Shown: piece by piece, positions 1-64,000 of the stretch
How positions within the stretch are numbered: the stretch's first letter is position 1
Layout: each line of letters begins with the position of its first letter
NCBI GenBank assembly: GCA_943788195.1
Contig: CALSPH010000001.1
Location: 557,673 to 621,672 of the forward strand
From: an uncultured Bacteroidia bacterium
GTDB lineage: Bacteria; Bacteroidota; Bacteroidia; NS11-12g; UBA955
Direction: 5' to 3'
DNA length: 64,000 bases
Made by a program: the position numbers and the translations under genes
The notes under the pieces: generated by a model
What the model saw: only the letters and a program-made list of their open reading frames with translations
What the model was told of the DNA's origin: nothing
Database searches by the model: none

Positions 1-1
1 C

Positions 2-76
2 GCTCCAAACAAATGGTTTCAAGTTAAAGCCTTGCAAAATTATTCTCCGGTTTTATCTCATTGGTTACGTTTATGA
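2..76 (+). CDS. C-terminal end of an upstream protein (partial)
   Basis: An open frame enters from the left edge and ends at TGA 74-76. Its last residues read ...NKWFQVKALQNYSPVLSHWL-RL. The stop overlaps the ATG of the next gene as ATGA (73-76), the usual sign of translational coupling in one operon. Only about 24 residues are visible, so no family can be named. A glycosyltransferase or other polysaccharide gene is a guess from the neighbour only. Confidence 0.5.
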   Translation, partial: APNKWFQVKALQNYSPVLSHWLRL

Positions 77-936
77 ATAAGCTGACGGTTATAACGTATG
101 TACATCGGAACGAGCAAAACTTAGATCGTTGTATCAAAGGGTTATTGGAACAAAAGACGGAGTTTAATTGGATTGTGCTTTGTTATAAAAAGATTGAAAA
201 TCTACCTAAAACAATACCCATCGACCAACTAATTCTGAAAGAAGAAATCACCAATAAAGCTGCAGCGTATAATTGGATTTTACCGCAAATACAATCGGAA
301 TTCATGGCCTATAATGATACGGACGATATATCCTTAAGTCAGCGATTTGAAATGCAAATGGCCTATTTGGAGCAACATCCCAGCATTGACATCTTGGGAA
401 CAGGCTTAATCATCGATGACTCCTATCAGGGATGGGACGTTTTTACGGAGGACAATCAAATCAAAGCATTTATGTTGATTAATAATCCAATGGTAAATTC
501 TTCTGTAATGCTTCGCAATAAAAGTGGAATATGGGGTAAGAAGGTGCGTTACGATGAGTCCTTAGATCGAGCCGAAGATTATCAATTTTGGTTGGATTGC
601 GCGAAGCAAAATTTAGGAATGGCAAACTTAACCACACCCCTTATCAGCTATAAAACCAATGCGAAGCGAAGTGCAAATGATACGGAATTGGTCTTATCGC
701 GAAGTATCCGCGAAAAGGCGTTTGGTTTGTTTGATTTGAATTTCAATGAGCTGGACTTGAATGCTGCTTATCATACATTCGCTGAGAAGGCTTCAACTCG
801 CTCGTCCAATAAAGTTAAATTTGAACATATTCTGATTCGAAATCATCCGAATAAGTCCTTGATGAAATCCGTTTTGAAAAGACACCGAAAACGATCAACG
901 ATTTGGAGTCGCATAAAGCACAGAATCATTGGATGA
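73..936 (+). CDS. Family 2 glycosyltransferase
   Basis: Probable GT-A fold glycosyltransferase that moves a sugar from a nucleotide-sugar donor onto a glycan or lipid acceptor at the cytoplasmic face of the membrane. The N-terminus (LTVITYVHRNEQNLDRCI) is the usual nucleotide-binding start. YNDTDDISLSQRFEMQ near residues 80-95 is the DxD-like metal/donor site followed by the R-x-E-x-Q helix, and AEDYQFWL near residue 170 matches the conserved ED acceptor motif. The track starts at TTG 61; ATG 73 is preferred because it overlaps the upstream stop as ATGA. About 287 residues is normal for a compact GT2 enzyme. Donor and acceptor cannot be read from sequence; the coupled upstream gene suggests a polysaccharide or glycoprotein locus extending to the left. 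Confidence 0.85.
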   Translation: MNKLTVITYVHRNEQNLDRCIKGLLEQKTEFNWIVLCYKKIENLPKTIPIDQLILKEEITNKAAAYNWILPQIQSEFMAYNDTDDISLSQRFEMQMAYLEQHPSIDILGTGLIIDDSYQGWDVFTEDNQIKAFMLINNPMVNSSVMLRNKSGIWGKKVRYDESLDRAEDYQFWLDCAKQNLGMANLTTPLISYKTNAKRSANDTELVLSRSIREKAFGLFDLNFNELDLNAAYHTFAEKASTRSSNKVKFEHILIRNHPNKSLMKSVLKRHRKRSTIWSRIKHRIIG

Positions 937-1013
937 TTGGTTTCAGTTCTTGTGTACCCGTTGAAAACATGTAATTCAAAATTCAAAAAAAATGGTTTGC
1001 TTTGAAAGACGCC

Positions 1014-2357
1014 ATGCGAATACACTTGATTTCGATAGGAGGTGCGGTAATGCACAATTTTGCACTTGCCCTGCATGATGTAGGACATCATGTTTCGGGC
1101 AGTGACGATGCTATTTTTGAGCCATCCAAGGGAAGATTAGATCAACATGGTTTATTACCTAAAGAAATGGGATGGGATGCAGCACGTATCACGGCTGATA
1201 TTGATTTTATTATTCTTGGTATGCATGCTAGACAAGACAACCCAGAACTGTTGAAAGCAAAGGAATTGGGATTGCCCATGTATAGTTTTCCAGCTTACAC
1301 TTTCGAACAATCCAAAGACCAGACAAGAATGGTGGTTGCGGGCAGTCACGGTAAAACAACAACAACGGGTATGCTCATGCATGTTTTTGATGCCCTTCAA
1401 AAGGAATTTGATTACCTAGTTGGATCGCAATTGGATGGCTACCAGCGTATGGTGCAGTTCTCTGATGCACCCATTATTCTGATAGAAGGAGATGAATACT
1501 TGAGTTCACCCTTAGATCTACGTCCCAAATTTTTGCATTACAAGCCTCAATTGGCTATGATTACGGGCATTGCTTGGGACCATATTAATGTTTTTCCTAC
1601 CTATGCCAATTATGTAGAGCAGTTTGAATTGTTTATGCGATCTATGCCTAAAGGTTCCGTATGCTTTTATAATCAAGACGATAAAGATTTGAATGCGCTA
1701 GCGATTACTCTTAAAGGTCAAATAGATGTAAACCTTAAACCTTATGGAATCCTGCCCTATTCTACCGCCAAGGAAGGGATTGTCATTCACTTTGAGGGAA
1801 AGGATTATCCCATGCCGTGGTTTGGGAAACACAATGTGTCCAATGTGACGGGGGCGATGTTGATGGCTAAAGAATATGGCATAAGCCATGTCGATTTTAT
1901 ACAATCCATGCAAAGTTTTGGAGGTACTGCAAGAAGGCTTGAAACCCTTTATGAAGACTCCAATTTGACCGTGATACGCGATTTTGCGCATTCACCAAGC
2001 AAGTTAAAAGCTACTGCAGAAGCGGTTAAAGAGCAATATCCAAATAGAAACGTCATTGCAGTTTTTGAATTACACACATTCAGTAGTTTGCAAAAGGATT
2101 TTCTACCCCATTATTCCGATTGCATGGCAAAAGCAGATCAGGCGATGGTTTATGTAGATCATCATGTATTTGAATTGAAGAAAATGCCCTCATTGGAAGC
2201 CTCAGCGATTAAAAGCGGGTTTGGTTCACCCATTCAAGTGCTCAACTCAAAACAGGCACTCATCGATGCAATAAAATCAAGCGATCTAGGAAATACGGTG
2301 TTGCTTTTGATGTCATCCGGGTCATTCAGTGATTTAGCTTTGGATGAAATTATCTAA
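1014..2357 (+). CDS. mpl: UDP-N-acetylmuramate:L-Ala-gamma-D-Glu-meso-DAP ligase
   Basis: Murein tripeptide ligase that attaches recycled L-Ala-D-Glu-DAP to UDP-MurNAc using ATP, in the cytoplasm. The protein begins MRIHLISIGGAVMHNFA, an N-terminal Rossmann-like domain typical of Mpl/MurC. The Mur-ligase ATP loop GSHGKTTTTG lies near residue 110, the EGDEY metal/phosphate segment near 158, the IAWDHINVFPTY segment just after 180, and DFAHSPSKL of the C-terminal domain near 323. At about 447 residues it fits Mpl (MurC is similar in length, but GSHGKTTTT with EGDEY and DFAHSP is the Mpl pattern). The track's TTG start at 1002 adds four residues; ATG 1014 matches the family N-terminus. It overlaps yraN by one base (TAATG), so the two are probably co-transcribed. 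Confidence 0.9.
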   Translation: MRIHLISIGGAVMHNFALALHDVGHHVSGSDDAIFEPSKGRLDQHGLLPKEMGWDAARITADIDFIILGMHARQDNPELLKAKELGLPMYSFPAYTFEQSKDQTRMVVAGSHGKTTTTGMLMHVFDALQKEFDYLVGSQLDGYQRMVQFSDAPIILIEGDEYLSSPLDLRPKFLHYKPQLAMITGIAWDHINVFPTYANYVEQFELFMRSMPKGSVCFYNQDDKDLNALAITLKGQIDVNLKPYGILPYSTAKEGIVIHFEGKDYPMPWFGKHNVSNVTGAMLMAKEYGISHVDFIQSMQSFGGTARRLETLYEDSNLTVIRDFAHSPSKLKATAEAVKEQYPNRNVIAVFELHTFSSLQKDFLPHYSDCMAKADQAMVYVDHHVFELKKMPSLEASAIKSGFGSPIQVLNSKQALIDAIKSSDLGNTVLLLMSSGSFSDLALDEII

Positions 2358-2728
2358 TGACTAAAAATCAACATATTCAGGATGGTGACTGGGGAGAACA
2401 AGTGGCGACTGAATACCTAGAGAATATGGGTTATGCCGTGTTGTACCGCAATTGGAGATATAAGAAAGCTGAGGTAGATATTATTTGTGTAAATCAGGAA
2501 AAGTTGGTTTTTGTTGAGGTGAAATATCGAAAAACGGATTACTTCGGGGAACCGGAGAATGCGATTTCAGATGAGAAAATTAGGAAATTGCAAGAGGCCG
2601 CAGAAGGTTTTATGGATCAATATCCGAAGTTTGATGAAATCCTATTTGATATCATAAGCATCGTTGGCCCAAGAAAGGATGCTAAATTAACGCATTTTAA
2701 AGATGCATTTTTCCCTTTTGGGGAGTAA
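2357..2728 (+). CDS. yraN: UPF0102 family nuclease-like protein YraN
   Basis: Small protein of the YraN/UPF0102 family, which has a restriction-endonuclease-like fold; its biological role is unsettled. The diagnostic block is WGEQVATEYLENMGY near the N-terminus, then AEVDIICV and VFVEVKYR near residues 37-55, supplying the D-(x)n-E-x-K set expected of a PD-(D/E)xK nuclease core. Length (123 aa) is normal. The start overlaps the mpl stop by one base, so translation is probably coupled. It is followed after 8 bases by a convergent gene on the other strand. Confidence 0.88.
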   Translation: MTKNQHIQDGDWGEQVATEYLENMGYAVLYRNWRYKKAEVDIICVNQEKLVFVEVKYRKTDYFGEPENAISDEKIRKLQEAAEGFMDQYPKFDEILFDIISIVGPRKDAKLTHFKDAFFPFGE

Positions 2729-2736
2729 TAAAGAGC

Positions 2737-3537
2737 TTAGTTGGTCTTTTTAAATGCGTTTAATAAGATTCGCTTAAGTAACCATGGAGCAAACTTATGA
2801 ACCAAGTAGGTTGTCTTTCCAATAGGAGAGAACACTGATTTATTGGTTCGGTTTTCAACCATTTTCATGAGCCTCAGAGCCACTTTAGATACCGGTTCTT
2901 GTTTTACATTTGAGCGGTTGGGAAGTGAAACAGAATTGCCGTCTCGGTCTAAAAACTTTTTCTCGGGGTCATTTTCAGTGAACCCCACATAGGCCAAACC
3001 AATATGGACTTCCTTGTCATGCAATTCAATGCGCAATGATTCTGTGATTCCTTTGAGTGCCATTTTAGAGCTTGAGTATGCAGAATACCCTCCAATTCCA
3101 TGGATTCCTGCTACACTGCCAATGAATAATACAGAACCTTTGGTTTCAATCAAGGCGGGCAATGCTGCCTTTGTCATAAAAACAGTACCCATCACATTTA
3201 CATTAAAAATGGATTGAAAAACGGAAGGGTCAATGTCTTGAATCATGGTTTGTGATGCCAAACCTGCATTGTTTATCAAGACGTCAATTTTGCCATATTG
3301 AGTAAGTGTTTGCACAATAATTTGCTGGCAGTCTTCATACTTGGAAACATCACCAACCACACCAAACACCTCTTTGCCTTCACTTTTCATGGATTCAACG
3401 GCCTTATTCAATCGAGTCTCATTACGTGCATTTAATACAACTTTGCCTTCTAATGCGGTTATTTGTTCAGCAATATTTCTCCCAATTCCGATACTGGAAC
3501 CCGTAATAATCACTACTTTATTCTTCCAAAAACTCAT
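2737..3537 (-). CDS. Short-chain dehydrogenase/reductase
   Basis: Classical SDR oxidoreductase binding NAD(P)H. The cofactor motif TGSSIGIG lies at residues 12-19, NNAG near 90, a serine in FIGSVAG near 140, and the catalytic YSAYSSSK (YxxxK) near 155. Length (266 aa) is typical. The C-terminal tail after residue 200 is long and basic (WLLKRILLNAFKKTN), which may touch the membrane. Its start codon directly follows the stop of the epimerase gene (TAAATG), so the two reductases form an operon read from 4512 to 2737. The substrate is unknown. Confidence 0.85.
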   Translation of the reverse strand: MSFWKNKVVIITGSSIGIGRNIAEQITALEGKVVLNARNETRLNKAVESMKSEGKEVFGVVGDVSKYEDCQQIIVQTLTQYGKIDVLINNAGLASQTMIQDIDPSVFQSIFNVNVMGTVFMTKAALPALIETKGSVLFIGSVAGIHGIGGYSAYSSSKMALKGITESLRIELHDKEVHIGLAYVGFTENDPEKKFLDRDGNSVSLPNRSNVKQEPVSKVALRLMKMVENRTNKSVFSPIGKTTYLVHKFAPWLLKRILLNAFKKTN

Positions 3538-4512
3538 TTATACGTAGTCATTTTCTTTAAACCAATCATAGCATTTTTGTATGGCCAAATCGATAGAAGT
3601 TTGTGGCATATTCAGTTCTTTTATGGCTCTACTGCTGTCCATAAACTGATCTACACAAGATATTCTAGCAACCTCCTTACTGATCAAGGGAGGTTTCTTG
3701 GTTAATTGGGCAATTGCACTTCCAAACCATCCACTCAATAAGATAAGTGCATTCGGCATTTTAATACTTGGAGCTGGCATCCCCACAATTTTAGAAACTT
3801 TATCAAAGTATTCCTTATAACTCATGTTTACTCCGCCTGCAACAAAATAATCTCCATCAATCGTAGATTCTAGTCCATTTACAATAGCATGGGCCACATC
3901 ATTTACATACACAAAGTTTCGCCCTCCACCCGAATAGAATTTTAATTTTCCTTTGGCTAAAGTTTGAATCAATTTGCCAGAACTGGGCAAAGAATCATAC
4001 GCACCAATCATAAAAGTCGGAAGAATGGCAATACTACTTAAGCCATTTTTTTTAGAAGCTTCCATTACTAAATTCAGTGCGGTATGTTTTGAATCGATAT
4101 AGTCTAATCCAAATTTTTGACCGGGGAAATCATATTTTGAACCTTCAGACTTGGGGGTGTTTACTGAACTTCCTGAACCGATGTAGACAAACCGCTTAAT
4201 ATTGCTTTCCAAAGCGGATTTGATCATGTTTTGGGTTCCTTCAATATTTACCTTGTTAACCATTTCAGAACGAGCTGGCCAAACGCTTGTATTGGCTGCT
4301 GCATGTATGACAGCATCGCACTCTTGCATGGGTGTTAAAAGGGTTTCTGGTTTAAGGATATCTCCTTTAAATTGGGTGATGTTTAGCCCATCTAAACTGG
4401 TTGAATTGCTTGAAGGGTGCAATAAAACGGATACTTGATGATTCTTTTCTATAAGTAGGCGGACTAAATTACTACCAAGCAATCCATCAGCACCTGTTAC
4501 TAATACTTTCAA
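3538..4512 (-). CDS. NAD-dependent epimerase/dehydratase family protein
   Basis: Extended SDR. The N-terminus MKVLVTGADGLLGSNLVRLL carries the TGxxGxxG dinucleotide site; HAAANTSVW near residue 70 and YIDSKHTA (YxxxK) near 145 complete the catalytic set. Length (324 aa) is standard. Overall shape is closest to the dihydroflavonol-reductase-like / hopanoid-associated sugar epimerase branch, but the substrate cannot be fixed. It is the first gene of a two-gene operon with the SDR directly downstream (zero gap) and is divergent from the acetyltransferase at 4595. Confidence 0.82.
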   Translation of the reverse strand: MKVLVTGADGLLGSNLVRLLIEKNHQVSVLLHPSSNSTSLDGLNITQFKGDILKPETLLTPMQECDAVIHAAANTSVWPARSEMVNKVNIEGTQNMIKSALESNIKRFVYIGSGSSVNTPKSEGSKYDFPGQKFGLDYIDSKHTALNLVMEASKKNGLSSIAILPTFMIGAYDSLPSSGKLIQTLAKGKLKFYSGGGRNFVYVNDVAHAIVNGLESTIDGDYFVAGGVNMSYKEYFDKVSKIVGMPAPSIKMPNALILLSGWFGSAIAQLTKKPPLISKEVARISCVDQFMDSSRAIKELNMPQTSIDLAIQKCYDWFKENDYV

Positions 4513-4550
4513 GGGGGCGAAGATAAAAGGATTAAATGAGCTTTCTACTC

Positions 4551-4581
4551 TTGGTGGTCCACATTCAACCCATTACCTTTG
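4551..4581 (+). promoter_or_regulatory. Bacteroidota sigma-A promoter for the N-acetyltransferase
   Basis: A -7 element TACCTTTG (4574-4581, consensus TAnnTTTG) is preceded by TTG at 4551-4553, 20 bases upstream, which fits the Bacteroidota -33/-7 promoter arrangement. The ATG lies 13 bases beyond the -7 element, implying a very short leader. It sits in the gap between divergent genes. Confidence 0.55.
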
Positions 4582-4594
4582 TATTTCGTAATCT

Positions 4595-5179
4595 ATGCAG
4601 GAATTAACACCATATTTTGCACATGAAACCGCTGTAATTGATGCAGGTTGTAAAATTGGCAACGGCACTAAAATTTGGCATTTCAGCCATATCATGCCCA
4701 ATTGTGTGATTGGAGAAGGCTGTAATATTGGCCAAAATGTAGTGGTTTCACCTGAAGTTGTTTTAGGCAAGAATGTAAAAATTCAAAATAACGTGAGCAT
4801 TTATTCTGGGGTAACTTGTGATGATGATGTGTTTCTTGGCCCAAGCATGGTATTTACCAACATTACCAACCCGCGTTCTGCAATTATTCGCAGAGGCGAG
4901 TATTCTAAAACTCATGTGGGCAAAGGGGCAAGTATTGGTGCAAACGCAACCATTGTTTGTGGACATGACATAGGACCTTTTGCCTTTATTGGAGCGGGTG
5001 CAGTGGTTACTCGAACCGTGCCAGCGTATGCTTTGGTGGTAGGCAATCCAGCCAAGCAAATGGGTTGGATGAGTGAATTTGGCCATCGATTGAATTTTGA
5101 TGATACGGGTAAGGCACTTTGCGAAGAAAGCGGAGAGGCCTATTTACTTGAAGGAGATTTGGTCCGTAAATTACAGTAG
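4595..5179 (+). CDS. Left-handed beta-helix N-acetyltransferase (WbpD/WlbB type)
   Basis: Hexapeptide-repeat acyltransferase, most likely acetylating the 3-amino group of a UDP-2-acetamido-3-amino sugar used for O-antigen or capsule. The protein opens with YFAHETAVIDAGCKIGNG and continues with regular [IV]-G-x4 turns (CVIGEGCNIGQN, VVLGKNVKIQN, HVGKGASIGANATIVCG). The conserved loop FTNITNPRSAI and the closing AYALVVGNPAKQMGW are typical of the WbpD/WlbB subgroup. 194 residues is the usual length. A good -33/-7 promoter lies just upstream. It would fit a surface polysaccharide pathway with the epimerase and glycosyltransferase nearby, although aminosugar oxidase and transaminase partners are not in this window. 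Confidence 0.8.
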   Translation: MQELTPYFAHETAVIDAGCKIGNGTKIWHFSHIMPNCVIGEGCNIGQNVVVSPEVVLGKNVKIQNNVSIYSGVTCDDDVFLGPSMVFTNITNPRSAIIRRGEYSKTHVGKGASIGANATIVCGHDIGPFAFIGAGAVVTRTVPAYALVVGNPAKQMGWMSEFGHRLNFDDTGKALCEESGEAYLLEGDLVRKLQ

Positions 5180-5185
5180 TCTCGA

Positions 5186-6031
5186 TTAAGGTTTTGCACG
5201 AAGCCGAATATCCAGGGCTCGTATAATTTTCTTCTTAGCAGGGTTTCTTAATGCATGTCGAATAACCCATTTTAATTCTTTAGAGGCATCTGTGAGCCAA
5301 TTTTCACAAAGGTCTAAGGCTAAGTCCATATGATCTTTTGCAATATCGCCTAGATGATTTGCTACACTTCTTCTCACATATAAATCGGGGTCATTCTTGA
5401 GCAATTCGAGTATTGGAAGGGAAGGGCTAGGGTCCTTAGCCAAATCAACCAACTTACTTGCCCAGGGTAAGCGTGGTCGTGTTCCTTCAGAACAGAGTCT
5501 TCTAACGTGAGGGTCTGGGTCATTCATCCACAGATAAAGCTGGTCAAATGTCCGCTTCGGTTGATTCGCTATAAAGGCGCGGATTGAAAATTCAGCTGTA
5601 AATCGTTTGGTTAGTTCATATTGGGCCCGCATGGAGATGTCAAAAGGATCTTTCTGGTTATTATAACTTATGTCTAATCCATATCGTTCAATAAAGCTAA
5701 TATGTGGCATATAAAACATTCCTGATAATCCTAAATCAGTTGTTTGGCTTAAAGGGGGTGTTAATGAAGCCAGCAGAATTCCTATTGCTTCTGTATAGTA
5801 ATTTGGCAAATGGTTTTTTAGCACTGCTGCAATATGATATCCCCGGTCTTTTAAAGCCAATTCTTCAATCCCGTTCATGCAATCCTTTTCAAATGCTTCT
5901 GCATCAAATGTGGCATGGACCATTTTCAAGTTTAACCCCAATTGGCTCACTGCACCTAAGTCTAAGACCAATTTTAGTGGAACCCCTTTTTGGATGGATG
6001 CGGGTGCTGCTGGTAATTTGGGTTCTGACAT
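5186..6031 (-). CDS. DNA alkylation repair protein (HEAT-repeat, AlkC/AlkD-like)
   Basis: Probable alkylpurine DNA glycosylase made of HEAT-like helical repeats. Visible repeats include YLWMNDPDPHVRRLCSEGTR and LKNDPDLYVRRSVANHLGDI in the C-terminal half; both show the D-P-x-x-x-V-R-R core. The N-terminal half (KGVPLKLVLDLGAVSQLGL, F.KDCMNGIEELALKDRGYHIA) matches the AlkC-like arrangement better than AlkD. RAFIANQPKRTF is a conserved linker. 281 residues is normal. Convergent with the acetyltransferase (6-base gap). The DUF1801 gene lies 15 bases upstream on the same strand, so it may be the last gene of the DEAD helicase - DUF1801 - repair operon. Confidence 0.75.
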   Translation of the reverse strand: MSEPKLPAAPASIQKGVPLKLVLDLGAVSQLGLNLKMVHATFDAEAFEKDCMNGIEELALKDRGYHIAAVLKNHLPNYYTEAIGILLASLTPPLSQTTDLGLSGMFYMPHISFIERYGLDISYNNQKDPFDISMRAQYELTKRFTAEFSIRAFIANQPKRTFDQLYLWMNDPDPHVRRLCSEGTRPRLPWASKLVDLAKDPSPSLPILELLKNDPDLYVRRSVANHLGDIAKDHMDLALDLCENWLTDASKELKWVIRHALRNPAKKKIIRALDIRLRAKP

Positions 6032-6046
6032 ATGTTTTTTTCGTTG

Positions 6047-6412
6047 TCACTTAACTGGGATTGTCCCATTACGATATAAATCCAGGGCCTCATTAAATAG
6101 TTGCTGGATGGTTTCAATGGGTAAATCCTGGTTCGCCGGTACCGGTAGCGTTTTCATTCGCTTTCTGGAACCTGCTTCCAGCATCGGATGGTCTAAGTTA
6201 TTTCCTTCTACAAAAAGGATATATGGTTCCTGTGATTTTTTGTCTATCCAGAGGTAACAAAACATTTTGTTTTTGAAACAAAAGCAAGGCATTCCATATT
6301 TCCGGGTTTCGGTAACATGGCAGTCTGTGTTGAGGATTATATCCCGTAAGGTGAGTAAACAGCTCTTGTTTGGCTCGGTCAAGTTCAAGTAGAATTGCGC
6401 TAAATCGTGCAT
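6047..6412 (-). CDS. DUF1801-like small protein
   Basis: Small soluble protein resembling the DUF1801/YdhG family: a helical N-terminus (LTEPNKSCLLTLRDIILN), the TETRKYGMPCFCFKNKMFCYLWIDKK core and a C-terminal helix. Biochemical function is unknown. The track starts at 6433 inside the upstream gene; ATG 6412 (MHDLAQFYLNL) is preferred because it lies four bases after the helicase stop and fits the usual family N-terminus. Likely co-transcribed with the helicase. Confidence 0.65.
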   Translation of the reverse strand: MHDLAQFYLNLTEPNKSCLLTLRDIILNTDCHVTETRKYGMPCFCFKNKMFCYLWIDKKSQEPYILFVEGNNLDHPMLEAGSRKRMKTLPVPANQDLPIETIQQLFNEALDLYRNGTIPVK

Positions 6413-6416
6413 TTTT

Positions 6417-7568
6417 TTATGCGTTTCCTGCAATGATTTCCAAGGTTTGGTTCTTATCCTTTAGCGGCACACTTTTTTTCATTTTTTTTTGAATCACTTT
6501 AAAATGATGTTCGTCTTCAGGAGTAACAAGGGTCAGTGCTTCACCCGGGTTTTCCGCTCTTCCGGTTCTGCCAATGCGATGCACAAAATCTTTGGGGGAT
6601 CGTGGCAATTCATAGTTAATCACAAAAGGCAAGAATTGAATATCAATTCCCCTGGCCAATAAATCTGTTGCAACCAGAACCCTTAGCTTACCCAATTTAA
6701 AATGATGAAGTGCATCGGTTCTAGAATGCTGACTCTTTTTACTATGCACCGCGCGTGCTTGAATGTTATGTTTATTCAATTTGTCGGCAACTAAATCGGC
6801 TTGATAAATAGATGAAGTGAAAATCAACACTTGCTCCATTTTCCGATGTGAGATCAGAGCACGTAATAATGGCCCTTTTTGTTCTGGGCTAACAGCATAC
6901 GCAGTTTGCTGAATTAAATCAATATGACTCTCTTCGGGGAGAATATTAATGACCAATGGATCCTGTAAAAGTGCATTTTGCACATCTTCAATTTTTGGGC
7001 TTAACGTGGCCGAAAACAGCAAATTTTGACGTTTTTTGGGCAAAAAAGTGAATATTTCGTCCATTTCTTCCTTAAATCCGCGATTTAGCATTTTGTCTGC
7101 TTCGTCTAAAACAAGTGTTTTTACAGCCGAAAGATGCACCGCATTGGATTGAATTAAATCGAGCAATCTTCCTGGAGTTGCCACCAAAATCCGAACATTA
7201 TTCATGGCCAATCGTTGCACATTAATAGAAACGCCACCATGTACCGCGATACACTTGCAGCGTGAAGGTACGGCAATCGCAAATTGCTTAAAAACGTCCG
7301 ATACTTGAAGGGCCAATTCACGCGTGGGAACCAAAACTAAAACACTCACATGTCTTGCCTTTGGAACCGGTATGCTTTCCATATTTGCAAGTATGGGCAG
7401 TACATAACTGGCTGTTTTACCCGAGCCGGTTTGGGCAATGCCCATCAAATCCTTTTTAGCAAGAATAGTCGGAATGGCCTGTTCTTGAATGGGGTATGGA
7501 TCGGTATAATGCTGCTTAGTTAAGACATTCAGCAAATATTCGGGAAGATTCAAATGAGCGAAGGACAT
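6417..7568 (-). CDS. DEAD-box ATP-dependent RNA helicase (RhlE-like)
   Basis: RNA helicase that remodels structured RNA using ATP. All core motifs are present: Q-motif region YPIQEQAIP, motif I AQTGSGKT (residues 45-52), Ia PTRELA, Ib TPGR, II DEAD near 150, III SAT, then in domain 2 IFTSSIYQADLVAD, LVATDLLARGIDI and HRIGRTGR. The protein stops soon after the core (383 aa), with no long basic tail, so it resembles a short RhlE/DbpA-type enzyme. ATG 7568 (MSFAHLNLPEYLL) is chosen over the track start 7592 because the family begins with this F-x-x-L-x-L segment. CAAAGGTA at 7590-7597 is a -7 element (TACCTTTG) on this strand, consistent with that start. Confidence 0.9.
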   Translation of the reverse strand: MSFAHLNLPEYLLNVLTKQHYTDPYPIQEQAIPTILAKKDLMGIAQTGSGKTASYVLPILANMESIPVPKARHVSVLVLVPTRELALQVSDVFKQFAIAVPSRCKCIAVHGGVSINVQRLAMNNVRILVATPGRLLDLIQSNAVHLSAVKTLVLDEADKMLNRGFKEEMDEIFTFLPKKRQNLLFSATLSPKIEDVQNALLQDPLVINILPEESHIDLIQQTAYAVSPEQKGPLLRALISHRKMEQVLIFTSSIYQADLVADKLNKHNIQARAVHSKKSQHSRTDALHHFKLGKLRVLVATDLLARGIDIQFLPFVINYELPRSPKDFVHRIGRTGRAENPGEALTLVTPEDEHHFKVIQKKMKKSVPLKDKNQTLEIIAGNA

Positions 7569-7589
7569 GTATTCTTTTTGGATGCCCAG

Positions 7590-7597
7590 CAAAGGTA
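7590..7597 (-). promoter_or_regulatory. -7 promoter element of the DEAD-box helicase
   Basis: Read on the minus strand this is TACCTTTG, a match to the Bacteroidota TAnnTTTG -7 box, 21 bases before ATG 7568. A TTG lies further upstream at 7612-7614 but the 14-base spacing is shorter than usual, so the -33 half is uncertain. Confidence 0.4.
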
Positions 7598-7704
7598 AGC
7601 GGAATTAAGGTCAATTGAAGATTCGGTTTACCGATCTTTTGGAAGTTATAAAATACTGCTCGTCATTAAGTTTTCGATGTCATTTAAATTCATAACTGAA
7701 TTAA

Positions 7705-8583
7705 CTATTCATATATGGACCTTTCAACTTTATTTTTTATTCCGGGGATAGTCTGTAGATATTCGAATATGGACTCGGCCTCCATATCGGAGAGTTGTGT
7801 ATAGGGCATCATCGGGTATTGTAGTGCTTTTTCGCCTTTTTTCATGCCGTATTTAACTGCATTTACAAACTCCTCTTTGGTCCAAGATCCGATACCTGTT
7901 TCATTGTCCGGAGTTAAATTTGGGGTTAACATTATTCTGCCTTGTAAATCTAATGGCTTATTCCCTCCAGCAAAATAACCTTTGCTCAATTCGGGTGCTA
8001 AGAAATTATTGGTTTTAAAATCAGCGGAGTGACAAGAGAAACAGTCCAAGTTTTGCGCTAAATACTTCCCAAGTTCAACTTTATTATTCGTATCCGGCAT
8101 TTCAATTTTTTCTGAAGGGAAAGTGAATGGTTTAAATGCGACACGACAGAGAATTTTTGTTAATAAGGAGGGGTCAGATGGGGTGTCTGGGCTATCGTCT
8201 GGTGTTACCATGGAGTTATTCGATTGTAAAAAGGATAAAATTGCATTAATATCCTCATCGGCCATTTTTGGCAATTTGGCCATATATGGAGGGCTATATT
8301 GACCATTTTTTTTGATCCCGGTTCTTAATAGATACACTAGTTCACCCGCAGTCCAATTTCCAATCCCATGTTCCTTATCTTGTGTGATGTTTTGAGAGTA
8401 TATTTTACCGAATTCAAGAGGTGCGTCTAACATTCTTTTACCGGTTAGTTTCTTTGTTTCCTCGTTCATATGGCAATTGGCGCATAGCATCATGGTTAAC
8501 TTCTTGCCTCTAGCAATTGATTCGGGGGTGCTTTTTACTTGAAAATTAATTTCCTTAACCTCATAAGAGGGGATGTCTGACAT
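7705..8583 (-). CDS. Membrane-anchored dihaem cytochrome c (start displaced by a frameshift)
   Basis: Periplasmic c-type cytochrome with two haem-binding sites, CANCH (residues 34-38) and CFSCH (181-185), in two similar domains, each with a W-T-x-x-E helix (IGNWTAGELVYLL; IGSWTKEEFVNAV) and a distal methionine candidate (YMAKLPKMADEDI; YPMMPYTQLSD). It probably shuttles electrons from a dehydrogenase. The ORF begins at MSDIPSYEV, but the same frame upstream encodes KILKKLAIGIVSLIALIGITLLYIG, an evident N-terminal membrane anchor, with no start codon in that frame. An ATG at 8661-8663 followed by six A's is one base out of frame with it; one more A would give MKKILKKLAIG. So the real gene probably spans 7705-8663 and is frameshifted, or translated by slippage. 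Confidence 0.75.
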   Translation of the reverse strand: MSDIPSYEVKEINFQVKSTPESIARGKKLTMMLCANCHMNEETKKLTGKRMLDAPLEFGKIYSQNITQDKEHGIGNWTAGELVYLLRTGIKKNGQYSPPYMAKLPKMADEDINAILSFLQSNNSMVTPDDSPDTPSDPSLLTKILCRVAFKPFTFPSEKIEMPDTNNKVELGKYLAQNLDCFSCHSADFKTNNFLAPELSKGYFAGGNKPLDLQGRIMLTPNLTPDNETGIGSWTKEEFVNAVKYGMKKGEKALQYPMMPYTQLSDMEAESIFEYLQTIPGIKNKVERSIYE

Positions 8584-8853
8584 GCCAATGTAAAGAAGGG
8601 TAATCCCGATTAGTGCAATGAGAGATACTATTCCAATGGCTAATTTCTTTAAGATTTTTTCATTTCATTAATGGTTTAAGTGAGAGGATACATATTTTAT
8701 GGAAAAGTTTTTTGCAGCCAAAAGAGTGGAAAAGGCCGCGATTTTCCTGGTGCTTTCCACTCAAAGATATACGGTGTGGGCGAATTTTCCAATTATCTCG
8801 ACTCAACTGGCCCTCAAATTCTTGATGAATTGTGGTGTTTGTTTTGCCAGAAT

Positions 8854-9229
8854 CTACTTTTTTTCTGAGCGCAAAATCTTCTCCATTTTACACCCTTTTG
8901 CCAATTCGTCAATCAGCTTTTGCATCTGTCGGTATTTTTTGTAAACCTCAAATTCATTCTCGATTTCTTCAATGCGATAACCACACACGACTCTTTTGAT
9001 AAGATGTGCATTGGGGTGGATTTTTGCTTTTTCAAAAAACGTTCTAAACGTTACTTTCTCATTAATAAGTGTTTGTAATTTATCTTCTTCAAAACCAGTA
9101 AACCACTCGATTACTCCATAGAATTCTTTTTTTGTTCTACCATGCTTTTCCAATCTATTCCAGTATTAGGTAAACAGAAGCAAAGATCATATTGGCCACT
9201 TTTTCATTTTTTTCAGCGGTAACCTTCAT
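8854..9229 (-). pseudogene. DUF2200 family protein, frameshifted
   Basis: The reading frame 8854-9153 (EKHGRTKKEFYGVIEWFTGF ... KCRQMQKLIDELAKGC-type C-terminus) matches the DUF2200 family, whose members have a GRTK-E--VI-WLTG core and a C-terminal DELAKG--MEKILR. The track's first residue is a TTG (Leu), not a real start. Upstream, in another frame, ATG 9227-9229 encodes MKVTAEKNEKVANMIFASVY, the expected N-terminus. That frame stops at TAG near 9155, and the two halves would join around VY/YWNR near 9165-9172. The gene therefore looks disrupted by a small indel. Function of the family is unknown. The quoted C-terminal reading is KYRQMQKLIDELAKG in the track. Confidence 0.7.
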
Positions 9230-9241
9230 CTTAAGTTTTGT

Positions 9242-9931
9242 TTAGTTATTTTTAATCAAACCTACACCAAAACAATTTTGCTCCCAATCATTTACAAATT
9301 CTTGATAATCATGATTCTGCTTGACTTCGTTCCAGAGTTTATAAACATTACATCTCGAGCCTTTATGAACAACGATGTCATGAAATCCGATTTTTCCACT
9401 TTTCTTGACGAGAGTTCGATATCTTTCAAAATCATGTTTTGCTCCCTCATAGGTGTGATCACCGTATATAAACAAATAATCTATTTCCCTTCCATTTAAA
9501 AGGATCTTTAGTTTTTCAAAAGTTTGGTCAGAATGAGAATCTCCTCTAATTAGTTCAATGTTTTGATTCGTTCTTGCAAAGGATTTGTAAATGGGGATTT
9601 TCCAATCAGGATAGCCACCGCCAAACTCGCCACCAGGGAGGTCTATAGAGATTATTAAGGCATTAGTTGACGCCAGTCGAGCAGCCATAAATAAGGTTCC
9701 TCCATTTGCTGTGCCAATCTCGACAATGATTTTTGGTTTCATTGTTTCAATTTGTTTTGCTAACTGCAGCAATTCTTCTTTAAATTGCCATGGGGTGATC
9801 AATTCGGCTTTTTTTGAAAAAAGGAAGTCTATTGTTTCCGCACTATCCATAGCATTCAGGTTGCCTATTTCTTTTAAAAGAGTTTTAAACCCTCTTTTTA
9901 TCAAGAATTTCGAAATATATTTTTTCATCAT
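9242..9931 (-). CDS. Class I SAM-dependent methyltransferase (CmcI/cephalosporin-hydroxylase-like)
   Basis: Soluble Rossmann-fold methyltransferase. The SAM-binding loop is VEIGTANGGTLF (residues 70-81), followed by an acidic ribose contact in ISIDLPGGEFGGG and a LIRGDSHSD segment. DYLFIYGDHTYEGAKHDF near residue 150 and GKIGFHDIVVHKG near 185 are the metal/catalytic segments of the CmcI/Methyltransf_24 group. Such enzymes modify small sugars or secondary metabolites; the substrate here is unknown. It sits in an accessory patch with the broken DUF2200 and cytochrome genes, and about 330 non-coding bases with a palindrome-like element precede it, so horizontal acquisition is plausible. Confidence 0.75.
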   Translation of the reverse strand: MMKKYISKFLIKRGFKTLLKEIGNLNAMDSAETIDFLFSKKAELITPWQFKEELLQLAKQIETMKPKIIVEIGTANGGTLFMAARLASTNALIISIDLPGGEFGGGYPDWKIPIYKSFARTNQNIELIRGDSHSDQTFEKLKILLNGREIDYLFIYGDHTYEGAKHDFERYRTLVKKSGKIGFHDIVVHKGSRCNVYKLWNEVKQNHDYQEFVNDWEQNCFGVGLIKNN

Positions 9932-10263
9932 TTTATTTGGTAATTAATCATAACGTTTTGGCTATGCAATGAAGGGCATTTCGGAGCTCTTTTCTTACAG
10001 CCGAGTAAAAAATCCAACCAAGATAATGAAAAGAATTGACAACTCACTAATCGCTCTATCTTGTATGGCCATTGTTCGCAAGCGTTATTTTCCTTTTGTG
10101 TTTCCAGCAAGGATATGTTGGGAGGGCAAATTATCCAAAGGACTGGGTGTATTTAATAGTTGATTGTGATGAACCAAAATGATTCCAGAAACTTAAATTC
10201 TAATCCAATTTTATTGTGCATTAATACCGGTTAAACTTCTCTACACTAAGCATTAGATTTACA
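9932..10263. other. Non-coding gap between divergent methyltransferase and galE
   Basis: No convincing gene: the two short ORFs here (9969 plus, 9928 minus) resemble no family and overlap each other. The stretch 9951-10087 starts TAACGTTTTGGC and ends GCAAGCGTTA, an imperfect inverted arrangement (TAACG...CGTTA, with CAATG...CATTG further in). This could be a recombination-site-like or hairpin element; see findings. Confidence 0.4.
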
Positions 10264-10271
10264 TACCTTTG
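10264..10271 (+). promoter_or_regulatory. -7 promoter element of galE
   Basis: TACCTTTG matches the TAnnTTTG box and ends only four bases before the galE ATG (10276). A start point about seven bases downstream would give an almost leaderless mRNA. No good TTG was found at the -33 spacing. Confidence 0.45.
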
Positions 10272-10275
10272 TGCC

Positions 10276-11283
10276 ATGTCCAAGCAAATTTTGGTTACTG
10301 GGGGTTTAGGATACATCGGTTCGCACACCGTGGTAGCATTAGTGGAGGCTGGGTACACTCCTGTTATCATTGATAATCTGGTAAATTCCAATCGTGGAGT
10401 ACTAAAACGACTTGAAAGTATTTGTAACCAAGAACTTCCCTTTTACGAGTTTGATATTTTGGATACTGAGCAGCTCAAAAGCACGCTTGAAAAGCATTCC
10501 ATACAAGCGGTGATACATTTCGCAGCTTTTAAGGCTGTTGGAGAATCGGTGCAAATGCCATTAAAATATTATGAGAACAATGTTGGCGGAATTATCAGCC
10601 TGCTTAAAGCAATGGATAATCAAGGTGTCAATCACTTGGTGTTTAGTTCCAGTTGCACCGTGTATGGTGAACCCGATGAATTGCCGGTTACGGAAGAAAC
10701 GCCCATGAAACCTGCTACTAGCCCATATGGAGCAACCAAACAAATGGGGGAACAAATACTGGAGGATGGCAAACCAAGGGTAATCGCTTTGCGCTATTTT
10801 AATCCAATTGGCGCACATGAATCCGCTCAAATTGGAGAAATGCCATTGGGGATACCCAATAATCTCATCCCATATGTAACGCAAACCGCTATTGGGAAAA
10901 GAGATCAGTTAACGGTAAATGGAGATGACTATCCAACCAAGGATGGAACCAATATCCGCGACTATATTCATGTAATGGATTTGGCAGAAGCGCATGTTGC
11001 TGCCATAAAACGGCAAGAGAAAGACGCCAAGGATTTTGAGGTGTTTAATATAGGAACAGGACAAGGAAACTCAGTGTTAGAAGTACTTAAAACCTTTGAA
11101 GAAGTTAATAAACTCAAGTTGAATTATAAAATGGGTCCCCGCAGAGATGGTGATGTGATGCAAGTATATGCGGATGTAAGCAAGGCCAATAAAATCCTGG
11201 GTTGGAAACACCAACGGACCCTACAAGATTCCTTGCGCAGTGCTTGGAAATGGGAGCAATTTGCAGCAAACCTTCCCTCTTGA
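10276..11283 (+). CDS. galE: UDP-glucose 4-epimerase
   Basis: Interconverts UDP-glucose and UDP-galactose with bound NAD, supplying galactose for glycans and the Leloir pathway. NAD site TGGLGYIGSH at residues 8-17, HFAAFKAVGES near 81, catalytic serine in FSSSCTVYGEP (123-133) and YGATK (Y151, K155). RYFNPIGAHES and GTNIRDYIHVMDLAEAH are hallmark GalE blocks. Length 335 aa is normal. Its stop TGA (11281-11283) overlaps the TTG proposed as start of the helicase, so the two may be coupled, although they share no obvious pathway. Confidence 0.92.
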   Translation: MSKQILVTGGLGYIGSHTVVALVEAGYTPVIIDNLVNSNRGVLKRLESICNQELPFYEFDILDTEQLKSTLEKHSIQAVIHFAAFKAVGESVQMPLKYYENNVGGIISLLKAMDNQGVNHLVFSSSCTVYGEPDELPVTEETPMKPATSPYGATKQMGEQILEDGKPRVIALRYFNPIGAHESAQIGEMPLGIPNNLIPYVTQTAIGKRDQLTVNGDDYPTKDGTNIRDYIHVMDLAEAHVAAIKRQEKDAKDFEVFNIGTGQGNSVLEVLKTFEEVNKLKLNYKMGPRRDGDVMQVYADVSKANKILGWKHQRTLQDSLRSAWKWEQFAANLPS

Positions 11284-13484
11284 TTCAATCCAAAGACATA
11301 CGCGATGAAGCTGCCATAGCAGAAGACTTACTCAATTTTACGGGGCGGAGTTTATTTTTAACGGGAAAAGCAGGAACCGGTAAAACCACCTTCTTACTCA
11401 ATTTTTTAGCTAAAACACAAAAGAAAGCAGTGGTTGTCGCGCCAACGGGAGTGGCGGCTATTAATGCAGGCGGAATGACGATTCATTCGCTTTTTCAATT
11501 TCCTCCAGGTTTATTTGTGCCAGCAACATCAGGGGGGTATGGACAGGACAATGTGTTCAATCGTTCCAGTTTAACAAAGTCAATATTTCTTTCTAAGTCA
11601 AAACGAAAATTACTCAATTCAATCGACCTCTTGGTCATTGATGAGGTGAGTATGCTGCGTGCAGATTTGTTGGATGCTATGGATACGATGTTGCGTTCCA
11701 TACGGAAAAACTACAATGATCCCATGGGTGGAGTTCAGGTGCTCTATATTGGAGATTTATGGCAACTGCCACCTGTGGTAAAAGATCAAGATTGGGCTGT
11801 TTTGGGATCGTACTATCAAAGTCCGTTCTTCTTTAGCGCAGCAGTAATTGAAGAAAGCCCTCCGGTCATTATTGAGCTGACAAAGATCTACCGTCAACAG
11901 GATGAGCAGTTTATTCATCTGTTAAATAACATTCGGAATAACACCTTGCACAAGGATGATTACTATGAATTGAACAAGCGGTATCAACCTGATAATATCG
12001 ACTACGATCGCGATAATTATATCATTCTAACTACGCATAATTATAAAGCCAATCAAATCAATATGGCGAAGCTTCAGCAGTTGGATGGAGATGCTTATAC
12101 CTATTCTTCGGAAATTCAAGGGGACTTTTCTGAAAACAGTTATCCGAATGAAACGGAGCTAACCCTTAAAGTTGGTGCGCAAGTGATGTTTCTAAAAAAT
12201 GATTCGGAAGAAAAGAAGCGATACTACAATGGGAAAATTGGATCAGTAACTTCCATTCGATTGGACAAGGATGATGAGCCTGAAATTGAAGTGACTTTTC
12301 CCGATGGGATTGAGATGATTTTGGAAAAGGAGAGTTGGAATAACCTGCGTTTTGAGTACAATCAAGAAGAGGATAAGGTAGATGAAAAAGTGCTCGGCAC
12401 CTTCACCCAATATCCAGTAAAACCTGCTTGGGCAATTACCATTCATAAAAGTCAAGGATTGACCTTTGAGGAAGTAGTGATTGATGCGGGAAGAGCATTT
12501 GCGCCAGGTCAGGTTTATGTGGCCTTGAGTAGGTGTACTACATTAAATGGGATCATGTTGCTATCAGAGATCACAGATGAAGCGATTTCTACCGATGAGC
12601 GCGTAGTTAATTTTACGTCTGACCAGCCGAGTATTGATGATTTAGAACAAATCTTGGCAGATGAACGGGTGGCTTTTGAACAACAATTGGTCTTGGATGT
12701 TTTCAGATTGAATGCCTTAAAGGAAGTAGCTTATCATGCGCATGATATCTACAAAGATCGCAAACCCAGTCCAAAATTGGGCGTACAAGAATTTGCAAGC
12801 AAAGTCTCCAAACAAGGCGTTGATTTATTGGGGATAGCAGATAAATATCGCAACGAGTTAATCAAAATTTTTAGGGAAGATGCTAAAAATATTAACCGGT
12901 TGAAGGAGCGTATGGGCAAGGCGGTTCCATATTTTACGGCACAAATCATCGAACAAATATTTTACCCTATTATTCAATTAGACTTGGTGCTTTCCAAGGC
13001 AAAAAAGGTGAAAGCCATACGCACAAAATTGAACGACTTGGAAGTGAATGTGCGCAAACAAATTAATCAATTGCAACGCGTACAATACCTAGGTTCTGAT
13101 CTCTATGAAGGGGATTCAATGGAATTGAATGCCTTGAAGTCTGCTTATTTAGGAGATGTTGAAACGGATGCTGAAGAAAGTGCCAAGCAAGCCAATTTAA
13201 GCAGTCATGAGGTTAGTCTACAATTGTTTCAAGACGGGAAATCAGTAGCAGAGGTTGCTGTGGAAAGGGGTTTAGTAGAAGGGACTATCTATAGCCATGC
13301 TGCTAAACTAATTAAAGATAACTTGCTGAACGTAGAACATGTGTTGGATCAAAAAAGCATCGATATCATTCAAGCTACGATTGATACATTTGAGAAAAAG
13401 CCGAGTGTAGGGCAATTACGCACCAAACTAAACAACCAGTTTTCCTATGGAATTTGTGCTTGTGTGTTGAATGTCGGCAGCTAG
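11280..13484 (+). CDS. PIF1/RecD-like helicase with C-terminal helix-turn-helix
   Basis: Superfamily 1 DNA helicase. Walker A TGKAGTGKTT (about residues 28-37), Walker B LLVIDEVSML near 120, GDLWQLPPV near 160, a UvrD-C/PIF1-type AITIHKSQGLTF near 390 and VYVALSRC near 415. The C-terminal third is mostly helical and holds a helix-turn-helix, LQLFQDGKSVAEVAVERGL...IYSHAAKLI, around residues 640-675, as in the Bacteroidota helicases annotated with an HTH_40 domain. The track start (11202) lies deep inside galE. TTG 11280, overlapping the galE stop as TTGA, gives about 734 residues and begins shortly before the conserved NFTGRSLFLTGKAG segment; ATG 11250 is an alternative. Role inferred: replication or recombination intermediate processing. 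Confidence 0.82.
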   Translation: MIQSKDIRDEAAIAEDLLNFTGRSLFLTGKAGTGKTTFLLNFLAKTQKKAVVVAPTGVAAINAGGMTIHSLFQFPPGLFVPATSGGYGQDNVFNRSSLTKSIFLSKSKRKLLNSIDLLVIDEVSMLRADLLDAMDTMLRSIRKNYNDPMGGVQVLYIGDLWQLPPVVKDQDWAVLGSYYQSPFFFSAAVIEESPPVIIELTKIYRQQDEQFIHLLNNIRNNTLHKDDYYELNKRYQPDNIDYDRDNYIILTTHNYKANQINMAKLQQLDGDAYTYSSEIQGDFSENSYPNETELTLKVGAQVMFLKNDSEEKKRYYNGKIGSVTSIRLDKDDEPEIEVTFPDGIEMILEKESWNNLRFEYNQEEDKVDEKVLGTFTQYPVKPAWAITIHKSQGLTFEEVVIDAGRAFAPGQVYVALSRCTTLNGIMLLSEITDEAISTDERVVNFTSDQPSIDDLEQILADERVAFEQQLVLDVFRLNALKEVAYHAHDIYKDRKPSPKLGVQEFASKVSKQGVDLLGIADKYRNELIKIFREDAKNINRLKERMGKAVPYFTAQIIEQIFYPIIQLDLVLSKAKKVKAIRTKLNDLEVNVRKQINQLQRVQYLGSDLYEGDSMELNALKSAYLGDVETDAEESAKQANLSSHEVSLQLFQDGKSVAEVAVERGLVEGTIYSHAAKLIKDNLLNVEHVLDQKSIDIIQATIDTFEKKPSVGQLRTKLNNQFSYGICACVLNVGS

Positions 13485-13489
13485 CAGGC

Positions 13490-15115
13490 TTATCTTTTTA
13501 CAACAAGCTTTTGGGTTACCTTTTGGGTAGCGGTTTCAAGGGTAAAAAAGTACATGCTTCCTGCGGTTAATTTGGCAATATTCATGTTATAAACGTTTTT
13601 TCCTTGCGCTAGATTTTTCAATACGATTTTTTTAATCATCGCCCCCGTGGCATCCAAAACAGATAACGTTACGTCTTCCTGTTTAGCTAAATGGAAAGCA
13701 ATATTTACAACTCCAACATTTGGATTGGGGTAAAGGCTTAGGTTTAACAAACTGTTGCTGGAAGCGTTTAAGTGGTCCGTGGAAAGCGCATTTGAATTCT
13801 TTATATAAACCTTAAATAATTGATTGCTGGCATCGCTTTGTGTTCCATTATTAATAAAAAAAATGTTGGGTAGCGTGCTGCTAATCCCTCCATAAATATA
13901 TCCAATTAAGGTGCTATCCATGCTTAAGCTATCCAATTTAAACACATCATTATTGAAATGGGGGAAATCTAGGTTGGGTATAAATTCTGCACCAGCTCCC
14001 AATAGTGAAGGCATTACGATAGGCAATTTATATTCTGACATTTTACCATTTGCATCTCGAGTAACTCTTGCAATGGTATTTACAAAGGGCACATTATTAT
14101 CTTGAATAAGGGTTCCAGCCGTATCATAGTATTGAGCGATACCACCGAAAAATAGGGTATGCATTGCATTATCCTTTTCAGAGTAAATGGGCAATGCGGG
14201 ACAGTGGTAATGATTGTAATATTGTTTGAATGTAGAATTCAAGGCATATCCATTTGCGTCTACCAAGACGGAAGTTAAATAAGGCAGATTCACCGTTGGC
14301 TGGAAAACGCCTGAAAACATCGTAATGCCTTGTTTGCCATTCGGTAATATTTGCGGTTCAGCGTTGTAATCCCTGCGATGTAAATTAGCTGCATCGGTGT
14401 AGGGTGTTAAATGGGTAATGGTAATTAACCCATTGGTATTAGTAACATTAAACCTACGAATGGCATTGGTATAATCTTGAGTAAATCCCGGCCCGTGATT
14501 CGGTCCCATTGGGTTGTATCTGCCCATAAATTTCTGACCTCCCAACAAATAGAATGTGGAATCTATCTTTTTTAATCTACCCCCCGTAACCTGAAATTCG
14601 GTATCCGTGATTTGCGTGATAAAGCTGGTAAAGGCGGTTTGATTTATAACCGCATTGATTACTTCAGAAACTTTTATCGAAGTGAAATTTTTGAAGGTAA
14701 CATGGTCAGAAGCGGTGGCACTATATCCATAGCCCCCTGTGCAATATAAATAATCCCCTTCTTGAAAGAATTGCATATTGGTAGAACTCATCTGTTCTTG
14801 GAGTGATGCAGGCAGTGATGTAATTGGGGCTGACCATTTTTTCTGCGCAATCGGATCCACCACAATAAGCTGATTATTATGGCCAGCTATATCGAAGCTT
14901 GAAAAGGGTTGTCTTTGGTGTAACCCATCCAGACGTCCTCCAACGATTAGCCATTTGCCTTCATGTTGTCCAAAGGCATAGGATTGAAGACCACCAAGGC
15001 CAGAAATATTGAACGGTTGAATACTTATTTCAAACGGTGCAGTTTGAGCGTAATTGTAACTGGATATTCCAAATAATGCGAGGAGTAATATGAGTTTAAC
15101 CTTATTTTTTTTCAT
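13490..15115 (-). CDS. Secreted T9SS protein with kelch-like propeller
   Basis: Exported protein: signal peptide KVKLILLLALFGISSYNYAQ, then a long beta-rich region with repeated 'GG' turns (WLIVGGRLDGLH, YCTGGYGYS, YLLGGQKFMGRYN, LFFGGIAQYYD, YIYGGISSTLP), spaced as in kelch beta-propellers, although the repeats are irregular. The last 80 residues form a T9SS type A sorting domain (LSLYPNPNVGVVNIAF ... LTAGSMYFFTLETATQKV). ATG 15115 is used rather than the TTG at 15121. CAAAGTTA at 15145-15152 is a possible minus-strand -7 box (TAACTTTG). Likely anchored on or released from the cell surface; ligand unknown. It converges with the helicase gene, five bases away. Confidence 0.8.
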   Translation of the reverse strand: MKKNKVKLILLLALFGISSYNYAQTAPFEISIQPFNISGLGGLQSYAFGQHEGKWLIVGGRLDGLHQRQPFSSFDIAGHNNQLIVVDPIAQKKWSAPITSLPASLQEQMSSTNMQFFQEGDYLYCTGGYGYSATASDHVTFKNFTSIKVSEVINAVINQTAFTSFITQITDTEFQVTGGRLKKIDSTFYLLGGQKFMGRYNPMGPNHGPGFTQDYTNAIRRFNVTNTNGLITITHLTPYTDAANLHRRDYNAEPQILPNGKQGITMFSGVFQPTVNLPYLTSVLVDANGYALNSTFKQYYNHYHCPALPIYSEKDNAMHTLFFGGIAQYYDTAGTLIQDNNVPFVNTIARVTRDANGKMSEYKLPIVMPSLLGAGAEFIPNLDFPHFNNDVFKLDSLSMDSTLIGYIYGGISSTLPNIFFINNGTQSDASNQLFKVYIKNSNALSTDHLNASSNSLLNLSLYPNPNVGVVNIAFHLAKQEDVTLSVLDATGAMIKKIVLKNLAQGKNVYNMNIAKLTAGSMYFFTLETATQKVTQKLVVKR

Positions 15116-15277
15116 GGACAATTGGGTTGGATTTCTTATTTCTTCAAAGTTAGACTACTCCCAAAAAAGTAAAGGTAACAAAGGTCACAGAGCAGGTTAA
15201 TTTTTTTTGTAGATACCTGCATAGGCTTTGTGTAATAATCATGTTTTTGACTCTATAATTATTAATGCTCGTTGTGG

Positions 15278-15886
15278 TTAAAGCACTTCAAACCCAAAAC
15301 TATTTTTCAATTCTTGCGCAGTAAATGCTTGGATACTCACCTCCATCGGTATATCAACCAAGGGTTTATCATTCCCATCGGTGGCTACTTTCTCAATGGT
15401 TTCTAATACTTCAGTCCCTTGAATGATTTGTCCAAAAATCATATAATCTCCATCTAAATTGGGCAGTCCTTGTTCTTTGTTCACAATATAAATTTGACAG
15501 GCATTGGATTGTTTGCCAGCATTATTATCTCTTCCCATACCCAAAGCACCATAAATGTGTTTAAGGCTATCGTTAAACTCAGGATCCAATAGATAAGGGG
15601 AGTCTTTGAAATACTGCACAGAGTCGGGGCATCCACCTTGAATTACAAAGTTTTTTACTACCCGGTTAAACGTAAACTGATTGTAGTGTTTTGCATTCGC
15701 CAATTCAATAAATTTGGCTTTGTGCAAAGGTGTTTCATTGTGCAACCAGAAATACATCTTACCGTAGGAGGTTGATATTAAGCCAATTGAAAAGGAGGGT
15801 TCTTGATCTGGAGGGCTCGGTTTGTTCTCTTTGCATGCAAAAACACCAATGAGGAGAATGAATAATAGGGCGAATTGAATTTTCAT
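15278..15886 (-). CDS. Cyclophilin-type peptidyl-prolyl isomerase lipoprotein
   Basis: Folding catalyst for periplasmic or outer-membrane proteins. The N-terminus FALLFILLIGVFACKEN is a lipoprotein signal with C18 as the lipidated residue. The cyclophilin core follows: FNRVVKNFVIQGG (the F-x-R...Q-G-G active-site block), GALGMGRDNNAGKQSNACQIYI, and FGQIIQGTEVLETI. Length 202 aa fits. A minus-strand -7 box (TAAATTTG, 15898-15905) lies just upstream of the ATG. It is divergent from the Ppx/GppA gene. Confidence 0.88.
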   Translation of the reverse strand: MKIQFALLFILLIGVFACKENKPSPPDQEPSFSIGLISTSYGKMYFWLHNETPLHKAKFIELANAKHYNQFTFNRVVKNFVIQGGCPDSVQYFKDSPYLLDPEFNDSLKHIYGALGMGRDNNAGKQSNACQIYIVNKEQGLPNLDGDYMIFGQIIQGTEVLETIEKVATDGNDKPLVDIPMEVSIQAFTAQELKNSFGFEVL

Positions 15887-15987
15887 AGGAAGGTGTTCAA
15901 ATTTACAAGAATTATTATTCCAAAACAGTTAGCTTCAACATAATTTTCGTGTGTAAAAAATGGTAGTTCTATCCTATATGCAACACT

Positions 15988-15995
15988 TACCTTTG
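15988..15995 (+). promoter_or_regulatory. -7 promoter element of the Ppx/GppA gene
   Basis: TACCTTTG (TAnnTTTG) ends seven bases before the TTG at 16003. Its position supports TTG 16003 as the start and predicts a nearly leaderless transcript. Confidence 0.45.
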
Positions 15996-16002
15996 ACAGG
16001 CA

Positions 16003-16899
16003 TTGAAATTTGCCGCGATAGACATAGGGAGTAATGCCGTGCGTTTAATTATAGCACGACCACTGGATCCCAGCTTGTACGTTTCTACTTTTAAAGCTGT
16101 GGAAATCACGCGTCTTCCACTTAGATTAGGAGACGATGTTTTCAAAAAAGGAAAAATTTCAAGTAAAAAGGAAGACCTTCTGATTAAGGCGATGAAGGCT
16201 TTTAATTATCTTACCGAAATATACAACGTGGATGGCTTAAAAGCCTGTGCCACATCTGCAATGCGCGATGCCAGTAACGGAAAGGATATTCGAAAAAAAA
16301 TTAAAGAAATAACTGGGATTGATATCGAAGTGATATCGGGTTTAGAAGAAAGCCGAATTTTACAGAAAACTATATTAACCACCATTAAAAGCAAACGTAC
16401 TTATTTGCATATTGATGTGGGTGGGGGTAGCACGGAGATGACCGTGATTCGAAATAGAGAATCCATTTTATATGAAAGTTTTGATGTAGGGACAGTTCGG
16501 ATGATGGAAAATGCCATTAAGAAATCTGAAACTGAACGCATGCATGATTGGTTGGATGAAATTGGCAAAAAATATAAGTCCATTCGGGCCATCGGTACAG
16601 GAGGAAATATTGTAAAATTGAACTCACTGGGCAACCCCTCCCAAACCAAACCATTGAATTTAGAAGATTTAAAAGAAGTCAACAAACGAATTAAAAAGTT
16701 GAATCACGAACAAAGGGTGTATGAACTGAAATTGAACCCAGATCGAGCACAAGTTATTGATAAAGCTGGCGATATCTTTATTGAAATATTAAAGCACGGT
16801 TCGATTGATAAAATAATAGTGCCCAACAAGGGGCTAAAAGATGGGATGATTCTTGGTTTATGGCAGGAGTACTTTGATAAGAATCTACGTACACAATGA
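16003..16899 (+). CDS. Ppx/GppA family exopolyphosphatase/pppGpp phosphatase
   Basis: Sugar-kinase/Hsp70-fold phosphohydrolase that degrades inorganic polyphosphate and/or pppGpp. Phosphate loop 1 FAAIDIGSNAVRLII is at the very N-terminus; phosphate loop 2 LHIDVGGGSTEMTV lies near residue 136; IRAIGTGGNIVKLNSL near 195 completes the fold. At 298 aa it is the short, single-domain form common in Bacteroidota, lacking the C-terminal HD domain of E. coli Ppx. The start is TTG; no in-frame ATG precedes the conserved K-F-A-A-I-D block and the promoter box is just upstream. Whether it prefers polyphosphate or pppGpp cannot be told. Confidence 0.85.
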   Translation: MKFAAIDIGSNAVRLIIARPLDPSLYVSTFKAVEITRLPLRLGDDVFKKGKISSKKEDLLIKAMKAFNYLTEIYNVDGLKACATSAMRDASNGKDIRKKIKEITGIDIEVISGLEESRILQKTILTTIKSKRTYLHIDVGGGSTEMTVIRNRESILYESFDVGTVRMMENAIKKSETERMHDWLDEIGKKYKSIRAIGTGGNIVKLNSLGNPSQTKPLNLEDLKEVNKRIKKLNHEQRVYELKLNPDRAQVIDKAGDIFIEILKHGSIDKIIVPNKGLKDGMILGLWQEYFDKNLRTQ

Positions 16900-16954
16900 T
16901 CAGTACATTGGACAACATATTACAGAGCTGTGGCGTCTAATCTTTGGAAAGGAT

Positions 16955-16962
16955 TAACTTTG
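16955..16962 (+). promoter_or_regulatory. -7 promoter element of the large T9SS-B protein
   Basis: TAACTTTG, 11 bases before TTG 16974. No well-spaced TTG was found upstream, so this is a half-site call. Confidence 0.35.
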
Positions 16963-16973
16963 TATAAACCGTC

Positions 16974-19900
16974 TTGATTTTTCTTAAACACAGGGTATTA
17001 ATGATTGGCTTAATTATGTTGAGTCAATTGCTGTCGGCACAGGTAGCCGAAGTGCGGAAAGTGCATGATCAAGGGTTTACTACAATTGTCCCCAATGAAG
17101 GCCAATGGGAGGGACCGCATTACAATAGGGCTGAATTGGGTTTTGGTAATTTGTTTACTGATGATAAAGGGTACAAAATAACCCTATGGAATGGGCAACA
17201 AATGTGGAATCTGATGCATGAGTTTCATCAGTATAAGAATCTTAAAACCACTCAGGTGATTGACTATTGTGCGTTGCATTTCAATTTTTTGGACGGTAAC
17301 ACAAATCAAATACCTGAGTATAGTGTTCCAGCCAGCTGGAAAGAGGGATATTACTTAGATAATGATCCGGCCCAATGGGCTCCAAAGGTTCAGCCCTATT
17401 ATCAAATGACGAAGAAAAACGTCTATCCGGGGATTCATTTTCAACACAGCACGCTTGGTAATTACGCCAAATCAGAATGGCATATTCAACCCAAAGCCAA
17501 GCCAAGCCAAATTAAAATATCTATCGTAGGGGCTGATAGTATTCGTCTTATTTCTGGGGAATTGATTGTGTACACACCTGTAGGGAATTTAATAGAAAAG
17601 GCACCAGAGGCTTGGCAAATTAGGAATCAGGTAAAGTGGCCCATACAAGTTGGTTATAAGCTGAATGGGAATACACTTTCTTTTGAAATTGGGGAATATG
17701 ATCAAAATTACCCCTTGATTATCGATCCAGTGCTGGTTTTTTCTACCTACAGCGGGTCAGTATCGGATAATTTTGGATTTACCGCAACGTATGATTCTAA
17801 AGGGAGATTATATGCAGGAGGGATATCTGGTAAAACAGCTGCTGGAGGTAAATATCCAACTACACCCGGTGCTTTTCAAGATACCTTTCGGGGCGGAACC
17901 ACTACCGCTCCGGTTAATTTACGCAGCGATATTACGCTCTCAAAATACTCATCGGATGGAACCACTTTATTGTACGCTACCTATTTTGGCGGGTCAGGCA
18001 ATGATTTGCCCCACAGCCTTGTGGTGAATAGCCAGGATGAATTGTACGTGTTAGGCACCAGTTTTAGCACTAATTTCCCTACAAAAAAAGCCTACGATAA
18101 CTCACACAATGGCAATGCGGATATCGTTTTATTTCATTTCAATGAAGACTGTTCGCAGCTGTTGCACAGCACATACATTGGGGGAAGTAGTGCAGATGGA
18201 TTGAATGCGCCGACAAATGCAGGCTCCTTGGGATATAATTATGCAGATGATTTTAGAGGAGATATACTTACCGATGAAAATGGGAATGTTTATGTGGCCA
18301 CTTGCACCGCTTCTGGTAACTTTCCTACTTCGGATAGCGCCAGTCAAAAAAGTAAGGCAGGACAGCGAGATGCAATCATTTTTAGTTTGGATAGCACATT
18401 GAAGAAATTGCGTTTCAGTACATTCTGGGGCGGCACCAAAGATGACGCTGCGTATTCCGTAAAAATTAATTCAGAAGGAACGGTTTATGTAGGTGGTGGA
18501 ACGGCAAGTCCAGATTTTCCATCACGCGATTCGGTATATTTAGATACGTTTCAAGGAGGTTTAGCTGATGGGTTTATCTTAATGTTGGATAGCGCATTGG
18601 GTAAAATTAGCAAATCCACGTTGTTTGGCACAAATGTATATGATCAGGTTTATTTTCTGGATATAGACGAAAAGGATCGGGTGTATGCTGCAGGGCAGAC
18701 CGAGGGAAATCTGACACGCACAAATGGAACGTATGGAAAAGATAACACCAGTCAATTTGTGGCTGCTTTTGATAAAAACCTGCGCTATCTCCAATTTCAA
18801 ACTACTTTCGGCAATCGCACCAATAACCCAGAACTAAGTCCATCTGCATTCTTGGTAGACAATTGCTTCAATATTTATTATAGTGGCTGGGGGAGTGCAA
18901 TTGGCGGTCATCCTGGAACAACGGAAGGGCTTGAAACCAAGAATGCCAATTGGTCTTCCACGGATGGGGAAGATTTCTATCTAATTGTAATGAACAAAGA
19001 AGCCAAAGGGTTGGTCTACGCATCTTATATTGGTGGAACGCAAAGCGGGGATCATGTGGATGGTGGAACTTCCCGTTTTGATAAAAACGGGATTGTATAC
19101 CAATCGGTATGTGCAAGTTGTCCTCCTGGCGGTACATCTCAGTTAAGCGATTTTCCGACATCTGCCGGCAGTGCCTTTCCGATGAACCCGAGTGAACGAT
19201 GCAGCAACGCTAGTTTTAAACTGGATTTTCAGATAACCTATTTTACAGAAGCCAAATTTACTGCCCCAGCTAAGTTATGCATTGGCAAGGAGGTGCAATT
19301 CAACAATACGGGTCAGGGAACCAGTTTCAAATGGGATTTTGGAGATGGAAACTCGGATACAGCCAGAAATCCAACCCATACCTATGCAGATCCAGGTAAT
19401 TATACGGTCACTTTAATTACCATAGATTCTTTGTCCTGCAATTTGGCAGATACATTTAAACGACCAATTGAATTGTTGGAATCGCCAAAAGCAGGTTTTG
19501 AAATTGATTATAATCCATGTGAAAAGGGTAAAGTGACCTTTACGGATCAATCTGGTGGGGGTTCACAGAGTTGGGATTATGGAGACGGAATGACCGCAAG
19601 TGATTTTAACACAGAGCATATTTATACCAAAGATGGTCAGTATACCATTCGTCAAATATTAACCCTACCGAATGGTTGTGCAGACACTTTTGTAAAACAA
19701 GTCATACTAAGTTCCCAAGCTGGTGGGGCAATAAAATTATATAACGTATTTACACCAAATGATGACGGGTTTAACACTTGCTGGGTTCCAGAAGGGATTA
19801 ATACAGATTGTGAGGAGGTAGAATTCTTTATTTATAGTCGAAATGGGACACGTGTTTTTTCTTCCAAAACGGATGGGGCTTGCTGGAACGGAAAGCTATT

Positions 19901-20012
19901 TAACACGGGGAAAGTGCTCACCGAGGGCACCTATTATTCAATAATCGATATCAAACGTAAGGACACTGGAGAGGAAAGAAAAATATATGGCGTGATTACC
20001 CTGCTCAGATAA
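16974..20012 (+). CDS. Large surface protein: SBBP propeller, two PKD domains, T9SS type B sorting domain
   Basis: Secreted adhesin-like protein of 1012 residues. A signal peptide (HRVLMIGLIMLSQLLSAQ) is followed by a beta-rich N-terminal region (NEGQWEGPHYNRAELG...) typical of SBBP-repeat proteins. Residues about 270-700 hold repeats of the form FSTYSG...AYDSKGRLYAGG, LYATYFGGSG, HSTYIGGSS, YASYIGGT: beta-propeller (SBBP) units. Two PKD domains follow (FKWDFGDGNSDTARNPTHTY near 784; SWDYGDGMTASDF near 865). The C-terminus (LYNVFTPNDDGFN ... GTYYSIIDIKR...YGVITLLR) is a gliding-motility-type T9SS type B domain, often linked to SprF-like partners, which I do not see here. TTG 16974 is chosen over ATG 17001 because it gives a charged n-region; this is not certain. 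Confidence 0.85.
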   Translation: MIFLKHRVLMIGLIMLSQLLSAQVAEVRKVHDQGFTTIVPNEGQWEGPHYNRAELGFGNLFTDDKGYKITLWNGQQMWNLMHEFHQYKNLKTTQVIDYCALHFNFLDGNTNQIPEYSVPASWKEGYYLDNDPAQWAPKVQPYYQMTKKNVYPGIHFQHSTLGNYAKSEWHIQPKAKPSQIKISIVGADSIRLISGELIVYTPVGNLIEKAPEAWQIRNQVKWPIQVGYKLNGNTLSFEIGEYDQNYPLIIDPVLVFSTYSGSVSDNFGFTATYDSKGRLYAGGISGKTAAGGKYPTTPGAFQDTFRGGTTTAPVNLRSDITLSKYSSDGTTLLYATYFGGSGNDLPHSLVVNSQDELYVLGTSFSTNFPTKKAYDNSHNGNADIVLFHFNEDCSQLLHSTYIGGSSADGLNAPTNAGSLGYNYADDFRGDILTDENGNVYVATCTASGNFPTSDSASQKSKAGQRDAIIFSLDSTLKKLRFSTFWGGTKDDAAYSVKINSEGTVYVGGGTASPDFPSRDSVYLDTFQGGLADGFILMLDSALGKISKSTLFGTNVYDQVYFLDIDEKDRVYAAGQTEGNLTRTNGTYGKDNTSQFVAAFDKNLRYLQFQTTFGNRTNNPELSPSAFLVDNCFNIYYSGWGSAIGGHPGTTEGLETKNANWSSTDGEDFYLIVMNKEAKGLVYASYIGGTQSGDHVDGGTSRFDKNGIVYQSVCASCPPGGTSQLSDFPTSAGSAFPMNPSERCSNASFKLDFQITYFTEAKFTAPAKLCIGKEVQFNNTGQGTSFKWDFGDGNSDTARNPTHTYADPGNYTVTLITIDSLSCNLADTFKRPIELLESPKAGFEIDYNPCEKGKVTFTDQSGGGSQSWDYGDGMTASDFNTEHIYTKDGQYTIRQILTLPNGCADTFVKQVILSSQAGGAIKLYNVFTPNDDGFNTCWVPEGINTDCEEVEFFIYSRNGTRVFSSKTDGACWNGKLFNTGKVLTEGTYYSIIDIKRKDTGEERKIYGVITLLR

Positions 20013-20018
20013 TTAGTT

Positions 20019-20384
20019 ATGCGTGCTATTCATTTATACAAATTTACTGCTTGTTTGGTATTGGTATTAAATGCGCTGCTTCAATGGCAAAATTGGAATC
20101 TGTTCTCATTTTCTCTTTTCCCTTATTTCACAAGTGATATCGCTAACATTAGTTATTCATTAGCCTTGCTTCTAATTGTGATTCTCGTAAACGAAAAGAA
20201 TTACAAATTCTTCCCTTTGTTTAATATATTGATATTTATAGACACAATATTGGTCTATGGAAATATGCGAAACTTCTTAATACATGTCATTTTTCTGGTT
20301 GCAATAACGCAAATGTTTTACTACATCTCAGTTAGGAATACAGCCCAAAAAGATGTCTTAAAACACCTAGTGGATAATGATTAA
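20019..20384 (+). CDS. Small multi-pass membrane protein, unknown
   Basis: 121 residues with four hydrophobic stretches (FTACLVLVLNALL, YSLALLLIVILV, FPLFNILIFIDTILVY, FLIHVIFLVAITQMFYYI) and a short charged tail. I do not recognise a family. It starts six bases after the T9SS-B gene and could be co-transcribed with it. No catalytic motif is visible. Confidence 0.6.
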   Translation: MRAIHLYKFTACLVLVLNALLQWQNWNLFSFSLFPYFTSDIANISYSLALLLIVILVNEKNYKFFPLFNILIFIDTILVYGNMRNFLIHVIFLVAITQMFYYISVRNTAQKDVLKHLVDND

Positions 20385-20393
20385 TATTTTGTT

Positions 20394-20401
20394 TAACTTT
20401 G
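20394..20401 (+). promoter_or_regulatory. -7 promoter element upstream of the truncated T9SS gene
   Basis: TAACTTTG, 39 bases before ATG 20441; a TTTG-rich stretch lies just upstream. Half-site evidence only. Confidence 0.35.
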
Positions 20402-20440
20402 CAAGTTATAGTCAATGGCTCAATTTTTATATAATACGTT

Positions 20441-20890
20441 ATGAAACTTAAATTTCTTTCGCTTTTTCTACTCTTCATTACGGGTGCTGGTCTTCAGGGT
20501 CAAACTACCCAAGATACCATAGATAATCCTTATTTCATTCAAATGATGCAGGATAGAACGGTCAATTTTTATCAGACGCAGCGAGCTGCAAATTTATTTT
20601 TTAATAATCGTGCACGTCAAAAAGGAGATGGGTGGAAACCGTATAAAAGGTGGGAGTGGCAGGCGCAACAAGAAATTGATGCATCGGGAAATTTCCCTAA
20701 TGTGTACATGCAAGATGCGCTGCGCGATTTAATGATTCAGCAGAGCAAAGGAAAAGATGTGTTTATGCCTGGGATTGGTGTAAAACGCCAAATCTGCGCG
20801 TTGATAATAGGCAGGCATGGGCACAGCACTGCCACAAGACAAGTTGCTTATTTTCTTGAACATATTATTGATAAAAACCGTGGGAACTAA
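20441..20890 (+). pseudogene. N-terminal remnant of a T9SS-secreted protein
   Basis: A signal peptide (FLSLFLLFITGAGLQGQ) leads into NPYFIQMMQDRTVNFYQTQ, RAANLFFNNRARQKGDGWK and PYKRWEWQAQQEIDASGNFPN. This block is the conserved N-terminus of long (usually >700 aa) Bacteroidota T9SS proteins with sialidase/VPS10-like propellers. Here it ends at 149 residues, and the last 50 or so run antisense through the end of the serine hydrolase gene (20729-21868), with no family resemblance. It is best read as a truncated relic whose remainder was lost in a deletion or rearrangement at about 20.76-20.84 kb. Confidence 0.6.
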
Positions 20891-21868
20891 AGAAACATCG
20901 GGATCGTCACCCATGCGAATCACCACCATATTTTGACTTGGTATTACACATACATATTGTCCGTTTTTTCCCATTCCGGCATACATGTCTGCTGGTGCTT
21001 CAGGAATGATTTGTCCATTGAACTGTAAGGTAGATCCCGGTAAACGGAAGCTCTCTTTGCCGTTTAGCCGCCATAAGTAGCCATATGCTTTATTTAAGCT
21101 TTGCGAAGTAGTTACACTCTCGCCCAAGAATTGGGTATCTCCCAATATTTTGGCTCCATCCCATTGGCCATTATTCAGCATTAGACTGCCAAACTTGGCC
21201 ATGTTTCGAGTGGTTGAAAAAAGCAAATTGTTGGGATTCACAAAAAACCATTGCCCCTTAATGCCTGTTTTTAAAGTCAATTCACTGAGCATGTATTGAT
21301 TGAAGTTTTTACCTGTTGCATTTTCGAGTACATCGCGCAAGAGGGTATAGGGTGGATTATGATAGTACCATCCTGTACCTGCATCTTTCCAATAGGTCAG
21401 GCAACTGGGGTTGGTGCAGTCCGGTTTGGTGAAATCCAACCCAGAAGTCATGGTTAATTGATGTTGCACGGTAATTTTACCTTCTTGTTCTGGAGTCAGA
21501 CTCGTCCAACCTTTTCCCAAATACTTGGAGCTGCTGTCTGATATGTTTAATAATCCTTGTTCTTGGGCTCGTCCGATTAAAAAACTTACCATCGTTTTGC
21601 CGGCACTGGCCCAATACCAAGTGCTATCCCGTCCGTGTCCATTGAAATATTGTTCCAAAACAATTTTGCCATCTTTAAGTACCATAAAGCCTTTGGTTTT
21701 GCCATCATCTAAAAATTGATAAAGCGAATTAATGCTGTCTTGACACCATCCCAATTCATTAGGACTCATCGTGTCCCAGATGTTTCCCGTTTTAGGTGGG
21801 AAGTAATATTGGGCATTTACTTGTGCCCCAATCAATACGAGCAAAATGGGTAGGATTAGTTTTTTCAT
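20729..21868 (-). CDS. Beta-lactamase-family serine hydrolase (exported), C-terminus altered
   Basis: Exported penicillin-binding-protein-like serine hydrolase. Signal peptide MKKLILPILLVLIGAQVNAQ (ATG 21868; the track's 21916 start adds an unlikely leader). Catalytic SxxK is S88-A-G-K91 in YWASAGKTMVSFL, and the YxN element is YHN in GWYYHNPPYT. TMTSGLDFTKPDCTNPSC and the RNMAKFGSLMLNNGQWDG block are typical of family members acting as esterases or D-Ala peptidases. The conserved sequence ends near VFINNMFKKIS; the last ~35 residues (AVPMPAYYQRADLAFYTNP...) come from sequence antisense to the truncated T9SS gene, so the native stop seems lost. Confidence 0.78.
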   Translation of the reverse strand: MKKLILPILLVLIGAQVNAQYYFPPKTGNIWDTMSPNELGWCQDSINSLYQFLDDGKTKGFMVLKDGKIVLEQYFNGHGRDSTWYWASAGKTMVSFLIGRAQEQGLLNISDSSSKYLGKGWTSLTPEQEGKITVQHQLTMTSGLDFTKPDCTNPSCLTYWKDAGTGWYYHNPPYTLLRDVLENATGKNFNQYMLSELTLKTGIKGQWFFVNPNNLLFSTTRNMAKFGSLMLNNGQWDGAKILGDTQFLGESVTTSQSLNKAYGYLWRLNGKESFRLPGSTLQFNGQIIPEAPADMYAGMGKNGQYVCVIPSQNMVVIRMGDDPDVSLVPTVFINNMFKKISNLSCGSAVPMPAYYQRADLAFYTNPRHKHIFSFALLNH

Positions 21869-21961
21869 AACTGCTTTAGTTAGACAGGCAAATTTAAAAA
21901 GGGTTGCATCTGCCAAATTACATAGAAAGAATTATTATTGCGCTGGGCTTTGTACACAGCA

Positions 21962-22933
21962 ATGCGACATATAAAAAACGGGGCACTTCTAAGTTGCTTA
22001 ATGCTAATGAGTCTGGCTGTTCAGGCACAGTTCCCAGGGGCTGCGGGCACCCAAAATTCTACCGCTATTCACAAAGATTCAACCCTTTTTATTGCATGGT
22101 CCAATCAATGTACCATAGAACGCGGATGGTTAAACGCTGCAAATCAGAGTTTAGGTAAAGCAAGTTTGGGCACTGCAATGAGTGCAACTGGGAAACCAGG
22201 AGAAAATGGGATCCTCAGTTTAGGGGATGGGGGAATAGCTATTGTGCAATTTGAGCAACCTATTAAAAACGGGCCAGGTGCGGACTTTGCCATTTTCGAG
22301 AATTCATTCAGTGACTTTTTTCTGGAATTGGCCTTTGTAGAAGTGAGCAGCGATAGTGTTTCTTGGGTTCGATTTCCTGCAACCTGCAACCTGTCTCAAG
22401 ATACACAGATTGGTCCTTTTGATGAAAAAAGTGATCCCACTAAATTGAATAATCTAGCTGGAAAATATCGCGCTCAATATGGGACTCCTTTTGATTTGGA
22501 AGAGTTGAAAGATTCGATGAGGCTAGACATGGACTCCATTGTGTATGTCCGAATCATTGATGCAGTGGGGAGTTTGAATCCAAGTGTTGGTACCAAAGAT
22601 AAAAATGGCAACTGGGTGAATGATCCATTTCCAACCCCTTTTCCTTCCAGTGGTTTTGACTTGGATGCGGTAGGAGTGATTCATCAGAATGTGGTGGGCA
22701 TCAAAAGGCCAAAGCGAGATTTGAGCTTCATAGTATACCCAAATCCAGCAAGGCAAAATACACCTATCAACTTTAAAGGGATTGATGAACAAACAGAAAT
22801 TTTAATCTATACAACTGATGGAAAATTAATAGCTCAAGGAGTGAAAGCTAAAGTTCAGAATCTGCACTTGGTTATAGGGCTTTATACTCTTTTAGCAAAT
22901 GGGAAGACTTGCAAATTGTCAGTGGTTGATTGA
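21962..22933 (+). CDS. Secreted T9SS type A cell-surface protein
   Basis: Signal peptide GALLSCLMLMSLAVQAQ (ATG 21962; the TTG at 21938 adds an unneeded leader). The mature region has LSLGDGGIAIVQFEQPIKNGPGADFAIFENSF and LAFVEVSSDSVSWVRFPA, followed by VGTKDKNGNWVNDPFPTPF and SSGFDLDAVGVIHQN: a recognisable Bacteroidota surface-protein module with a beta-sandwich look. The C-terminal sorting domain is short (FIVYPNPARQNTPINF ... GLYTLLANGKTCKLSV). It overlaps the convergent 22919 reading frame by about 15 bases. Function unknown beyond export. Confidence 0.72.
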   Translation: MRHIKNGALLSCLMLMSLAVQAQFPGAAGTQNSTAIHKDSTLFIAWSNQCTIERGWLNAANQSLGKASLGTAMSATGKPGENGILSLGDGGIAIVQFEQPIKNGPGADFAIFENSFSDFFLELAFVEVSSDSVSWVRFPATCNLSQDTQIGPFDEKSDPTKLNNLAGKYRAQYGTPFDLEELKDSMRLDMDSIVYVRIIDAVGSLNPSVGTKDKNGNWVNDPFPTPFPSSGFDLDAVGVIHQNVVGIKRPKRDLSFIVYPNPARQNTPINFKGIDEQTEILIYTTDGKLIAQGVKAKVQNLHLVIGLYTLLANGKTCKLSVVD

Positions 22934-23341
22934 GTGAATTCTTGCTACTAGGTAAGCAGTAGGTTCTTTTCTAACTTTAACCCATATCCCCTTTTTTCTT
23001 TTATAAACTTGTATGTAGTAGATCCATTTACCATCCACTTTCTTTGACTTTTCTTTAAGCTTTTCTATTGGTTTGCCCTGTTTGAAATTAATTAGGCTGG
23101 TAATTTTATTTGAATCTATATCAGCTAATTTTTCTGGAAAGGCTGAATTGAAATACTTCTTAGATTTGAAATCTCCATACTTAACAATTTGCTTTTTTTG
23201 CTCAAGAGAATTGAGCTGCGTGAATGTGTAGTTAGAATACATAAAATTCTTTAACCCTTCCTTTTTTGAAAATAGCCTTTCTAGTCTAGAACTTATTAAC
23301 TCTCTTCTTGTATGTTGCTGCTGTAACTTTCCCGTTGCTGA
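22919..23341 (-). pseudogene. 3' part of the MORN-like gene beyond an in-frame stop
   Basis: This frame is open for 140 codons directly after the TAA of the 237-aa ORF (23342-23344) and is in the same frame. It reads SATGKLQQQHTRRELISSRL..., continuing through the track's ORF (MYSNYTFTQLNSLEQKKQIV) to KEPTAYLVARIHSINH. The composition (lysine-rich, coding-like) and exact frame agreement suggest that one longer gene, 22919-24055 (378 codons), was split by a nonsense change. An independent short gene starting at ATG 23240-23242 is possible. Confidence 0.45.
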
Positions 23342-24055
23342 TTATGTTTTTTTGGAATGAGAAGTCTGAGAAGTCCATAAATTTCCTGAAGTATCATATT
23401 TTAATTCCTTTTTTGTAAAACCTTTTTTAGTCCATTTCTTTAAATAGGTTTGGGCACCAAAACTATTTCTTTTCTGAGTGATTCTTCGGAAAGTATTATA
23501 CTCCTTACGGAGTTTACCATTGGAATAGTAACTCTTATAAAAACTGTCTTTCTTTGACTTTTTTCTATGTTCTATTTTTATTCCCTCTCTGTTGAAATAG
23601 ATAAAATCTTTACTAACTACTCCATTTTTAAAAACGCCTTCTGCCCTAAGCTTTCCGGTGCGATAGTAGTCTTTTATATAACCGTCTGCAAGTTGATCAC
23701 AAGAGTAAAAGTGAGCTACACAAACGTGATGCTGAAAATTTAACTTATTGTTGTTATTGAATGTGTCAATAGAGTGATCACTTAAAATGTTTACTTTTAT
23801 GGGTTCATACATAAACCCTGGTCTATAAGTACTTCCAAAGTGTAGCAGGTAAATTCCGTAGTGAGGCACAATTATTTGATTCTTTCCATTGTTTTTCGTC
23901 TTAGTAAATACTTTGCCCTGATTATTATCTAACCAACAATTTATGAGTGTATCTACTTTTCCAGTACATGCATCAATAAATACAGGTTGAAACTTAATTT
24001 GCGCACTAAGTATTTGTATGATCAGAATCAAAATCAGCACTGAAAACCATTTCAT
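23342..24055 (-). CDS. Exported protein with MORN-like repeats (probably truncated)
   Basis: Signal peptide FSVLILILIIQILSAQ, then a small beta domain (IKFQPVFIDACTGKVDTLINC) and, from about residue 120, repeats of the MORN/toxin-antidote type: GYIKDYYRTGKLRAEGVFKNG, KDFIYFNREGIKIEHRKK, YKSYYSNGKLRKEYNTF. These Y-x-x-G-K-L-R units occur in secreted or outer-membrane proteins whose role is unclear. It ends at TAA 23342-23344, after which the same frame remains open for 140 codons. A minus-strand -7 box (TAATTTTG, 24061-24068) precedes it. Confidence 0.6.
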   Translation of the reverse strand: MKWFSVLILILIIQILSAQIKFQPVFIDACTGKVDTLINCWLDNNQGKVFTKTKNNGKNQIIVPHYGIYLLHFGSTYRPGFMYEPIKVNILSDHSIDTFNNNNKLNFQHHVCVAHFYSCDQLADGYIKDYYRTGKLRAEGVFKNGVVSKDFIYFNREGIKIEHRKKSKKDSFYKSYYSNGKLRKEYNTFRRITQKRNSFGAQTYLKKWTKKGFTKKELKYDTSGNLWTSQTSHSKKT

Positions 24056-24242
24056 TAGTACAAAATTATATTAAGAATATCAGTTTTTAAAATGGGAATT
24101 TACAAAAGGGTCGATTTATTTTTAGGAGATTAAAGCAATTGAAAACCTTGTTTTTTGCATACCATTTAAAATTCAAAATTAATCATTCAAAATTATAAAC
24201 CCCTACTTTTCCACAACGCTTTATCACTCTCTATAATTTATA

Positions 24243-24250
24243 TACTTTTG
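24243..24250 (+). promoter_or_regulatory. -7 promoter element of carB
   Basis: TACTTTTG fits TAnnTTTG and lies 21 bases before ATG 24272. The -33 position shows only TTT (no clear TTG). Confidence 0.4.
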
Positions 24251-24271
24251 CCTAATTTTAGACAAAAGATA

Positions 24272-27091
24272 ATGCCAAAAGATAGTTCCATTAAATCAGT
24301 ATTAATTGTAGGTAGCGGTCCAATCATCATCGGACAAGCATGTGAGTTTGATTATTCAGGTACCCAAGCCTCTCGTTCTCTCATGGAAGAGGGTATAGAA
24401 GTAACCCTGATCAATAGCAATCCAGCGACTATTATGACGGATCCGATTAATGCGGATAACATTTATCTGTTACCTCTTACCACGGAAAGCATAGATAAAA
24501 TTTTAACTGAAAACCCTCAAATTGATACGGTTTTGCCAACCATGGGAGGACAAACTGCGTTGAATCTTTGTATCGAGGCCGATCAAGTTGGGATTTGGAA
24601 AAAACACAATGTTCAAATGATTGGTGTGGATGTGGGTGCTATTGAAACGACTGAAAATCGTGAAAAATTTAGGCAATTGATGATTGATATTGGGATGGGT
24701 GTGGCAGAATCTCAAGTGGCCAATTCTTATCTAGAAGGAAAGGAAATTGCCCAACGCATTGGTTTCCCATTGGTAATTCGACCATCCTATACCTTGGGAG
24801 GTTATGGGGGTGGATTTGTGCATACCAAAGAAGAATTTGACGAGTCGTTAAAAAGAGGTTTGGAAGCTTCCCCTACCCATGAAGTATTGGTTGAAAAAGC
24901 GGTGCTGGGTTGGAAAGAATTCGAGCTTGAAGTGCTGCGCGACAGCAAGGATAACATGACGGTGATCTGCACCATAGAGAATATTGACCCAATGGGAATT
25001 CATACGGGAGATTCCATTACCATCGCTCCTGCAATGACCTTGAGTGATACCACCTATCAGCGGATGCGGAACATGTCGTTTAAAATGTTGCGTTCCATAG
25101 GAAATTTTGCTGGAGGTTGTAATGTACAGTTCTCCGTAAATCCGGAAGATGAGGAGATCATTGCCATTGAGATTAACCCGAGGGTATCCAGATCATCCGC
25201 CTTAGCTTCTAAAGCAACCGGTTATCCGATTGCAAAAATTGCGACAAAATTAGCCATTGGCTATACCTTGGATGAGTTAAAGAATCCAGTAACCAAAACC
25301 ACTTCTGCTTTCCATGAGCCAACCATTGACTACGTAATTATTAAAATTCCACGATGGAACTTTGACAAATTCAGAGGGGCAGATTTACGTTTAGGCTTGC
25401 AAATGAAATCGGTGGGTGAAGTAATGGCGATTGGTAGAAGTTTTCAAGAAGCCTTGCAGAAAGCCTGTCAAAGTCTAGAAATAAACCGGCATGGTTTAAG
25501 TGCGGATGGACGCGAAGAGCGCGATTTAGACGTAATACTTGCGAAGTTAAAGGATCCGGGCGCAGATCGCATTTTTATGCTTAAAGATGCAATTGCCAAA
25601 GGCGTTCCAATGACATCCATTGAAAAAATCACCCACATCAACCGATGGTATTTGGAACAAATCTATGATTTGGTTAAAACCGAAAACGAAATCAAACGAT
25701 ATACCATTCAGAATTTACCTGCGACTCTATTGCGTCTGGCTAAGGAGAAAGGGTTTTCCGATTTCCAGATTTCCTATTTAATGGGCAATACCACAGCGGA
25801 TGAAGTATACGAGTATCGCAAGAAGTTCGACATAAAACGGATATTTAAAATGGTGGATACCTGTGCAGCAGAGTTTGAAAGCCATACCAATTATTTCTAC
25901 AGCACCTTTGATGGCGAGAATGAGAGTATTCCCACGGACAAGAAGAAGATTATTGTGTTGGGTTCAGGGCCAAATAGAATAGGACAAGGGATCGAGTTTG
26001 ATTACAGTTGTGTGCATGCCTTGTTGGCTGCCAAAGAATTGGGTTATGAGTCCATTATGATCAACTGCAATCCTGAAACGGTTTCAACGGATTTTGATAT
26101 GGCAGATAAACTCTATTTCGAGCCGATATATGAAGAAAATCTTTTGGAGATTATCGAGCATGAAAATCCAGTAGGTGTAATTGTTCAATTGGGTGGGCAA
26201 ACTGCGATTAAAATGGCTGAAATGCTCAAGAATAAGGGGATCAACATTATTGGTACCAGTTATGAAAGCATGGATTTGGCTGAAGATCGGGGTAGCTTCT
26301 CAGAGCTGCTCGCGTCACTCGACATTCCATACCCTAAATTTGGGGTTGCAACCCGAGCAGATGAAGCCATTAAAATTGCGAATGAAGTAGGTTATCCGGT
26401 TCTAGTTAGACCTTCCTATGTGTTAGGCGGTCAAGGAATGGAGATTGTAATCAACGATGAGGATTTAGAACGTGCAGTAATAAAACTCTTGGGCGATCTT
26501 CCTGGAAATAGGGTACTGATTGATCATTTCTTGGATCGCGCAGAAGAAACGGAAAGTGATAGTATCTGTGATGGTGATGAGTCCCATATTATTGGTCTCA
26601 TGGAGCATATTGAGCCTGCGGGTATTCACAGTGGAGATAGTTCTGCTGTATTGCCTCCTTTTAGTCTTTCAGCGCATGTGATTTCCAAAATGGAGGAGTA
26701 CACCCATAAATTGGCCAAGGCATTGGGTATTATTGGCCTCATGAATATTCAATTTGCCGTAAAAGATGATGTAGTATATGTGATTGAAGCCAATCCAAGA
26801 GCTTCGAGAACGGTTCCTTTTATCTGTAAAGCCTATGAAGTTCCATACGTTAACATTGCTACTAAAGTAATGCTGGGTGATATGAAATTGAAGGACTTTA
26901 AAATTGAGCCCAAATCGAATGGTTATGCCATTAAAGTGCCGGTGTTCTCATTCAATAAATTCCCGAATGTAGACAAGCAATTGGGGCCAGAGATGAAGTC
27001 TACCGGAGAATCCATATTATTTATCAAAGATTTGAACGATCCTTATTTTAGGGAATTATCTTCGAAGAAATCAATGTACTTAAGCAGATAA
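24272..27091 (+). CDS. carB: Carbamoyl-phosphate synthase large subunit
   Basis: Makes carbamoyl phosphate from bicarbonate, ammonia (from the small subunit) and two ATP, for pyrimidine and arginine synthesis. Two homologous ATP-grasp halves are visible: N-half VGSGPIIIGQACEFDYSGTQA, RPSYTLGGYGGGF and EINPRVSRSSALASKATGYP; C-half LGSGPNRIGQGIEFDYSCVHA, VRPSYVLGGQGMEI and EANPRASRTVPFICKA. ATG 24272 (MPKDSSIKSVLIVG) is the family start; TTG 24248 is rejected. At 939 residues it stops after LGPEMKSTGES...ELSSKKS, so the C-terminal MGS-like allosteric domain of the 1073-residue E. coli enzyme is missing. carA is not in the window. The stop overlaps the next small gene by one base (TAATG). Confidence 0.95.
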   Translation: MPKDSSIKSVLIVGSGPIIIGQACEFDYSGTQASRSLMEEGIEVTLINSNPATIMTDPINADNIYLLPLTTESIDKILTENPQIDTVLPTMGGQTALNLCIEADQVGIWKKHNVQMIGVDVGAIETTENREKFRQLMIDIGMGVAESQVANSYLEGKEIAQRIGFPLVIRPSYTLGGYGGGFVHTKEEFDESLKRGLEASPTHEVLVEKAVLGWKEFELEVLRDSKDNMTVICTIENIDPMGIHTGDSITIAPAMTLSDTTYQRMRNMSFKMLRSIGNFAGGCNVQFSVNPEDEEIIAIEINPRVSRSSALASKATGYPIAKIATKLAIGYTLDELKNPVTKTTSAFHEPTIDYVIIKIPRWNFDKFRGADLRLGLQMKSVGEVMAIGRSFQEALQKACQSLEINRHGLSADGREERDLDVILAKLKDPGADRIFMLKDAIAKGVPMTSIEKITHINRWYLEQIYDLVKTENEIKRYTIQNLPATLLRLAKEKGFSDFQISYLMGNTTADEVYEYRKKFDIKRIFKMVDTCAAEFESHTNYFYSTFDGENESIPTDKKKIIVLGSGPNRIGQGIEFDYSCVHALLAAKELGYESIMINCNPETVSTDFDMADKLYFEPIYEENLLEIIEHENPVGVIVQLGGQTAIKMAEMLKNKGINIIGTSYESMDLAEDRGSFSELLASLDIPYPKFGVATRADEAIKIANEVGYPVLVRPSYVLGGQGMEIVINDEDLERAVIKLLGDLPGNRVLIDHFLDRAEETESDSICDGDESHIIGLMEHIEPAGIHSGDSSAVLPPFSLSAHVISKMEEYTHKLAKALGIIGLMNIQFAVKDDVVYVIEANPRASRTVPFICKAYEVPYVNIATKVMLGDMKLKDFKIEPKSNGYAIKVPVFSFNKFPNVDKQLGPEMKSTGESILFIKDLNDPYFRELSSKKSMYLSR

Positions 27092-27255
27092 TGAATATGG
27101 TCAAAACACTGGCAATCGGATTGGTTATTTATTTTGTTTGGAAAGTGGCAGAAGGGTTTTTTAGTGGAACAAAAAAATCACCAAGAAATAGTGCGAAAGA
27201 ACGCCCAAAAAATCAAAATAGAGACGGGTTCACAGACTACGAAGAAGTAGACTGA
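27091..27255 (+). CDS. DUF4834-like small membrane protein
   Basis: A 54-residue ORF too short for the track. It starts by overlapping the carB stop (TAATG) and encodes a single membrane helix, KTLAIGLVIYFVWKVAEGFF, followed by a charged tail rich in K, N and R that ends FTDYEEVD. A helix plus basic tail plus terminal DYEE(V/I) is the pattern of the Bacteroidota DUF4834 family. Function unknown. The coupling to carB suggests co-expression only. Confidence 0.6.
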   Translation: MNMVKTLAIGLVIYFVWKVAEGFFSGTKKSPRNSAKERPKNQNRDGFTDYEEVD

Positions 27256-27305
27256 GTAAGCTAAATATTGTATTGAACCATGACAAAGGTTTTGCAGCAT
27301 TTGTC

Positions 27306-27313
27306 TAAATTTG
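27306..27313 (+). promoter_or_regulatory. -7 promoter element of the lipoprotein/TonB pair
   Basis: TAAATTTG, 13 bases before ATG 27327. The -33 half is not clear. Confidence 0.35.
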
Positions 27314-27326
27314 CAAATCCTCAACT

Positions 27327-27893
27327 ATGACTACTAAATTAAAAAATACGCTACTAATCCTTTGTCTGGGAGTTACTCTATTTGGGTGCGAAAAGAAACC
27401 AGATGATCCTGTAATTCCGAATGAAGAGGAGGTAATCACCACCTTAATACTCACCCTAACGCTTTCAGGAGGAGGAGTAGAACGCGTTTTTAGTTTTACA
27501 GATTTGGATGGAGACGGGGGAAACAATCCTGTTATAACTATAGATACCTTGGCTGCAAATACCACCTACAGTGGCACCTTGGTTTTACTCAATCAACAAA
27601 AAAGTCCCGAAGAGGATATTACCGAGGAGGTAAAGGAAGAAAGTGCCGAGCATCAATTCTTTTATGAGGTTAATGCGTCAAACGTTACCGTAAGTTATCG
27701 AGATAAAGACACCAATGGCAGACCTTTGGGTGTTTCAACTGAATTCGTTACTGGTGCTTCAGAGTCGGGGTCTTTAAAAATCACCTTAAGACACGAGCCC
27801 AATAAAAGTGCCGCTGGAGTAGATGCTGGACAAATTCAGAATGCAGGCGGTGAAACGGATATTGAGGTAAGTTTTAATCTTGAGGTTAAATAA
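27327..27893 (+). CDS. Lipoprotein paired with a TonB-dependent receptor
   Basis: Signal KNTLLILCLGVTLFGCEKK with the lipidated cysteine at residue 21. The mature protein is acidic and beta-rich: EEEVITTLILTLTLSGGG, FSFTDLDGDGGNNPVITIDTL, TTYSGTLVLLNQQKSPEEDITEEV, ending GGETDIEVSFNLEV. Homologous lipoproteins are regularly found directly before TonB receptors in Bacteroidota, where some carry the label 'type 1 periplasmic-binding superfamily' without experiment. Here the 3' end overlaps the receptor start by 14 bases, so they are almost certainly co-translated. It may capture a substrate at the surface or the periplasm; the ligand is unknown. Confidence 0.7.
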   Translation: MTTKLKNTLLILCLGVTLFGCEKKPDDPVIPNEEEVITTLILTLTLSGGGVERVFSFTDLDGDGGNNPVITIDTLAANTTYSGTLVLLNQQKSPEEDITEEVKEESAEHQFFYEVNASNVTVSYRDKDTNGRPLGVSTEFVTGASESGSLKITLRHEPNKSAAGVDAGQIQNAGGETDIEVSFNLEVK

Positions 27894-30207
27894 ACAAATA
27901 TTAATCCTCTTTTTTGGGCTCTATTATGGCTTGCTTTTTGGCCAAGAATGCATTATAAACATAACCGGTTCTGTAGTTGATTTAGGCACTGGAAAAGGAT
28001 TGGGCTTAGTTCATGTTCATGTGCAAGAACTCGAATTGGAGCAAATTTCTGATAGTACGGGTAAGTTTGTGTTCAGAGGGGTATGCCCCGGCAAGTACCA
28101 CTTTAGCTTTAGCCATATTGGGTGCGAGTCTTACGACCTTTTTCTTGTCATAGATCAAGATACCATGATAGAAGTCCAAATGGATCATTCTTTTCATGTT
28201 TCGAAGGGCGTTGCTGTAAAGGGAAAACATACGAATCATTCAATCCAGCGTGTTGAACTGATCGGTGAGAAAGCCATAGAAGAAAATCCAAATGCCAATT
28301 TAGGAAGTATGATTGAAGGGGTAACCGGAGTGAGTACCCTGAAAAATGGAAACGCAATTGCCAAACCCGTGGTGCATGGATTATATGGCAATCGAATAAC
28401 CATACTTAACCATGGCATTGCTCAGGCAGGTCAGCAATGGGGAAATGATCATAGCCCTGAAATAGATCCACAGTCTGCGAATCGCATCAGTGTGATAAAA
28501 GGGGTAAGTGCATTGCAGTATCCAGGGTCTAATTTGGGAAGTGTAATTCTCATCCAATCAAAGAAAATAGTACCCGAGCCCCACCTGCACGGAAAAGTGG
28601 GCTACTTTTTTGAATCGAATGGACTGAGTAATGGGACGCATTTGCAACTTCAAAAAGGAGCTCCGTTCCTTTCGTGGCGGCTGAATATAAGTGCCAAGCA
28701 AAGTGGTGACCGAAAGACACCTGATTATTTCTTAACCAATACAGGACAAAAAGAGTTAAACGCATCGTTACAATTGGAGAAAAGATGGTCTCAAAGGTCA
28801 TTTGGGGAATTTTACATCAGCAGCTATAATACAGAGCTGGGCGTGTTGCGTGGTTCACATATTGGAAACTTAACGGATCTGAATGAAGCCTTTGATCGGA
28901 CCATTCCTTTTTTCACTCAAAATGAATTTAGCTATACGATTGCTTCCCCAAAACAAGTGGTGCACCATCATTTGCTTAAAGTGCATCAAAAATTTTACAT
29001 CACCGATAGTTTAAGCTTAGACTTAACCTATGCCGCACAGCTCAATAACCGCAAGGAATTTGACGTTAGACGGGGAGGACGATCCGATCTGCCTGCCTTA
29101 AGTTTAAGGCAATTGAATCAATATGCAGCAGCGCAAATAGAAAAAGAGTTGAAGGCAGATTGGAAACTCATTGGAGGGATACAGTTCAACTATATTGATA
29201 ATACAAATAATGCAGAGACCGGTATTATTCCCCTAATACCCGATTATATTTCATTCAAGAATTCAGCTTATTTCTTAGTCAAGAAAAAAAGGAAACGAAG
29301 TCTGCTTGAGATGGGAGCGAGGTATGATCATGTCCAACAAAATGTTGCCACCATTTCGCAGACCTTGCCCAGAGAAATTCTTCGATATGCCAATCAATTT
29401 CACAACTGGAGTTCGTCTTTGGATTGGTCTCTTCCACTTGGCGCGCACAAGGAGTTGGTAAGTAATATCGGTCTTGCAATGCGCAATCCAGCGATCAATG
29501 AGCTATATTCAGGGGGTTTGCATCAAGGAGTAAGCGGCATTGAATTAGGAAATCCAGACTTAAAATCAGAACGTTCGGTGAAGGGAACAGTAGCATTGAA
29601 TGGAGATATTCGTGAAAAGTGGTTTTTTGAACTTTTGGGCTACTATCAGCAAATAGGAAATTATTTTTATTTGCAACCTCAGAATCAATTTCAACTGACC
29701 ATTCGAGGTGCTTTTCCAGTATTTAAATATGAGCAAACGGATGCGCAATTATATGGTGCAGATGGATCCATTCTTCGACAAATAAGTACATCTTGGTCAG
29801 CTAAATTTAAATACAGCTATTTAAGAGGAGATGATTTATCCAATAAGACACCCTTGATCTTTATGCCTTCAAATAATGCCGGTTTAGATTTGGTTTATGA
29901 ACTGCCCAAGCACATTGAAATAGGTAAAAGCGAATTAGAAAATACTGCCATCAGCGTAACCAATCGATATGTGTTTAAGCAGTCTCATTTAAATATAGAC
30001 CAGGATTTTATAGCTGCACCCGATGCTTATTTTCTATTGGGATTAAAAGCTTCTACAAATGCCCAGTGGAGCAAATCGCGTTTGCATTTTTTTGTAAAAG
30101 TGAGCAACGCATTAAATACCAATTATCGAGATTATCTAAATCGGTTGCGCTATTTTGCAGATGATCTAGGAATGAATATAACCATAGGTGGAAACTTAAA
30201 GTTTTAG
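27880..30207 (+). CDS. TonB-dependent outer-membrane receptor
   Basis: Outer-membrane importer energised by TonB. The signal (ILILFFGLYYGLLFGQ) is followed by a carboxypeptidase-regulatory-like beta-sandwich (NITGSVVDLGTGKGLGLVHVHV ... FSHIGCES, about residues 26-95). A plug domain comes next (GSMIEGVTGVSTLKNGNAIAKPVVHGLYGNR, QAGQQWGNDHSPEIDP, VIKGVSALQYPG), then a 22-strand-type barrel ending in GMNITIGGNLKF with the terminal phenylalanine. The QxWGxDHxPEIDP segment also occurs in ZnuD-like metal receptors, so zinc or another metal is a fair guess. The first plausible start is TTG 27880, overlapping the lipoprotein gene. Confidence 0.85.
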   Translation: MRLNKQILILFFGLYYGLLFGQECIINITGSVVDLGTGKGLGLVHVHVQELELEQISDSTGKFVFRGVCPGKYHFSFSHIGCESYDLFLVIDQDTMIEVQMDHSFHVSKGVAVKGKHTNHSIQRVELIGEKAIEENPNANLGSMIEGVTGVSTLKNGNAIAKPVVHGLYGNRITILNHGIAQAGQQWGNDHSPEIDPQSANRISVIKGVSALQYPGSNLGSVILIQSKKIVPEPHLHGKVGYFFESNGLSNGTHLQLQKGAPFLSWRLNISAKQSGDRKTPDYFLTNTGQKELNASLQLEKRWSQRSFGEFYISSYNTELGVLRGSHIGNLTDLNEAFDRTIPFFTQNEFSYTIASPKQVVHHHLLKVHQKFYITDSLSLDLTYAAQLNNRKEFDVRRGGRSDLPALSLRQLNQYAAAQIEKELKADWKLIGGIQFNYIDNTNNAETGIIPLIPDYISFKNSAYFLVKKKRKRSLLEMGARYDHVQQNVATISQTLPREILRYANQFHNWSSSLDWSLPLGAHKELVSNIGLAMRNPAINELYSGGLHQGVSGIELGNPDLKSERSVKGTVALNGDIREKWFFELLGYYQQIGNYFYLQPQNQFQLTIRGAFPVFKYEQTDAQLYGADGSILRQISTSWSAKFKYSYLRGDDLSNKTPLIFMPSNNAGLDLVYELPKHIEIGKSELENTAISVTNRYVFKQSHLNIDQDFIAAPDAYFLLGLKASTNAQWSKSRLHFFVKVSNALNTNYRDYLNRLRYFADDLGMNITIGGNLKF

Positions 30208-30230
30208 GAATAGGGAAATGGGAATTAGAT

Positions 30231-32594
30231 CTATAGAATTACAACGCGAATTGTATCTATTTTCCCTTCAAGTATAAATTGCATAAGGTATACGCCTGAA
30301 GAAAGACCTTCTGTTGATAGCATCAATTGAAATTTATTCTGAAAGTTTAATTCCAAGTTTCCTGATTTTCTCATTTTTCCTTGCGCGTCAAATAGGGTAT
30401 AGGTGCCAGAAGTTTCTTTTTTGTTTTTGCGATAAAAATGGATAAATCCTGAATTACTTGGATTGGGGAAAGCTGCCCAAAGTTGAGTGCATTTCATTTT
30501 AGGCAGTTGGTCACATGGAATTTCTATTTCTTCGTCAAAATAATCAGAAAACTGATTTTTCAATACACAGGGCCTATGTAACGCGTAGAGTCGCATTTGT
30601 TCTATTTCATTATTCCATGCATCCAAGCTTGAAGGATGGCCCCAACGGTCAATATGTTGCTGCATAGCGGGTTCATATAAGGCTTTAAAGCTGTCTATTC
30701 TTTGGTTCACATGCCCATAGCTAAAGTTATGGGACATAAGGTGTTTAAAGGATGTAATAAATTGGCTCTTAAAAGAGTCGTTTTTAAGTAGATTCCTAAG
30801 TAAGTTTGTCGCGCAACCTGCATTGGACCAATGATGTTGAATAGGTGAGGTTGCATGCACTAAAGTATTAAAATCATATGCATTATCATGACCATAAACC
30901 GGATTTCCAAACGTAAAATCCAAATCAAAAACTAAGGGCGTCATTTTTTTATCTGTGTACCATATAAGAAAGTTATTTCCTGGCCAGTCGAAATTACCAA
31001 AGTAAATTTCCCCCAAATAATAATTAATAAATTGCTTTACATCTAAGGTTTCATCTATCTGCTTATAGGTATTGGGGTTGCTTAAATCAGTTGAAGATAA
31101 CCAACCCACAAAATCTCTATATCTTGTATTGCTGTTGTGGCTTTTGCCACCACAGTTCCAAACAATATTAATGGAGTCTTTTTTATGGTCGTACTTTTGA
31201 TGAATGAAGTCATGGTTGAGGTCATCTCGTATATTATATATTCCCCAATAAACACCATTTAAATAAAGAAGGACGGGTTTCGTATTTTGTGTTTCCAAGC
31301 CTATGTCTTTTAGAAGGCTTTGCAACATAGCATCTCTAAAAAGAGCATAGCTTAAATCGCTACCACCATTCCGAATAATTAAACGTTCATGATTATAGCT
31401 TGTGTCCAAGTCAAAGAGATTAAAGTCTAATTCATCTTTGCCATATTCATCTCTAAAGTATACTTTGAATCCTTTTCGGGCCTTAGCCGTACTCGCATTT
31501 CCATGAATTCGAATGCCGATATTCTCGTCAATTTTTATTCTACCCTTTTTTGTAAAGTATGAAAAATGTCCACCATTCTCGTATTGTTTTCCCTTCGCAT
31601 TGTAATTCCCTTCGGGCATCCATGTGGTATATCCTAAGGTGTCAAAATGTTTGCCTGGCAGATATACTCCAGAGTCTATATGGAATAGAAATAGGGAATC
31701 GGTGGTTATAAACGCATAGTCAAAATGCGCTTTTTCGTTAGGGGCTATGGGGAGATAAGCACGGGTAAAAACATCACTAACAGGGGTACTGTTTTTAAAG
31801 GCTCTAAATCGAAAAATGTTTGCTTTGGAGGTTATTCCAGTTGGGGTTTTCCATATTAACTGTTTAAGCCGATCTGGTCCTTCCAAGGGGGTGGAGGGAA
31901 TGAGCTCAATTTGACTTTCTTGGAGCAGGCCTACGGGAAGGTTTAGAGGGCTGTTAAATGCAGGATCATTGATGCTGGGAATATCCCCGTTTAATGTATA
32001 TCTTACGGTAATATCTGGGATTGCACCAATAGTAATTTTCTGCGGATTGGAATAGGCATGGGATGGAGGGTATATTTGAAGCTGGTATTTCCCAATTTGG
32101 GTATTGTTGCTCTTTCCTGGACTGGGAATGCTGAACTTTAAAAAGGGAGTTTGGCCATCTTCCTTTCTTCCATAACTTTCATTTTCTAAGAGATTTGAAT
32201 GATTGGTGGAGTCGATACCAACAAGGTTGACATTACTTAGAATAAGTTCTTCGCCTACAGCCTTTAGCTTGAAGTTTGTATGTAATTCAGTCCCTTTTCG
32301 ATCTTTTCCCGAAGCAAAGATCAGCAGAAACCCTTTAGCAGGAATTTGAATAGCAGGAAACCGCCATTTATCGCGTTCATCATATTTATCACTTAAGGCA
32401 AAACCATCTAAATTTACTGCAGTATCTTCTTGATTGTAAATTTCAATCCAGTCCGTAAAATCTCCATCTTCATCAGGCCAGATATTACCATTTTTGGCCA
32501 TCAACTCATTGATGAATAACTTCTGCGCCTTTCCGGTTAAGGCATTGAGTACCAAAAAGAGAGTGAATAATAGGAATATCCCTTTGCGAATCAT
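30231..32594 (-). CDS. Secreted CotH-like protein with lamin-tail domain and T9SS sorting domain
   Basis: Signal peptide GIFLLFTLFLVLNALTGKAQ, then a lamin-tail domain (LFINELMAKNGNIWPDEDGDFTDWIEIYNQ, residues 25-60) and a chitobiase-like C-terminal-type sandwich (YSNPQKITIGAIPDITVRYTLNG) at 175-205. The CotH-kinase fold covers about residues 330-600: IGIRIHGNASTAKARKGFKVYF, RNGGSDLSYALFRDAML, YLNGVYWGIYNIRDDL, NFDWPGNNFLIWY and LVFDLDFTFG, with the DxD-type metal residues. The end (QLWAAFPNPSNSGFIHFY ... GLSSGVYLMQFI) is a T9SS type A domain. Whether this CotH is an active protein kinase, as shown for spore CotH, is unknown. Length 787 aa. Confidence 0.85.
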   Translation of the reverse strand: MIRKGIFLLFTLFLVLNALTGKAQKLFINELMAKNGNIWPDEDGDFTDWIEIYNQEDTAVNLDGFALSDKYDERDKWRFPAIQIPAKGFLLIFASGKDRKGTELHTNFKLKAVGEELILSNVNLVGIDSTNHSNLLENESYGRKEDGQTPFLKFSIPSPGKSNNTQIGKYQLQIYPPSHAYSNPQKITIGAIPDITVRYTLNGDIPSINDPAFNSPLNLPVGLLQESQIELIPSTPLEGPDRLKQLIWKTPTGITSKANIFRFRAFKNSTPVSDVFTRAYLPIAPNEKAHFDYAFITTDSLFLFHIDSGVYLPGKHFDTLGYTTWMPEGNYNAKGKQYENGGHFSYFTKKGRIKIDENIGIRIHGNASTAKARKGFKVYFRDEYGKDELDFNLFDLDTSYNHERLIIRNGGSDLSYALFRDAMLQSLLKDIGLETQNTKPVLLYLNGVYWGIYNIRDDLNHDFIHQKYDHKKDSINIVWNCGGKSHNSNTRYRDFVGWLSSTDLSNPNTYKQIDETLDVKQFINYYLGEIYFGNFDWPGNNFLIWYTDKKMTPLVFDLDFTFGNPVYGHDNAYDFNTLVHATSPIQHHWSNAGCATNLLRNLLKNDSFKSQFITSFKHLMSHNFSYGHVNQRIDSFKALYEPAMQQHIDRWGHPSSLDAWNNEIEQMRLYALHRPCVLKNQFSDYFDEEIEIPCDQLPKMKCTQLWAAFPNPSNSGFIHFYRKNKKETSGTYTLFDAQGKMRKSGNLELNFQNKFQLMLSTEGLSSGVYLMQFILEGKIDTIRVVIL

Positions 32595-32644
32595 GATTTT
32601 AAAGCGGAAGATATGAAAAAAGAAGAAGAGAACTTTGTTTAGCG

Positions 32645-32986
32645 CTAGGCTTTGTTCACAAATTGAGATTTTAATGACATTTTACCAAAGCCGTCAATTT
32701 TACAGTCGATATTATGATCTCCTTCCTTGAGACGAATATTCTTCACTTTGGTGCCGGATTTGATGGGTTTAGGTGACCCCTTAACAGGTAGGGTTCTATT
32801 CACGATGACAGTATCGCCATCACTTAATCGATTGCCATTGGCATCCAATACTTTTAAGCCTTGTTCTTCTTCAATCGCATTGGGGTTCCATTCATGGCTG
32901 CATTCTGGGCAGACATAGACCTCTTCGCTCATAAAATAACTATATGGTGATTCGCAATTGGGGCAAGGTTTTAATTCGTCTGACAT
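32645..32986 (-). CDS. yjdM: YjdM/PhnA-type zinc-ribbon protein
   Basis: 113-residue protein of the YjdM (PhnA) family. The N-terminal zinc ribbon has paired cysteines, CPNC and CPEC, at about residues 8-11 and 26-29, and the C-terminal half is an SH3-like domain with the family block VLDANGNRLSDGDTVIVNRTLPVKG...KSGTKVKNIRL. Despite the old 'phosphonate utilisation' name, no direct role in phosphonate breakdown is established. It is the full family length and lies after a 50-base gap downstream of the CotH gene start. Confidence 0.88.
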   Translation of the reverse strand: MSDELKPCPNCESPYSYFMSEEVYVCPECSHEWNPNAIEEEQGLKVLDANGNRLSDGDTVIVNRTLPVKGSPKPIKSGTKVKNIRLKEGDHNIDCKIDGFGKMSLKSQFVNKA

Positions 32987-33043
32987 AATAGGCTGGTTTA
33001 GAAGGTGTAAATATAGCGTTTTTATCAGCTGTCATTTAGGGCA

Positions 33044-33328
33044 TTACAGTTTTTTCGATCCATAAAACTTATCGAAAATTAGACTTGCCGTTAAATCTCC
33101 TGTCACATTCACCGCAGTTCTAAACATACCTAGAATCCGGTCAATGCCAATGATAATAATCAAGCCGTCAATGGGGATTCCTGCGCTTTGTAATACCGAT
33201 GCGAGTATGATGACCCCACCCCCAGGAATGGCAGGTGTGCCAATGGATGCCGCAACTACCGTAGCCAACATTGGAATAAACTCTATTTGTAGCTGGCGGA
33301 TTGAGTTTATTTCCAATAAAAAAGCACC
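33044..33328 (-). pseudogene. C-terminal remnant of a Na+/dicarboxylate (DAACS) symporter
   Basis: Only the last ~95 codons survive. They hold the hallmark segment of this transporter family: IGTPAIPGGGVIILASVLQSAGIP followed by IIIIGIDRILGMFRTAVNVTGDLTASLI, the ion- and substrate-binding end of DctA/GltP-like carriers. Normal members have about 400 residues, so the first ~300 are gone. The fragment's frame opens directly after the fhs stop (TAA 33329-33331), so a deletion appears to have removed the 5' part up to fhs. There is no proper start (TTG only). Confidence 0.75.
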
Positions 33329-34996
33329 TTAACTCAACCCACTAATCACGCCTTGCTCATCGATATCCATGCGTTCGCTTGCAGGGATCTTAGGTAAGCC
33401 CGGCATACGCATCATGTTGCCTAAAATCGGAATCAAGAAGCCTGCGCCTGCAGCAAATTCAAATTCACGTACGGTTACTCTAAAACCGGTAGGTCGGCCC
33501 GTTAATTTCTCATTATCAGAAAAAGACTTTTGGGTCTTCGCCATACAAATGGGTAAATGCGTTAAACCCAGTTTGGTAATTCTGCGTAAATCCTTTTCCG
33601 CTTGGCTAGAATAATCTACCCCATCTGCGCCATAAATCTCTTTGGCAATGGTTTCAATCTTGCTTTTTACATCAGTATTCCAATCGTATAAGGGTTTAAA
33701 CTTGTTTTCACCTTTTTCAATTTCTGCAACCACTGCCTTGGCTAAATCTTGGCATCCTTCTCCGCCATCTGCCCAACCTTTGCTCAATACCGCTTGCACG
33801 CCTTTTTCTGCACACATTTTAATCAGTACATCAATTTCCTCTTGGCTATCGGTATGGAAATTATTGATGGCTACCACGGGTTTTAAGCCCATCTTAATAC
33901 AATTCTCCATGTGCTTTTCAAGGTTTGCAAACCCCTTTTGTACGCGTTCTACGCTGGCATCATTGTATTCGTCTGGTGCCGCTCCACCATGGTGCCTAAG
34001 CGCTCGTATGGTTGCTACCAACACAATGATTTTTGGAGATAGATTTCCATAACCACATTTGATGTTTAAAAACTTTTCTGCGCCTAAATCAGCGCCAAAA
34101 CCTGCTTCGGTTACCGTATAATCCGCTAAACTCATGCCCATTTTGGTAGCAATAATGGTATTGGTTCCTTGTGCAATATTGGCAAAGGGTCCACCATGTA
34201 TAATGGCAGGGTTTCCTTCTAAGGTTTGTACTAAGTTCGGCTTAATGGCATCTTTCAATAGAATGGCCATTGCATTTTGGCAATTCAATTCGCGCGCATA
34301 AACCGGCTCTAAATCATAGGTAAAGCCTACAAAAATATTTCCGAGTTTTTCTTTTAAATCATTCAGGTCATTACTCATGCAAAGGATGGCCATGATCTCA
34401 GATGCCGCAGTAATATTGAATCCATCGCTTCGCATTACACCATTGGCTTTTCCACCAATTCCAATAATGATATCACGCAATGCACGATCATTCATATCAA
34501 TCACACGCTTCCAAATTACCGTTCGTGGATCAATTTTAATGGCATGCGTTTTATTTTGAATCACATTGTCAATGATGGCTGCTAAAAAGTTGTTGGCTTT
34601 TTCAATGGCGGAAAAATCTCCCGTAAAATGCAGGTTAATGTCTTCCATTGGTATTACTTGTGAGTATCCACCACCGGCAGCTCCCCCTTTTATCCCGAAT
34701 ACCGGTCCCAAGCTCGGCTCACGCAACACCACAATCGATTTTTTTCCAATCTTGTTCAGTCCTTCATTCAACCCAATACTTACGGTTGTTTTTCCTTCTC
34801 CGGCAGGAGTAGGGGTCAGTGCAGTTACCAAAATCAAGTTGCTCTGGTCTACCTTAGCTTGGTCTATTAAAGTAAGGGGAAGTTTTGCTTTGGTTCTTCC
34901 ATAAGGCTCTAACACCTCTTCTGGAATATTAAGTTTGGCGGCAATATCCTTAATGGGTTGAATATCGGCTGCTTGTGCGATTGAAATATCTGACAT
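33329..34996 (-). CDS. fhs: Formate-tetrahydrofolate ligase
   Basis: Makes 10-formyl-THF from formate, THF and ATP, feeding purine and one-carbon pools. The nucleotide loop TPTPAGEGKTTVSIGL lies at residues 61-76. Other family blocks: REPSLGPVFGIKGGAAGGG, LHFTGDFSAI, HGGPFANIAQGTNT, TEAGFGADLGAEKF and VTVREFEFAAGAGFLIPI. Length 555 aa is normal. It forms a one-carbon pair in concept with gcvT (44638) but is not linked in an operon; the stop abuts a dead symporter fragment. Confidence 0.96.
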   Translation of the reverse strand: MSDISIAQAADIQPIKDIAAKLNIPEEVLEPYGRTKAKLPLTLIDQAKVDQSNLILVTALTPTPAGEGKTTVSIGLNEGLNKIGKKSIVVLREPSLGPVFGIKGGAAGGGYSQVIPMEDINLHFTGDFSAIEKANNFLAAIIDNVIQNKTHAIKIDPRTVIWKRVIDMNDRALRDIIIGIGGKANGVMRSDGFNITAASEIMAILCMSNDLNDLKEKLGNIFVGFTYDLEPVYARELNCQNAMAILLKDAIKPNLVQTLEGNPAIIHGGPFANIAQGTNTIIATKMGMSLADYTVTEAGFGADLGAEKFLNIKCGYGNLSPKIIVLVATIRALRHHGGAAPDEYNDASVERVQKGFANLEKHMENCIKMGLKPVVAINNFHTDSQEEIDVLIKMCAEKGVQAVLSKGWADGGEGCQDLAKAVVAEIEKGENKFKPLYDWNTDVKSKIETIAKEIYGADGVDYSSQAEKDLRRITKLGLTHLPICMAKTQKSFSDNEKLTGRPTGFRVTVREFEFAAGAGFLIPILGNMMRMPGLPKIPASERMDIDEQGVISGLS

Positions 34997-35124
34997 GTTT
35001 GGTTATTTAAATTTGAAGGGGCAAATTACCATTTATGTTTTGAAAGAGAAAATAAGAAGGGAGAAATGTGAAGCGGGAATTTTGAAAGAGGATATGAGAA
35101 GTGCTTATTGTGAATAGCGAAATG

Positions 35125-35180
35125 CCGTCAGTCTGAGTCCTTCGTATTGCTCAGGACAGGCTCAAGTCGAAGACAAGACT
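35125..35180. repeat. Intergenic palindromic repeat (REP-like)
   Basis: Between guaB and fhs lies GCCGTCAGTCTGAGTCC...TTGCTCAGGACAGGCTCA...GTCGAAGAC. It contains opposing blocks (GTCCT/AGGAC, TGAG/CTCA) able to form a hairpin and belongs to the 'GTCAGTCTGAG...TCGAAG' class of short repeats scattered between genes in Bacteroidota genomes. It might act as a transcription terminator or mRNA stabiliser for guaB; only one copy is seen here. Confidence 0.45.
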
Positions 35181-35263
35181 TTTATTGAACAATTGAGTTT
35201 GATGTTAGATGTTTGATGTCGTTTTCTTTAAACATCTAGCATCACACAACTGACATCCATCAC

Positions 35264-36724
35264 TTACCTACTATAGTTAGGCGCTTCTTTGGTAATTGCG
35301 ATATCGTGTGGATGGCTTTCTTTGATCCCGGCATTGGAAATACGTGTAAAATTGGCTGTTTGAAGGTCTGTTATAGTTTTAGCACCACAATAGCCCATGC
35401 CTGCTCTCAGCCCACCGACTTGTTGGTAAATGATTTCACTCATGGAACCCTTATAGGGTACAGTACCTACAATCCCTTCAGGCACTAACTTGGCAATTTC
35501 TTCTTCAGCGTCTTGGAAATAGCGGTCTTTGCTTCCTTCTTTCATGGCTTCTATACTTCCCATTCCGCGGTACGATTTAACTTTTCTTCCGTTGTATATG
35601 CTGGTCTCCCCAGGAGACTCATCGGTACCGGCAAACATACTGCCCGCCATTACACAATTGGCTCCAGCAACAATGGCTTTAACTACATCACCACTGTAGC
35701 GTATACCGCCATCAGCTATAATAGAAACCCCTGTGTTTTGAACGGCTTCGGCACATTCGAGGATTGCACTCAATTGAGGTACTCCAATTCCAGCAATAAT
35801 GCGTGTCGTACAAATACTTCCCGGTCCTACCCCAACTTTAATGGCATCTGCTCCAGCTTTTGCCAAGGCTTTGGCTGCTGGTCCAGTAGCCACATTTCCA
35901 ACAATCACTTCCAGTCCTTTAAAGGCTTTCTTCACTTTCTTCAATTCGTCAATCACTCCTTTACTGTGACCATGCGCTGTATCTAATGTAATTACATCTA
36001 CTCCAGCATCCACCAAAGCTTTTACTCGATCCAATGTGTCGGCAGTAACACCTACTGCTGCCCCAACAATCAATCGTCCGTATTTGTCTTTGCAAGCCTT
36101 TGGGTGATGTTTTACTTTTTGAATATCTTTATAGGTGATCAACCCTTGGAGAATGTCTTTGGCATCTACGATAGGGAGTTTTTCAATTTTATGTTCTTGA
36201 AGAATCTTCGCTGCTTTTTCCAAGTTGGTCCCCACCTTTGCAGTAATCAAAGGTGCTTTGGTCATGGTGTCCACTACCTTGGTATTCATGTTTCGTTCAA
36301 AACGCAAATCACGGTTGGTAATAATACCCATTAACTTGTTGTTCTTGTTCACCACAGGAATCCCTCCAATGCGGTTTTCTTTCATCAAGTCTAATGCATC
36401 TCCAATGGTAGCATCTTCTGCCAAGGTGATGGGGTCTTGAATCATTCCACTTTCAGAACGCTTAACTTTACGCACTTCGGCAGCTTGCTGCTCAATGCTC
36501 ATGTTTTTGTGAATGATGCCAATACCGCCTTCGCGTGCCATGGCTATCGCCATTTTACTTTCGGTTACCGTATCCATGGCCGCTGATATAAAAGGCACGT
36601 TTAAGGTGATCTTTTTAGTCAGTCGGGATGCGGTGGTTACCTCTCTGGGTAAAATTTCGGAATAACGTGGAAGTACGAGTACGTCATCAAATGTTAAACC
36701 TTCTTGAACTATTTTGGATGTCAT
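35264..36724 (-). CDS. guaB: Inosine-5'-monophosphate dehydrogenase
   Basis: Oxidises IMP to XMP with NAD+, the rate-limiting step of guanine nucleotide synthesis. N-terminal [20 protein letters not shown]; two CBS repeats at about 95-205 ([36 protein letters not shown]) that sense ATP/GTP; TIM-barrel signatures [17 protein letters not shown] and [17 protein letters not shown] with catalytic Cys near 304; flap segment [10 protein letters not shown]. 486 residues is standard. A good minus-strand promoter lies upstream (36749-36779). Confidence 0.96.
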
Positions 36725-36748
36725 GCAAATAAGAATCTATTTGCGGTG

Positions 36749-36779
36749 CAAATCTAAACTATCTACCTTAGATAAACAA
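36749..36779 (-). promoter_or_regulatory. Promoter of guaB (-33/-7)
   Basis: On the minus strand TTG (36779-36777) is followed after 20 bases by TAGATTTG (36756-36749), matching the Bacteroidota sigma-A arrangement. The guaB ATG is 24 bases further on. This is the best-spaced promoter I see in the window apart from 4551-4581. Confidence 0.55.
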
Positions 36780-36783
36780 TCAT

Positions 36784-39231
36784 CTATTTTTTGTTGCTAA
36801 ACCCTAAATTGCGAAGTAAGAGTTTACTTGAACTGAAATCGGCTTTTACTTTGCGTGTTCCCATACTCTTAATGGACCCAATGCCGCTCTTTAGGCCTTT
36901 GCACTGACTTGCAGTAATATAATACATATCGCCTTTGTAATCGATGGCTATGATGGCAAATTGCTGATTGAAATTGAGTGAGATGTTCTTTTGATCGAAA
37001 TATTGTAGATAGTTGGGTTGGTAATACACCACGATAATCTTCTTAATATCTAAGGGTAAGCCACTCCCTTGAGTTAATACTAAGTTCAGACTTTGATAGT
37101 TGGCAGAGGTGTCTAAACCAGCTAATGCATAGGAACCCAAGGCAGTGATGCTCAGTATTTGGGTGCCACCAACAGCGGGTTTTTCATCATTGAGTTGTGT
37201 ATTGTATGCGTCCAAATGTTGGGCATGAACCAACTCTCTTCGGTTTAATCGCGCTTGATACTTGGCATACATTTTATTAAATCGCTTGAGTTGCTTTGCC
37301 TTGCTCTTCTTATCACCGGCCTTCACCACAGTAAATGGCAATTGCACATAACCATCTTCATACTTGAGCTCAACCAATCCTTCGGTATCGCCTGGCTCAT
37401 AAAAAATGCGGATATCATTGAAAATTCTACCGCGAAGTAAGGCCTTGGTGAACGTCTTTCTACCTTCTGAACCAGTATATTGGAACACATACTTTCTGAA
37501 GTAATGCAGCTCTGGGAAAAGGCGCTGATCAATCTTATTATAGATTCTAAAAAAGACCAGTTTCCTGCGTGCGGTGTCTTTAAAACTTATTTTTCGAGCT
37601 CCGATTAATGATTTTCCAGGACGCAAATAAAATTCGTTTTTTTCACGGACCATTCCTTTGCGATGCGGCATATAGATGCGATCTGTAATGTTGGGGTTAT
37701 AGGATGGTTTTAGGCTTCTTGGAATTTTAACCCGCGTATCTGTTTTATCCAATAAGTAATAATAGGAGGGTTCAAAATAGCGCTGACTAAATGAGGTGTA
37801 ATCCACCAAACTTTGCGTGCCAAATGTATCGGTAAAGGCATTGATTTTATATCGCGTTAAAGGACCTCCTTCCAACGCATTGTAGGGATACCAATACGGC
37901 ATGTCTTTGCTGAGCTGCCATTGTCGTTTTTCAACGTAGGGCATCTCTACATCAATGGCAAAGCCACTTTTGAGCTTCAAAGGCACATTGTTAGACGAGG
38001 CATACAACATACAAACGGTAGGGTTACTGATCGAATACAAGTCGTTGAATGAATCAAATTGAGCAGGAAAACCGGTTAACCCAAACTCAACCAGATTGGG
38101 GATTAACCTAAAATAAATATCGATTGCATGGGTACATGCATCTCCTTTTTTAGTTACCATGCTATTGCCAGGAATAGCAATTTTATATCCCGCTTTGCTC
38201 AAAAGGGCCACATTATCGGTTGCTGAAATAACAAAGTGCTCAAACTCTGGAATGTAGTTTGGGTCTAAAGAATGGATGTTTTCATTCAATTCAAAGTACA
38301 AAGAGGGCTTGCTTTTACGATTGGTGGTGTCGTACAAAGAATAGGCACGAACCGTTTTTTCTTGTTTCTGTTCAGTAGGGGTGATGCTTTGCTCTACATC
38401 CGGTGTTTGAAAGGCATAATAGGGCAGCATCTGTCCATCCATAAAAATCGAGCTTAGGTAATCGAAATCATACGTCTCCAAGCTCACCCGATCAGAGTAG
38501 TAATCAAATCCCAGCACGATGCTTTTTTCGGATTCTTTGTCCCAGTAGTTGATGAAATGCTTTTCAATGGCCAGATCATGAAACGTACGGGAAAGAATGA
38601 AAGATAAATTATCGATCATTCCAAAGGACTTAACTTGGCTTATATCCAATATGTTATCGGGTAAATCACGGGTATAGTCTGTGCTAAATCGCAAATGGTG
38701 CAATTGCTTAATAGGTTTAATTTTGGGAACTAATGTGCTCAACTGTTGCTTTGAAAAAATGCCCAGTACATTCAGCGTGGTGACTGATTTTAACTCAAAC
38801 CAGCGCTCATCAACATAAGCGTCTTGCTCAAAAACATAGGAAACCTCCGTAACAAACTGACAGTCGTTGATGGCTTTTAACCAAGTGGCATTAAAGCTAT
38901 CAATATGAAACATCACGTGGCTTAAGGAGGGCAGATCACAAAACGTTTCGGTTTTGATGGGGTTATTGCCTTCAAACACCAGCTGAGTTACCTCATCCAA
39001 GTCTGGATAGGTTTCAAAGAACAAACGCGTATTCAGATTCTTAGCAAATAAAAGGGTCTGGGGTTGCCCGTTCCGTTTTAAAAACCGGTCGAAGTTCTTA
39101 ATATCCTTGGCGTTGCTAATCCATACTTTGTCATCAGACTTGCTGGCCTGATGAGGTCTGGGGAGAACAATCTGTGCTTGCAGGATGGAAGCCAGACCAA
39201 GAATGCATATAAAAAATACGAGTTTTTTCAC
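36784..39231 (-). CDS. Large exported protein of unknown function (LRR-like N-terminus, ZU5-like middle)
   Basis: 815 residues with a signal peptide KLVFFICILGLASILQAQ. The first ~250 residues have leucine-rich, repeat-like strands (LDEVTQLVFEGNNPI, LPSLSHVMFHIDSF, LKSVTTLNVLGIFS, IKQLHHLRFSTDYT, ISQVKSFGMIDNLS), suggesting a degenerate leucine-rich-repeat solenoid. Around residue 355, YKIAIPGNSMVTKKGDACTHAIDIYFRLIP resembles the 'IPxxAFVDKxGxPVTGxVxxxYREF' segment of ZU5-like domains in Bacteroidota surface proteins. The C-terminal 400 residues are rich in aromatics and lysine, with no sorting domain. I do not recognise the protein as a whole. Confidence 0.6.
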   Translation of the reverse strand: MKKLVFFICILGLASILQAQIVLPRPHQASKSDDKVWISNAKDIKNFDRFLKRNGQPQTLLFAKNLNTRLFFETYPDLDEVTQLVFEGNNPIKTETFCDLPSLSHVMFHIDSFNATWLKAINDCQFVTEVSYVFEQDAYVDERWFELKSVTTLNVLGIFSKQQLSTLVPKIKPIKQLHHLRFSTDYTRDLPDNILDISQVKSFGMIDNLSFILSRTFHDLAIEKHFINYWDKESEKSIVLGFDYYSDRVSLETYDFDYLSSIFMDGQMLPYYAFQTPDVEQSITPTEQKQEKTVRAYSLYDTTNRKSKPSLYFELNENIHSLDPNYIPEFEHFVISATDNVALLSKAGYKIAIPGNSMVTKKGDACTHAIDIYFRLIPNLVEFGLTGFPAQFDSFNDLYSISNPTVCMLYASSNNVPLKLKSGFAIDVEMPYVEKRQWQLSKDMPYWYPYNALEGGPLTRYKINAFTDTFGTQSLVDYTSFSQRYFEPSYYYLLDKTDTRVKIPRSLKPSYNPNITDRIYMPHRKGMVREKNEFYLRPGKSLIGARKISFKDTARRKLVFFRIYNKIDQRLFPELHYFRKYVFQYTGSEGRKTFTKALLRGRIFNDIRIFYEPGDTEGLVELKYEDGYVQLPFTVVKAGDKKSKAKQLKRFNKMYAKYQARLNRRELVHAQHLDAYNTQLNDEKPAVGGTQILSITALGSYALAGLDTSANYQSLNLVLTQGSGLPLDIKKIIVVYYQPNYLQYFDQKNISLNFNQQFAIIAIDYKGDMYYITASQCKGLKSGIGSIKSMGTRKVKADFSSSKLLLRNLGFSNKK

Positions 39232-39328
39232 CGTAAATACAATATTAAACTAATTACAATGGGGTATTTAGCCGTATTATCAACGAAAAAGAAGAGTGTT
39301 TTATTTTTAGGAGCAGGGGTTCCTTGTG

Positions 39329-40093
39329 CTATGCAAGAATAAACTGGTCCAACGCTTTGATAAAACCAACCCGGTTCTCTGCATGAACCCAGTGACCCGC
39401 ATTTGGGATAGATTGGAGGCGGTAATCAGAGAAATGACGACTAATTTGAATTTCATCTTGGGCAGTAATATAATTGCTATTGGCCCCTTTGATGAATAGT
39501 GTTGGAGTATTGATTGTGCCTAAAGTAAGTGCACCTACTATTTCCTCATAGCCATTCTTAATGCCTTGAACATTTATTTTTAGTTGATAGCCTCCTGCTC
39601 CATTGCTCACAATGTTCTTCATTAGGAACTGACGCACCGCAAAATTCTTTTCATACTTCATAAATGCAGCATCCAGTTCTTTGCGATTGCTTGTTTCATT
39701 TAATTGGATGGTTTCATAGGCATCAAAATAGGGATGATGTGAGGTCTTATATGTTTTTGGAGCAATATCAACCACAATCAATTTTTCTAATAATTCTGGG
39801 TAGGTTTGGGCAAATGCCATAGCAACTTTTCCTCCCATGGAGTGACCGATTAAGTAAATCTGATCTAAATCGCAGTTTTCGCAAAATCTCCTTACATCTT
39901 CCACCATTAATGCGATGCTCATTGCATTGCTATGAGGAGAGCGACCGTGATTACGCATATCTAACGTATATACTTGGTGGCTGGTTCCTAATTCTTGTGC
40001 TACCGTATGCCAATTGTCTAAGGAACCAAAAATGCCATGAATGATCACTAAGTTGGGCCCTGTTTCACCGTATTTTTTATGGTTGAGTTGCAT
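39329..40093 (-). CDS. Alpha/beta hydrolase (YbfF-like esterase)
   Basis: Single-domain alpha/beta-hydrolase. Oxyanion region NLVIIHGIFGSLDNWHTVAQ, nucleophile elbow GHSMGGKVAM (Ser near 90), acid candidate in the LFIKGANSNYI region, and catalytic His in IPNAGHWVHAENRVGF near the C-terminus. DMRNHGRSPHS is the common NHGxS loop of the YbfF/epoxide-hydrolase-like group. ATG 40093 (MQLNHKKYGE) is chosen over the track start at 40135, which would include a poorly conserved leader. It follows the GNAT gene closely on the same strand. Substrate unknown. Confidence 0.82.
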   Translation of the reverse strand: MQLNHKKYGETGPNLVIIHGIFGSLDNWHTVAQELGTSHQVYTLDMRNHGRSPHSNAMSIALMVEDVRRFCENCDLDQIYLIGHSMGGKVAMAFAQTYPELLEKLIVVDIAPKTYKTSHHPYFDAYETIQLNETSNRKELDAAFMKYEKNFAVRQFLMKNIVSNGAGGYQLKINVQGIKNGYEEIVGALTLGTINTPTLFIKGANSNYITAQDEIQISRHFSDYRLQSIPNAGHWVHAENRVGFIKALDQFILA

Positions 40094-40135
40094 GCAGTGC
40101 AAATTTAAGACATAGCAAGTTGATTGATGATTCAA

Positions 40136-40636
40136 TCACATGTTTATTTTGTAATAAACAGAATTATCTATCCCTTCACATGGCGCAATCTTCCAAAATT
40201 CCATTCCGATTTTTTCTAATACCCGAATAGATGCGGGATTGTCTTGCGAAGCACGTCCAATGATTTCTTCCAGTTTTAGGTTAGTGAAACCATACTCCAA
40301 GCAAGCTTTTGCTGCCTCAGTGGCATATCCTTTGCCCCATTCATTACGAAGAAATCGAAACCCAATATCAATAAACCCTTCCGAATGTTTTTTGAGGCCA
40401 CACCAACCTAATACCTCATTGCTTATTTTGGATACTACTGTCCATCGTCCTAATCCATGCTGTTTATATTGGCTGTAATTTTTAATCAACTGCTCGGATT
40501 CTTCAATTGATTCAAAAGCGTTATCACCGGTATGGCGAGTTACTTCTGGGTCGGCATTCAAGTCAAAAAACACCTTGGCATCTGTTAACTCAAATTCACG
40601 AAGTCGTAAACGTTCAGTTTCTATGATCCATCTCAT
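40136..40636 (-). CDS. GNAT N-acetyltransferase (RimJ/RimL type)
   Basis: GCN5-related acetyltransferase. IIETERLRLREFELTDA is the typical N-terminus of the RimJ/RimL group; acetyl-CoA binding is in FRFLRNEWGKGYATEAAKACLEYGF (R/Q-x-x-G-x-G/A variant, about residues 93-117), followed by ASQDNPASIRVLEKIGMEF. 166 aa is normal. Targets may be protein N-termini or small amines; not determinable. With the hydrolase it forms a two-gene unit read leftwards, immediately outside the integrative element. Confidence 0.85.
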   Translation of the reverse strand: MRWIIETERLRLREFELTDAKVFFDLNADPEVTRHTGDNAFESIEESEQLIKNYSQYKQHGLGRWTVVSKISNEVLGWCGLKKHSEGFIDIGFRFLRNEWGKGYATEAAKACLEYGFTNLKLEEIIGRASQDNPASIRVLEKIGMEFWKIAPCEGIDNSVYYKINM

Positions 40637-40718
40637 GCTTTGGAGTATTTGCGTTCTTTGAGGTAAAGATACAGCGGGGCTACATAATTATATATCTAAG
40701 TTACTGTAGGTTACCTAA

Positions 40719-40751
40719 GACTCCCACTAATAACGGGAGTCTTTTCTTTTT
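40719..40751 (+). terminator. Rho-independent terminator without an upstream gene
   Basis: A 7-bp perfect stem, GACTCCC (40719-40725) and GGGAGTC (40735-40741), with a nine-base loop, followed by TTTTCTTTTT. It is oriented for plus-strand transcription, yet no plus-strand gene lies upstream (the GNAT and hydrolase genes are on the minus strand). It may shield the integrase from read-through or be left from a gene lost at the insertion site. Confidence 0.7.
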
Positions 40752-40790
40752 AAGGGTTAATATCGATTAACTAAAACATAAAGAAGCGTA

Positions 40791-40817
40791 GAAAAACTGC
40801 CCTATATTTTGCCCTAT
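40791..40817. repeat. Left direct repeat (candidate attL)
   Basis: GAAAAAC then TGCCCTATATTTTGCCCTAT. The right copy (44131-44157) differs only at the seventh base (T for C). The repeat itself contains two TGCCCTAT octamers separated by ATTT, as expected of a recombinase-binding site. It lies 40 bases before the recombinase ATG. Confidence 0.7.
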
Positions 40818-40856
40818 TTAGTTTTTAGCATATATTCGATCTTACAACAACTTAAT

Positions 40857-42145
40857 ATGGCTACCTTTAACCTTTATCTTACCAATCCAAAGGCAACTAT
40901 TCCAACCTCTATCTATTTACAGATACAATCGAAGGGTATGAAGGCAAAATTCTTTGTCAAGCAATCCGTTCTCCCTAAAAATTGGAATTATAAAAAACAA
41001 CAAACAAAGGGACTAATAAATACACCTGAACTAAATGTTCTATTAGGGAGTTATATAGATGCAGCGAAAAAGGCTAATCTGAGGTTATTGGAGAGTCAAG
41101 GAATTGCAAACCCTCATAGAATAAAGGAAGACTAACAATAAAATTCTTTGACACACCACAGAGTAAAACAGATTATAAAAATATAACTAATTTAATAAGC
41201 TTTAGAGAAACGTATTTTAAGATTCTTGAAAAATCAAAAGGGGTTAAAGGAAGTGATAAAATTGCACCCTCAACCATTAAAAACTATAAGCAAACGTATA
41301 ACGTATTAGAACAGTTTCACGACTATACTAAGATAAGTTTAGAATTTTCAAATATTGACCTTGTGTTTCATGCCGAACTTATGGATTATTTAGAACTTAC
41401 AAGAAACTATAGTGCAAATACAGTAGCCAAACATATCAAACGCTTAAAAACCTTTCTAAATTCTGCACTTGAACTTGGCTACAATAAAAATGCTCAATTT
41501 AAGTCTTCCAAATTTTCTGCCCCTACTGAATCCGTAAACAATATATTTTTAACAGAACCCGAACTTGCAGCACTTGCAAAACTTAATCTTACAGCTAAGC
41601 CTTATTTAGACAGAGTACGGGACATGTTTCTGATCGGTGCTTATACTGCAATGCGTTACTCCGATTATTCAAAACTTGAATTTGCAAAATTTGAGGTAAT
41701 AAAGGGCAAGACTTATATCATTAAGAAAATGAAAAAAACCAAAGAAACAGAAGTTGTCCCCGTTCTACCAGTAGCGCAAAAGGTATTTGATAAATATACG
41801 AACAACGGAGTTTTAAAGCTGCCTAAGAGTATAAGCAATCAAAAATTTAACGAATACCTTAAAGAGTTAGGAAAACTAATTTTTAAACTAAATGAAACTT
41901 ACACCCTACATAGAACCACTGGAGGGCTTAAAACGTCTGTAAACAAGTTTAAATGGGAACTATTAGTTACACATACAGCAAGGCGAAGTTTTGCAACTAA
42001 TATGTATCTAAGAGGCATAAGCCCGAACTCCATAATGGGTGTAACTGGACACAAAACAGAATCAAGTTTCTATACCTATATACAGATGAACCCGAAGCAA
42101 AAGGCCTGTTCCCTTTCTTTCACACACGGTCAGTTGAAAAAATAA
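40857..42145 (+). pseudogene. Tyrosine recombinase/integrase, frameshifted
   Basis: Two ORFs make one integrase. The N-terminal part (ATG 40857, MATFNLYLTNPKATIPTSIY) has the arm-binding domain of Bacteroidota phage-type integrases (FVKQSVLPKNWNYKK) and stops at TAA 41133-41135. From 41129 another frame continues without interruption: LTIKFFDTPQSKTDYKNIT..., SPSTIKNYKQTYNVLEQF-like SAM domain, then the catalytic domain. Active-site residues are all present: R in YTAMRYSDYSKL, K in MKKTKETEVVPVL, HTARRSF (HxxR), VTGHKTESSFYTYI with the GHK histidine and the nucleophile tyrosine. Repaired, it would be about 430 residues. One indel near 41.1 kb has probably inactivated it. The SAM-domain segment reads APSTIKNYKQTYNVLEQFHD. 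Confidence 0.8.
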
Positions 42146-42290
42146 TTCCTTTCATGTGGGATGATTATATTGGCCCTAAGGTGTATCCACCTGCCCCTTA
42201 AACTCTTTACAAGAGTCGTCCGGGATTTGTCCGCTCAATAGAAAAGGAGCGAGGAATAACATCCGTATTCAAGCATGCTTTATTTAAAGA

Positions 42291-43906
42291 CTATTCAACC
42301 AAAAATGGATGCGAGTAATTTCCAGTACCTATAAGCATGAGTATAGCTTCCTTTTGGCAGCTTGCTTACGTCAATGGTAGAGTTTAAGCTGGATAGTTCA
42401 CCCTGTTTTACTTCTTGCCCTAAAGCATTAATAATTCTGAATTGAGAGCCGATAAGATTTGATTCAATCTTTAATATTTAACTCATTTGAGGCCGGGTTG
42501 GGGTAAATATGGAAAATCTGATTATTTCTAAGATTATCAACGCTTACTCCATATAATGAAAGCAAAGCTGCCACCGATGTATCTGAACAATACTGATCAT
42601 TGACAATGCATCTAAATTTCTGATTATTATTCGCTGACGTAACATTAGATATTGATAGATTTTTAGTTTGAGTGCCACTGTATTGTCCTGCGTTGGACAT
42701 TTTTTGATAACCGGTACCTATATCTGTTTGCCACTGGAATGTTAGACTTGGAGTACCTGAAGTTCCAATATCAAAGGTTGCATCTTGTGATATAAGAAGT
42801 GATTGATTGGCTGGTTGCTGGCTTATAAAGTCGGAGTTATTGATGGTTAAATTTAAGGTAACGATACTGTCACAACCAGTTGTATTCACAAAAGTATCTT
42901 TCGCTTTAGCATTGCTCTGGATATACGTTACGCCATTGGTCCATGTGTAAGAGCCACATGCCGTGATTGCATCGGTGGATGCATCGGAGTAATTGATAGT
43001 TAAATTTAAGGTAACGATACTATCACAACCAGCTGTATTCACAAAAGTATCTTTCGCTGTAGTATTGCTCTTAGTATACGTTATACCATTGGTCCATGTG
43101 TAAGAATCGCATGCCGTTATGGTATCAGAGATATACGTTTCTGTACATTCATTAAACAAATTACTTACTTCTGATAGAGTTAGGGCCCTGTTCCAAATTC
43201 CAATATCATCCAGACTACCATTAAAATGATACCAATGTCCATTAGCCATGTAAACTTCTCCAAATGTTAAATTGCCATAATTAGTTGATGAAGGAATAGA
43301 ATAAGTCATAGTGATAGAAGTATCTAGTATAGAATTTAAATAGTAATTAAGTTTACTTGAATCTTTATCATATGTTATGACTATTTGCGACCAAACACTA
43401 TCTGATATTTTTGTATTACCAAATTTAGGATTATTCTGGTTAAATGTGCAGTAGGTATTATTGTTAGATCCCTGTTTAGCCACTTGAAAACGAATAAAAC
43501 TTGTTTTATTTCCACCATCCCAAACTCCAAAAATAGTGTGTGGTCTACCTGCAAATCTCCCCGTTTTGGGTTTCAATTTTACCCAACAAGATATAGAAAA
43601 GGCTTGGCTTTTGTAAAGACTATCCATTACTTTACTATTTTGAGTAATCTCAATTCTATCCTTTGCCGTTCCCCAACCAGTTGATGTAATATCAAATTCA
43701 TAAGCGCTATTGGCTTCGCCTTTTCTATCGCTTGTTAAAGAAACACCATAAGCAATTCCGTTATTTCCATTGCCGCTACTATCGTTTGTATTCCCTGTAA
43801 AAGTCCACCAGCCTTGCAAACCATTTGATGGAACATGAGACGGCAATTGAGCAAAGGAGGGAACTGTAAACAAAAAGGCGAGAGTTAGGAGGGAAATATT
43901 TTTCAT
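42291..43906 (-). pseudogene. Secreted LamG/T9SS protein with two frameshifts in its sorting domain
   Basis: Signal peptide SLLTLAFLFTVPSFAQ and a concanavalin-like LamG domain (LQGWWTFTGNTNDSSGNGNN, FSISCWVKLKPKTG, FNGSLDDIGIWNRALTLSEV, residues 30-250). Two tandem SYTWTNG...GCDSIVTLNLTI repeats and an Ig-like QPANQSLLISQDATFDI module follow. The ORF stops at 42464 just inside the T9SS domain (IYPNPASNELNIKD). Beyond it the domain continues in other frames: ESNLIGSQFRIINALGQEV ... SKLPKGSYT, then LMLIGTGNYSHPFLVE ending at TAG 42291-42293. One extra A at about 42470 and a second indel near 42342 explain the breaks. Without its signal the protein could not be sorted by T9SS. Confidence 0.75.
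42847..43135 (-). repeat. Tandem 153-bp coding repeat in the LamG gene
   Basis: Two adjacent units with a period of 153 bases (51 codons), starting TTAAATTTAAGGTAACGATA at 42847 and 43000 on the plus strand, about 90% alike by eye. They encode the repeated ACxSYTWTNGxTY...GCDSIVTLNLTI modules. The high identity suggests recent duplication or recombination between copies. Confidence 0.7.
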
Positions 43907-44012
43907 ATTAACAAAGGTATTAATATTTCTAATAGACTTTATACTGGTCGGCTTTTATTATTTAGGTAGATCTATCACTAAGAATTGACCCCATGGCAGC
44001 GTATAATCAATA

Positions 44013-44066
44013 ACTGGATGAACCTGTTTACCGCCTGTTCCCTTTTCTTCACACACAACCAATAAA
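44013..44066 (+). pseudogene. Relic of a second integrase C-terminus
   Basis: This frame encodes NWMNLFTACSLFFTHNQ and a stop, matching the end of the integrase in this element (IQMNPKQKACSLSFTHGQ). At DNA level GCCTGTTCCCTTT..TTCACACAC is shared with 42104-42127. Nothing of the rest of a second integrase remains. It lies 65 bases before the right repeat. Confidence 0.6.
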
Positions 44067-44130
44067 GAAGTATTATTTTTAAAGTAGACACAACTAAACA
44101 CTAAAAAAAGGGTTAAACTATAAAAATTGG

Positions 44131-44157
44131 GAAAAATTGCCCTATATTTTGCCCTAT
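44131..44157. repeat. Right direct repeat (candidate attR)
   Basis: GAAAAAT then TGCCCTATATTTTGCCCTAT; 26 of 27 bases equal to the left copy at 40791-40817. It is followed after 22 bases by the stop of the DUF2834 gene on the minus strand. Confidence 0.7.
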
Positions 44158-44179
44158 AATTACACTAATAATGGCTAAC

Positions 44180-44500
44180 TTATTGACTACTAATGTATAG
44201 TTCGATTCCTAGCGGGAATGCACCTGCAATCCCAAACAATAGCGTGAGAATCCAAATGACTCGAATGTTTTTTATGCCGTGCTTCTTCGCATCGATATAC
44301 GACCAAATAAAGAAAACCAATACAATGAATAACAGGTCGACAATGAAGGCAGTCGAAATGTGATTTGCAAACATCCCTTGCATGGTTGCCAAGGGGTTTG
44401 CATAAAGCAAGACATTACCCGTTTCGATGGTTTCCATGGCAACAAAAATGTTTGGGGCAATAAAGCCGAGAATGGTTAATACGAGATATAGATTTTTCAT
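44180..44500 (-). CDS. DUF2834-like membrane protein
   Basis: 106 residues with three hydrophobic segments: LYLVLTILGFIAPNIFVAM, TAFIVDLLFIVLVFFIWSYIDAKKHGI and IWILTLLFGIAGAFPLGIELYI. The central helix followed by D-A-K-K-H-G-I matches the DUF2834 family (FWS..EA+..G). Function unknown, inner membrane. It sits just outside the right repeat and is divergent from gcvT. Confidence 0.7.
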   Translation of the reverse strand: MKNLYLVLTILGFIAPNIFVAMETIETGNVLLYANPLATMQGMFANHISTAFIVDLLFIVLVFFIWSYIDAKKHGIKNIRVIWILTLLFGIAGAFPLGIELYISSQ

Positions 44501-44613
44501 AAGAACTACTATTTAGTGCAAGTGGTTCAAAGATACCCATTTTCTGTTTTTTGATTTCTATCATCGCAATGGTTGATTTTAGCGTTGAACTGCCATTTTT
44601 CCCTTGCAATTCC

Positions 44614-44621
44614 TATATTTG
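44614..44621 (+). promoter_or_regulatory. -7 promoter element of the gcvT operon
   Basis: TATATTTG, 16 bases before ATG 44638. The TTGs upstream (44585-44587 and 44605-44607) are not at ideal spacing. Confidence 0.4.
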
Positions 44622-44637
44622 TGGTCAATTTATAATC

Positions 44638-45735
44638 ATGGAAAATACACAAACATTACGAAACCTTCCAATTCACGATAGACACGTTGCATTGGGCGGG
44701 AAAATGGTTCCTTTTGCAGGCTTTAATATGCCTGTACAATATAGCGGCTTAAATGCAGAACACATGGCAGTTAGAAACTCCATGGGTGTTTTTGATGTAA
44801 GTCATATGGGAGAGTTTGGGGTTAAGGGTCCAGAGGCTACTCAATTTTTACAATGGGTTACCAGTAATGATGTTGCCGCATTAGAGGATGGTAAAATTCA
44901 ATACAGTTGCATGCCGAATGACAAAGGCGGAATTGTAGATGACCTTTTGGTTTATCGTTGGACTGAAAACGAATATACCTTAGTAGTGAATGCGAGCAAT
45001 GAGCAAAAAGATTGGGATTGGTTGAACAGCCAAAATAAATTTGATTGCAAGCTTGAAAATCAGAGTGATGACATTTGTCTTTTTGCAGTGCAAGGTCCAG
45101 ACGCAACCAAAGCCTTACAGAAAATAACAGAAGAGAATTTATCAGAGATCCCTTACTATAGTTTTGTGGGAGGTGCGATGGCTGGTGTAGATGATGTGGT
45201 TATCTCTAATACAGGTTATACCGGTGCAGGTGGATTTGAAATTTACGTTTGGAACAAAGATGCTGGAACCATGTGGGATGCAATAATGGAAGCAGGGAAA
45301 GAGTTTAACGTTATTCCAGCTGGATTAGGTGCTAGAGATACGTTACGTTTAGAAAAAGGTTTTTGCCTGTATGGAAATGATATCAATGATGAAACTTCAC
45401 CGATTGAAGCCGGTTTAGGATGGATAACAAAATTCAATAAGGACTTTATAAGCAAGGATCATCATTTGGCGATCAAAGAAAGCGGTGGTACCCGCAGATT
45501 AGCTGGATTTGAAATGATTGATCGTGGAATACCTAGACAACATTATCCCATATTGGATGCCGAAGGAAATAATATTGGAGAAGTAACCTCAGGAACACAA
45601 TCCCCTTCTTTAGGCAAGGCCATTGGAATGGGTTATGTCAATAAGCCGATGAATAAAAGAGGCACGGAGATTTTCATTGAAATCAGAGGTAAAGCAGTTA
45701 AAGCCATTACTACTAAAATTCCATTTTTAGATTAA
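44638..45735 (+). CDS. gcvT: Glycine cleavage system aminomethyltransferase (T protein)
   Basis: Transfers the methylene of the aminomethyl-lipoyl H protein to tetrahydrofolate, releasing ammonia. Family blocks: ALGGKMVPFAGFNMPVQYSG, FDVSHMGEFGVKGP, GGIVDDLLVYRW, LFAVQGPDATKAL, ISNTGYTGAGGFEIYV, IPAGLGARDTLRLEKGFCLYGNDI with the folate-binding acidic residue, and SGTQSPSLGKAIGMGYV. 365 residues from ATG 44638; the track's 44551 start adds an unconserved leader. GcvH and GcvP are not in the window. It is followed after nine bases by the unknown 45745 gene. Confidence 0.95.
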   Translation: MENTQTLRNLPIHDRHVALGGKMVPFAGFNMPVQYSGLNAEHMAVRNSMGVFDVSHMGEFGVKGPEATQFLQWVTSNDVAALEDGKIQYSCMPNDKGGIVDDLLVYRWTENEYTLVVNASNEQKDWDWLNSQNKFDCKLENQSDDICLFAVQGPDATKALQKITEENLSEIPYYSFVGGAMAGVDDVVISNTGYTGAGGFEIYVWNKDAGTMWDAIMEAGKEFNVIPAGLGARDTLRLEKGFCLYGNDINDETSPIEAGLGWITKFNKDFISKDHHLAIKESGGTRRLAGFEMIDRGIPRQHYPILDAEGNNIGEVTSGTQSPSLGKAIGMGYVNKPMNKRGTEIFIEIRGKAVKAITTKIPFLD

Positions 45736-45744
45736 TTCGTTCGC

Positions 45745-46719
45745 ATGCAAAGCCTGTTGGAAAACCATCCTTATGTACAAGAATTGCTTGCATTAAATGC
45801 AACGCATCAAGACCGAAAGGCTTTTCATGAAGCAGCGGCACCGTTATTACAAAAAATGGGGGATGACAAGGGTTTTATCGATCAAGTAATCCAACGCAAT
45901 TTTGAAGATGATGGATATTTGAATCAAGCATGGAGCTTGTATAATATCCCATTTTTCTTTGCCCATGAAACCCCGGATTTCAATCTCAAGGTGCACCTTT
46001 TTGTACCCTTGGAGAATAAGTCATCTGAAATTGCAGCATCTTGTGTTCATCATCACAATAATTACATGCTTTCTACCTATGCCATGCATGGTAGTGGATA
46101 TGAATCCTATCTGTTTGAAAAGGATTTTGCCTTGAATGAACAAGATTTGACAGTGGATATGAAAGTCCGCAAGCATTTTCATCAGAAAGATTGGCCGGTA
46201 TCCTTTGTGGATGCTTGGGAGCCTCATTTGGTTTTTAATCCAACCAAATTAAGCGCAACAATGATCTTATGGTCACCTGATAAGAAAAGGGCTACTGACA
46301 ACTTAAAACACAACCCCATTCTTAAGGCACTCAAAAAGCCACTGAGAAGTATTGCCAATATGCTGGGTTTATCCAACATCTTGGGTATTGCAGCTCAAAA
46401 AACCTATCAATTCTATCCAGAAGGCTCTAAATTAAAAGCCATACTCGAAGATGAATATTTTGAACCCACCCGAAATGCGGTAGGCCCTGATATTGATGTG
46501 TATTCCATCCAAACCGTTTTTCGTTTTATTCAGGAAGGCAATTATCTGGACAAGGCTTTTCTGGAAAAAAGAAAGACCAGCTTACCAGACTATTACCAAC
46601 CGTTTATTGAAATGTATCTAAATGGAGTAGAAATACCAGAGACTTTTGCGAAAGCCAAGATCAATATTCCCAATGGCGCATTTAACAAGCAGGAAGTAAT
46701 CGCTGCAGTGCATGTCTAA
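45745..46719 (+). CDS. Conserved-looking soluble protein, unknown
   Basis: 324 residues without a signal peptide or membrane helix. The middle has a histidine-rich segment, AASCVHHHNNYMLSTYAMHGSGYESYLF (about 97-122), and a later VFNPTKLSATMILWSPDKKRAT, reminiscent of a cupin-type beta barrel with metal ligands, but I cannot assign a family. It is sandwiched between gcvT (nine bases) and a glycosyltransferase whose start overlaps its end by eight bases, so it probably belongs to that operon. Confidence 0.6.
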   Translation: MQSLLENHPYVQELLALNATHQDRKAFHEAAAPLLQKMGDDKGFIDQVIQRNFEDDGYLNQAWSLYNIPFFFAHETPDFNLKVHLFVPLENKSSEIAASCVHHHNNYMLSTYAMHGSGYESYLFEKDFALNEQDLTVDMKVRKHFHQKDWPVSFVDAWEPHLVFNPTKLSATMILWSPDKKRATDNLKHNPILKALKKPLRSIANMLGLSNILGIAAQKTYQFYPEGSKLKAILEDEYFEPTRNAVGPDIDVYSIQTVFRFIQEGNYLDKAFLEKRKTSLPDYYQPFIEMYLNGVEIPETFAKAKINIPNGAFNKQEVIAAVHV

Positions 46720-47839
46720 AACAAAAATTGCTCACATCACCTTGCTTGATCAATACCATCCGGGTATTTATGACAGTCAGGTATTGGATGTTTGCAGGCA
46801 TTTAGAGGCACATCATGAAGTGCAGATTCAATTGATAGCATTTCTTTCCATTCGCGAATTACGTCATACATCGGCTAAAAAAACCATCAAATCAAAGTAT
46901 CCCAATACTTGGGTTTTACCTGCCTTTCCAAAGTTGCGGTATTTTAGACTCACCCAGTATTTGTTGGCTTTGGTGCTGCTCTTCAACAAGCAACATGCCC
47001 TGATTTGTAGAAATGTTTTTGCCACCCAAATCGGCCTTTTTTGTAGAAAATGGGGTCTGGTAAAAAAGGTGGTTTTTGATGGACGCAGTGCAATTGCTGC
47101 AGAAATAGAGGAGTATGATGTGTTTCCTGTGCCCTATCTACGCAATCAAATAAAAAACTTTGAACAATCCTCCGTGATGGAATCAGATTATCAAATGGGG
47201 ATCTCCCAAGCCTTGGTGGATTATTGGCAACAGAATTATGGGTATCAACGAAAAGTTTACAGCATTGTGCCGTGTACGTTACATTCCCAATTCAAATGGA
47301 CCTATGCGGATATTTCAGATGAGAAAGAAGTTACTGTGGTTTATGCAGGAAGTAATGCGCCCTGGCAAGGTTTTGCCGAAATAGATGAATTCTTAATTGC
47401 ACATCCCAACGTTAAATGCACGCTATTGACTAAGGAGTCTAAAGAGACGGGCTTAATGCAAGCTAAGTTTGGGGATCGATTAAATATTAAATGGGTAAAC
47501 TCACAGGATGTCTGTGTGGAGTTGGCCAAGCATGACTACGGCTTACTATTAAGACCTCAAACCATGACCAATCAAGTGGCTTCTCCCGGTAAATTTGCTG
47601 AATATTTATCCTGTGGTTTGCCGGTTATACTAACGCCTCGGTTGGGTGATTACAGTGCCTGGGTGGTTCAACACAAATGCGGATTAGTATGGGATAAAAG
47701 CAGTTCACTCGAACTAAAGAAGTCTGGGCAAGAAGTTAAAAAACATTGCCATGAATTGGCCATGGTTCATTTTGTTAAAAATGCCCCAGACGTGCAGATT
47801 CAATATCAGAAACTAGTGAACGCCATTCATGGGGAGTAA
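46712..47839 (+). CDS. Glycosyltransferase (GT-B, family 4-like)
   Basis: Probable nucleotide-sugar glycosyltransferase of the GT-B fold. Two Rossmann halves are suggested: KIAHITLLDQYHPGIYDSQV at the N-terminus, and EVTVVYAGSNAPWQGFAEID ... TLLTKES at 205-250. The donor-binding E-x7-E-like end is weak but present as MTNQVASPGKFAEYLSCGLPVILTP (about 285-310), the usual S-P-x-K-x-x-E-Y-x-x-x-G-x-P-V block. Acceptor and product unknown. Its start overlaps the upstream gene by eight bases. Confidence 0.75.
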   Translation: MSKTKIAHITLLDQYHPGIYDSQVLDVCRHLEAHHEVQIQLIAFLSIRELRHTSAKKTIKSKYPNTWVLPAFPKLRYFRLTQYLLALVLLFNKQHALICRNVFATQIGLFCRKWGLVKKVVFDGRSAIAAEIEEYDVFPVPYLRNQIKNFEQSSVMESDYQMGISQALVDYWQQNYGYQRKVYSIVPCTLHSQFKWTYADISDEKEVTVVYAGSNAPWQGFAEIDEFLIAHPNVKCTLLTKESKETGLMQAKFGDRLNIKWVNSQDVCVELAKHDYGLLLRPQTMTNQVASPGKFAEYLSCGLPVILTPRLGDYSAWVVQHKCGLVWDKSSSLELKKSGQEVKKHCHELAMVHFVKNAPDVQIQYQKLVNAIHGE

Positions 47840-47840
47840 A

Positions 47841-48458
47841 ATGCTCAAAAAGGAACGGGTGCAGTTTATTGCTAATAAATTGGAAGAGCTGTATCCCAAA
47901 ACACCGATTCCTTTAGATCACAAGGATCCTTATACGCTGCTCATTGCAGTTCTGTTATCAGCTCAATGCACAGATGCCAGAGTGAACACGATCACGCCAA
48001 TTCTGTTTGCCAAAGCAGATAATCCGTTTGATATGGTAAAAATGAGCGTAGAAGAAATCAAGGAGATCATACGTCCCTGTGGTTTAAGTCCCATGAAATC
48101 CAAAGGGATTTTTGGATTAAGTGAAATCATCATTAACCAACATAACGGTGAGGTTCCACAATCTTTTGAGGCGTTAGAAGCTTTACCCGCAGTGGGACAT
48201 AAAACTGCGTCCGTGGTTATGAGTCAGGCTTTCGGTTTTCCGGCATTTCCTGTGGATACCCATATTCATCGGCTTGCAACACGTTGGAGGTTAACCAATG
48301 GGAAAAATGTGGTTCAAACAGAAAAGGATTTGAAACGTTTATTCCCAGAGGAGACTTGGAATAAGTTGCACTTGCAAATAATCTTTTTTGGCCGAGAACA
48401 TTGCCCGGCTCGAGGACATAATGAGGCTGAATGTCTAATTTGTTCTGTGGTAAATTAG
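47841..48458 (+). CDS. nth: Endonuclease III (DNA glycosylase/AP lyase)
   Basis: Removes oxidised pyrimidines and nicks abasic sites. Blocks: LIAVLLSAQCTDARVN, the helix-hairpin-helix ALEALPAVGHKTASVVM with the catalytic lysine near residue 115, and the catalytic aspartate in FPVDTHIHRLATRW. The C-terminal cysteine region is REHCPARGHNEAECLICSVVN and then stop: three cysteines, C-x9-C-x2-C, lacking the fourth ligand of the usual 4Fe-4S loop. Length about 205 aa. ATG 47841 follows the glycosyltransferase stop directly; ATG 47829 is an alternative start inside it. Confidence 0.9.
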   Translation: MLKKERVQFIANKLEELYPKTPIPLDHKDPYTLLIAVLLSAQCTDARVNTITPILFAKADNPFDMVKMSVEEIKEIIRPCGLSPMKSKGIFGLSEIIINQHNGEVPQSFEALEALPAVGHKTASVVMSQAFGFPAFPVDTHIHRLATRWRLTNGKNVVQTEKDLKRLFPEETWNKLHLQIIFFGREHCPARGHNEAECLICSVVN

Positions 48459-48471
48459 AAGTTAAATCTCG

Positions 48472-48963
48472 CTACTCATAGTTTACTCCAAACCCAACTT
48501 TCTCCTCGTACTCAAACGGAATTTTTAGATTTACTCCTACGATGTCAACCACAAAGTTTCCATCGTAGCGGAGATCCACTTTTTCACCCATTAACCCTTT
48601 GATTACATTCTTTAAGAAGCCTTCGTTTTCTTTTCGCAATGTCTTGGAATCAATCGTAAAAGTCACGGGAACGGTAAATTCTTCCTTGGCTTCAAAGTTT
48701 ACTTTTATGCTTTGATTGATATGAGCTGCTTTAACATCGTTCACAAAAACATCAATATCACAGGTTTTTACATTCCCTCCAAATGAATTGTTGTTCATAA
48801 AAAAAGCATTGCCTGTTACTTGCCATTTTTTATCTACGCGTTTAATTTTTTCTACTTTAAATCGAAGATAATCAGGTATAGAAGGTGTTGTGCATGAGGT
48901 AAAAAGAGCACTGCAAATGAGCATCCAAGCGCTAAGGCTGAGCAAAGAAGTTTTGATTTTCAT
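48472..48963 (-). CDS. LEA-type lipoprotein
   Basis: Lipoprotein signal MLICSALFTSCTTP (Cys near 24) followed by one beta-sandwich of the LEA_2/WHy kind: LRFKVEKIKRVDKKWQVTGNAFFMNNNSFGGNV and DIDVFVNDVKAAHINQSIKVNFEAKEEFTVPV, with a late LRYDGNFVVDIVGVNLKIPF. Such proteins sit in the periplasm or outer membrane; their role in bacteria is unknown. 163 aa. It converges with nth and diverges from the 49016 lipoprotein. Confidence 0.7.
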   Translation of the reverse strand: MKIKTSLLSLSAWMLICSALFTSCTTPSIPDYLRFKVEKIKRVDKKWQVTGNAFFMNNNSFGGNVKTCDIDVFVNDVKAAHINQSIKVNFEAKEEFTVPVTFTIDSKTLRKENEGFLKNVIKGLMGEKVDLRYDGNFVVDIVGVNLKIPFEYEEKVGFGVNYE

Positions 48964-49015
48964 GAAGATATAGCAAAGCTATACATTTAAGTTTGAATTT
49001 TCCGTTCTTTGCACT

Positions 49016-49585
49016 ATGAACTTAAAGGTAAGCCTAGGATTGCTGGTTGTTGTATTACTTCAAGCTTGTTCAAGTATTGAGGTAACACAAAGTAGATATG
49101 GAAATGGAATCGGTATTTCATTTGATAAATCCAGTAAGAAAGAAGAAGCGAAGGTTGCGGAATTTAGAAAAAGGAAACGCGATGAAGCGATGGACCGGAA
49201 ACATCAAGTGAATCCGCAGCCTCGGACATTAAAAGAAGTATCTATACTACCTTCTAAGTTAGCAAAGAAAGTGAACCGAGCGATTACACAAAATGGATCG
49301 CAAGCGGAACAGCATATAATGGTTAATACCGAGGGTAATACAAATACTATAAATGTAAAATTAAATGAGCCGCTGGGTCATGATGGGTTGGATGAAACTA
49401 AACCAATAGAAGAATTACAGCCTGAAAGTGTAAAAGAAAGCCAAGGCAACACCTATAACTTAGGATACATAGGCATTCTTTTAATTATAGTCGGTCTTGT
49501 GCTTCTGGTCTTGTGTATACCTCAGGCATTTTCGTTAATTGTTTTGGGAGTTGTATTAATCATCTTAGCCTATTTTCTGGGTTAA
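49016..49585 (+). CDS. Lipoprotein with C-terminal membrane helices, unknown
   Basis: Begins with a lipoprotein signal (LGLLVVVLLQACSSIE, Cys at residue 18), has a basic, low-complexity middle (KKEEAKVAEFRKRKRDEAMDRKHQ) and ends in two hydrophobic helices (YIGILLIIVGLVLLVLCIPQAF, LIVLGVVLIILAYFLG). A lipid anchor plus C-terminal helices is unusual. It immediately precedes the DUF5522 gene and may be the first gene of the transporter operon. Not assigned to a family. Confidence 0.6.
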   Translation: MNLKVSLGLLVVVLLQACSSIEVTQSRYGNGIGISFDKSSKKEEAKVAEFRKRKRDEAMDRKHQVNPQPRTLKEVSILPSKLAKKVNRAITQNGSQAEQHIMVNTEGNTNTINVKLNEPLGHDGLDETKPIEELQPESVKESQGNTYNLGYIGILLIIVGLVLLVLCIPQAFSLIVLGVVLIILAYFLG

Positions 49586-49587
49586 AC

Positions 49588-49740
49588 ATGAGTAAGGCAA
49601 ACTCTTCCGATCAAAATGAAGATTACTATATCAATAAAGAAGGACTGCTTGTTTTTACCCGTAAATACCATTTAAAACGTGGAACATGTTGTAAAAGTGG
49701 TTGTAAGCATTGTCCCTATGGCTATGAAAAGAAGAAATAA
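49588..49740 (+). CDS. DUF5522 small cysteine protein
   Basis: 50-residue protein in the frame of the track ORF 49513-49740, starting at ATG 49588, two bases after the previous stop. It has the DUF5522 signature DYYINKEGLLVFTRKYHLKRGTCCKSGCKHCPYGY. Four cysteines in CC...C..CP suggest a small zinc or iron-binding knuckle. Function unknown. The end overlaps the solute-binding-protein start by 17 bases, so it is part of the transporter operon. Confidence 0.8.
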   Translation: MSKANSSDQNEDYYINKEGLLVFTRKYHLKRGTCCKSGCKHCPYGYEKKK

Positions 49741-50866
49741 TTTAACCATCCTATTCCTTGCTTCATTGCTTGGATTAATATCTGCTTGTCAAAGTGGGAA
49801 TACAAATACGAATGCTAAAATTGATGGGTTAGCATGGGAGGAAGACAGTACCCTTTTTGCCAAGAACTATGCAATTCAATATGCTGGAAAAAAGCATCAA
49901 CGCTTGTTGGTTTTTTCTTCTGCGGATCGTTCCGATACCGTTTCCCGTTTCTATACGGGGAGCATCCGATGTAAAGGTGAATATGTATGTATCGATTCCA
50001 TCCAGGGCTTTGCCTCATTGTCATCTACTTATGTGGGCTTTTTAGATGCCTTAAATGCTTCCAATCAGATTCAGTTTGTAGATGAAACGGATTATATCTA
50101 TTCCAAAAGAGTGCGGAAATCGATTGATGACAAAAGCATACAAGAATGCGGTTCTGGTGAGCAATTGAATTTTGAATTATTGCTAGGTGCCAAGCCTTTG
50201 GTATTGGCATACCAAATTGAAGGGGGAGATGCTGCGATTTTAAACCGATTAAAAAAATTGAATATTCCTCATTTAAATTGCACTGATTTTAAGGAAGCAA
50301 GTCCATTAGGTAGAGCAGAATGGTTGAAGGTTTTCGGCCTATTATCAGGAAAAGAAAAAGAAGCAAAGGTGCTATTTAATGAAGTGTTGGAGCATTACAA
50401 TGAGACCAAATATTTTTGCGCCCAAATAATTGAAAAGCCTACTGTTTTCTCTGGATCCGTTTTTGGTGGAGTGTGGAATGTGAGTGGAGGGAAATCATTC
50501 CTTGCACAGCTAATTCAAGATGCTGGAGGCAATTATATATTTGCCCAAGATACAGAACGATTGAATGTAGTTTTACCCTTTGAGAAAGTGTATCAACGAA
50601 GTAAATCTGCAGCGGTATGGTTACATCCAAGTTATTATCACACATTAAAAGAAATTGCTACAGAAGATGAGCGATATGCCCTCTTTGAAGCGTATCAAAA
50701 TAAACGCGTATACAACAACAATAAAATGGAGAATGGGCTGGGAGGTAATGCATATTGGGAGATGGGCGTTTTAAGACCAGATCTCATTTTAAATGATATT
50801 GCCCAATGTTTACATCCAGCACTCTTTCAAGGGAACACTACCATATTCTATCAACCTGTTGACTAA
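49724..50866 (+). CDS. Periplasmic-binding lipoprotein of a cobalamin/siderophore ABC importer (BtuF/FecB-like)
   Basis: Solute-binding lipoprotein. Signal NLTILFLASLLGLISACQSG (Cys at 22 from ATG 49724). The body has the two-lobed class III layout: RLLVFSSADRSDTVSRFYTG, IDSIQGFASLSSTYVGFLDAL, LLGAKPLVLAYQ in lobe 1, and GVWNVSGGKSFLAQLIQDAGGNYIF, VYQRSKSAAVWLHPSYYHTL in lobe 2. This fits B12-, haem- or ferric-siderophore-binding proteins. The track start 49679 lies in the DUF5522 gene; ATG 49724 (or 49718) is correct. Operon: binding protein, permease, ATPase. Confidence 0.85.
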   Translation: MKRRNNLTILFLASLLGLISACQSGNTNTNAKIDGLAWEEDSTLFAKNYAIQYAGKKHQRLLVFSSADRSDTVSRFYTGSIRCKGEYVCIDSIQGFASLSSTYVGFLDALNASNQIQFVDETDYIYSKRVRKSIDDKSIQECGSGEQLNFELLLGAKPLVLAYQIEGGDAAILNRLKKLNIPHLNCTDFKEASPLGRAEWLKVFGLLSGKEKEAKVLFNEVLEHYNETKYFCAQIIEKPTVFSGSVFGGVWNVSGGKSFLAQLIQDAGGNYIFAQDTERLNVVLPFEKVYQRSKSAAVWLHPSYYHTLKEIATEDERYALFEAYQNKRVYNNNKMENGLGGNAYWEMGVLRPDLILNDIAQCLHPALFQGNTTIFYQPVD

Positions 50867-51794
50867 GTTTTTTGCCATATCGTTTTCAATCTTATTGTTG
50901 CTTATAATGGCCAATGTGATGCTAAGCAATGGGCTGATATTATGGCAATTGCCGGAATGGAAAGTACTGCTTTGGCAATTTAGATTACCTCGGGTGGTTG
51001 CAGCTCTAATTGCTGGGGGGATTTTATCTGTAGCAGGATTACTGATGCAAAACGTGTTTAAAAATCCTTTGGCAGGACCAGATGTGTTAGGTATCAGCCA
51101 AGGCGCTTCTTTAGCCGTTGCATTAAGTCTATTGGCAGGCATTCATGTGGGTGGGTTGGTGCTCATGGCAGTCATTGGTGCATTGATATATCTGCTATTT
51201 CTTTTATGGATGAGCAAATACCTTCGTTCCCCCATTACCCTTTTATTAATAGGCGTGATGGGGGGATTTATGATATCCGCGTTCATCAGTACAATGGAGG
51301 TTTTTAGTAAAGCCGAAGCGTTAAAATCATTCGTGCTGTGGAGTATGGGTAGTTTTAGCAAGGTATCACCAAGTCAATTAATCTATTTATTGATTATGGG
51401 CCCTTTACTTATGGGTATCGGGTTATGGTTTTCAAAGTCCTTTGATGTCCTTTTACTTGGAAGGCAAAAAGCGAGCTTGTTGGGCGTAAATAGCAGAAGA
51501 GTTATGTTGTTTGCCATCATTGTTGCTGGAGTGGCAACTGGGCTTTCTACGTCCTTGTGTGGCCCTATTGCTTTTGTAGGTTTGGTTGCCCCACATTTAA
51601 GTAAGTGGCTTCTGAAAACCTACCAACACAAGTTACTCATACCTGCCTCATTCATAATTGGAGCAAGTGTCGCAGTCTTGGCTGATTGGCTTTCAAGTGG
51701 TGTTTTGGCTGGAGCAATTCTTCCAGTTAATGCCACCTTAAGCATACTTGCGGCACCGGTAATTTTGTATTTGATTGTTAAAAAGGCAGGGTAA
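50859..51794 (+). CDS. FecCD/BtuC-family ABC permease
   Basis: Inner-membrane permease with about 8-10 hydrophobic helices. FRLPRVVAALIAGGILSVAGLLMQNVFKNPLAGPDVLGISQGA is the FecCD family signature, and GVATGLSTSLCGPIAFVGLVAPHL is the coupling loop near residue 240. The first ATG (50793) would overlap the upstream gene by 74 bases; TTG 50859 (MTKFFAISFSILLLL), eight bases into that gene's end, gives 311 residues and a family-like N-terminus, so it is preferred. It overlaps the ATPase by one base (TAATG). Confidence 0.87.
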   Translation: MTKFFAISFSILLLLIMANVMLSNGLILWQLPEWKVLLWQFRLPRVVAALIAGGILSVAGLLMQNVFKNPLAGPDVLGISQGASLAVALSLLAGIHVGGLVLMAVIGALIYLLFLLWMSKYLRSPITLLLIGVMGGFMISAFISTMEVFSKAEALKSFVLWSMGSFSKVSPSQLIYLLIMGPLLMGIGLWFSKSFDVLLLGRQKASLLGVNSRRVMLFAIIVAGVATGLSTSLCGPIAFVGLVAPHLSKWLLKTYQHKLLIPASFIIGASVAVLADWLSSGVLAGAILPVNATLSILAAPVILYLIVKKAG

Positions 51795-52453
51795 TGATAG
51801 CGTTAAAAAATCTTCAGGTTAATTTGGGAGGGAAGGTCATTCTTGAAGACCTGAATTTTCAATTTGAAAAAACGGGACTCTATGTCATCTTAGGAAATAA
51901 CGGAGCTGGCAAAACCACACTACTCAAAACCATTTGTGGTTTGCAAAACCCAAATCATGGAATTGTTGAAGCAGAGGGAAAATCAGTCCATCAACTCAGC
52001 TTGTCCGAACGAAGCAGTATAATTCAGTATGTGGATGATCCTTCACCTATACCGGCTTTCATCAAGCTGACAGAGTACCTTACTTTAGGATATCAAGAAG
52101 ATGGAATGCAAATAGAAACCGTGATGCAACAGCTTCAATTGGTAGATTTGAAAGACCGCGAAGTAGCTTCCTTCAGTCGCGGGCAGCAACAAAAAGCCAT
52201 GTTAGCCAAGTTGTTTTATGGAGATCAACCGGTTTGGTTAATGGATGAGCCCAGTAATTATTTGGACTATCCATCCTTACTCCATTTTTGGGCTGAGATT
52301 CAAGAAAAGGCAAAGCAAAAATTGATTATAGCCACCTTGCACAATCCAGAAGAGGCGATAAAGCTGGATGCGCAAATTTTGATCATTGAGCAAAAGAGGT
52401 TAAATAAATTGGAAAATCCGTCTCTTAACGGCATAATTCAAGAATTGAATTGA
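51794..52453 (+). CDS. ABC transporter ATP-binding protein (FepC/BtuD-like)
   Basis: ATPase of the importer. Walker A GNNGAGKTT (residues 34-42), Q-loop IIQYVDD near 77, signature FSRGQQQKAML near 126 (LSGGQ changed to FSRGQ), Walker B plus D-loop VWLMDEPSNYLDY near 148, H-loop ATLHNPEEA near 180. 219 residues, on the short side but complete. Together with the upstream permease and lipoprotein it forms a full importer; no dedicated TonB receptor lies next to it. Confidence 0.9.
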   Translation: MIALKNLQVNLGGKVILEDLNFQFEKTGLYVILGNNGAGKTTLLKTICGLQNPNHGIVEAEGKSVHQLSLSERSSIIQYVDDPSPIPAFIKLTEYLTLGYQEDGMQIETVMQQLQLVDLKDREVASFSRGQQQKAMLAKLFYGDQPVWLMDEPSNYLDYPSLLHFWAEIQEKAKQKLIIATLHNPEEAIKLDAQILIIEQKRLNKLENPSLNGIIQELN

Positions 52454-52522
52454 GCGTCATTCGTCCAATTTTCAACAATGGAAGAGTATCTATCCATTAA
52501 AATTTCTATTTTCGTGACCCTT

Positions 52523-54559
52523 ATGAAAAGAATATTCATTTCCATCCTTGTTATAGTCGCTTTAACAGCGTGTAATAACAACAAATCAGATGATCACACG
52601 CATATTAATGCACCAACTGCTTTTGACCCACACTTTGTAGATAGCACGGTGAGTCCTTGTGAAAATTTTTACAAGTTTGCCATTGGCAATTGGCAGAAAG
52701 AGAATCCAGTTCCAGAAACGGAAAGCCGATGGATGGCTTTTAATATTCTCAATGAAGAGAATCGTCAAAAGTTATTGGGTATAATGGGCGAATTAGACCA
52801 AAATGAAGATTTTGAAAAAGGTAGCAACGGTCAGTTAATTCGTGATTTTTATCGTTCAGGTATGGATACCAATTCAATTGAAGCCAAAAAGCTAAAACAC
52901 ATCAAGCCCATACTAGAGCGCATTGATAAAGTGGCTACCATTGGCGAACTGAATCTGTTGTTTCCAGAATTGATTCCATTGGGAATTGGCACACCGGTTG
53001 GATTCTATATCAGCCGAGATGATAAGAATAGCGAACGCTATATCACCAATGCACATCAAACTGGATTGAGTTTACCTGATCGAGATTATTATTTAAAAAA
53101 GGATGAGAAGAATGAAGGCATTCGTGCAGCCTATGTTACGCATGTGAATACGCTTTTTGGCTTGGCTGGATTAGATTCAGAAAATATGGGTGAAACCGTT
53201 TTGAAGTTAGAGACCCAATTGGCTACAGCCCATTGGACTCGAACAGATCTACGGGATCCAGACAAAGGATATAATCTAAAAGGCAGAAAAACGTGGGATG
53301 AAACCTTGCCCAATATCAATATTACAGGGATAACCAATTCCTTAGGTATGCAAGCAGCTGATACCCTCATTGTAGGGCAGCCCAGTTATTATGAAGCGTT
53401 AAACGGCCTATTTACAGAAGAGAACCTTTCTGATTGGAAAACCTATTTAAAGTGGAAAACACTTTCAGCCTACGCAAGCTTTATGGGCAACGATATGGAG
53501 ATGGAGGATTTTAATTTCTTCGGAAAAATATTGAGTGGTAAAGAAAAGATGAAGCCAAGAAACGAGCGAATATTAGGTATTGTGGAAGGTTCATTAGGGC
53601 AGCCATTGGGGAAATTGTTTGTCGAGAAGTATTTCCCAGCGGAGTCTAAGCAATACATGGAAAACATGATTGAAAACTTACGTGAGGCATATCGTGAAAG
53701 CATTCATGATTTGACTTGGATGACTGCTGAAACCAAAGAAAAAGCCTTGAAAAAACTGAATGCTTTTACGTATAAAATTGGATATCCTGAAGAGTGGAAA
53801 GACTATTCAACTTTAGAAATTTCGGAGAAAGACTTTCTATTAAATGCCATGAATACCGCCAGTAATAACTATCAAAAAATGGTAGAAAAACTGGGTAACC
53901 CAGTGGATAAGAAGGAGTGGTTTATGAATCCACAAATGGTGAACGCATACTACAGTAGTAGCGGGAATGAGATTGTGTTTCCTGCAGGCATTTTACAACC
54001 TCCTTTTTTCCATCCTAGTTTTGATAAAGCAATTAATTATGGTGGAATTGGTGCAGTAATCGGACATGAGTTTACCCATGGTTTTGATGATCAAGGAAGT
54101 AAATATGATTGGGATGGTAATTTGAATAATTGGTGGACCGATGCAGATCGCACCGCGTTTGAACGCTTATCTAGCCAATTGGCAAATCAGTATAGTACGT
54201 ATAGTCCAGTTGAAGGAATGAATGTGAATGGCGAAATGACTTTGGGGGAGAACATTGCCGATTTAGGTGGTCTTACTTTAGCATTTAGTGCTTTGAAAAA
54301 GGACTTGGGAGAGAATGAACCGGAAGATATTGATGGCTTTAATTGGAAACAACGATTTTTCTTGGGCTGGGCAAGTGTATGGAAAGGAAATATCACCCAA
54401 AAAGAACTGCAGAATAGATTGATAACTGATTATCATTCACCTGCTGAGTACCGAGTAATCGGACCACTATCCAACTTTGAGCCGTTCAATGAAGCCTTTG
54501 GTGTTTGTGAAGACGGTCAGATGTATAAGCCAGATAGCACGCGGATTAAAATTTGGTAA
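52523..54559 (+). CDS. M13 family metallopeptidase lipoprotein (PepO-like)
   Basis: Neprilysin-type zinc endopeptidase. Lipoprotein signal KRIFISILVIVALTACNNNK. The zinc motif HEFTH lies near residue 514, with the third ligand in GENIADLGGL near 576; the substrate motif NAYYSSSGNEIVFPAGI precedes them. VSPCENFYKFAIGNWQKENPVP is the conserved N-terminal M13 block, and the C-terminus ends normally (DSTRIKIW). ATG 52523; the track's 52478 start adds a leader before the signal. About 679 aa, full family length. Likely cleaves peptides at the cell envelope. Confidence 0.95.
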   Translation: MKRIFISILVIVALTACNNNKSDDHTHINAPTAFDPHFVDSTVSPCENFYKFAIGNWQKENPVPETESRWMAFNILNEENRQKLLGIMGELDQNEDFEKGSNGQLIRDFYRSGMDTNSIEAKKLKHIKPILERIDKVATIGELNLLFPELIPLGIGTPVGFYISRDDKNSERYITNAHQTGLSLPDRDYYLKKDEKNEGIRAAYVTHVNTLFGLAGLDSENMGETVLKLETQLATAHWTRTDLRDPDKGYNLKGRKTWDETLPNINITGITNSLGMQAADTLIVGQPSYYEALNGLFTEENLSDWKTYLKWKTLSAYASFMGNDMEMEDFNFFGKILSGKEKMKPRNERILGIVEGSLGQPLGKLFVEKYFPAESKQYMENMIENLREAYRESIHDLTWMTAETKEKALKKLNAFTYKIGYPEEWKDYSTLEISEKDFLLNAMNTASNNYQKMVEKLGNPVDKKEWFMNPQMVNAYYSSSGNEIVFPAGILQPPFFHPSFDKAINYGGIGAVIGHEFTHGFDDQGSKYDWDGNLNNWWTDADRTAFERLSSQLANQYSTYSPVEGMNVNGEMTLGENIADLGGLTLAFSALKKDLGENEPEDIDGFNWKQRFFLGWASVWKGNITQKELQNRLITDYHSPAEYRVIGPLSNFEPFNEAFGVCEDGQMYKPDSTRIKIW

Positions 54560-54570
54560 AAGCACTTATC

Positions 54571-55107
54571 CTAATCGATTCGTTTAAGCACCGCTTCTTG
54601 ATATCCTATGAATGGATATAATCCGACACTGTCAATTTCAGGATTGTCTTGTCCGGTATATTGATGAGGCGTTTTTCCGTATGCATGAACGGAGTAAGTG
54701 ATCTGGTCACTAATTCTGAAGTCATAAGTAACCAATAATGTGCTTTGCATCACCGTAAAATAACTCGTTAATAACCTCGAGTGTATATGCGCAGTTAAGG
54801 TAATTTCATTGTTTTCATCCACTTCATATTCCCCTGTTGATGCATTGGTTAACCGCAGATAATAATTGCGAAATGTTTGCGTATCGTATTGAATCTGCCA
54901 TCGGTATTCATTTGCACTATCCGTTGGTAATAAATTAAGACGCATTGGAAGTGAGTTTACAATCGAATCTGCATTATAAATATTCAACACACCTTCATAC
55001 CTACCCACGTGGGTGTCAGTAAATGATTTATCATCATTCGATATTCGTTTGTAAGGGGAACAACCCAAAGCAAAGATCAAGGAAAAAAGGAGTATATTTT
55101 TTATCAC
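54571..55107 (-). CDS. Lipoprotein, third gene of an unknown envelope operon
   Basis: 178 residues with a lipoprotein signal KNILLFSLIFALGCSPYKR (Cys at 16). The mature part is one beta-rich domain: DKSFTDTHVGRYEGVLNIYNADSIVNSLPMRLN, RWQIQYDTQTFRNYYLRLTN, LLTSYFTVMQSTLLVTYDFRISDQI, all of amphipathic-strand type. No family recognised. The start overlaps the upstream barrel gene's stop as ATGA (55104-55107), so the products are likely made together. Confidence 0.6.
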   Translation of the reverse strand: MIKNILLFSLIFALGCSPYKRISNDDKSFTDTHVGRYEGVLNIYNADSIVNSLPMRLNLLPTDSANEYRWQIQYDTQTFRNYYLRLTNASTGEYEVDENNEITLTAHIHSRLLTSYFTVMQSTLLVTYDFRISDQITYSVHAYGKTPHQYTGQDNPEIDSVGLYPFIGYQEAVLKRID

Positions 55108-56282
55108 AGATCGATTCGCATTTTAAGTGCAAAGGATGGATACGGGAGTAATAGGGATTCAATACCTGTCATTTGAAGCTGTAAGGAGTGTCCATCTTTT
55201 TTTAAGAATTGGTTGTATTGTAGATAGGAGTTGAGTAATCCCCAACCTCCTGCTTTAACTCCAATGCCATAGGTATTGTTCTTTGGAGTGAAAAATTTAC
55301 GAACGTAGTGCAGTTGAGGCAGGTAACCAGGCATGGCAGTATAGTTTATGCCATAATTCTTTTTAGGGGTCTGAATATCGTATGAGATATGCACAGGCAA
55401 GAGAATGATTCTTGCATCCGATCTGGTTTCATCATAAAGCAATGCATTAATGCTGTCACCTACTGAGGAAAAATTTTGTTGTGCCCCAAGGGTGAAATTT
55501 AAACCACTGTAAGTCCAAGCGGTGTCTTTAGAAAAGACTTGCTCATTGCCTTTGATAAAACCAACCCCTAAGTTTTCGATACGCAAAATCTTTGCGCTGG
55601 CCCCATTTCTTGAATAGGCATAGGTGCCTATTCCCAGACCTGCCCCTTTAAATTCGGTTTGGTTGTTGGCTTGATATTGATAATCCAAATCACCCTCTAC
55701 ATCGATACCGCTTTCAGAGGTTAGTAGACTATTGGCGCCATTGGTTTGGACTCTAGCGTATTTGGTGATACCATATAAACTAACGTGGTGCTTATAGACC
55801 AAACTTTGTTTTTTCGTACTTAACCTGGATTTCCATCTGCCTAAGGAGTAGCTCGCCTTTCCGTAACTCAATTGCTTTGCATTTACTTTCAAGTCCATTT
55901 TTTTCCCTGCAAAAGGGGCATTCCCTTCGAAAATTAATTGAAAGGTGTTTTTGGAATAGCTGGCACCCAAAGTGGAGTAATAACCCAAAGAAAATTCGTG
56001 TTTCCCTGCCTCAAATTTAGTTTCGATGTGTGAGGCAGTTCCTGTACGGTTCCTGTTAAAAATAAAGGTACTTGAGTTTTCAATATCTTTGGAATCAACC
56101 CCGCTTTTGAAAGCAAAGGGGAGGACTGCGGTGCCCGTTAAATGATTGGATCCATATCCTGCATTCATTTCAAAACGGACTAATTTAAAGGTGTTTTTTT
56201 GGGCACTATCATTTTGTCCATATGAAACAAGCGTAATACAGCATAATGCGAGACCCAAGAAGGTGCGATACATTTTTGTCAT
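55104..56282 (-). CDS. Outer-membrane beta-barrel-like protein, unknown
   Basis: 392 residues, signal peptide TFLGLALCCITLVSYGQ. The mature protein alternates strands such as RFEMNAGYGSNHLTGTAVLPF, HEFSLGYYSTLGASYSKNTFQLIFEGN, KLGAGLGIGTYAY-like stretches and ends LLLPYPSFALKMRIDL, with a terminal hydrophobic L that could serve as the barrel signal. It looks like a DUF5723-type Bacteroidota barrel. Overlaps the third gene by four bases and follows the 56287 lipoprotein by four bases. The strand quoted third reads GAGLGIGTYAYSRNGASAK in the track. Confidence 0.6.
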   Translation of the reverse strand: MTKMYRTFLGLALCCITLVSYGQNDSAQKNTFKLVRFEMNAGYGSNHLTGTAVLPFAFKSGVDSKDIENSSTFIFNRNRTGTASHIETKFEAGKHEFSLGYYSTLGASYSKNTFQLIFEGNAPFAGKKMDLKVNAKQLSYGKASYSLGRWKSRLSTKKQSLVYKHHVSLYGITKYARVQTNGANSLLTSESGIDVEGDLDYQYQANNQTEFKGAGLGIGTYAYSRNGASAKILRIENLGVGFIKGNEQVFSKDTAWTYSGLNFTLGAQQNFSSVGDSINALLYDETRSDARIILLPVHISYDIQTPKKNYGINYTAMPGYLPQLHYVRKFFTPKNNTYGIGVKAGGWGLLNSYLQYNQFLKKDGHSLQLQMTGIESLLLPYPSFALKMRIDL

Positions 56283-56286
56283 TGCT

Positions 56287-58323
56287 TTATTGGCTGCTCA
56301 GTTCGTAAATAAAATCTGCACTAATGTCAATTTTACATCGGTCCTTGGAGTTGATTTGCTTTTGAGCATTATTTGGCGTGTTAACTAAAAGGGTGATATA
56401 GGCATATTTGGCCCTTTTAACTGCACCGATTTTGGAACTTGGAATAATTAACTCCGCCTTTCCTTTTGTTGGATTATTGGTTTGTCCAGCTTGAATTAAG
56501 TTCACGCCTTCATTACCTAAAGTATCAAGGAAAACTCCGTTTTCATCATACAATTCTAAGAAGTAATTCACAGAGAATGGGAATTCATTTTCGTAGAATA
56601 AATTAAACTTGCCTCCTTTAATACGATCTTTATTCTCTACTTGTTGAATATCAAATCCTACAGAATCTCTAAAGCTTAAATTGTCCAAAGAGAATGCGGC
56701 AGGTAAGGTCATCTCGAGATTTACTATGAAACGAGAATTGTAATAGATAAAATCGCGCCAGTTATTTGTATTACCATTTGGGCTAATGGCTACTTGCATG
56801 TTATATTTAACCTGGTCGGGAAGGTTCTCTACAAAGCTCTTGATGTTACTATTTCCTGTATTGAATTCGATAACCTGCTCATTCGGAGTAAAAGGACTGA
56901 AAATGGCACTAGAAACAGGATAGTTTGAATTAATTAATGATGCGGTTAATGGCACTTCTGTATTCTTACGTGAATTATACGAAATTAAGCTACGCGTTAA
57001 CACATGACCTTCTGCACCAATTCCATTGCTAATATTTAAACGCATGGTAAGGTCTGCCAATCCAATGTTCCCCCCCAGCTTACTAAAGATATCTAAGTCC
57101 GTAATTGCATCACCTGTTTCGTTTGTATTGGAACCCATATACCCAATTCCGTATTCTGGAACCAGATCAACAAGGCTATATGAGATATTAATTGAATCTT
57201 GTAATGAGATATCCAGTTTCCTTCCTGAAGAATCTAAAGTCAATAACATGATTTGATGAATGGTATTCACTGTGTCGGTAACATTGGGGTTTTTACCGCG
57301 ATAATCAATGGTGTATCCGTTCATGTCAATTTCTCGAGTCACAATATTTGGAACGCCACCAACGGCTCCAGCAAGCTTAACAACCTCATTGATGATCTGA
57401 CCGTTTTTGGATGCCGATGGTATCTGAAGATACAAAGTCATGTTCTCAGCAATACTTGAATAAAGGTCTAATTTTAATTTACCGCTTCTTACTTTAACAT
57501 ATTTTAATTGGGCACCTTCCATGTACTGGGTTGTGGCCACATCTTCACTCAGCACCGTTTGATTAGGAAACGCTGCAGTTGCCTCTTTTGCCTTTAAATT
57601 GCGCACAGAAATTTTAATATTAAGTCCTTTTTTGGCATCAATTTTAACCGGTCCATTACTTGCATCGGTCTCCAATAATTTGATGACTGCTTGCATGGCC
57701 GCATTGACACGTTTGCCACTTAAATCAATAATTCGTGTAGCAATTGAATTTGGGCCAACATTGGTGAAACTTGAGCTGGCAATTAGGCTTGCATCTGATT
57801 TATTGACTAAATCAAAGGTGAGCGTTTTTAGATTTACAGGAAGCTCATTGGTGAATTCAATAACCATTTCACCGCTTTCGAGTAGTGCTGTTTCAAAAAA
57901 CTCAGTGCCATCAATATCAATTGGGGTTAAGTTAGATTGAGTTTGAGCGGCAATAGTAGTTGTAGATCCATCTAAGAGCAGAAACAATGGATTTATTTCG
58001 CCCAAGGTGATATATCGGTTGATGGTTCGGTCACCTAATTGAAGCGAGTTGAGTGTAAATGATGTAGCAATTCCGGTATCAGGGATTTCGATCAAAGCCG
58101 GGCTATTGTTATATAGTTCTTGGCTATAGACAAAGTCCAGTTGATTGTTTCCAGTATTGGTTCGAGTATAGTTACCAAAGGCATTGTCAACCCCAATGGA
58201 TGTACGCGCGATCGGCAAGAGGTAGTTTGCGTCCCAGGTAGTGGCGCGGTCCTTCTTACACCCATTAAGCATAAGTCCTAAACCAACCAAAAGGAAAACA
58301 ATCCGTAGAAAGGAAAATTTCAT
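56287..58323 (-). CDS. Large lipoprotein, first gene of the unknown envelope operon
   Basis: About 678 residues from ATG 58323 (MKFSFLRIV); signal RIVFLLVGLGLMLNGCKKD with Cys at 22. The rest is beta-rich with alternating short repeats: WDANYLLPIARTSIGVDNAFG at the N-terminus, EMVIEFTNELPVNLKTLTFDLVNKSDAS and SISLVD-type Ig-like segments in the middle, then RAKYAYITLLVNTPNN and DKCKIDISADFIYEL at the end. It is similar in plan to the Bacteroidota surface lipoproteins with stacked beta-sandwich domains, but I recognise no named family. Followed by a barrel and a small lipoprotein with four-base spacings, suggesting a complex. Confidence 0.6.
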   Translation of the reverse strand: MKFSFLRIVFLLVGLGLMLNGCKKDRATTWDANYLLPIARTSIGVDNAFGNYTRTNTGNNQLDFVYSQELYNNSPALIEIPDTGIATSFTLNSLQLGDRTINRYITLGEINPLFLLLDGSTTTIAAQTQSNLTPIDIDGTEFFETALLESGEMVIEFTNELPVNLKTLTFDLVNKSDASLIASSSFTNVGPNSIATRIIDLSGKRVNAAMQAVIKLLETDASNGPVKIDAKKGLNIKISVRNLKAKEATAAFPNQTVLSEDVATTQYMEGAQLKYVKVRSGKLKLDLYSSIAENMTLYLQIPSASKNGQIINEVVKLAGAVGGVPNIVTREIDMNGYTIDYRGKNPNVTDTVNTIHQIMLLTLDSSGRKLDISLQDSINISYSLVDLVPEYGIGYMGSNTNETGDAITDLDIFSKLGGNIGLADLTMRLNISNGIGAEGHVLTRSLISYNSRKNTEVPLTASLINSNYPVSSAIFSPFTPNEQVIEFNTGNSNIKSFVENLPDQVKYNMQVAISPNGNTNNWRDFIYYNSRFIVNLEMTLPAAFSLDNLSFRDSVGFDIQQVENKDRIKGGKFNLFYENEFPFSVNYFLELYDENGVFLDTLGNEGVNLIQAGQTNNPTKGKAELIIPSSKIGAVKRAKYAYITLLVNTPNNAQKQINSKDRCKIDISADFIYELSSQ

Positions 58324-58410
58324 ATTAAACAAAGCTAAGTAATTCTATTTATCCAAAAGACGTATTATTGTAAAATATGTTGCACGGCAGTGCATAAAAA
58401 ACACAAATTC

Positions 58411-59079
58411 ATGTCATCACATCATTTTGTTATTGATGGGCAAGAGCCCGCTCTTATTATTGCTGATGGGCAGCGTTGTGAGCAAAAATTATTAGATCAA
58501 CTTCTGGAATGGTGCCCTTTTGTAGTTGTGCTGGATGGGGCATTACAAGATGTTTTAGACAAGGGAATAGCATTTAATGTGGTGAGTGGTGATTTTGATA
58601 GTGAGCCAGATGCCAAAGGCAAGACTGCCCATATCCAACATGTTGAGGTGATTCATACACCCGATCAAGATTTTACGGATTTAGAAAAGGGCATTCAGAT
58701 TTGTAAAAATAGAGGGTACAAGGATGTGCATGTGGTTTGGGGCACTGGTAAACGCATGGATCATAGCATTGGGAATCTAGATTTGATTGCACAGTTTCAA
58801 GGCGAGGTAAATGTAATTTTTTGGGATGATTATCAAAAAATATATCTGGCTCCAAGTGGATTTAGAAAATGGTATCCGAAAGACACCCCCTTATCCCTTA
58901 TTCCATGGCCTAAGTGCGCGGGTATACAGGCTGATAATTTGAAATGGCCGCTACATGATTTAGAACTTACCATTGGGCAACGTCTAGGCACATGCAATAA
59001 AATTTTGAATGAGGGGATTCTTGAAATAACTTACCAGACGGGAACATTGATACTATTTGAACAACTGAGCCAGTCTTAA
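58411..59079 (+). CDS. Thiamine pyrophosphokinase
   Basis: Converts thiamine to thiamine diphosphate with ATP. Family markers: FVVVLDGALQDVL, the FNVVSGDFDSEP motif near residue 60, HTPDQDFTDLEKGI near 85 and VVWGTGKRMDHSIGNL near 105, all ATP/Mg and substrate contacts of TPK. The C-terminal beta domain (DLELTIGQRLGTCNKIL, ITYQTGTLILFEQL) is present. 222 residues from ATG 58411; the track's GTG 58390 is upstream of the conserved start. Divergent from the lipoprotein operon. Confidence 0.85.
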   Translation: MSSHHFVIDGQEPALIIADGQRCEQKLLDQLLEWCPFVVVLDGALQDVLDKGIAFNVVSGDFDSEPDAKGKTAHIQHVEVIHTPDQDFTDLEKGIQICKNRGYKDVHVVWGTGKRMDHSIGNLDLIAQFQGEVNVIFWDDYQKIYLAPSGFRKWYPKDTPLSLIPWPKCAGIQADNLKWPLHDLELTIGQRLGTCNKILNEGILEITYQTGTLILFEQLSQS

Positions 59080-59089
59080 TTCGCTTAAA

Positions 59090-59704
59090 TTATTCTTTTT
59101 TTACTGGGGGGTCTTTAAAGATCCATCGACCGGTATAGTTAACCGGTTTTTGTGCTTTTACGGCCGCAATAAAACCTTTTACCCGTGCAGCTGCAGGATG
59201 ACCTTCGCCAAGTGTTGAAAATTTATCATAGTAAGCAATCATTTCACTTAATTCCAGTTTTGTAAGACCTTTGGTACGCAAGATTTTTTCATATGCCCTA
59301 CCCACATAATAGTATCCTTTAATGACTTGATTATTGGGCATTTTAGTGCGCTTCAGATACTTTTTCATGTAAATAATAGACATGCTATCGCGGTCCCAAT
59401 AGAAATAATTGAGTCCTTTAAACCAAAGCGCTCCTAAATAATTGGGGTGTTTTTTGAGAATCACATCCAACACACTATCCGCTGGATTATGCTTTTGTTG
59501 CATCATCATCGCATTGGCAAGACTTGGGTATAAAATATGCAGGCTGCTGTCAATTAATATACCTTCTGCAAATATCGCTTCCGCCAAGGCAAATTGCTTT
59601 TGATTCATGTAAGCATTCCCTTCTTGATAATAATCTTTGTGCTGTGCAGCAATTGAACTGCTTAAAAAAAGCAGTGCACTAAGAATAAATAACTTTCTTG
59701 CCAT
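59090..59704 (-). CDS. Exported TPR-type protein
   Basis: Signal peptide KLFILSALLFLSSSIAAQ (ATG 59704; the track's 59752 start adds a leader), followed by tetratricopeptide-like helices: YYQEGNAYMNQKQFALAEAIFAEG (residues 22-45), ILYPSLANAMMMQQKHNPADSVLDVIL and NYLGALWFKGLNYFYWDRDSMSI. The C-terminal part (YYYVGRAYEKILRTKGL ... KVKAQKPVNYTGRW) is less regular. Periplasmic scaffold or protein-interaction protein of unknown partner. It converges with the TPK gene. Confidence 0.7.
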   Translation of the reverse strand: MARKLFILSALLFLSSSIAAQHKDYYQEGNAYMNQKQFALAEAIFAEGILIDSSLHILYPSLANAMMMQQKHNPADSVLDVILKKHPNYLGALWFKGLNYFYWDRDSMSIIYMKKYLKRTKMPNNQVIKGYYYVGRAYEKILRTKGLTKLELSEMIAYYDKFSTLGEGHPAAARVKGFIAAVKAQKPVNYTGRWIFKDPPVKKE

Positions 59705-59789
59705 GGCTATGGCAAATAACGGAAAGCTTTTGATATTATTGTAAACAGGCATTCACAGATATGTATACATAAATGGTGCCGAATAGAAT

Positions 59790-60248
59790 ATGAAAGTAAA
59801 AATATTATTTGTGTGCCTGGGTAATATTTGTCGATCTACCATGGCTGAGGCTATACTTCGGCATAAGGCGAAACAATCGGGTTTAGAGATTGAAACTGAT
59901 TCGGCAGGTACTGCTGGATACCACATCGGTTCGTCACCAGACTACAGAACAATGGACGTGCTTGCAGAACATGGGATTGATTATACCCACAAGGGAAGGC
60001 AAATTTCAGATCGTGATTATTACTATTACGACTATATCTTGGTAATGGATGAGTCTAATTTCGCCAATGTTAAGCAGGAAGAACCCATCGATGGGATTGC
60101 ACATATCGCTTTAGTACGAAAATATGATGCAGACCAAACCAGTTTACCTGTGCCTGATCCATATTATGGCGGTGCACAAGGGTTCAATGAAGTTTATCAG
60201 TTACTGGATGAAAGTATCGAAGGCTTTCTGGGAAGCATCAATTACTAA
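59790..60248 (+). CDS. Low-molecular-weight protein-tyrosine-phosphatase
   Basis: Small cysteine phosphatase. The P-loop VCLGNICRSTMAEA has the catalytic Cys9 and Arg15 (C-x5-R), and the general acid is in VPDPYYGG near residue 124. DSAGTAGYHIGSSPDYRTM and GRQISDRDYYYYDYILVMDESN match the family. 152 aa, normal. In many bacteria such enzymes dephosphorylate BY-kinases of polysaccharide export; no partner kinase is in this window. Confidence 0.93.
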   Translation: MKVKILFVCLGNICRSTMAEAILRHKAKQSGLEIETDSAGTAGYHIGSSPDYRTMDVLAEHGIDYTHKGRQISDRDYYYYDYILVMDESNFANVKQEEPIDGIAHIALVRKYDADQTSLPVPDPYYGGAQGFNEVYQLLDESIEGFLGSINY

Positions 60249-60285
60249 TCCAGTATACAATAGCGCACAGAAAATTGACAAAATG

Positions 60286-60582
60286 CTAAAGCGTTTTTAA
60301 GTATAACCGTTCTACTTTTTCCCTTGCCCAAGGCGTTTTGCGCAGGAATTTGAGACTTGATTTGATGGAAGGATTACTTATGAAACAGTTGATGTTTACG
60401 ATTGCGCCCAACTCTTCCCATCCGTAACGCTCAACTAAGGTTTCCAAAATGGTTGCCAACGTAATCCCATGTAGTAGATTATTTGCTTGCTCCTCGGGCA
60501 CTTTATTTTTTGGCTTTTTAGGCTTTGGCTCTGATTTCTGGGGTTGTGCCTTTTTAAATTTAAATTTAAATTTTCTTTCCAT
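60286..60582 (-). CDS. VF530 family DNA-binding protein
   Basis: 98-residue protein. A basic, lysine-rich N-terminal tail ([22 protein letters not shown]) is followed by the VF530/DUF2132 domain: [34 protein letters not shown], then [27 protein letters not shown]. This fold binds double-stranded DNA in the family prototype. The N-terminal tail is longer and more basic than the bare domain. It sits just downstream of the DUF5916 gene (five bases), perhaps co-transcribed. Confidence 0.85.
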
Positions 60583-60587
60583 ACCGC

Positions 60588-62831
60588 CTAACTATTAAAC
60601 CAATAACTTAACTTAATGGTGAGCGCTCTGTTTTTAACACTCAAGAATGGGAAATTGGGGTTTCCAAAAACCATGGCTTGATTGGGTAAGTAATTCTCGC
60701 TGAATACAATAAACAAATCGCTCATGGGAGCAAAGCGATATTGTAAGCGTGCATTGATATTCATATTTTCAGCTTGGGTATTGTATTGCAGGAACAAAGT
60801 TGAGAATAATTTCCTGCTAAATGAGTACTCAATTTTTGGACCAATAAGCGTTAAGGCCGAGTTGGTGTTAGGCGAGGGTAAATTTACTTGGTCTCTTCTA
60901 AAATCCAACGAAACAACTGCCTTAGGTTGCATTCGAAGCACAAGTCCAGCTGAGGTGGAAATTTTTTCACCACTATAAAAGGACCCGTAACCTGCGCCAA
61001 CATAGTAACTGAGTCTCTTTCTTCCGTTGCTGGTGAACGAAGCACTTTGTTCTTGATAGAAATATCTACGCGCAGCCAAATTCCCGCTTTTCCCAGTAAC
61101 ATCCACAGGGTAATAAAGCAAGGTATTGTAGAAGCGATATGCCATATTCAGCTTAGCGGAATTTTGGAAATAGATATTACTGAAGATAGAATTCGTCATA
61201 TCATTAATTTGAAAAGAAGAATCGGTATAGGTGCTGTTGTACCAAGCTACATCAACTTGATTTATAAGCTTCGATTTTGGATAAAACCTTCTGCGTAATT
61301 CAGGTTCTAGGCGCCAATAACTCTGTCTATAGGTGATATTATTGGCCCCGTCACGTATAAATATGCGTGGGGTAAAACCAACCTCAGCATTGTAATTTTT
61401 TCCTACATATTCATGATTCCACATCACAAACCAATCGCGGGTTTGACGCATTAACCAAGATGCATGGGTTTGACTTTGTTCTTTAATATTACCATTTAGA
61501 AGTGATTGATGATAGAAAAGCTTACCCCGCCATTTATTGCTTTTTGATACCAGATTGTAGTCCAAGCCGAGTACCGTATTTGAATATCCCGAGGTAGAAT
61601 CCAGTTGTTTGACCCATTTGTTTACGGCTATACCTGCAATGTTGCTCGCTGCAAATACTTTGCGTTGAAATGCTAGCACACTATTATTTGTGCTGGCATT
61701 ACCCTCTGATTTTTGTTCTGTGGTTTGCATGTTCATCACACCGATGCGCCATTTGGTGCCAATTTTACCACTTAACCTTGCACCTGCAATGATGGGAATT
61801 TGTTTCCCTTGGTTTAATCCAATTCTCCTGGAAAAGAATGGGCGGATTTGCCGAAAGCCAAAACTGCCAAAAAGGTCACTATTTTCAATAAAAAACTGTC
61901 TGCGTTCAGGAAAGAATAAACTGAATCGCGTTAAATTAAGCTGTTGAACATCCACGTCCACTTGAGAAAAATCGGGGTTAACGGTTAAATCAAGATTTAA
62001 TGAAGAAGTAAGTACAATCTTAGCATCAAAACCTGCATTCAACTTATTGACAGCTGGCGTATTTGCACCATAATCTTTGGAGGTTGAGGTATTGAGGTAT
62101 GGTATAACGGCAGCATTTATACCTGATTTTTTCGGATTACTTTGCCAGTCTAATTTACCCATATGACTTAGCACAGCGATGTTTAAGATACGAGGAACCG
62201 GAAACCAGGTGCTGTTCTCATTGGTTTTTAAATTGTTTCGTGCAAAGTTGATACGCCAATGCATAAGGTGCTCATTGTATCGGATACTTTTAAATGGAAT
62301 TTGAAATTCTGCAGTCCAATATCCATTCTCTCTGCGTGTTTCGGCATACCATTTATTATCCCAAGCGGTAGTAACTCCAAAAGATCCGCCATTTTCTATA
62401 AGGCCCTCACGTTGGGCACCAAAGGGATTAACGCCAAATGAAAATCCATTGCTATAATCTAAAAAAGGTTCAATGCTCACCACAAATGCATCACTCCTGG
62501 GGTAGCTCCAATCCCGTTTCAAGGATTGAACTACGTAGTCTTTCTGAATACTGGTGTCGTAACAAATGGCAAAAACATATAAGTTTTCATCATCATGCAA
62601 TAACCTAACTTGAGTTTTGGTTTCAGCAAATGCAGTATCATATGGGAAGTTTTGAAAAAAGCTGTCTGCTACCGATGCATTATCCGCCCAAGCTGCTTCA
62701 CGGTCTAAGCCATCTATGGTAATGACTTCTTGCGTAAAGGCTGATTTTATGTGATACCGACTGGTATCAATATCTATGGCATTCACTTTGCCAAATAAGG
62801 AAAGGAAACCTAAAAATAATCCAAAGCGCAT
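60588..62831 (-). CDS. DUF5916 protein with CBM9-like domain
   Basis: Exported protein: signal [17 protein letters not shown] (ATG 62831 chosen over TTG 62846). Residues about 20-220 form a carbohydrate-binding family-9-like sandwich ([60 protein letters not shown]). The rest is the DUF5916 region, a membrane-barrel-like run ([44 protein letters not shown]) ending [15 protein letters not shown] with an aromatic C-terminus. 748 aa. It probably lies in the outer membrane; substrate unknown. Confidence 0.8.
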
Positions 62832-62846
62832 CAGATGTACCACCAA

Positions 62847-64000
62847 TTAATCTTTTCTACGTAATTTTTGCTTTTGGGTTGCACTCATTCGGTTGATTGA
62901 ACTATACAAACCGTATTTATTCGCTGGCACTAAGAACTTAAGCCGTTGGCCTCTAACAATGGTATTACTTCTTAGTTTATTCCAACGTTTGACATCGGCT
63001 AAATTAGCATCGAATAAATCGGAGAGTAAATAAAGCGCATCCCCTTTCTTGACGGTATAAAAAACCCATCGGTTGCCTGTGGCGTTCTGTCCATTTGCAT
63101 CAGTCTTAATTGGGGCATCGGGATCGATTTTCTTTCCAGCAGAATCCAAAACGGTGAGCACTCCGTCCATCACAAGAACTTGATATTTTGTTGAGTCAGG
63201 TCTAAATTTATCAATAAGTTTTTGTACTCGAACCATCGAGTCTTGGATCCGCTTTTGCTCTGCTTCTTCAGCTAGTTTTATTAAATAAGCATTAAAATTG
63301 GCCGTTTTTGATTTGGGTATTGTAAAGCAATGTGGATGTGGAAGGTGTGGAACAATTTGCTTTCTGTATTGTCTATTTAACTTAAGCATGAGCGACATTG
63401 GGGTTTGCGTTGCAGTTGCCAATTCCCGAAGTGAAAAAGTCTGTGGAGTGCATAAGGTGTCTAGCTCAGGAAGGATGAAATTGTCAGGGGCAATATGGTG
63501 TTTGTCAAAATAATTTGTGACATACAAGAATGCCATAAATCGGCTTAAATCTTTTCTGTGCGAAGACTCAATGAATGGTTCAACCGTAAAATAATCCATA
63601 GAATTACTGGCCATACGAATTGCTTTGTTCATTTCAACAGGTCCACAGCTGAATGCTGCTATGGTAAAATACCAATCGCGATAAATATGAAAAAGGTCTG
63701 CCAAGGCTTTGGCAGTCGCTCGAGTGGATGCTATAATGTGTTTACGTTCGTCCACATAAGAGTTGATCTTAAGGCCATATTTCACCCCAATATAAAAGGG
63801 CAATGGCCACATGCCTGTTTCACCGCTGCTTGCATTGAAATCATTCTCTAACCAAGTATTTGATAATGCGATTAGTTGAAGCTCTGAAGGCAACCCATAT
63901 TCGCCAAAAATTTTGGAAATAGTATCTTGGTAGAAGTTGTATTTACCAAGCGCCAATGGAGTTTTGCTGTTTCCTAAAACCTCTTTGATCTCAACTTGTA
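62847..64000 (-). CDS. Transglycosylase-like LysM protein, probably inactive (partial)
   Basis: The frame runs off the right edge: residues VEIKEVLGNSKTPLALGKYNF precede the track start, so the gene begins outside. The first ~140 visible residues match the lytic-transglycosylase (SLT/MltD-like) domain: YGLPSELQLIALSNTWLEND, GETGMW, YGLKINSYVDERK and DWYFTIAAFSCGPVEMNKAI. The position of the catalytic glutamate (usually A-V-I/V-E-S) reads A-L-S-N-T, so the enzyme is probably inactive. The C-terminal LysM domain is VFYTVKKGDALYLLSDLFDANLADVKRWNKLRSNTI, ending KQKLRRKD. It may bind peptidoglycan as a scaffold. The start lies beyond 64000. Confidence 0.75.
   Translation of the reverse strand, partial: QVEIKEVLGNSKTPLALGKYNFYQDTISKIFGEYGLPSELQLIALSNTWLENDFNASSGETGMWPLPFYIGVKYGLKINSYVDERKHIIASTRATAKALADLFHIYRDWYFTIAAFSCGPVEMNKAIRMASNSMDYFTVEPFIESSHRKDLSRFMAFLYVTNYFDKHHIAPDNFILPELDTLCTPQTFSLRELATATQTPMSLMLKLNRQYRKQIVPHLPHPHCFTIPKSKTANFNAYLIKLAEEAEQKRIQDSMVRVQKLIDKFRPDSTKYQVLVMDGVLTVLDSAGKKIDPDAPIKTDANGQNATGNRWVFYTVKKGDALYLLSDLFDANLADVKRWNKLRSNTIVRGQRLKFLVPANKYGLYSSINRMSATQKQKLRRKD

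Follow-up and report, generated by a model that had tools for sequence, protein, structure and literature searches.

A decayed, probably IntDOT/NBU1-like integrative element that interrupts the 3′ end of a DUF2834 gene of an uncultured Bacteroidia bacterium, probably at a secondary site

The integrase, its cargo and a dispersed repeat

In the window (the whole stretch of 64,000 nucleotides analysed here, from an uncultured Bacteroidia bacterium), a tyrosine recombinase gene and an oppositely oriented surface-protein gene lie between a GNAT acetyltransferase gene and a DUF2834 gene. The main features are as follows.

40136..40636, − strand: GNAT acetyltransferase gene, originally directly after the DUF2834 gene with an ATGA overlap
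40719..40749, + strand: hairpin with T-run, resembling an intrinsic terminator, between the left end and the integrase gene (−12 kcal/mol, z −5.2)
40857..41135, + strand: 5′ part of the integrase gene, arm-binding domain (PF17293, Arm-DNA-bind_5), ending in a frameshift
41138..42145, + strand: integrase core-binding and catalytic domains (PF13102 Phage_int_SAM_5, PF00589 Phage_integrase), in a different frame
42291..42463, − strand: frameshifted remainder of a T9SS sorting domain
42464..43906, − strand: LamG/T9SS surface-protein gene (PF13385, Laminin_G_3)
43977..44066, + strand: copy of a dispersed repeat of about 90 bp (nhmmer, 80.5 bits)
44180..44500, − strand: interrupted DUF2834 target gene, with native codons at 44217-44500

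The first-pass annotation had placed a tyrosine recombinase just inside the left of two flanking repeats, and this gene is indeed there, though split by a frameshift near 41133, which interrupts the reading frame after the arm-binding domain and before the core-binding one. With all three domains present, the product appears to be an IntDOT/NBU1-like integrase of the IntCTnDOT subgroup. Between the element ends given below, only the integrase and T9SS genes were found, with no excisionase, mobilisation or replication gene. Open reading frames cover 73% of the element, versus 93% outside it, and its GC content of 34.8% is the lowest among the sampled 3.5-kb stretches of the window (median 39.2%). 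Some of the frameshifts could be assembly errors.

The LamG/T9SS cargo gene annotated on the opposite strand is likewise present, but its open reading frame ends early: the rest of the T9SS sorting domain is read in other frames as far as 42291, across at least two frameshifts. The segment 42191-42506 is 88% identical to a T9SS gene elsewhere in the same genome (C2:263638), which has a different N-terminus and sits in no recognised element. The 3′ part of the cargo gene thus has a wider distribution than the element, a pattern that favours exchange among T9SS genes, and the element may have acquired its T9SS gene later, or the gene may have been reshuffled. Over about 1.1 kb, the host gene outside the element (L246:4301-5951, G000:C2) shares 94.6% DNA identity with L018:8763-9847 in G022, a genome of the same family but another genus; its N-terminus is unlike that of this counterpart, making it a chimeric surface protein.

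The supposed relic of a second recombinase, at 43977-44066, proved to be something else, as it matches the integrase gene only over 24 bp of the last codons. The matching part (about the last 15 codons) falls within the dispersed repeat, half of which (42075-42132) is overlapped by the last integrase codons. Beyond these two window loci, the repeat occurs elsewhere in the same genome and in G022 and G013, that is, in three genomes of two genera (L246:11364-11449; L247:1207-1298; L248:121-210; L018:12202-12291), with the pattern TTGACCC..GGCAGGG..CCTGCAAACCGCC.GTTCCCTTT..CACACAC. A known RNA was rejected as its identity, with no Rfam match and unremarkable folding. It was also considered as a right-end signature of all related elements, but a profile search found it in none of the nine complete relatives described below, nor did that search support a resemblance seen by eye to the right end of one of them (L109). 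The copy on G022:C26 lies near an excisionase-like gene and tRNA-Asn; there, L247:980-1300 reads dispersed repeat, doublet-like GTGTAACAAAAGTGTTACA, hairpin and then tRNA-Asn, and is probably another element end.

Element ends and the interrupted DUF2834 gene

The presence of an integrative element, proposed in the first-pass annotation, is supported by a reconstructed empty site, whose boundaries lie at other positions than those proposed. The features that define them are listed here.

40673..40678, no strand: left att core AGCGGG (attL), the left element end, from joined-flank tests
40679-40683: GCTAC, the remaining part of the attP core
44200..44210, + strand: GTTCGATTCCT, element-borne T-arm part of a tRNA-Arg(CCU)-like attP core, from the match of a deduced 22-mer
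44211..44216, no strand: right att core AGCGGG (attR), the right element end, from joined-flank tests; the homology to G022 stops at 44208

The two copies of AGCGGG lie 3,538 bp apart, giving an element of about 3.54 kb. The last residues of the present DUF2834 protein are supplied by the element, whereas the lost C-terminus is encoded at 40633-40672, on the far side of the insertion. When the flanks are joined in silico at AGCGGG, a DUF2834 protein of 109 amino acids ending in PLYLYLKERKYSKA is rebuilt, its TGA stop codon overlaps the start codon (ATG) of the GNAT gene beside it, and the Pfam score rises from 59.6 bits (profile positions 1-89 of 96) to 73.6 bits (1-96 of 96). With a profile of DUF2834 homologs from other genomes used for scoring, the eight equivalent junctions that yield the 109-residue protein rank at the top of 26,080 tested, at 124.5 bits, compared with 120.5 for the best other junction and 105.5 for the present gene. 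Other shared words of at least 6 bp near the ends were tried as junctions and rejected, since none restored a gene. The predicted empty site would read ...AAAGATACAGCGGGAATGCACC..., and the insertion, with these ends, can be read from the sequence itself. The short overlap of 6 bp counts against the AGCGGG ends. Natural empty sites were sought by two routes: the other genomes of the family searched gave no DUF2834 match, and the neighbourhood around GNAT orthologs was not syntenic.

Put together, the element ends give an attP core, GTTCGATTCCTAGCGGGGCTAC, composed of GTTCGATTCCT-AGCGGG-GCTAC. This 22-mer matches the 3′ end of tRNA-Arg(CCU) at 22 of 22 positions in G022 and at 20 of 22 in the host; the element would therefore have been built for tRNA-Arg and lie here in a secondary site. 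No element copy turned up at the host tRNA-Arg(CCU) gene, the deduced primary target (L194). Downstream of that gene, the same locus carries sequence that reads like an IS6-type transposase.

Flanking repeats as putative arm-type sites

The 27-bp repeats noted earlier at 40791-40817 and 44131-44157 are confirmed, with 26 of 27 positions identical. Each contains a doublet, TGCCCTAT-N4-TGCCCTAT, with a period of 12 bp, about one helical turn.

40798..40817, + strand: left doublet, putative integrase arm-type site, 125 bp inside the left core
44138..44157, + strand, same orientation as the left one: right doublet, putative integrase arm-type site, 73 bp before the right core

The 20-mer TGCCCTATATTTTGCCCTAT has exactly two copies in the window (none expected from 100 shuffles), no third one appears there at up to three mismatches, and the 2.53-Mb genome holds the two window copies only. 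That the repeats flank the integrase and LamG genes and are absent from the rest of the genome would favour reading them as attL and attR of a minimal cassette comprising an integrase and a surface-protein gene, as had been proposed. This reading is nonetheless highly improbable: joining the repeats restores no gene, the empty site expected from it (40790 joined to 44158) has the wrong boundaries, and related loci contradict it.

A doublet with a sequence of its own precedes the start of most of the more closely related integrase genes by about 5-60 bp, although not every relative has one, and some show none above the level of shuffled sequence. In nine relatives, doublets in the same orientation were found at both ends, and in all nine the att cores lie outside both doublets, as direct repeats of 13-27 bp, eight of them at tRNA or tmRNA genes. 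In eight of the nine, core and doublet are separated by about 128-151 bp on the integrase side and by 71-79 bp at the other end, and the ninth is mirrored (70/138). The corresponding distances in the window fit these values, and its ends were found without using them. In addition, two IMG/VR contigs (L070 and L071) show the order doublet, core-like segment, doublet, integrase, as in attP. Because the att cores of relatives lie consistently outside the doublets, the doublets are most likely arm-type sites for the arm-binding domain of the integrase, placed just inside each end, a geometry legible in the sequence. The CTnDOT integrase is known to interact with subterminal arm sites (PMC8138268).

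G022 is also informative in this respect. Its sequence is 86% identical to that of the window over 44030 to about 44208, at the right end of the element, and this homology runs about 50 bp beyond the right repeat, through TATAGTTCGATTCC and up to the tRNA-like core, where the sequences diverge, contrary to what repeats serving as attL and attR would predict. After the divergence, G022 continues with CTCCGGCACCA, which has the look of a tRNA-type 3′ end, a hairpin similar to that at 40719..40749, a degenerate left repeat and an integrase start, apparently a second element in tandem. At this apparent tandem junction (L018:12058-12110), the tRNA-type 3′ end GTTCGATTCCCTCCGGCACCA differs from the tRNA-Arg(CCU) core of the window. 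Of the public sequences that contain the 20-mer, only L064 (JAURQA010000233.1, by sequence the G022 contig) holds a related element. Other matches to the 20-mer pattern (Butyrivibrio, Maricaulis, Bacteroidales, Chromatiales, Aquimarina and two viral contigs) were set aside, with no convincing match to the integrase of the window.

Origin, cargo class and known systems

Taken together, the locus is best explained, with a probability of roughly 0.9, as a decayed 3.54-kb IntDOT/NBU1-like integrative element of Bacteroidota that has inserted at a secondary site, the 3′ terminal part of a DUF2834 gene. The integrase would have recombined a circular attP, with a core from the tRNA-Arg(CCU) 3′ end, with a weak secondary attB sharing AGCGGG alone, and this insertion would have severed the last DUF2834 codons and parted the gene from its GNAT neighbour. 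In attP, the P and P′ arm-type sites would flank the core, integration would put them just inside each end, and the N-terminal arm-binding domain of the integrase would bind both doublets. This direction of events, together with a loss of excisionase and replication genes, is presumed from the present arrangement, in which the decay itself is apparent.

A class of 'integrase plus adhesin' cassettes, suggested in the first-pass annotation, found no support. Among the 66 proteins of the nine complete relatives, those with core repeats at both ends, nine are HTH_17 and eight excisionase-like proteins; Rep_1 occurs in two, and some have genes for restriction or of BREX-like or MADS-like type. No T9SS family appears in them among the 25 of 41 Pfam and 25 of 55 NCBIfam families listed. 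In addition, the 3′ part of the cargo gene is common to a host gene outside recognised elements. Two degenerate loci, those of the window and G022, do not make such a class.

A related proposal holds that there is a lineage of carriers in which a T9SS surface-protein gene converges on the integrase gene and whose normal state includes the loss of other genes. The G022 locus, the sole other one with the same arm sequence, fits this in that its T9SS gene converges on sequence resembling an integrase tail and is accompanied by a MORN-repeat gene with weak similarity to an adhesin family, a parallel that hints that a T9SS gene convergent with the integrase is older than the window copy. Both loci are degenerate, however, and the proposal is quite unlikely given the excisionase, replication and often defence genes of the nine relatives, the lack of T9SS families among those listed for them, and the presence of the T9SS 3′ block in a host gene that belongs to no recognised element. 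An extension, also quite unlikely, is that some elements with the TGCCCTAT arm sequence are dedicated T9SS carriers in which the integrase-adjacent sorting-domain block serves as a fixed module that accepts new N-terminal domains; if this were true, element movement and homologous exchange would together diversify the cell surface.

Under the preferred reading of a decayed IntDOT/NBU1-like element, the element itself is ordinary, and the useful part is the set of doublet-to-core distances. In relatives with two doublets, one before the integrase start and one in the same orientation near the far end, the att cores are found some 130 and 78 bp outside them, a ruler that can locate element ends even where an att repeat is so short (6 bp in the window) that it would be overlooked. 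It also carries a warning that the most visible repeats around an integrase need not be att sites. In the open literature searched, which stopped short of the primary work on IntDOT arm sites, no published statement of this spacing was found; specialists may know of it.

Several known systems resemble the window element. NBU1 and CTnDOT (PMC8138268) share with it a Bacteroidota tyrosine recombinase with an N-terminal arm-binding domain, subterminal arm sites and a tRNA-type core, NBU1 using the 3′ end of a tRNA-Leu gene according to a title cited in PMC8138268. Unlike them, the window element lacks excisionase, mobilisation and replication genes, its integrase gene is frameshifted, and it occupies a protein-gene site with a 6-bp overlap. 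The 10K island of Riemerella anatipestifer (PMC6764341) is alike in its Bacteroidota tyrosine integrase with an IntN1-like C-terminal domain and in its use of a tRNA-Arg gene, of which the isoacceptor may differ, but it is 10 kb long with 53-bp att repeats, and its excision and integration have been shown experimentally. Salmonella genomic island 1 (SGI1) has an integrase placed in the same subgroup (PMC8138268) and is known for a secondary attB and tandem arrays (PMC2297512), yet it is a large mobilizable resistance island of Enterobacteriaceae whose primary site is the thdF 3′ end (PMC2297512). Within the same integrase group, the complete relatives L109 (G008, tmRNA, 5.65 kb) and L111 (G089, tRNA-Phe, 7.06 kb) have, like the window element, a hairpin and a doublet before the integrase gene and a doublet at the far end; in contrast to it, they retain an intact integrase, an excisionase-like HTH gene and a replication-like gene, with cores of 15 and 27 bp, respectively.

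Follow-up and report, generated by a model that had tools for sequence, protein, structure and literature searches.

A gatA-linked family of MltD-like proteins in Bacteroidia that lacks the catalytic glutamate and was probably kept as a non-cutting partner of murein enzymes

The stretch of DNA analysed here (the window, 64,000 nucleotides, G000:C1:557673-621672) ends inside a gene for an apparently exported protein that resembles the lytic transglycosylase MltD and carries asparagine at the position of the catalytic glutamate. Our preferred reading, to which we assign a probability of roughly 60%, is that the protein is a pseudo-lytic transglycosylase, inactivated once in an ancestor and since then kept as a wall-binding partner or regulator of murein enzymes.

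Within the window the reading frame spans positions 62847-63998 on the reverse strand and includes LIALSNTWLENDFNASSGETGMW, SYVDER and AAFSCGP; the features are listed in Table 1. The complete gene (G000:C1:620522-621826, reverse strand) extends to the window-equivalent position 64154 and comprises 435 codons (435 aa) from a GTG start codon that shares 4 bp with the stop of gatA, and its N-terminus is an apparent signal peptide. Pfam recognised an SLT domain in the protein at 24.5 bits (cut-off 21.3) as well as the C-terminal LysM domain at 35.7 bits. Although Pfam made no LysM call in residues 231-280, the modelled secondary structure leads us to regard this segment as probably LysM-like. The NCBIfam MltD model NF008050 scored 67.1 bits, below its cut-off of 508; however, a paralogue that has the glutamate also fell under it (155.5 bits), so the cut-off does not discriminate here. 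An AlphaFold model covering the part of the protein that lies in the window (mean pLDDT 86.3, pTM 0.62) found its best structural match in MltD of Pseudomonas aeruginosa (8rhf, E 1.3e-13). The protein thus shares with MltD (PDB 8rhe/8rhf/8rhi; NF008050) both the fold and the order of SLT followed by LysM, but it differs in having no catalytic glutamate, an eroded catalytic network, a clade-specific tail and usually one Pfam LysM domain rather than two.

Table 1. Positions in the window of the pseudo-lytic transglycosylase gene, its parts and the next gene
Feature	Position	Strand	Basis or remark
DUF5916 protein, next gene after the pseudo-lytic transglycosylase, same direction	60588..62846	-	sub-threshold CBM9-like match
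Pseudo-lytic transglycosylase gene, clipped by the window edge	62847..64000	-	residues 53-435; open reading frame
Conserved C-terminal tail, residues 417-435	62850..62906	-	tail motif in 51/62 family members
C-terminal LysM domain, residues 366-406	62937..63059	-	Pfam PF01476, 8.4e-09
Putative LysM-like beta-alpha-alpha-beta unit, residues 231-280	63315..63464	-	model secondary structure; invariant N260, P269, P280
Degenerate SLT domain, MltD-type, residues 68-222	63489..63953	-	Pfam SLT on residues 109-184; alignment to 8rhe; AlphaFold model similar to MltD
AAFSCGP, degenerate version of the active-site motif A-Y-N-x-G	63639..63659	-	N553 and G555 equivalents invariant in relatives with the glutamate, varied here
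Asn99 codon AAT replacing the catalytic Glu	63858-63860	-	ungapped alignment to paralogue with the glutamate and to MltD

Lytic transglycosylases act through a single catalytic acid (PMC7083599). When IALSNTWLENDFNASSGETGMW was set against ISIIESALNPTARSRAGAMGLW of P0002, a paralogue from the same genome that retains the glutamate, the two aligned ungapped with Glu opposite Asn99. An earlier note on this DNA had placed asparagine at the catalytic site from the clipped gene and suggested alignment with MltD/SLT domains. Matching a profile of the family to MltD of P. aeruginosa (8rhe) gave the same ungapped register and again put Asn99 at the glutamate, bearing out that placement. In Slt70 residue names (S487, Q496, M498, T501, Y552, N553 and G555), whose equivalence we take from the ungapped alignment, the damage extends beyond the glutamate. 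Specifically, Pro117 stands in for the active-site Gln of GLWQ, and Phe168 and Ser169 stand in for the Tyr-Asn pair of AYNxG, all at positions that vary across the clade. SYVDER and AAFSCGP are both present, but the latter, which the earlier note called kept, is not an intact block, since against the active motif A-[A/S]-Y-N-x-G it has Tyr552 changed to Phe and Asn553 to Ser. The glutamate of WLEND was considered as an active-site residue and rejected: in the alignment Glu103 sits on the asparagine of ES-x-x-NP, and just 9/62 members of the family have Glu there. A sequencing or frame error as the cause of the loss was also rejected, as the same state recurs in 62 sequences.

These 62 glutamate-less members were collected by a class-wide search together with extra loci and alignments, and a profile scan of genome contigs with a narrower family alignment gave 17 loci. 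For comparison we used sets of 59 or 61 relatives that have the catalytic glutamate (hereafter E-type). All 57 genomes searched in the protein's own family and order contained a match to it, E-type paralogues being included among the matches, and the best 30 of these, the window protein among them, were all without Glu. The 62 members represent at least 32 genera in four GTDB families of Bacteroidia, which we label f1 (14 genera), f2 (seven), f12 (nine) and f40 (two), plus three loci without a family code. Position 99 in these proteins is N, L, S, V, A, T, I, Y or W. The earlier note had also proposed asking whether orthologues share the replacement, and they do: the position is acidic in 0/62 members and Glu in 61/61 E-type sequences, a count that is descriptive only, because members were defined jointly by clade and by absence of the glutamate, so that the independent evidence lies in the tree and the shared locus.

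Comparison of the two sets showed which positions are eroded. In 59 E-type relatives, the equivalents of the catalytic Glu, Ser487, Gln496, Thr501, Tyr552, Asn553 and Gly555 are invariant and that of Met498 is kept in 55/59; at the equivalents of S487, Q496, M498, T501, N553 and G555, which are 93-100% uniform in the E-type, the 62 glutamate-less members are eroded, the widest variation falling at positions 99, 108, 117, 119, 122 and 169. P89, G114, W116, R137, W161, N260, P280 and LysM residues W391 and N392 are present at about 95-100% in both sets alike. Loss of the catalytic residue is common to the orthologues while the fold is conserved, which is the pattern of a pseudoenzyme, and from these sequences we infer strongly that lytic activity is absent. 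It is very improbable that the protein still cleaves glycan through a migrated or different acid, such as Glu103, Asp135 or Asp153. Asp135 and Glu136 are conserved, and 87% of members have an acidic residue at position 153, compared with 31% of E-type relatives; however, Asp135 and Glu136 are conserved to an equal degree in the E-type and hence are no replacements, Glu103 is unconserved, and the Ser487, Gln496, Met498, Thr501 and Asn553 equivalents have been eroded too.

The genomic setting links the two forms. About 28 other families of Bacteroidia encode an E-type MltD-like protein directly behind gatA, the same synteny as for the pseudo-lytic transglycosylase. Its median length is about 510 aa, and each of the five examples examined carries two Pfam LysM domains. 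In f1, f2, f12 and f40 the locus instead encodes the glutamate-less protein, with a median of 424 aa and one Pfam LysM domain in most of those examined. L172 (G094, f40), a glutamate-less member, retains two LysM domains and is perhaps an intermediate state. gatA lay directly upstream in 15/15 loci of one set and no more than 500 bases away from 53 sequences without the glutamate overall; nine further such sequences had no gatA in the stretch examined, some stretches being short and some genes having moved. L093 and L094 (f12, g161) and L097 and L098 (f1, g10 and g3) are members away from gatA, where either the gene or gatA has moved.

Two trees were built, a quick one of 100 rows and a careful one of 64 rows from which ten active-site columns had been removed. 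On both, the split between sequences with and without the glutamate amounts to one change of state; the long-branched rows from f40 and f12-g161 had no sure placement in the first tree and were excluded from the second. In the careful tree the split had a support of 100/100 and was found in 200/200 bootstrap trees. Since Bdellovibrionales rows fell on the E-type side, the simplest reading would be a single loss of the glutamate, at the gatA locus, followed by long maintenance. Replacement of an active gatA-linked copy by an ancient glutamate-less paralogue would fit the synteny equally well and would leave the single origin unchanged. Separate losses in each family were not supported, there being one change on both trees.

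The glutamate-less family is maintained by purifying selection. Between related species, dN/dS was 0.035-0.12 for pairs with unsaturated dS, similar to E-type pairs, although these values are rough as dS was often >1. Some lineages do seem to have dispensed with the gene: in G035 (L101, G035:C6:37000-48000) an SGNH gene directly follows gatA with no lytic transglycosylase gene between them, and in G039 a gatA-linked copy was not found. These two f2 species of genus g15 have apparently lost the gene, which can therefore be dispensable. A decaying pseudogene on its way to loss might leave such gaps; that account is nevertheless scarcely credible for a frame that is open in 32 genera, with dN/dS of 0.04-0.12 and invariant fold residues.

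The best-supported reading is the one suggested in the earlier note, a pseudoenzyme that binds peptidoglycan and carries LysM at its C-terminus, given a glutamate that is gone clade-wide, an eroded site, and a fold and LysM domain that are under purifying selection. We propose that an MltD-type gene at gatA lost its catalytic glutamate and catalytic network once, in the common ancestor of the members now found in at least four families of Bacteroidia, and that its product was retained by purifying selection as a peptidoglycan binder that does not cut. The LysM module or modules would anchor it to the wall, possibly together with the old glycan groove, although the groove may have ceased to bind because several of its residues have changed. 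It would most likely act through protein contacts, and a role as scaffold, docking partner or regulator of the active murein enzymes of the same cell is plausible in view of the active paralogues in the same genome and of the Ape1-like gene in f2. Candidate targets would be E-type MltD-like paralogues, of which the window genome encodes two (P0002 and P0003), and, in f2, the product of the next gene, described below; both the partner itself and the sense in which it would be regulated are hypothetical. Alternatively, the SLT fold could serve as a stable spacer for LysM in a passive wall-binding or structural protein without regulation. We consider this unlikely. The strongest conservation does lie in the fold core and LysM, and gatA is the only gene neighbour common to all lineages; the clade-specific tail motif and, in f2, the repeated presence of an Ape1-like gene next door, however, suggest a more specific task without being decisive. 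The tail motif, Y..IN.M after the LysM domain, occurs in 51/62 glutamate-less members vs 1/61 E-type relatives.

Precedents for such a role come from two directions. LtgA of Neisseria meningitidis associates with Ape1 in a complex and non-enzymatically increases its activity towards an artificial substrate, the two having no shared substrate (PMC7083599); a lytic transglycosylase fold can therefore act without cutting, and here too such a fold is linked to a peptidoglycan O-acetylesterase. The glutamate-less family resembles this kind of function stripped of its catalytic side. LtgA, however, is an active enzyme with a different architecture, whereas the link of the pseudo-lytic transglycosylase to an Ape1-like protein consists of gene adjacency, in f2 only. 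Among LytM peptidases, inactive relatives are well known as regulators, and inactive LytM proteins regulate autolysins, lytic transglycosylases included (PMC10336132). EnvC, NlpD, DipM and ActS (PMC10336132, PMC8360153) likewise are exported proteins with a peptidoglycan-hydrolase fold and no catalytic site, but their fold is unrelated (M23 peptidase) and their regulation of hydrolases is demonstrated, whereas for the pseudo-lytic transglycosylase regulation is hypothetical. We tentatively suggest that the family could parallel, with an SLT fold, the inactive regulators of the LytM type, as an ancient family that activates or targets murein enzymes such as the MltD-like paralogues and, where present, the Ape1-like protein. 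If confirmed, the family would show that the SLT fold can have a function apart from cutting, as LtgA and Ape1 hint. A single locus offers a natural comparison between about 28 families with the E-type protein and four without the glutamate. A literature search, with subscription journals mostly outside its scope, returned no relevant paper on inactive, pseudo or degenerate lytic transglycosylases.

Inspection of the neighbouring genes yielded no partner gene common to all lineages other than gatA. The DUF5916 gene that follows in the window is the next gene in several f1 genomes too. In f2 the next gene usually encodes a membrane-anchored, Ape1-like SGNH hydrolase, and from coordinates, by hand count, the two genes are adjacent in 19/22 f2 genomes. 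The best match of the hydrolase profile was PDB 4k3u/4k7j (4e-24), and 4K7J is Ape of N. meningitidis, a peptidoglycan O-acetylesterase (PMC6174289). In the hydrolase at L041:8147-9736 (forward strand) and its f2 equivalents, the Ser, Asn, Asp and His blocks are invariant in the alignment. At the thresholds used no Ape1-like gene was found in the window genome, and such a gene was rejected as a universal partner. The window genome does carry an MBOAT gene (L182:3616-6090, G000:C2), with the gene for P0003, a short lytic transglycosylase of the E-type, about 6 kb away. The frame after it is short and, by eye, SGNH/DltD-like, and the pair is possibly involved in acylation of the wall or of a polysaccharide.
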